Shown here in pieces: positions 1-20,332 of a DNA stretch of 20,332 bases; position 1 is the first letter of the stretch, and every line of letters starts with the position of its first letter. The position numbers and the translations under genes were made by a program. The DNA comes from a virus, in IMG/VR virus record IMGVR_UViG_3300030104_001375, positions 1 to 20,332 of that record; one strand, 5' to 3'. The notes beneath the pieces were generated by a model. It made no database searches, was not told where the DNA came from, and worked only from the letters and a program-made list of their open reading frames with translations.

Positions 1-2
1 AG

Positions 3-395
3 TCATACCGCCTCAATACTATTCATAAGTCTTTCGCTTTCTTTCCTACTCGCATCACTAGAATACAAACGACCTGCCTGAATCTCGCTCTTAGTCTCAG
101 CGTGCTTCTCTAAATGTGCTGAACCATTAATAGATTTAGGTTGCAAACCACTCTGACGCAACCGCTTATACGCAGACATGTCAGCATCTTTAGCTTTTTC
201 AGCTTTCTTCGTAGCGTCTAAATCAATTACAGAGTTACGAGAAGGCATAGCAGAAGGCGCAATGTTAACACCTGAAATAAGTTTGCTCATTGCCTGGCCA
301 CAATCAACGCAATGAAACGAATGCTCATCATTGAAGCCATGTATTATTTCTTCAACGTTTCCACATTGTGTGCATCTATAGTCATACCGTGGCAT
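3..395 (-). CDS. FmdB-type zinc-ribbon protein
   Basis: A 130-residue protein whose first 45 residues form a FmdB-like zinc ribbon: MPRYDYRC, then C8-x2-C11 and C29-x2-C32, a spacing fit to bind one zinc ion. The remainder is charged, lysine-rich and probably helical or disordered, with no motif I recognise. I chose the ATG at 395 because FmdB-type proteins begin with a short M-P-x-Y-x-Y-x-C run and because GAGG lies about 9 bases upstream; a TTG at 404 would add three residues. The start overlaps the end of the repeat protein gene by 14 bases. The stop (TGA, 3-5) overlaps an ATG at 4-6 that may open the next gene outside the window. FmdB ribbons are usually assigned to regulation or nucleic-acid binding, but in phages their role is unknown. 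The ribbon is clear; the function is not. Confidence 0.8.
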   Translation of the reverse strand: MPRYDYRCTQCGNVEEIIHGFNDEHSFHCVDCGQAMSKLISGVNIAPSAMPSRNSVIDLDATKKAEKAKDADMSAYKRLRQSGLQPKSINGSAHLEKHAETKSEIQAGRLYSSDASRKESERLMNSIEAV

Positions 396-1200
396 AACCC
401 TCAACCTCTATTCCGTAACCAGCATTTTTTAACGAATTTAGTTCATCATCTGTAAAATCGGTAGGGGATTCATGCCCACCATATATTGTCCGAGAAACTG
501 TACTCATGTCTGCCGGTTGTCGAGTCGTTACCGACCCATCGTTTAATATAAATATATTAACGCCTCTAGCCGTCGGAGGATAGAATCTGCGTAAGTTCCT
601 AGCAGGGCTAATAGTAGGAAACCTGGTAACGTCTAATGTTGGAACCGTATTTTCAAATACAGGTATATATTTTGTATTGAATAATAGTTGATCTACAGAC
701 GTTGTAGCATTAATTGTAGACACATCTATGTTCTGATCCATACTGACGGTCACAGACGGCGTTGTAGACGTTCCACCTATTACTGATGGTTCTACATCAG
801 CATTGCCTGAAATCGTCGCAGACGGCGTTGTAGCAGCCGTAGAAACAAGGCTAGGAGCTACACTTGCTGTACCAGATATAGTCGCAGAAGGCGTAGTTGA
901 AACACCAGCAATAACACTAGGGGCTACGCTAGCCGTACCCGATATTGTCGCCGACGGCGTAGTAGTAGCGCCAGCAATAACGCTAGGAGCTACACTAGCT
1001 GTCCCGGATACAGTCGTAGCAGGAACAGTCGTTGTACCTGCAATCACCGCAACGGCAGCATTCGCAAAGGCTGTTACGGTTACAGCCGGAACAGTCGCAG
1101 TACACGCTATTGTCGATGCGTTGACTGTCGCATCTGCTTGCGAATAGTTTACGCTTGAACTTGCGTAGGTAACCGCAGATGAGCTGTAGTTTATTGTCAC
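382..1200 (-). CDS. Repeat-containing fibre-like protein
   Basis: A 272-residue protein with a Ser/Thr/Ala/Val-rich N-terminal half and a globular-looking C-terminal third. Residues 30-153 are about five and a half tandem 22-residue units, typically VIAG-x2-TTPSATISGTASVAPS, the pattern of a repetitive beta-stranded stalk. Residues 160-272 lose the repeat and contain aromatic and charged residues (for example NLRRFYPPTARGVN), which could be a tip or attachment domain. The start is GTG, supported by GAGGT 7 bases upstream and a 12-base gap after the holin gene. Similar Ala/Val/Thr/Pro repeats occur in tail-fibre-like proteins of actinobacterial phages, from my general knowledge. Its place after the lysis cassette separates it from the main fibre gene. 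A role in host contact is inference; no enzymatic motif was seen. Confidence 0.8.
   Translation of the reverse strand: MTINYSSSAVTYASSSVNYSQADATVNASTIACTATVPAVTVTAFANAAVAVIAGTTTVPATTVSGTASVAPSVIAGATTTPSATISGTASVAPSVIAGVSTTPSATISGTASVAPSLVSTAATTPSATISGNADVEPSVIGGTSTTPSVTVSMDQNIDVSTINATTSVDQLLFNTKYIPVFENTVPTLDVTRFPTISPARNLRRFYPPTARGVNIFILNDGSVTTRQPADMSTVSRTIYGGHESPTDFTDDELNSLKNAGYGIEVEGYATV
742..1113 (-). repeat. Tandem 66-bp (22-codon) repeats inside the fibre-like gene
   Basis: Codons 30-153 hold four full, clearly related 22-residue units (52-73, 74-95, 96-117, 118-139), a more diverged unit before them (30-51) and a partial unit after (140-153). The core TPSATISGTASVAPS is almost identical in the two middle units and diverges outward, as expected when central units are duplicated by unequal recombination. 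The DNA keeps the 66-base period. On the plus strand it produces a long open shadow frame that is not a gene. Confidence 0.85.
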
Positions 1201-1212
1201 CTGCTGACCTCA

Positions 1213-1458
1213 CTACTCGTCGCCGTACAGGGACTCCTCAGATGCGGTATTCTTACCAACCAAAGAAAATGACTTATCGCCAACCTTCGTAGCAGCCCAA
1301 CTCTTAAGAACTGACAGCACAGCAGCAAACCCAGAAGCTATAACAAGTTTCCAGTTGCTTACTCCCATGTCAAGAAAGCTGTTACCACTGATCGTGGCTA
1401 CTGCTGCTTGTACGAACGTCGCTCCGCATCGCTCAAGTAAATCTAGATATTCTTTCAT
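1213..1458 (-). CDS. Phage holin, r1t-like
   Basis: An 81-residue protein with the layout of the phage r1t holin family: a short N-terminal helix (YLDLLERCGATFVQAAVATI), a polar turn (SGNSFLDMG), then a hydrophobic helix at about residues 36-55 beginning with a Trp (WKLVIASGFAAVLSVLKSW) and a charged tail. Holins assemble in the inner membrane and let the endolysin reach the wall. The ATG at 1458 is preferred over an upstream TTG at 1476: it forms an ATGA overlap with the endolysin stop and has GGAAGG about 10 bases upstream. Placement directly after the endolysin supports the call. The first helix is only weakly hydrophobic, so one or two membrane passes are possible. Confidence 0.8.
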   Translation of the reverse strand: MKEYLDLLERCGATFVQAAVATISGNSFLDMGVSNWKLVIASGFAAVLSVLKSWAATKVGDKSFSLVGKNTASEESLYGDE

Positions 1459-2177
1459 CGTAATAATGCCTTCCAAGTATTTGGTCCAACTACGCCGTCA
1501 ACATATAGTAGCCGACGCTTCTGGAACTCCACAACAGCCTTTCGAGTAAGTCTGCCATAATCAGAATCTATCTTGTACCGATACAATCCCTTAGCAGCTA
1601 ACAACTGTTGCACTACTTTCACCGCTGCCCCTTTAGATCCTTTCTTCAAAGGATGAGCAGTAACTAGGGCTTCTATCTCAGCAAACGCAGCAGCAATACC
1701 CTTTACATCTTGCTTCGCTGTTTTCTTAGCTTTTGTGCCTTTCAATGCTGGCGCATCAAACCATTTGACTTTGCCGTTTACGACTTTGCAAGGCTGATGA
1801 TGCCACCACTCACCAGGCACATAAGCGACCATGCCATATGACTTTGCTATGGCGTTCACTTGAGAAGTACTGATACCTCGACCAGTAATTCTAAAATCAA
1901 CGGCATAACCCCAGTTATCAAACGCTGGTTGTTGCATGTGATATGACCCTTGGAAACCTGAAGATGTTTTGCGATCCGGGTTGGCAGCTAAGTTAAATCC
2001 TGGCCTACCGCTTTTGTATCCGTCGTAGAAGTATTTTTGTTGTGCATAAGTACGCACACCAGACACAACTTTGACTTTGTTACGAATACGACTGTCTTTA
2101 AAGAATGCTTCTAATCTGCGTTTGAACTCTGGGTGTAGTAGTTCGATGTTAACGTGTTTACTCGTCGTTGGTATCAT
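1455..2177 (-). CDS. Endolysin: M15 D,D-peptidase plus PG_binding_1
   Basis: A 240-residue two-domain lysin. Residues 10-140 are a peptidase M15 (VanY-type) domain: SGVRTYAQQ at 39-47, GSYH with H80, GYAVDF with D94, and EWWHH with E123 and H126, which fit the zinc ligands and catalytic glutamate. Residues 177-240 are a PG_binding_1 domain (LKKGSKGAAVKVVQQLL, then DYGRLTRKAVVEFQKR and VDGVVGPNTW). The domains are joined by a Lys/Ala linker. M15 enzymes cut peptide bonds in the peptidoglycan stem or cross-bridge. There is no signal peptide, which agrees with export through the holin encoded next. The H80-to-D94 spacing is longer than the classical H-x6-D; D87 is an alternative ligand. The ribosome site is weak (AGAAGAACAAG) and the start lies inside the end of a 42-codon gene, suggesting translational coupling. 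Confidence 0.93.
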   Translation of the reverse strand: MIPTTSKHVNIELLHPEFKRRLEAFFKDSRIRNKVKVVSGVRTYAQQKYFYDGYKSGRPGFNLAANPDRKTSSGFQGSYHMQQPAFDNWGYAVDFRITGRGISTSQVNAIAKSYGMVAYVPGEWWHHQPCKVVNGKVKWFDAPALKGTKAKKTAKQDVKGIAAAFAEIEALVTAHPLKKGSKGAAVKVVQQLLAAKGLYRYKIDSDYGRLTRKAVVEFQKRRLLYVDGVVGPNTWKALLR

Positions 2178-2286
2178 CTTGTTCTTCTGTTAGCTTTCTG
2201 ATTTGTACTGCTTGTACGCAAATCATTAATTCTTTTGGAAATTGTCTTTCTATTTCTTGGAGTACTTCTACTGGGGTAAGTTCCAT
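2158..2286 (-). CDS. Small 42-residue protein between fibre and endolysin
   Basis: A short gene beginning MELTPVEVLQEI and ending in an acidic tail (TEEQDDTNDE). It starts 2 bases after the fibre stop codon, has AGAAGGA 5 to 6 bases before the ATG, and overlaps the endolysin start by 20 bases. Spacing, ribosome site and overlap fit the tight packing of the neighbours, so I consider it real. The predicted product is one or two amphipathic helices with one cysteine and no hydrophobic segment, so it is not a second holin. I do not recognise a family. Its position suggests a fibre accessory or an assembly helper, which is speculation. Confidence 0.65.
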   Translation of the reverse strand: MELTPVEVLQEIERQFPKELMICVQAVQIRKLTEEQDDTNDE

Positions 2287-2288
2287 TT

Positions 2289-3968
2289 TTATCCTTCTAA
2301 CGTTGTTACTCTTGCTGAAAGTTCTTGAACCGCTTTTACTAACGGCGCTATTAATTCATTGTAACGCAAACCTTCACTAGCTGGGTACGTTTCTTCATTC
2401 CCGTCTGCGTCTGTTCCAGTAGCTTCAGCGTCTTGACACCACACAGCTCTAGTAGCTGCATCAGAACCAATAGCGCTAGCTACTTCTTGAGCCAAAAATC
2501 CCATGTGAGTTCTTGTCCCTTTGTAACCGCTTCTTGCATCCCATTTGTATGTAACAGGTCGCAAAGAATCAATAAACGTTAAACCAAGATCAATGTTTGT
2601 AATAGCTGTTTTGTCTCTTTCGTCAGACGTTTGAATAGTCCCATTTGTAGCACGAACATCATCCCATCGTTTAGACGACGTTCCTAAATCATAAACATTG
2701 TCATCGTAGGGGCGAAGATCACCGTCTGCTTCGACAACAGTTCTAAATTCACCTGCTGTCCTAATAAAAAAGTTTGAACCTGCTTGCTCAACGCCAATTC
2801 TAAAATCATCGTTGTTGTTCATACCGCAAACACCCAAATCAGTGCCGTCAGAACCTTCAAACAAAATTCTGTTACCAACAGTAGCACTACCACTACGTTT
2901 AAGTTTCATTCCATTTAACTCATCGTTCGTAATGACTAATTGACCAGTAGATGAAAGGTCCATGTGTTCTACTGGTGAAGCACCGTCAACTGCTGTTTTG
3001 AAAACTATGCCACAAGCATCATTATCATCCGTACTGCTACGTTTTTCAGCCCCAATCGTTGCCCCAAGAATAGTATTACCAGACGACCCTGAAGGAATAT
3101 AAAAATCAATTCCGGGTCCAGCTCCGGCTGCTAAATCAACATCATTTGTTTCAATTACTTTTAACTCAAGAACCGTGTCTAACGCCGCAGTGTTAACAAC
3201 ATGTTTTTGAATTGTTTGATGTTCAGCGCTTTCATCCCATTCCCAAAAAGAAGTGGTCGTAGCGCCATGGAACTTAACATCGTAACCAGTATCGTCAGCA
3301 CCAACTGTGATTGTGTTATCTGCTTGCGTTGGCTTTGCAAAAGTAATTTTTTCAGAACTATCGGTAGTAGTAAACGTAATATACGCATTATCAGCTTCCT
3401 CGATAATCAAAGCAGAAGCCTGGTTATCAGGAATTTTAATAGAGTTCTCACCAGCATTCGTAAATTGCAACGCACCATCAGCGCCACCAGACAACACTAA
3501 ATCGCCAGCAATATCAGCAGAGCTAGACAAATCAAGCGTAGCTGCATCTAATTCACCAGTTAGCGTAACGTTACGGAAACTAGCAATGTCCTTATCAGCA
3601 TCAACAACAACAGCTTTAGAAGCAACCACCGTTCCAGCAGTAGAACCATCAAGCAAATTAAGTTCAGCAGCACTTGAACTTACCGCAGTAGAACCCAAAA
3701 TTAAATCACCTTCAGGGATAGTAACATCACCAACAAACGTAGGTGTCGTATCCCAAGCAGAAGTACCAGTACCAGTACCAATTAGCACAGCACCAGAAGT
3801 AGGCGTGGTATCACCAGTACCCAACTTCTCCTCAATCTGCAACACAGCACCATTTACATTATTATGAATCGTCGCATGGTTAGGCGAATTAAGAGTATCA
3901 GAATCCGCTATATTATCAGGAAGCTCATTAGGATCTCTGTCTAAATCACCCGGAAATCTAGTTGCCAT
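2289..3968 (-). CDS. Tail fibre with C-terminal peptidase S74 chaperone
   Basis: A 559-residue fibre. Residues 27-50 carry the N-terminal fibre motif NSPNHATIHNNVNGAV..EEKLG. AELNLLDG at 101-108 is a motif often repeated in phage fibres. The middle (110-440) is rich in Gly, Ser, Thr and Asp and looks like a trimeric beta-structured shaft. From residue 448 the protein is an intramolecular chaperone: SDERDK supplies the S448/K453 dyad that in S74 proteins drives self-cleavage after trimerisation, followed by YKWD, HMGFLAQEV, LRYNELIAPLVKAV and a terminal coiled coil. The released C-terminal part would be 112 residues. AGAGGTG lies 6 bases before the ATG. The product most likely binds the host surface; the receptor is unknown. 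Confidence 0.9.
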   Translation of the reverse strand: MATRFPGDLDRDPNELPDNIADSDTLNSPNHATIHNNVNGAVLQIEEKLGTGDTTPTSGAVLIGTGTGTSAWDTTPTFVGDVTIPEGDLILGSTAVSSSAAELNLLDGSTAGTVVASKAVVVDADKDIASFRNVTLTGELDAATLDLSSSADIAGDLVLSGGADGALQFTNAGENSIKIPDNQASALIIEEADNAYITFTTTDSSEKITFAKPTQADNTITVGADDTGYDVKFHGATTTSFWEWDESAEHQTIQKHVVNTAALDTVLELKVIETNDVDLAAGAGPGIDFYIPSGSSGNTILGATIGAEKRSSTDDNDACGIVFKTAVDGASPVEHMDLSSTGQLVITNDELNGMKLKRSGSATVGNRILFEGSDGTDLGVCGMNNNDDFRIGVEQAGSNFFIRTAGEFRTVVEADGDLRPYDDNVYDLGTSSKRWDDVRATNGTIQTSDERDKTAITNIDLGLTFIDSLRPVTYKWDARSGYKGTRTHMGFLAQEVASAIGSDAATRAVWCQDAEATGTDADGNEETYPASEGLRYNELIAPLVKAVQELSARVTTLEG

Positions 3969-3978
3969 TATTCACCTC

Positions 3979-4407
3979 TTATGGAGTTAAGTCAATCGTA
4001 AAAATACCGCCAGCATTAAACGCAATCGTAAACGTTCCATTACTCGACGAGAAATCAGAACCAAAATCAATATATGCAATAAGCGGATCATCAGTTAAAG
4101 AATCATCATAAATTACAGCGCCCCTAGCGCTTGTAATTGTTGCAGAAGACCATGATGTGTCAGCAGCATCAAATTTGATTGTGCCACCTGTCTGCGTTAA
4201 AGACAAACTACTTAGCGTGTTACCACCTGAAGTGTACCCTGTCCCAGAAACTTCGTTAGATACATCGGCTTTAAAGTCATGCGCCCCAAAATCAGGGGTG
4301 TACGACGACGTAACCAACATAATCTTGATCGTGTCACTGTCCAGGTCTAACGCAAGAGTATTTTTCAAAGCGTTAAGAAAAGTTATTCCATAAAGACCAC
4401 TAGCCAT
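3979..4407 (-). CDS. Small structural protein next to capsid and fibre genes
   Basis: A 142-residue protein, probably all beta, starting MASGLYGITFLNALKNTLAL followed by SDTIKIMLVTSSYTP and a Gly/Ser/Thr-rich remainder ending GGIFTIDLTP. Proteins with this opening (a short helix, then an x-I-K-x-x-L-V strand and S-Y-T-P) are frequent in environmental tailed-phage genomes near capsid and tail genes and are annotated only as structural or hypothetical. No catalytic motif was seen. The start is firm: GAGGAG lies 8 bases upstream. It lies after the hairpin that follows the capsid gene, so it may be expressed at a lower level than the capsid protein. Possible roles are head decoration or tail assembly; nothing in the sequence separates these. 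Confidence 0.75.
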   Translation of the reverse strand: MASGLYGITFLNALKNTLALDLDSDTIKIMLVTSSYTPDFGAHDFKADVSNEVSGTGYTSGGNTLSSLSLTQTGGTIKFDAADTSWSSATITSARGAVIYDDSLTDDPLIAYIDFGSDFSSSNGTFTIAFNAGGIFTIDLTP

Positions 4408-4486
4408 CAGCGTTCTCCTCGTCAGTTACAACGCTGGCTTTTATTGTCTCAGCAGCTATAACTACATCTACTTGTTCATCTTCCAT
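4400..4486 (-). CDS. Possible 28-residue acidic ORF
   Basis: A short frame, MEDEQVDVVIAAETIKAS and ten more residues, opens after the capsid-distal hairpin and overlaps the next gene start by 8 bases, a layout seen at other small genes here. Against it: no ribosome-binding sequence precedes the ATG, and its last codons contain the GAGGAG that serves the 142-residue gene. It may be only a leader for coupling, or chance. Confidence 0.25.
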   Translation of the reverse strand: MEDEQVDVVIAAETIKASVVTDEENADG

Positions 4487-4518
4487 GATTCACAATAATA
4501 ATCTAATCGAATGCAGAA

Positions 4519-4568
4519 AGATAGAGGGTAGGCTAACCTCCCAGTACAGTCAGCCTACCCTGCTATCT
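4519..4568 (-). terminator. Strong hairpin just after the capsid gene
   Basis: The arms AGATAGAGGGTAGGCT (4519-4534) and AGCCTACCCTGCTATCT (4552-4568) pair over 16 bp with a single bulged base (4562) around a 17-base loop. On the transcribed strand the stem starts 11 bases past the capsid stop codon and is followed by only a short, broken T run (TTTCT). It therefore resembles a leaky terminator or a 3' stabiliser that would raise capsid mRNA relative to the downstream genes. The stem is read directly; the role is inferred. Confidence 0.7.
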
Positions 4569-4579
4569 AATTAGGGCTA

Positions 4580-5521
4580 TTAGTTAGCGCCTATTGAGGA
4601 TGATGTTTCAATCCTTCGGATACATTCCTCACGGAATCTTCCGTATCCTACAAGGTGATACCAACCTACTGTGTTGAATCGACGCAAGCTGTCGGTTACA
4701 GGACCGAACACGATGCTTGGGTCCGCACCGAAACCGGCTGCCCGGCTGTGTGCTTTCGCAAGAGCTTGTCTACCAACTATTACAGTTTTGTATTCATCAA
4801 CATTGGAAGCACCAGCGTCAGCGGTTAGCGTGATTCTTGGTGTTTCAATGAAATCAACTCCACCGAATGTACCGATGCTACCAGTGCGGACACCAGCTCC
4901 ATCTTGGCGAATTTGATGTTGAATAACGTCAGTTACGGCTGTAGCTTTACGCAGATCGTAGGAAACGTCAGGGTGGATAAATCCAACGTAAACGTTGCCG
5001 TCAAATGCAGGCGCAGAAGCAGTCCGTAGGTTAGCTACACACTGTCGAACAAGATCAGCGGTGATAATGTCACCTGCTGCTAGTTCTCCTGTAGCGGTTG
5101 CATCGCCACCGTATAGAACGTTGCTGCCTTCAGTTACGATGTCGTGAACAATCTTATCCAAGCTGTCACCCATGTTGTAACCGATAATATTAGCAGCGTC
5201 AGCGTCTATGTTTAAGAAGCTGGTTCCACGTGCTTTAGCGGTGGTTTGTATTGTATTACCGTACTCAGCAAGTGTTACTGTAACTTGTGCATCACCCATT
5301 GTTGATGGTGTGAGGTCAGAAGTTTCAGAAATTGCTGAAGTAGCTTGTGATAAATCGCTGTACTTTGTGAACTTAACGCTTGCTCCAGCGTGCGATTGGT
5401 TTGTGGTTTTCACATCGCAAACCATCTCAAAGAGAGGTTGTGATCGCAACGCAAAGTAAGCGAGCTGTTCAAACGCTGCATTACCAGCGGAGTTCAGCGA
5501 ACTCATTTGTGTTATTGCCAT
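4580..5521 (-). CDS. Major capsid protein, N4-gp56 type
   Basis: A 313-residue protein resembling N4-gp56-family major capsid proteins (HK97 fold). Supporting features are the central TLAEYGNTIQTTAKA segment (E-loop and early spine region), the long helix region around DSLDKIVHDIVTEGSNV, GFIHPDV in the P-domain and the terminal GWYHLVGYGRFREE (286-299), a typical ending of this family. It forms the icosahedral shell. A scaffold gene lies directly upstream and a hairpin directly downstream, the classical arrangement for the most abundant virion protein. The ATG at 5521 has GGAG about 9 bases upstream, inside a possible small stem (5522-5551). There is no N-terminal delta domain within this ORF, in agreement with a separate scaffold. 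Confidence 0.9.
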   Translation of the reverse strand: MAITQMSSLNSAGNAAFEQLAYFALRSQPLFEMVCDVKTTNQSHAGASVKFTKYSDLSQATSAISETSDLTPSTMGDAQVTVTLAEYGNTIQTTAKARGTSFLNIDADAANIIGYNMGDSLDKIVHDIVTEGSNVLYGGDATATGELAAGDIITADLVRQCVANLRTASAPAFDGNVYVGFIHPDVSYDLRKATAVTDVIQHQIRQDGAGVRTGSIGTFGGVDFIETPRITLTADAGASNVDEYKTVIVGRQALAKAHSRAAGFGADPSIVFGPVTDSLRRFNTVGWYHLVGYGRFREECIRRIETSSSIGAN

Positions 5522-5551
5522 TAGGCTATCTCCAATTAAATTTGGAGCCTA
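5522..5551 (-). promoter_or_regulatory. Possible hairpin over the capsid ribosome-binding site
   Basis: TAGG and CTCCAA on the plus strand (5522-5525, 5530-5535) can pair with TTGGAG and CCTA (5542-5551) around a 6-base loop with a 4-base bulge. The GGAG serving the capsid start is inside the stem, so folding could modulate initiation or stabilise the 5' end. The stem is short and interrupted; biological use is uncertain. Confidence 0.3.
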
Positions 5552-5553
5552 CC

Positions 5554-6021
5554 TCACGTCATTGCGTTAAAAGTACCGCCATTGGCTTCCCACAACTGTC
5601 GTAATTCATCAACATTTTTAGTTTGTCTAATTAAACTCTCGAATTGAGGATCTGCCACAGGACCAGCATCATCACTTGCCTCAGCGATTCTACGCTCCGC
5701 TTCAACTTGCTCTGCAAACTGCGCCTGTTGCTCTACCATTGACGTATTCGCCTGGCTTACCACATTCGATAAACCTGCGCTTTGAGCCTCAGCCTGTATC
5801 GCTTCAACATTTAGCTCGCCTTCGTAGCCTTTCATGAAATACTCAGTCATCTTATTAGATGGATCTAAGCCAGCATCACGAAACACTTCTTTGCGTTGCA
5901 TCTGTTGAACTTGGGCTTCAAGCTCATCAGCCCTCTTAGCTTTCGCTTCGAGTTCTCTACGCCAATTAGGTTTGGATTCGGTACTTGAAACTTCTTCTGT
6001 TTCAGTAGACTCTGTTTCCAT
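5554..6021 (-). CDS. Capsid scaffold protein
   Basis: A 155-residue acidic, helical protein directly before the capsid gene. It has a Ser/Thr/Glu-rich N-terminal arm, a coiled-coil stretch (about residues 20-45, WRRELEAKAKRADELEAQVQ), then FRDAGLDPSN..YFMKGYEGEL, a recurrent pattern of phage scaffold proteins, a second Gln/Glu-rich helix, and a C-terminal helical segment that could bind capsid subunits. Scaffolds template prohead assembly and leave before DNA packaging. I prefer the ATG at 6021, with AAGGTGAG upstream, over the GTG at 6045, which would add eight residues. No protease gene is recognisable in the window, so removal by exit rather than digestion is more likely. Confidence 0.8.
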   Translation of the reverse strand: METESTETEEVSSTESKPNWRRELEAKAKRADELEAQVQQMQRKEVFRDAGLDPSNKMTEYFMKGYEGELNVEAIQAEAQSAGLSNVVSQANTSMVEQQAQFAEQVEAERRIAEASDDAGPVADPQFESLIRQTKNVDELRQLWEANGGTFNAMT

Positions 6022-6124
6022 TATGTCACTCACCTTCTCATACACGCTAACAACGGTGGAATGCTAGCGGAGTTTAATTTGTTGTGAACGGCTCACCCTC
6101 TTAACGGGGCAGATCACATAACTA

Positions 6125-6153
6125 AATATAGGCAAAATGAGAGTTTGAGTCTA
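6125..6153 (-). promoter_or_regulatory. Putative sigma70-type promoter for scaffold and capsid
   Basis: On the minus strand TAGACT (6148-6153; 4 of 6 matches to TTGACA) is followed after exactly 17 bases by TATATT (6125-6130; 5 of 6 matches to TATAAT). It lies in the longest gap of the window, between the 307-residue gene and scaffold, and points at scaffold and capsid. A separate promoter for these highly expressed genes makes sense, but a match like this can arise by chance in AT-rich DNA. Confidence 0.4.
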
Positions 6154-6160
6154 TACCCTA

Positions 6161-7084
6161 CTAATTTTGTGCTGATCCAAGACCAGTAGCGCCCATTCCG
6201 GTTACCAAACCACCGGCTCTTTGTTCCGCTGCTGCTTGTCTACGTTGCCGTAATCTACGCACTTGAGCGGTAGATTCTGAGTCTAAACCAAACGACGCTG
6301 CTGCTAACTCTGTTGAAGTCACAGCATTCTGTTCACCGAATACTTGTTGTGTTAGACCTGCTTGTTGACTTAAACGCTGTGATATTTCACGTTGTTGTAC
6401 GTTCTGCCCGGCTAGTTGTCGAGCTACACCTGTGCCTATTCCCTGGCCTGTGGCTTGTATTGCTGCTGCTGATAAGCCAGCGGATTCCATTTGTAAGCGT
6501 TGTTCTATTACGTTTACGCCTCTGTCAGGGTCTAGGAAATACGCTATGAGTTCTCCGTCGTTTTCTGTTCCTATGCCGTACATTTCACGCAACTGGTTTT
6601 TGAGTTCAGGGTTGACGTTGGATACGGCTGTTGTCGCCATTGAGACTCGTTGTGTCATTTCGGCAGGTGATACATCGTTGCCGATAAAGTCTGCAAAGTC
6701 GTCAGGGTTGTCGTAGAAGCCTTCTGGTAGTCCTGCTGCTGCCATTGTTTGACGGTAGTCTCGTTCTAGTCGTATGTATTCTGCTGGGCTGATAGCTGGC
6801 AGTCCTTGTTGTCTGCGTAGTTCCAAGCCTTTGAAACGTTCTTTGAATACGTCTGTTTCTTTGAGTTGGATCATTACGCTGTCTGTCGAAGCGCCTTCCA
6901 TTAAGAAACGGTAAGCGTCTCCTGCTAGTCCTTCTAAGCCATAGGTGGCTAATGTGTCTCTAATAATTGTTAGTGCATCTCTGTCATCTTGGGTTTCTTG
7001 CGCTTCCATAACAGCATCATCTGTTAGCACTGTATCTTCTTCTTCAAACGCTTCAGTAAAAGCTCTTACATCTCCCATGCCCAT
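6161..7084 (-). CDS. Structural protein, probable internal virion protein
   Basis: A 307-residue, mostly helical protein. Its centre (80-190) carries FKERFKG, GLPAISPAEYIRLERDYRQ, AGLPEGFYDNPDDFADFI with DVSPAEM, and AYFLDPDRG. This chain of motifs recurs, in my recollection, in structural gene blocks of actinobacterial and aquatic phages, where it has no assigned function. The C-terminal 100 residues are Gln/Ala/Gly-rich with a basic patch (RRLRQRRQ) and resemble flexible internal proteins. GGAGG lies 7 bases before the ATG. The start forms a TAATG junction with the 584-residue gene, so the two are probably co-translated. A part in DNA ejection is inferred from the company of three other large proteins between portal and scaffold. 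Confidence 0.7.
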   Translation of the reverse strand: MGMGDVRAFTEAFEEEDTVLTDDAVMEAQETQDDRDALTIIRDTLATYGLEGLAGDAYRFLMEGASTDSVMIQLKETDVFKERFKGLELRRQQGLPAISPAEYIRLERDYRQTMAAAGLPEGFYDNPDDFADFIGNDVSPAEMTQRVSMATTAVSNVNPELKNQLREMYGIGTENDGELIAYFLDPDRGVNVIEQRLQMESAGLSAAAIQATGQGIGTGVARQLAGQNVQQREISQRLSQQAGLTQQVFGEQNAVTSTELAAASFGLDSESTAQVRRLRQRRQAAAEQRAGGLVTGMGATGLGSAQN

Positions 7085-8838
7085 TACGCTACCTCCCCAA
7101 ACGTTTGCCCAATAGAGAACGACAACGCCCTCGCCTGGTCTTTAGCATCATCAGTCTGTTGCCACTCAGGAAGCGCACGAACAAAGTTCCGAACCTCAGA
7201 AAGAGTCATTGGTCTAGCATTAGTACCAGCATCAGGAATGTACTCAATAACATCAGAAAACTCATCCAACATATCCACCTGCCTGCCAAGCATCTGCTCA
7301 ATCTGATACTTGTACGGTGAGAAATACTGATCCGGTGTAATACCCATTTGATTAATAACTTTATCTAACGTCGGGAACCTAGATACAGCAGTAGCTTTCA
7401 AATACTGCTCATACTCTGTTTGCGTAGCTTCCCCAGTGTAAATCTTCTCAGCCCAATCCTGAGCTGTATCTTCTGTCTGTGGCACATAGTATTTGTACGC
7501 TAACTGTTCTAACGCATCTCGACCTGCTGAAAAATCAGAGAACTCATTGGTTATTTCGTAGTTAGCTAACTGTCCGATAATCATTTCACGGATAGCTTCT
7601 GTGTCTTCACTATCACCGTTTTGCGCTAGTGTTTGCGCTAAAGAAAATGCGTCTTCTTCGTTTAAATCGAATCCTAGGAATTGTGCTTCTTTGGTTAGTG
7701 CGTCTGTTGTTGGCTCTAGGAACTCTTTTCGTTCTGGGTCGCTCATTTCGCCCCACATGACATCGTATGTTCGTCGGGCTACGTCGGTTGTTTGCCACCA
7801 TTCTGTTTTTTGTAGGAGTCCTTTGACTCTGGTCATGCTGGTTATGCCGTTGTTGACGATGTAGTCCATTAACCCTATTTGGGATTCGGCTGATTCGTCG
7901 TCGTAGCTGACGATGGTTCCGTCTGCTGTTACTCCGATAAGCATGTTTGTTGCGTGTTGTCTGAAGAAGTAGCTTGCTCCTCCGAATTGTTCTTGGAGTA
8001 GTGAGTATATTTCATCTCGGTCTGCTTCTCGTTCAGCCATCATTCGAGCAGCATTAGAACCACCCCCACCGGAACTGCCTAGTTGGTCATCTGTTGATTC
8101 TTCTTCTGCCGGAACTGTACCTTTTGTACCTGGAACAGATTGCCCTAAAAAACCTGCAAAGCCAGCAAAAGCATCATCACCTTTAGCCATTTCCTCGCTA
8201 ATAATTGCTGCGCCACCTTGGTCATCAAAAACTTTGCCTGTTTCTCTTGCTTGTGCAAGACCTTCTAAACCTCTTTCAAGCGTTTCAGCTTGAGGTGAAG
8301 GAGCCGCTTGCGTATCAGACGAAGTAACAACATTTTCTGCTGTTTCAGGAGATTGAATTAACTGACTAATTACTTCTGGTTTATCTTTATTAAGCACCAA
8401 GGCTGCAACTGTTTGAACATTCTGTTCTTCATTTAACGCTTTATAGAAATCATATTTAGGAGCAAAACTTTCTCTAATGTCAGTTTTAATATTTTCTAAT
8501 TCAGTAATTTCTAAACTTTTAATATCATAATTAGACTGGTCTAACCCTACAGAATTAACAACGGTTATTACTTGGTCACGGATTTTATCTAACGCTGGTT
8601 CTGTGTACTCAACATCTCCAGCAAGTATGCCAATAATTGTGTCAATGTACTCTGCTTGCTTATTAGCTTCTTCAAGTTCTTTCTTGGCATCGTTTACAGC
8701 AGATTCATAATCTTTATATGTTTGAGTGTTACCAGTGTATTGAGATCCAAGAGAAGGATAATAATCATTGGCTGATAATTCCCCCGCAGGTTTTACTTTC
8801 TCACGTTCTATAACAGCATCAAGATCAAATAAAGTCAT
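7084..8838 (-). CDS. Structural protein with Gly/Ser linker, probable internal virion protein
   Basis: A 584-residue protein in two parts. Residues 1-250 contain a charged helix (NDAKKELEEANKQAEYIDTI, about 49-68) and a Gln/Ala/Glu-rich stretch. A flexible linker, SSGGGGSNAAR (about 255-265), leads into a C-terminal part with GLLQKTEWWQTTDVARR, LEQLAYKYYVPQTEDTAQDW, EQYLKATAVSRFPTLDKVI and a closing DYA/QYFSPY-like helix. This WWxTT plus AxxYYV plus YLKxxAxxxFPTL pattern recurs in actinobacterial phage structural genes, from general knowledge. GGAGG precedes the ATG, and the start overlaps the previous gene as ATGA. Third-codon composition switches sharply at the linker (see findings), suggesting a composite origin. 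No lysozyme or transglycosylase catalytic motif was seen. The molecular role is unknown. Confidence 0.7.
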   Translation of the reverse strand: MTLFDLDAVIEREKVKPAGELSANDYYPSLGSQYTGNTQTYKDYESAVNDAKKELEEANKQAEYIDTIIGILAGDVEYTEPALDKIRDQVITVVNSVGLDQSNYDIKSLEITELENIKTDIRESFAPKYDFYKALNEEQNVQTVAALVLNKDKPEVISQLIQSPETAENVVTSSDTQAAPSPQAETLERGLEGLAQARETGKVFDDQGGAAIISEEMAKGDDAFAGFAGFLGQSVPGTKGTVPAEEESTDDQLGSSGGGGSNAARMMAEREADRDEIYSLLQEQFGGASYFFRQHATNMLIGVTADGTIVSYDDESAESQIGLMDYIVNNGITSMTRVKGLLQKTEWWQTTDVARRTYDVMWGEMSDPERKEFLEPTTDALTKEAQFLGFDLNEEDAFSLAQTLAQNGDSEDTEAIREMIIGQLANYEITNEFSDFSAGRDALEQLAYKYYVPQTEDTAQDWAEKIYTGEATQTEYEQYLKATAVSRFPTLDKVINQMGITPDQYFSPYKYQIEQMLGRQVDMLDEFSDVIEYIPDAGTNARPMTLSEVRNFVRALPEWQQTDDAKDQARALSFSIGQTFGEVA

Positions 8839-9623
8839 CGACGACCTCCAATACCAGCAGCCTGCATAATCAAAGAAGCAGCATTAGCATGATCCATAGC
8901 ACCAGCCTCAACCGGAGCAGCATCTCTAGCGAACTGTTCAGCTTGAGCGCCAACAGCGATACTAGCAATACCAGAAGCTTGCATACCATGAATCTTAGAA
9001 ACAAAGGATTTCATCTCATCATTCGTCATTTTACGACCAAGCACAGACGCAGACGCATCATTCAACGCTGCCTGCAACCCAGCCGGGTCCATATAATTCA
9101 CAATTCTTTTAGGAGCATTCTCAGCATCTATCTCAGCTACACGATCTTGGAATGCTTTTGCGAGTTCAGCAGATGTCATTTCACCAACATCTCCTCGTCG
9201 AAGAATGTCTAGAAAAAATGTGTTGTCGTAGGCTACTGCTTCTTCAGCTAATCCAATAACTCCCTCAACAACAGTTTGAAAATTAGGTATATTTAACGAA
9301 CCGTCATCGTTAAAAATTTGTTCGTAATCTCCTCCGTATGAGCCAGGTATATTAAGAAAAATTTCGTATGCAATAGCTTTCTGCTCTTGCTCTCCTAACG
9401 CTCCAATAGCTTGACGTATAGTATCTGACATGATCGCAGATTGTTGCATTTCAACTTCTGCACCACGACCTCTTCGAGATGGACCTGCTGCGGAAGCTTT
9501 AGTGTCCATTGGTACAGTTTCATACCCTATAATGCCTCTAACAGCACCATACGCAGCCGAACTTGCTTGAGCAGCAGTAACACCGTATTGATCTTCAAAT
9601 TTTTGTCCGTAATTTTCTGCCAT
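8835..9623 (-). CDS. Helical structural protein, probable internal virion protein
   Basis: A 262-residue, Ala-rich, largely helical protein. It opens with ENYGQKFEDQYGVTAAQAS. The C-terminal half has NYMDPAGLQAALNDAS, ASVLGRKMTNDEMKSFVSKI and a Met/Ala/Gly-rich ending (AASLIMQAAGIGGRR). The DPAxLxxxL...LGRKxTxxE segment resembles helical pieces found beside lytic or ejection proteins of other phages, but I cannot name a family. AAGG lies upstream of the ATG, which directly follows the stop of the giant gene, and its own stop overlaps the 584-residue gene as ATGA. That places it within one translationally linked set of four. No membrane segment or catalytic motif was seen. Confidence 0.65.
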   Translation of the reverse strand: MAENYGQKFEDQYGVTAAQASSAAYGAVRGIIGYETVPMDTKASAAGPSRRGRGAEVEMQQSAIMSDTIRQAIGALGEQEQKAIAYEIFLNIPGSYGGDYEQIFNDDGSLNIPNFQTVVEGVIGLAEEAVAYDNTFFLDILRRGDVGEMTSAELAKAFQDRVAEIDAENAPKRIVNYMDPAGLQAALNDASASVLGRKMTNDEMKSFVSKIHGMQASGIASIAVGAQAEQFARDAAPVEAGAMDHANAASLIMQAAGIGGRR

Positions 9624-12600
9624 TTATACCTTCATTAAAGAAACAAAACTGTTTTTGGGTATCATGTCGTTTTCAAAATATCTGTCGTACACAACCGAAA
9701 ATTCTGGTCGTTTAGATAATTCTTCTTTTTCTCTTTGCCAAAACAATAATAGGTCAGCGTTAGTGCCAGATTCTAGATTCAAGCTTCCATTTTCCTCAGC
9801 GTGTCTACGAACTAGTTCTTGTTCGATAAAGCCACGCAGTTCAAAGTAATCAATTAAATGCCTGGCCGATGGTCTGGTTGTAGTTAAGTCAGAGAACTTA
9901 TCGTCACTTAATGCAACGACAAAGCCTTCGATGACTCTAGCCATTTTGCCTTCATCTCTACCTGAATCCCAAGCTTCACCCCATAACGGATGTTCTTGCC
10001 GTATTAAATCTATTTGTTCTTGTTTAAATCGTTGCAGATCAGACATTGCTGTACTGTTCAAACTGTACGGCAAACCTAAAGCTTGTCGATCATCTTGTAT
10101 AGTGCGAATAAAGTCACTTAACTCTGTGTATTTAGTCCAGCCTTCGCTAACGTCAACGCCTTCAATAAGCGCTTTCGGTGATTTAAGTTCACGACGTTTC
10201 AAACCCGGAGTTAACGGACTTACATCCATTGTGGTTTGGCGACGATACGCTGCTTGATTAAACAAGTACTCCTCGTCTTTACCGCCAAGACTTAACGTCA
10301 CCCACGCACCTATTTCAGGATGTGACTGCACAAGGTCTTGATACTTTATGTACGCTTCTTCTGACACAGCAGACGCAGCAACACCATCGTTCAATTTAGT
10401 CATTCGACTAGTTAAGTACACGAACTCTTCTCCGTGTTCTTCTAAGAACAACGCTGTTCCTTCGTCGTAACCGTGTTGTCGTTGCAATTCTTTAATTTGT
10501 TCCATTAAATCTGCGTAAGGTGAAAGCATTGTTGTTGATGTAGGTGAGAACAAGCCAGCAGCAGATCGGAACATAAAGAACTGCTCTGCACGTTCTTCAG
10601 ATTCTTTAACTCTTTGCAACACCCATTGCTCGTTACCTAAAAGACTTGAAATGCCACCAGGCGTTGATTGCTCATACTCTGTTAATACTTGTTTAAAGAA
10701 GTATGTTACTTGCCGTTTCTTGGCTGGTGTGTCCATGTAAATGTTGCGTAGGTTCTGAGCGTATGCTGGAGCGAAACTTGCAAATGTTTGTTCAAAGAAA
10801 CCGCCTTCAGGATGCCCAAATGGAAACATAAACTTAAACGTGTCTTCTAATGAAGGATCTTCTAACACGGCTTGCCTAATAGGTATTGACGCTAACGGTC
10901 CAACACCCGGAGTTGTTGACTGAAGCATTGACGCTAAACCCTCTTTGCTAAACCTAATATCGTTATCTATTAACGCTTGAGATAACGGACCAGGTGTTAA
11001 TACGCTTGCAAGGTTTTTGACTGGTTGCGGTAACCTAAACACAATATAGCTTTGCGTAGCGAACTCACGTTTTTCTTCGTCAGTTAAATCACGACCTAAT
11101 TCTTCTCGACGTTCAGCTATCTTCGCTTCATCGTATTGGTACACTTCTTCCATACCTAAGTATTTGGCGTTCCACGGTGTCTGATACATGTTGACCATTT
11201 TGCCTACAAAGTAAGGATTTTCTGTAGCGAGTTTGCTCCATCTACCTAACACTTCTTGCCAAGCGTTAAAGAATGGGAATATGTTTGCTGTGATTTCAGC
11301 GAACCTTGTTTCTTCAGCTAAATCATATAACAGATCTCTGGTTTCTTTGAGAGCTGATTTTCTAGCTTGGTCTTCTATCTTCGTTAAGCTTTTTTGCGAA
11401 ATGTTTACCATGCCGTCAGCGTCTGTGTATAAGGCTAGTCTGCGGTTTACTTCTCGTTCGTATTTTGTTCTGTAGTATGGGTTTCTTGATAGTTGATCGG
11501 CTGGTGTTTCGCCTAGTATTTTGAACATGTTTTCAACGAACTCTCCCATAGCTCCGGTGAATGCTCCTCTGCCGTAGTCTATGGTTCGCATGTTTGGTGA
11601 CGTTGATTTACCAAAGTTTGTTATGCCTGTTTGTTCACGAAATTGTTCAACAATAAATTTTAAATCAGTTGTAGGAGCGTAGAAGCCTGCGTCTACTTGT
11701 TCTTTAAAGTCTTTGCGTAGGATTGTTTCTACTTCGTTCCAAGTGACATTACCGCCTGCTGCTGCCTTCGCACGCAAATCGTCAAAGCCGTAACCAGCAG
11801 GCAATATCTCATTAAATTCATCAATAATGTCTCTAGCTTTTTGTGTAAAGTTAACAACGTCAGGTTCAGTATGGTATTTAATTGCGTCAGTTAAACCAAG
11901 CCTTGCTCTCAAATCAGCATTTTCACGCAACAACTTAGCTAAACCTTCAACATCGTCAGACCAGGCAAGTTTGTAAAATTCAGGATGCCTGTCACTGATC
12001 TTTGTGGCACGCCCAAGCAAAGCATCCCAGCCTTTAACGTATTGCGATTTTGTAGTGCTTGCAGAAGTTATATCCCAGAGTTCCCAGTCAGCGTCAACAA
12101 ATCGAAGGATTTCACGCTTTTGTGCTTGAGTAACGCCTTGCATTAATGAAGATGTGCTTCTAGTTGATGAAACAGACGCAGAAATAATTTCACGGAAGTC
12201 AGCAGTATCACCGTATCCGTTACGCAATGTCGCACCGTATACGCTCATGTTAGCCATGCCAGCTTTGTCCATTAACACATGCGCTCGTTCTAAATTGTCA
12301 GTAATGTCATCAATGTTTTCAATACTTACCCCTTCAGGTGTAATGACATCAATGGCTTCTCGCATACCGTCGGCTCTTGAAAGCATTGTTTCTGCTTGTT
12401 GTCGAAGACCTGCGTCACCGTTTTCTAACGCTTCAGATAATAGTTTCCTAGCTTCTACTTGCAGTCCTTCTGCGACTGTTAACCCGGCTTGCCGTCTTGC
12501 TACGTTTCGTACTCGTTGGTATCGTCTAGCTCCGTAAATAGTTGACCAAGCTATCGCTGGCGTAAAGCCAAACAATGCTGAACCTATTGCTAGCCTCGCT

Positions 12601-15410
12601 AAACCTGCTTTAGTCATTAATTGTTGTGTTGGTTTAGGCACGAACTTGTCAACTTTAGTTTGATTTAAATTTATTTCTTTAACTGTTTTATCAATTAAGT
12701 TATCTATCGTTACGCCTTTAGATTCGTAATGCCTTAAAGCATCGCCCAAATTTTTAACATTAGCGTTTTGCTCAACGGCTTCATCAAATATTTTAGGAAC
12801 AAAATCATCAAGTCCCATCTCAACGCCACGGGTCGCATACACATTACGCATATCACCAAAGCCACCAATAAGATTACGCAACTCATTCATCACACCCAAA
12901 TCAGCAGCACGACGCAACGTTTCATCCAACTGCACACGACCAGGCCATTTAGGAGTCAACAACACGAAAGGTCGCCAAATTTGCATAGTTGACGTAGCTA
13001 ACGAACTACCAGATGTTCCGACAAGCCTAGCCCCATCTTTAGTTTTCTGTAACGTTCGTGTCCTACGATTACCAAACTTATTAAACGTTCTATTTATTTC
13101 AGTATTGACAAGATCCCAACGTGGCATAACGCCTGACTGACGCATCTGCTGAGGAGTCATACCTGTCATAATTGTATGAATAGTTTTTGTTTCAGGGTCT
13201 TGCACTCTATACGTTGTTTGTTTATTTGTCGCTGATATTGTTCGACGGCCAGGTCGGTCAGTGTCCATGCCTTTTCTAGCTTGACTAGCTTCGTTAATTG
13301 TTCTACCGCTTTGTAAACTATCCCCTATTGTCAGTTTCTCATCAATTTGTTTCTCAATTTGCTTTCTGGCTTCTATCATGTTGTCAGCTAAACCAGATTT
13401 CATACCTTTGCTTGTTTTACTAATAAGTTCATCTGCTTTCCGAGACAAATTATCAACAGTGTTATCAAATAATTGTTTAAACTGAACTGGGTCACTACCT
13501 CTAGCAGTTATCCTGGCCCACTCACCAAGCAACTGGTCAATTTCGGTTCTAGTAATAATTCGTTGGTTTCTAGCTTTGCCTGCTACTTTGCCCGGTATTT
13601 TAACTCTTGACGCTGCTTGAAGCATTCTTTCAAATTGTGTAAACGCTTGGGTGTCTTGGAAATCTATTAACGCTTGAGGGTTACGTTCTGAGAAGAATCG
13701 TAGTTTGCGGAAACCTAGAGGATTGACAACGCTTCTAACGTAGTATTCTTCGTATCCTCCGTTAATGTCTTTTCTATCTCCGAAACGTTTCTCTAATCGA
13801 TTTATTGATCTGGTAAAATAATCTCCGAATGCGTCTGTGTAAACTTTAGCAACAGACGCTGTTGGTTCGGCTATTGATTTTAATTGAGCTACTTTCATGT
13901 TCTCTAAGCCAGCTATCCGACGCAACATCATTTCAGTCAAATCTTGAAGATCAGCGTTCGTGCCAAGAATGTCAGGATACTTCAAAGTAGGTTGACCATT
14001 CTCATCAAACACTTTCCTACCTTGAGACTCAATCACACCTAAATAACCGTCGTACATGGTTACCCAATCAACGTCATTTAAACCAGCAGATTTCTCAGCG
14101 ACTTCTTTCTCTAACCGAGCTTTCTCAGCTTTTAGTTCTTTCGTTACTGCTTTTTCAACATTTTCACTATCAGCTATTAACTGCCTAACGTCATCTAAAT
14201 CATTTACTGCTGACAAAAAACTGTCATCTGTCATTAACGCTCTGGCAGCGGTTGCTGCTTCGCCAACTTCACGAAACACGCTCATGTCACCCATAACGAA
14301 CCTAGCGTTTAATCTTCTTGCTTGCGGAGTAGCACCATTAGCTATCGCAAACGCTGCTTCTTCAGGCATCCTGCTACCTTTACGACTTAACGTTTCCCGA
14401 AGAATACTGAATCGTTTATCAGTCGCTATTTTCGCTGCATCAGGGAGCAACACGCCACTTCCGTCAAAACCGTTACTAGCTTTCACATAATCTGCGCTAA
14501 CTTCATCCATAGCTTGCTCAACTTTTTGCCACCCCTTACTATTCAAGTAACCGCCTCTAGCAACACCATCAGCTCCGACAACACCGTTAATTCGTTGCGA
14601 CACAACTTGTTGCCCGACAAGGTTCCTAGCAGCAATTTGTTGATCGTTTAAACGTGGCTTACCTAACAAAGTTTGTTTAAATATGCCACCGCCAGGTGTG
14701 TAAATTTTTTGTGGAGCTATGATGCCACCCATTTTTTCAAAGTTAGATCGACCTAAATGCGTTACGACATTGCCAGCGTTGTCTAAAGAAGCGATAACTG
14801 TTTTGCCTCGCAGAATGTTTGCACCGCCACCTAAAGCTATAGCCATTGGATCAGCGAACTCTTGGAAGAAATCTGCTGTTCCTGAAATAAGGTTAAATAA
14901 TGAATCTTCTCGAATGTCGTTGTACGCATCCTCATCAAACGGATCTATGTTGTATATGGCAGCAGCGACGGATTGACCAAACGTTCTTTTGTCGTTTATT
15001 TCCCAAGCTGAAGCCCATGTTGACCCATCAAACAATTCGCTTATGTCAGTGCCTGATATGCCAGCGTTAATAACTGTTGCTAATGTTCCTAGCGGTCTGT
15101 CAACAGCGTTTTGTATGGTCCAGTCCCATGCTTCCATTGTTGGTTCAAGCACAGTACGAAAAGGTTTACGCACAAACTCAGGTAACCCTCCAACAACAGA
15201 ACCAACGATTCCTTCAGGACCAAACGCACCGCCAATGACTTGCCCAAGTAAATCTTCTTGCACTGAATCAACAAAAATCTTGATACCTTCACCGGGATCA
15301 GTCGTTGCTTTAGCTAACGCTCTGCCTGTATCGTAAACAAATTCAGCGCCTCCACCGACAACGTCTATAACACCGCCGACAACACCACCGACACGATCAA
15401 AAAAACCCAT
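9624..15410 (-). CDS. Giant structural protein, probable DNA-ejection protein
   Basis: A 1928-residue protein (roughly 210 kDa), 28 percent of the window. The N-terminus is Gly/Val-rich and hydrophobic (residues 8-35), followed by FVRKPFRTVLEP, RPLGTLATVINAG and WEINDKRTFGQS. A charged coiled coil lies near 411-442, Arg/Lys-rich helical stretches near 600-780, a hydrophobic segment (LARLAIGSALFGFTPAIAW) near 930-955 that could insert in a membrane, and IFPFFNAWQEVLGRWSKLA near 1375-1393. Its size, helical content, hydrophobic patches and position after the portal resemble the large ejection proteins of short-tailed phages (T7 gp16, N4 vRNAP-sized internal proteins). No polymerase, methylase, ADP-ribosylation or lysozyme motif was seen. 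A tape measure is an alternative, but no tail-tube genes are present. AAGGA precedes the ATG; the start forms TAATG with the gene before. Confidence 0.75.
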   Translation of the reverse strand: MGFFDRVGGVVGGVIDVVGGGAEFVYDTGRALAKATTDPGEGIKIFVDSVQEDLLGQVIGGAFGPEGIVGSVVGGLPEFVRKPFRTVLEPTMEAWDWTIQNAVDRPLGTLATVINAGISGTDISELFDGSTWASAWEINDKRTFGQSVAAAIYNIDPFDEDAYNDIREDSLFNLISGTADFFQEFADPMAIALGGGANILRGKTVIASLDNAGNVVTHLGRSNFEKMGGIIAPQKIYTPGGGIFKQTLLGKPRLNDQQIAARNLVGQQVVSQRINGVVGADGVARGGYLNSKGWQKVEQAMDEVSADYVKASNGFDGSGVLLPDAAKIATDKRFSILRETLSRKGSRMPEEAAFAIANGATPQARRLNARFVMGDMSVFREVGEAATAARALMTDDSFLSAVNDLDDVRQLIADSENVEKAVTKELKAEKARLEKEVAEKSAGLNDVDWVTMYDGYLGVIESQGRKVFDENGQPTLKYPDILGTNADLQDLTEMMLRRIAGLENMKVAQLKSIAEPTASVAKVYTDAFGDYFTRSINRLEKRFGDRKDINGGYEEYYVRSVVNPLGFRKLRFFSERNPQALIDFQDTQAFTQFERMLQAASRVKIPGKVAGKARNQRIITRTEIDQLLGEWARITARGSDPVQFKQLFDNTVDNLSRKADELISKTSKGMKSGLADNMIEARKQIEKQIDEKLTIGDSLQSGRTINEASQARKGMDTDRPGRRTISATNKQTTYRVQDPETKTIHTIMTGMTPQQMRQSGVMPRWDLVNTEINRTFNKFGNRRTRTLQKTKDGARLVGTSGSSLATSTMQIWRPFVLLTPKWPGRVQLDETLRRAADLGVMNELRNLIGGFGDMRNVYATRGVEMGLDDFVPKIFDEAVEQNANVKNLGDALRHYESKGVTIDNLIDKTVKEINLNQTKVDKFVPKPTQQLMTKAGLARLAIGSALFGFTPAIAWSTIYGARRYQRVRNVARRQAGLTVAEGLQVEARKLLSEALENGDAGLRQQAETMLSRADGMREAIDVITPEGVSIENIDDITDNLERAHVLMDKAGMANMSVYGATLRNGYGDTADFREIISASVSSTRSTSSLMQGVTQAQKREILRFVDADWELWDITSASTTKSQYVKGWDALLGRATKISDRHPEFYKLAWSDDVEGLAKLLRENADLRARLGLTDAIKYHTEPDVVNFTQKARDIIDEFNEILPAGYGFDDLRAKAAAGGNVTWNEVETILRKDFKEQVDAGFYAPTTDLKFIVEQFREQTGITNFGKSTSPNMRTIDYGRGAFTGAMGEFVENMFKILGETPADQLSRNPYYRTKYEREVNRRLALYTDADGMVNISQKSLTKIEDQARKSALKETRDLLYDLAEETRFAEITANIFPFFNAWQEVLGRWSKLATENPYFVGKMVNMYQTPWNAKYLGMEEVYQYDEAKIAERREELGRDLTDEEKREFATQSYIVFRLPQPVKNLASVLTPGPLSQALIDNDIRFSKEGLASMLQSTTPGVGPLASIPIRQAVLEDPSLEDTFKFMFPFGHPEGGFFEQTFASFAPAYAQNLRNIYMDTPAKKRQVTYFFKQVLTEYEQSTPGGISSLLGNEQWVLQRVKESEERAEQFFMFRSAAGLFSPTSTTMLSPYADLMEQIKELQRQHGYDEGTALFLEEHGEEFVYLTSRMTKLNDGVAASAVSEEAYIKYQDLVQSHPEIGAWVTLSLGGKDEEYLFNQAAYRRQTTMDVSPLTPGLKRRELKSPKALIEGVDVSEGWTKYTELSDFIRTIQDDRQALGLPYSLNSTAMSDLQRFKQEQIDLIRQEHPLWGEAWDSGRDEGKMARVIEGFVVALSDDKFSDLTTTRPSARHLIDYFELRGFIEQELVRRHAEENGSLNLESGTNADLLLFWQREKEELSKRPEFSVVYDRYFENDMIPKNSFVSLMKV

Positions 15411-15790
15411 TATTGATCCTTATTAATAAAATCTTCAGTGTTTCCTACAAATGCTCTCATTTTACGAACAGTGTTACGCAACTTCGGATTAGCGAAAGGT
15501 TCAGAAGCCATAGCCTCTAACGCAGGCAAAGCAGCCATAATACGCATACGACGTTCAATCGTGATTTCAGGTGCAACAGGTTGATTAGGTAAACCAGCAG
15601 TACCAATAGGTTCAGCAGGTCTTTCCGTAGGTCGATTAAACGCTGACTCGCCAGGTCGCATCGTAGGTATCTGCGGTTCTTCCATTTCAGGCAACGCAAC
15701 AACACCCTGCGATTCTTCCTGCATTTTTGCTTGACCGTACTGTTGACCAGTAGCAGTCTGCGTTTTCTGACCTTTACCTTTTCGTGGCAT
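15410..15790 (-). CDS. Small portal-linked protein
   Basis: A 126-residue protein beginning MPRKGKGQKTQTATGQQYGQ, an opening I recall from small proteins encoded beside portal genes in several actinobacterial and aquatic phages. The middle is Pro/Glu-rich and probably disordered (PEMEEPQIPTMRPGES). The C-terminal 50 residues are helical and basic (ERRMRIMAALPALEAMA, KLRNTVRKMRAF). It starts at a TAATG junction with the portal stop, with GGAG upstream, and ends in TAATG with the giant gene, so it is probably made together with both. A virion or assembly role is likely from position; the precise job is unknown. It is too disordered to call a head-tail adaptor. Confidence 0.7.
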   Translation of the reverse strand: MPRKGKGQKTQTATGQQYGQAKMQEESQGVVALPEMEEPQIPTMRPGESAFNRPTERPAEPIGTAGLPNQPVAPEITIERRMRIMAALPALEAMASEPFANPKLRNTVRKMRAFVGNTEDFINKDQ

Positions 15791-17556
15791 TACAACGCTC
15801 CAAGAAGTTCACGCAAACCGGCTGCCCCTCCCTCGGCAGGAGGCGGTGCTACCATAGCTTCTGCTCCTGCTCCGGGCTGGGCTATGCCAGGTTGTGCTTC
15901 AGGGGATGTGGGAGATACCATTTCGGCTTGACGTTCCTGCGCTTCACGCTGTACTTTCTCAACAGCTTCAGGCAATTCCATTCTGTCAGACTTAACGAGT
16001 TCAATAATTCGAGCAACATCAGACGGCGGTATAGCCCCCGACGCTGCTTGCTGCTGAATGCCAGCCAACAAACTTTGCTCTAATTGTTCAGACGTAACAG
16101 CGTCACGTTCAGATTCAACATCCTCAACCAGAGGATCTATTTTCATAAAGGATTCTTTCGACATCGTTCCCATTGCCAGCCTTTGACCGCCAGCGATAAC
16201 AAGATTATTAATGTCAGCCCCAGCGTGACTATAACTGACCACATTGTCATCTGTCGTAAAGTGCTTGTTCGGAACATAATCTACCTTGCCTTTTACTTTG
16301 CCCATAGAAACATAGAAAGACTTAGACTTATTACCTGCATGAGCTTTTGCCATAGCAATAGCTATCTTGTTTTCTGTTTCTAACGAGCGAGCAAGGATAC
16401 GTTGCGATTCCTGAACAGCGAAATCAACAACAGCGGAAAGCACAGCATCACCACGGCGACCAGTACGAATGTTACTCGTAGACTCGCCACCGAACTCGGC
16501 AGGGACACCAGCAGTTAAACGTTGCGCTCTTTCCAAACGATCAATAGCAGGGTTCGTCATGAAACCTGGCTGTAATTGCATGTCTCGCAAATCACCGCCA
16601 CGAAGAACACCAACCTCACCTGTCAACCCATTCGCAGGGTTAATAATAGTTGGTTGTTCACCAGCACGACCCACTAACCATGTATCAGGGAAAATACCCT
16701 TTTGCACAGCTATGACTTCTAAAGCCATAAGCTTTGCTTGTTGTTGATACATTCCTAGTATGCCGTCAAACTGACCGTTCGGTTCATCTAACGATATTCG
16801 CTGTGACATGATGACCGGGCAAACACCTGTCAAGTTAGGTGTGCGTTCCAGCTCTGCAATAATTGGTTCGTGATTATCGTTCATTGTATGCACGCCAACA
16901 CTATGAGCAGGATTGTGTATTGCTATTAAAACGTATTCTTCACGGTCAACGTATTCGATAAGTTCAACAGGTCTGTCATTGTCGTATGGTGCTTCGTTAA
17001 CGCCAGCGAATCGTAACGCAGCGTCAGGATAATGTCTACGAATCCAACCTTGCGAACGCTCATAACCAAACACGCAATCAACAGGACTCATTTCATCAGG
17101 TCCACGCAAATTAGACGGATACGCTGTTAACGGATCACGCACATTCCAAGTAGGACAATTTTTTTCATGGTCAAACCGTATTTGCACAATACTACTTGCA
17201 TATCCGATAAGATGCCTTGCACGTTTTGCAAGTTGCATATCAATGCGAGAGTTCTGCCACCAACCAAACAAAGCTTTGCGGCGAATCGCAGCGAACTTTT
17301 GCGCTTGCTTCGATGACTCATCTTCAGGTGGGCAAACAATATCAGGAGTAACAGACGCTATACGCATAGCAGTCTGATCCAAACCCTGCGCTAACAAATT
17401 AGCAACAGATGAAGCTTCCGTAGAATCTATTTCAGGTAACGGTACGATAACGTCACCGTTGTAATGGTCACGGATAAGACGCATGCGTTCTTTGACACCA
17501 GCATGATTAGATGACCGTGTGTAGTACAGGTCTACGATTTGTTCAGCGCTTTTCAT
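15790..17556 (-). CDS. Portal protein
   Basis: A 588-residue portal. It starts at ATG 17556, four bases after the terminase stop begins, and follows terminase as in most tailed phages. Recognisable portal features are an N-terminal helical wing region (YYTRSSNHAGVKERMRLIRDHYNGD), a stem region around WNVRDPLTAYPS and PVELIEYVDREEYVL, the long helix GMYQQQAKLMALEVIAVQ, and the helical crown part from LERAQRLTAGVPAEFGGES onward (STSNIRTGRRG). The last 50 residues are rich in Pro, Ala and Gly and look disordered. Portals form the 12-subunit ring through which DNA enters and leaves the head. Length is within the usual range. The ribosome site is weak (AGAAAG), so coupling to terminase translation is likely. 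Confidence 0.88.
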   Translation of the reverse strand: MKSAEQIVDLYYTRSSNHAGVKERMRLIRDHYNGDVIVPLPEIDSTEASSVANLLAQGLDQTAMRIASVTPDIVCPPEDESSKQAQKFAAIRRKALFGWWQNSRIDMQLAKRARHLIGYASSIVQIRFDHEKNCPTWNVRDPLTAYPSNLRGPDEMSPVDCVFGYERSQGWIRRHYPDAALRFAGVNEAPYDNDRPVELIEYVDREEYVLIAIHNPAHSVGVHTMNDNHEPIIAELERTPNLTGVCPVIMSQRISLDEPNGQFDGILGMYQQQAKLMALEVIAVQKGIFPDTWLVGRAGEQPTIINPANGLTGEVGVLRGGDLRDMQLQPGFMTNPAIDRLERAQRLTAGVPAEFGGESTSNIRTGRRGDAVLSAVVDFAVQESQRILARSLETENKIAIAMAKAHAGNKSKSFYVSMGKVKGKVDYVPNKHFTTDDNVVSYSHAGADINNLVIAGGQRLAMGTMSKESFMKIDPLVEDVESERDAVTSEQLEQSLLAGIQQQAASGAIPPSDVARIIELVKSDRMELPEAVEKVQREAQERQAEMVSPTSPEAQPGIAQPGAGAEAMVAPPPAEGGAAGLRELLGAL

Positions 17557-17559
17557 GTA

Positions 17560-19470
17560 TTAGCTTTCTGTTACCCACGAAGGTCGCCATTGCTTCACTG
17601 GTTCAAGCATAGGCGTATACAATTTTTCAAGGTTATGTTCTACGAACCATTGTGCCATCACACAGTCATCAGTTCTAGACCCTGTACCTTCTGGGTTCCA
17701 TTTTGTTACCTCATTCACCAACAACAAGGAATGAGGTCTAGCATCAGTTCTTTGCTTACCAGGCAATCGAATACGACCCAACCTGTACAACGGAGCCAGC
17801 ATTTGCACCCCATACTTCGGGTCACCCTTGTTACGAGAGTGCGTGTAGTGCGGTACTAGCTCTACACCTCGTAGAGCTGACCACCTTCGGAAATGATCGT
17901 ACTGCAAAATAAACTTTTGAGCTGCGTTAGCTTCGACTATCCAATGCGTAATAGGGTGACCTATCTCATTACTTATCTGCCACCATTCTTCAGCTATGCC
18001 AGTAAACTTTTGTGTGTCATGGTTCCAGTCAAGGAACGCTGGTGCATCCATTTTGCGACGATACGATTCCAACAAGTACCTGTATTCGCTGTCAGGACAG
18101 TACGCCCAGCATTGCAACGCCCAAAAATTAGATGGTGACGGGTCAGCAGACGCTACGACCATTACATCACCGGGCAAATAGCGTGGCACTTCCCACAAAT
18201 CACGGTCAGTGTCCCAACAACCAATGTAATCGACACCGTTTTTGCCTTGCCCGCCAGTAATCCAAAGCGGATCTACAAGCACTGATGCAGGGTCAGAGTC
18301 CTCTTGCTGGTACAGTATTTCGTATCGGTCAGGTGTTTGTGCTTTCACATGCCGTATTTTTCGCCACGGCAACCGTCGAGGATATAACAAACACCCTTCA
18401 GGGTATGGAGGAGCGTCTAAACCATGTAACTGTTCACATTTATCCTCATAATGAGCTTTATATTTAAGATGGCTGTACTTACGTTCGCCTTCACCATCTA
18501 CCTTGTCATTATCTACTTCGGGTGCATCGTAATCCTCATCTAACGGAGCAAATTTATCTAAAGCATAACGGTAAATATCGTCAGAAGCCATACGCTGACC
18601 CTGCAACACAAGCAAACCACCCGGCTCTAACCGTGTTTCAGCTACCTCATCCCACCAACGATACATGTCAGAACGAGATTCCGAGTTACGCATCTTGCGA
18701 GGATCCCAAACATCATCCCAAATAATAAGATCAAAGCGACCACCTAGGAAACCAGAGTCCATACCGAACGCTGACCATGACGGTTCTTTCTGCGATAAGG
18801 CTACGTCACCTGGTTGCACAATGGTGAATGCTTCTGCACGCCATATTTCTTTAGCGTCAGGTTTAAACTGACCGAAGTCTTGCTGTAATGTGCGTTCAGC
18901 GTCAACCGCTAACCCTAATTTAATGTCGTTTATTTCGGCACGGGCAACATGCTCACGTTCAAACTCCGCACGCAAACGCCGTGTATACCATTCAGCAAGA
19001 CGTTGCGTTGAGGAACCGAGCATTCCCCTAATACCCCTATTACGGACTGTCGCCCATGCCGGAAGCACCTTAGCGAAAAACGTTGACTTACCGCTGCCCG
19101 GCGGTGCATTTATAACAACGTATTCCTCTATAGGTGTTTCAAAAAGCGAAAAAATTTTCTCAGTGGCTTCTATCTGCCACGGTTGTAGGATAATCCCAAA
19201 ATAGCGTAACGCAAATTTCTCTATGTTGTCCCAACACTCTTGTATTTCAGGATCTAATTCTTCATAGCTAGGTATGTCAGATACGCCTAGCTTGCCGACT
19301 TGTTCCTTGGCAACCACATAGTTGCGAGTAGATGCAGCGCCTGATTCGTTATCTCTAGCTGAATGATAGTTAACGCCAGCTTGTTTTGCTGCTTTCCAAA
19401 TGCTGTTGCTACGTCGAAGAATAAGGTATTCAACCCATTTTTCTACTGGTGTAGCTTTACCTGATGCCAT
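17560..19470 (-). CDS. terL: Terminase large subunit with N-terminal HTH-like segment
   Basis: A 636-residue DNA-packaging motor. The ATPase part has Walker A APPGSGKS (122-129), Walker B FDLIIWDD (246-253) and a likely coupling motif near LLVLQGQR (286-293). The nuclease part has the acidic residues of the RNase H-like fold: VVASADPS with D443, HWIVEAN with E513 and SRTDD with D601/D602. The first 45 residues are extra: NSIWKAAKQAGVNYHSARD (22-40) looks like a helix-turn-helix, as in small terminase subunits. The gene leads the packaging cluster and is followed by the portal. The ATG at 19470 lies within the end of a 47-codon ORF. The family is certain; the DNA-binding reading of the N-terminus is inference. 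Confidence 0.95.
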   Translation of the reverse strand: MASGKATPVEKWVEYLILRRSNSIWKAAKQAGVNYHSARDNESGAASTRNYVVAKEQVGKLGVSDIPSYEELDPEIQECWDNIEKFALRYFGIILQPWQIEATEKIFSLFETPIEEYVVINAPPGSGKSTFFAKVLPAWATVRNRGIRGMLGSSTQRLAEWYTRRLRAEFEREHVARAEINDIKLGLAVDAERTLQQDFGQFKPDAKEIWRAEAFTIVQPGDVALSQKEPSWSAFGMDSGFLGGRFDLIIWDDVWDPRKMRNSESRSDMYRWWDEVAETRLEPGGLLVLQGQRMASDDIYRYALDKFAPLDEDYDAPEVDNDKVDGEGERKYSHLKYKAHYEDKCEQLHGLDAPPYPEGCLLYPRRLPWRKIRHVKAQTPDRYEILYQQEDSDPASVLVDPLWITGGQGKNGVDYIGCWDTDRDLWEVPRYLPGDVMVVASADPSPSNFWALQCWAYCPDSEYRYLLESYRRKMDAPAFLDWNHDTQKFTGIAEEWWQISNEIGHPITHWIVEANAAQKFILQYDHFRRWSALRGVELVPHYTHSRNKGDPKYGVQMLAPLYRLGRIRLPGKQRTDARPHSLLLVNEVTKWNPEGTGSRTDDCVMAQWFVEHNLEKLYTPMLEPVKQWRPSWVTES

Positions 19471-19600
19471 TCATAGCCCAACTGCATCTTTGCCCAACGC
19501 CAGCAACAATAGATTCCATGTTGTGATCACTGTCATTGTTTGCCATTTCTTCAACCATTGTATAAAGGTAATCAACTACTTCTTCTAACGAATCTTTCAT
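19457..19600 (-). CDS. Small 47-residue protein ahead of terminase
   Basis: A short gene, MKDSLEEVVDYLYTMVEEMA followed by NNDSDHNMES and a short C-terminal stretch. The ATG shares an ATGA overlap with the stop of the basic protein gene before it, AGAGG lies 7 bases upstream, and the end overlaps the terminase start by 14 bases. These three features make it a believable gene. The first half is an acidic amphipathic helix; the last codons may exist mainly to couple terminase translation. It sits where a small terminase subunit is often encoded, but it is much too short and lacks a DNA-binding motif. No family recognised. Confidence 0.6.
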   Translation of the reverse strand: MKDSLEEVVDYLYTMVEEMANNDSDHNMESIVAGVGQRCSWAMNGIR

Positions 19601-19860
19601 TTTTTGCCTCTATTCCTGGCCCTATTTTTAGAAGGACTTTCTAAAGTATACCCACCGCCCTTCTTATGCGACACATCTTTGCCACCCTTACCAACAATTC
19701 CACGACGGCGACGTTCCTTCTGCAAATCAGCACGATACTTTCGACGTTTAGCAGACTTATGATACTTCGTATCATACGCTTTTTTCTTAGCCCTAGCTTT
19801 AGGATTCTTACGATAATACGCAGCCGTAGCCTTAGGCTTTGCTACTTTGCGAGGAGCCAT
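19597..19860 (-). CDS. Small basic protein with degenerate HNH-like end
   Basis: An 87-residue protein with 33 Lys/Arg and only 5 Asp/Glu. The N-terminal 55 residues are repetitive basic helix (AYYRKNPKARAKKKAYDTKY, RRKYRADLQKERRRR). The C-terminal part, GKGGKDVSHKKGGG...SKNRARNR (57-84), resembles small phage proteins with a DVxHKDG...SxNRSR motif that look like shortened HNH domains; here one His remains and the central Asn-rich part is missing, so nuclease activity is doubtful. It starts directly after the stop of the 88-residue gene. A nucleic-acid-binding or DNA-condensing role in the virion is plausible from charge, not demonstrated. Similar proteins occur widely in environmental phages, from general knowledge. 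Confidence 0.75.
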   Translation of the reverse strand: MAPRKVAKPKATAAYYRKNPKARAKKKAYDTKYHKSAKRRKYRADLQKERRRRGIVGKGGKDVSHKKGGGYTLESPSKNRARNRGKK

Positions 19861-20127
19861 TTACCACTTCACTTTATTAGCCCAATACGCAGCCGACATC
19901 TTACCTTTTTTGATGTTCTTCGCATGACGAGCCTTAAACGACCTAGAACGAGCAGTATTGCCTTTATCACCAGTCTTACCCTGCTGACCAAAACGAATAG
20001 TCTTAATTTTGTTACCCTCTTTAGCCACAACAACATGCGACTTCGTAGGATGCTTAGGTGTACGCTTAGGTTTGTTATACCCGGACACACCAACCCTAGC
20101 CAAACGAGGATCTTTCTTCTTAGGCAT
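19861..20127 (-). CDS. Conserved small basic phage protein (FGQQG family)
   Basis: An 88-residue protein with about 26 Lys/Arg and 3 Asp/Glu. Distinctive segments are GYNKPKRTPKHPTKSHVVVA (17-36), KIKTIRFGQQG (40-50) and the ending FKARHAKNIKKGKMSAAYWA followed by NKVKW. I recognise this arrangement from many marine and freshwater phage genomes, where it is conserved but has no proven function. The core has a small beta pattern (VVVAKEGNKIKTIRF) between basic arms, so it is not merely disordered. It starts at a TAATG junction with the 58-residue gene, and the ribosome site is poor, so coupled translation is likely. A packaged DNA-binding protein or a modulator of host nucleic acids are both possible. 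Confidence 0.8.
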   Translation of the reverse strand: MPKKKDPRLARVGVSGYNKPKRTPKHPTKSHVVVAKEGNKIKTIRFGQQGKTGDKGNTARSRSFKARHAKNIKKGKMSAAYWANKVKW

Positions 20128-20303
20128 TAGCGTTTCTTCTTAGCAGGTTTTCTTTTCTTAGCTGTCTTAGCAGCCTGCTTAAACGCCTTATTCGTAGGCG
20201 CACCCTTAGAACCAGGCTTACGCATACGCTCACCAGACCCAGCCTTAATCCTGCGACGCTTCGCATGAATATTCGCATACAATCCTTTTTTCTTAGCAGG
20301 CAT
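20127..20303 (-). CDS. Lysine-rich 58-residue protein (KGLYANIHAKR family)
   Basis: A 58-residue protein with 23 Lys/Arg and a single acidic residue. It begins MPAKKKGLYANIHAKRRR and continues AGSGERMRKPGSKGAPT, a pattern I know from small conserved phage proteins (KGLxxNIHAKRxR...GERMRKPGxKGAP). The tail is Ala/Lys-rich (KQAAKTAKKRKPAKKK), like histone H1 or protamine tails. AAGGA lies about 8 bases before the ATG. Both ends are TAATG junctions with neighbouring basic-protein genes. The family is recognisable by sequence; the function is unknown. Charge and position next to packaging genes suggest nucleic-acid binding. Confidence 0.78.
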   Translation of the reverse strand: MPAKKKGLYANIHAKRRRIKAGSGERMRKPGSKGAPTNKAFKQAAKTAKKRKPAKKKR

Positions 20304-20332
20304 TACTTTTTCCTTTTCTTAGGCTTACGTTT
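20303..20332 (-). CDS. C-terminal end of another lysine-rich protein (partial)
   Basis: Only the last nine codons (KRKPKKRKK) and a TAA stop are in the window. The stop overlaps the next ATG as TAATG, exactly as at the following junction, and the tail is as basic as that of the next protein. This makes it very likely the end of a real gene of the same kind, truncated by the window edge and not by mutation. Confidence 0.6.
   Translation of the reverse strand, partial: KRKPKKRKK

Follow-up and report, generated by a model that had tools for sequence, protein, structure and literature searches.

Keto and Amino Zones in the Window

What reverses the preferred third codon base inside a single gene? 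The question is raised by a 584 amino acid gene of an uncultured, tailed marine phage (phrog_6654, function unknown), encoded on the minus strand at 7084-8838 of the window, the 20,332-base IMG/VR virus record analyzed here in full. Bases were classed as keto (K; G or T) or amino (M; A or C) and scored at codon position 3 on the coding strand. According to the original prediction 48 of 58 codons at 7087-7260 end in T or G and 55 of 60 codons at 7801-7980 end in A or C. Both counts were reproduced exactly (T/G 5/60 in the second stretch). The drift described between the two stretches was also recovered, with T/G-ending codons at 28/40 in 7321-7440 (the reported 14/20 plus-strand A/C), 18/40 in 7501-7620, 5/20 in 7621-7680 and 2/20 in 7681-7740.

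Gene calls were made mechanically and the main genes of the window all lie on the minus strand. They include the terminase large subunit gene (17560-19470), a 588 amino acid gene (15790-17556) which is portal-like by position and had no family match, a 1928 amino acid gene (9624-15410), a 262 amino acid gene (8835-9623) and, beyond the 584 amino acid gene, a 307 amino acid gene (phrog_8424; 6161-7084). The major capsid gene (4580-5521), tail fibre (2289-3968), endolysin (1455-2177) and holin (1213-1476) follow. The N-terminal 260 codons of the 584 amino acid gene are variable and its C-terminal part is conserved. Conservation of the 1928 amino acid gene is very uneven, with islands above 80% identity amid stretches below 25%, and most relatives are keto-rich at the best-conserved island (codons ~810-840). 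A 272 amino acid gene at 382-1200 is composed of imperfect SGTASVAPSVIAGATTTPSATI-like repeats and is possibly a surface or fibre protein.

The keto and amino patches in silent bases are real and far beyond chance. Between 40-codon windows, codon-3 keto content varied far more than in synonymous shuffles (variance ratio 4.9, z 38). The other axes were near the null (purine/pyrimidine ratio 1.4, GC (S/W) ratio 1.2). Shuffling inside each gene only left a keto variance ratio of 2.0 (z 22). Random synonymous sampling did not account for the zones: the extreme 60-codon stretches of the window were 3% and 92% keto, and keto content always stayed within 23%-83% across 500 genome-wide synonymous shuffles. 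From window to window the use of C in NNY codons and of A in NNR codons co-varied (r 0.43, null sd 0.10).

By HMM segmentation the window contains eight strong zones rather than two, and all are given on the minus strand. The two zones seen originally correspond to a K zone at 7093-7464 (80% of silent third bases G/T) and an M zone at 7648-8034 (94% A/C). The other M zones are in the 307 amino acid gene (6410-6961) and in the 1928 amino acid gene (11403-11765), the latter being near-neutral in the relative L036. Further K zones cover the 3' end of the 262 amino acid gene (8812-9137), a conserved island of the 1928 amino acid gene which is keto-rich in most relatives (12795-12965), the end of a 142 amino acid gene with the conserved N-terminal part of the tail fibre (3354-4113) and part of the terminase large subunit gene (18532-18735).

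Distribution of the Pattern

Approximately 90 related contigs were fetched from IMG/VR. The GC content of the clade ranges from 38 to 59% and the terminases are 79-98% identical to that of the window. Within genes the pattern was positive in 46/46 clade contigs tested (keto ratio 1.24-2.84, median z 9.5). The same statistic showed it in 0/198 contigs of five other phage groups. The maximum z was 2.6 among 54 marine T7-like and 27 HTVC010P-like contigs and 3.0 among 41 T4-like, 22 distant T4-gp23 and 54 Kumquat-like contigs. Within-gene keto ratios were 0.90-1.12 for T7, T4 (49 kb), lambda, Pelagibacter phage HTVC010P, cyanophage P-SSP7 and Kumquat, and ct2KA10, a more distant capsid relative, was negative. 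As the clade contigs were positive and all comparison groups negative, the pattern was found in one clade only. In cultured phages the capsid is matched most closely by those of Streptomyces phages, for example Kumquat (Beephvirinae), with 36% identity and a similar gene order; unlike the window clade, Kumquat and the 54 contigs related to it are without keto/amino patches. No report of such patches was found in the literature, where the search covered open-licence papers only and is hence weak evidence.

GTDB genomes searched with the terminase and capsid gave no host match, and no tRNA gene with a readable anticodon hinting at a host was found. In L097-L116 codon-3 keto content on the coding strand was 0.56-0.63 in late plus-strand genes and 0.42-0.51 in early minus-strand genes, and the plus strand was mildly keto-rich nearly genome-wide. 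A late gene with an apparent signal peptide start and a long acidic tail (L102:17263-18427) is present in most long clade genomes. The relative G003 encodes DpdA (7-deazaguanine DNA modification, Pfam E 1e-70) and a C5 cytosine methylase (L101:3315-4067 and L101:790-1797, both minus strand). DNA modification was rejected as the cause of the zones: among the ten long genomes searched DpdA was confined to G003, and apart from G003 the methylase had just a distant match, in G011.

Scale and Persistence of the Zones

Domains were roughly 200-500 bp and the strand sign flipped from domain to domain. The amino-acid-corrected keto autocorrelation fell from 0.067 at up to 30 bp to 0.039 at 121-240 bp and 0.016 at 241-480 bp, with none left past ~480 bp. 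Across gene borders it was approximately one third to three quarters as strong. Strand asymmetry from replication or transcription resembles the zones in producing a keto/amino strand difference, and the plus strand is mildly keto-rich overall. The zones differ from it in being patches of ~300 bp inside genes, with opposite signs on the same transcript. It was rejected on the sign flips within one gene and the short reach of the autocorrelation.

Homologues agreed in local keto state at aligned positions even at third-base identities of 0.2-0.45. The covariance between homologues was equal when restricted to codons with different amino acids. The state of a domain outlives individual bases, the silent sites being saturated in homologues. 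In many relatives the 584 amino acid gene was low in keto at codons 281-400 and high at codons 521-584. Zones had changed in places. Codons ~1260-1350 of the 1928 amino acid gene were 7-21% keto in the window versus 43-50% in L036, and near codon 900-960 L036 was 0-7% keto versus 40-46% in the window. Comparison of switch points in homologues and other genomes, which the original prediction had proposed as a check, showed the pattern to be clade-specific and conserved in position.

This persistence bears on mosaic ancestry, an explanation offered originally and taken here as pieces derived from donors that differ in codon preference. Mosaicism is present in the genomes and zones differ between some relatives. 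Against this, all relatives are patchy with none uniformly keto or amino, GC content (the usual donor signature) is constant across zones, and the zone state persists while single bases turn over. Donors of opposite preference did not stand as an explanation, given the lack of a uniform relative and the positions kept at saturation, and ancestry of this kind is very improbable; what was retained of the claim is that the zones adjoin mosaic joints.

A regional force without recombination, whether selection or mutation, could act through RNA-binding, decay, antisense transcription or another DNA-strand function. It agrees with zones that are positional and long-lived and with a correlation that extends past gene borders at reduced strength. 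The association with homology breaks described below would not follow from such a force, which is considered unlikely.

Divergence was not raised in the zones. In close pairs successive differences were mostly not sign-coordinated, and most pairs had no strand-coordinated recent clusters. The exception was the 1928 amino acid gene in the comparison of the window with L036 (z 6.2). A burst of localized hypermutation was rejected, as the sign-coordinated recent changes it predicts were mostly absent and zone divergence was not raised.

A Force on Bases and Not on Codons

In M zones each A- or C-ending codon was enriched, including Ile ATA and Arg AGA, and in K zones almost every G- or T-ending codon was enriched. 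The response was common to all 18 amino acids in low-GC and high-GC subclades alike, with GGC and TGC responding weakly. A/G sites and C/T sites responded about equally. In fourfold boxes a one-parameter keto/amino tilt beat a transition tilt by 75, 76, 13 and 17 log-likelihood units.

Leucine codons were informative as the first base can also change silently. The ln M/K values were +2.31 for CTA, +2.11 for CTC, -0.04 for TTA, +0.03 for CTT and -1.36 for TTG. The silent T/C change at the first base acted like a third-base change and the two effects were additive. With the third base held constant the leucine first base tracked the local keto content. Intergenic gaps tracked the keto state of the flanking genes (rho 0.48, n=99). 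Within alignment columns the carriers of keto synonyms sat in regions of higher local keto content, with values of ~+0.06 for silent sites and ~+0.12 for the leucine first base. The 2248 columns with tolerated amino acid variation showed no response (+0.004 ± 0.003; Ile/Val alone +0.026). The uniform codon response, the leucine first base, the gaps and the silent columns together indicate a force on bases at silent sites. This force is weak relative to protein constraint and hardly touches the amino acids.

These results uphold the original claim that only synonymous choice changes and that neither uniform mutation bias nor tRNA adaptation is able to explain the zones. The leucine first-base response refutes translation as the sole cause. 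Wobble or tRNA adaptation was ruled out by this response together with the intergenic gaps and the rise of ATA and AGA. The same three observations oppose selection on translation speed, by which a minimal tRNA set would match A/C-ending codons by Watson-Crick pairing and read G/T-ending codons by wobble. The match of the keto/amino axis to wobble pairing and the unresponsive amino acids fit such selection, which is nevertheless scarcely credible.

Avoidance of RNA or single-stranded DNA structure was also considered, each locality taking one poorly self-pairing class of silent base. It would explain why the keto/amino axis alone is affected, since twofold sites offer just C/T and A/G. Real sequences folded 3-5% more stably than synonymous shuffles, as did controls, and a shuffle preserving keto/amino state was no less structured than a free one. 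With DNA parameters the M zones were not less structured and the K zones only marginally so. Selection on RNA structure, as proposed originally, did not hold, local folding being no weaker than in either kind of shuffle and the two kinds hardly differing. Structure avoidance is highly doubtful.

A Proposed Link Between Zones and Exchanged Modules

The two largest variable modules in the window are the N-terminal part of the 584 amino acid gene (8068-8846, minus strand) and the distal tail fibre (2187-3326, minus strand). The first has an amino acid identity of 15-35% to most relatives versus 80-100% downstream in near relatives. Its flanks had keto contents of 0.82 on the 5' side, formed by the K zone at 8812-9137, and 0.12 on the 3' side. 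The flanks of the second were 0.77 (5') and 0.39 (3'). When modules were called objectively, keto content was higher 5' than 3' in 10/11 genomes, G012 being negative, and the flank asymmetry was weak in one subclade. Keto extremes were commoner in conserved segments, where bins below 0.25 rose from 1% to 7% and bins above 0.8 from 4% to 20%.

A sign rule was formulated by which keto content should track the conservation upstream minus the conservation downstream. The rule was suggested by the window and one relative, making it partly post hoc, and the relatives are phylogenetically linked. It was positive in 15/15 sequences of the late cluster (window rho 0.50, z 3.6, 150-codon flanks) and in 11/11 long genomes. 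Plus-strand genes beyond the endolysin, which were not used to form the rule, were positive in 10/10 genomes (mean rho 0.30, mean z 1.8). The rule was mostly positive in the 1928 amino acid gene and weak in the terminase-portal region. It failed in early minus-strand genes (mean rho -0.19, n.s.).

Pairwise homology breaks were defined by an identity of at least 94% on one side and at most 55% on the other. Keto content was 0.63 immediately to the left of the breaks and 0.53 immediately to the right. The left minus right difference was 0.099-0.150 within 50 codons, compared with a null of ~0 ± 0.03 in which 0/150 shifts were as large, and it decayed by 100-150 codons. It survived amino acid correction and removal of the capsid gene. 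The difference was 0.22 where the flanks span a gene border and weak within genes (0.036, p 0.03). No general keto gradient was found at gene starts or ends. The opposite order was seen at a variable island of the 584 amino acid gene (codons ~401-460), with M before and K after.

That the domains flank segments exchanged between relatives, with the keto-rich strand having its 3' end directed at the break, is supported but not proven. The tendency of the patches to adjoin exchanged segments points to recombination rather than protein coding.

Proposed Mechanism

The phenomenon is solid and from it we infer a mechanism. The preferred reading is a recombination-linked force on 3' single strands, with weak selection for keto-rich 3' tails as the first choice, at a probability of roughly 40%. 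The keto-rich strand would be the top strand 5' of a break and the bottom strand 3' of it. Resection from 5' to 3' would leave single the strand whose 3' end faces the break, so that end resection during recombination may expose the 3'-ended strands on which the force acts. Weak selection would then keep 3' tails keto-rich for efficient pairing with diverged partners. A keto strand paired with a transition-diverged partner forms G.T and not A.C mismatches. For the transversions in the tilt a preference for G+T is a better account than this mismatch argument. RecA filaments have their greatest stability on TGG repeats and TG-rich strands (PMC3763553).

A PD-(D/E)XK nuclease (Cas4/RecE-like) was present in 10/10 long genomes searched and SSB in 9/10. 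No recombinase was identified in the clade phages. The strand geometry at breaks, the RecA preference and the nuclease and SSB suggest recombination as the setting. To our knowledge RecA is universal, so its preference alone leaves the restriction to one clade unexplained.

The main competing explanation with the same strand geometry is recombination-linked mutation, in which exposed 3' strands beside breaks gain C to T and A to G changes and so build keto content. Yeast mutations switch strand across a break (PMC6786661). The roughly equal responses at A/G and C/T sites are as mutation of this kind would give. The tilt includes transversions, however, and beats a transition-only model, and tolerated amino acid sites are unresponsive. 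Zone divergence is not raised and, outside the 1928 amino acid gene of the window and L036, most close pairs lack strand-coordinated clusters. A sequence-dependent mutational effect, as suggested originally, is possible in this recombination-linked form, though improbable. The class of the tilt and the lack of recent clusters make us lean towards selection on pairing (or drive) over mutation of exposed strands.

Selection on the pairing of 3' tails may be extended, tentatively, to a recombination signal that is spread over the silent bases and has no motif. Modules open to exchange would be bordered on either side by 3'-pointing, keto-rich flanks, which would ease swaps between diverged relatives and be kept by weak selection or pairing-driven drive. 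This extension is possible but doubtful.

Silent sites are often taken as neutral or tuned to tRNAs, and here they are under a strong regional force that changes sign and acts irrespective of codon. Methods based on dN/dS, codon adaptation and host prediction would be misled in this clade by such a force. If the link to module joints is true the zones are a readable trace of where and how phages recombine, and a long-standing question, whether the composition at joints steers mosaicism in phages or is a product of it, becomes open to test.

Comparison to Known Systems

GT-rich islands around Chi in the E. coli RecBCD/RecA system have a strand-oriented G/T enrichment discussed as favoring RecA pairing (PMC3763553). 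The clade zones share the strand-oriented enrichment. They differ in that the strand flips every few hundred bases, silent sites reach 0-5% or 90-95%, G+T appears to be followed rather than a motif, and one phage clade is concerned. Codon usage may reportedly explain the E. coli islands (Biaudet et al. 1998) and is no explanation for the clade zones. Enrichment of G/T on the putative pairing strand near breaks was seen in plus-strand late genes and not in early minus-strand genes.

Kataegis at resected breaks resembles the clade zones in marking the top strand on the left and the bottom strand on the right (PMC6786661). In yeast break-associated mutation the mutated base is C left and G right of the break (PMC6786661). 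A strand switch of this type was seen at the homology breaks, with keto left and amino right, an observation that is partly post hoc. Unlike kataegis the clade zones include transversion classes and not one lesion type, are kept over long divergence, and are without recent clusters in most close pairs.

The sequences TGCGT, GCGTTG and CTGGTG were over-represented on the keto strands of K zones of the clade to a degree that keto content does not account for (for example GCGTTG 157 versus 70 expected), a possible oriented motif. An excess of TGCGT was also seen on the keto strand in M zones.
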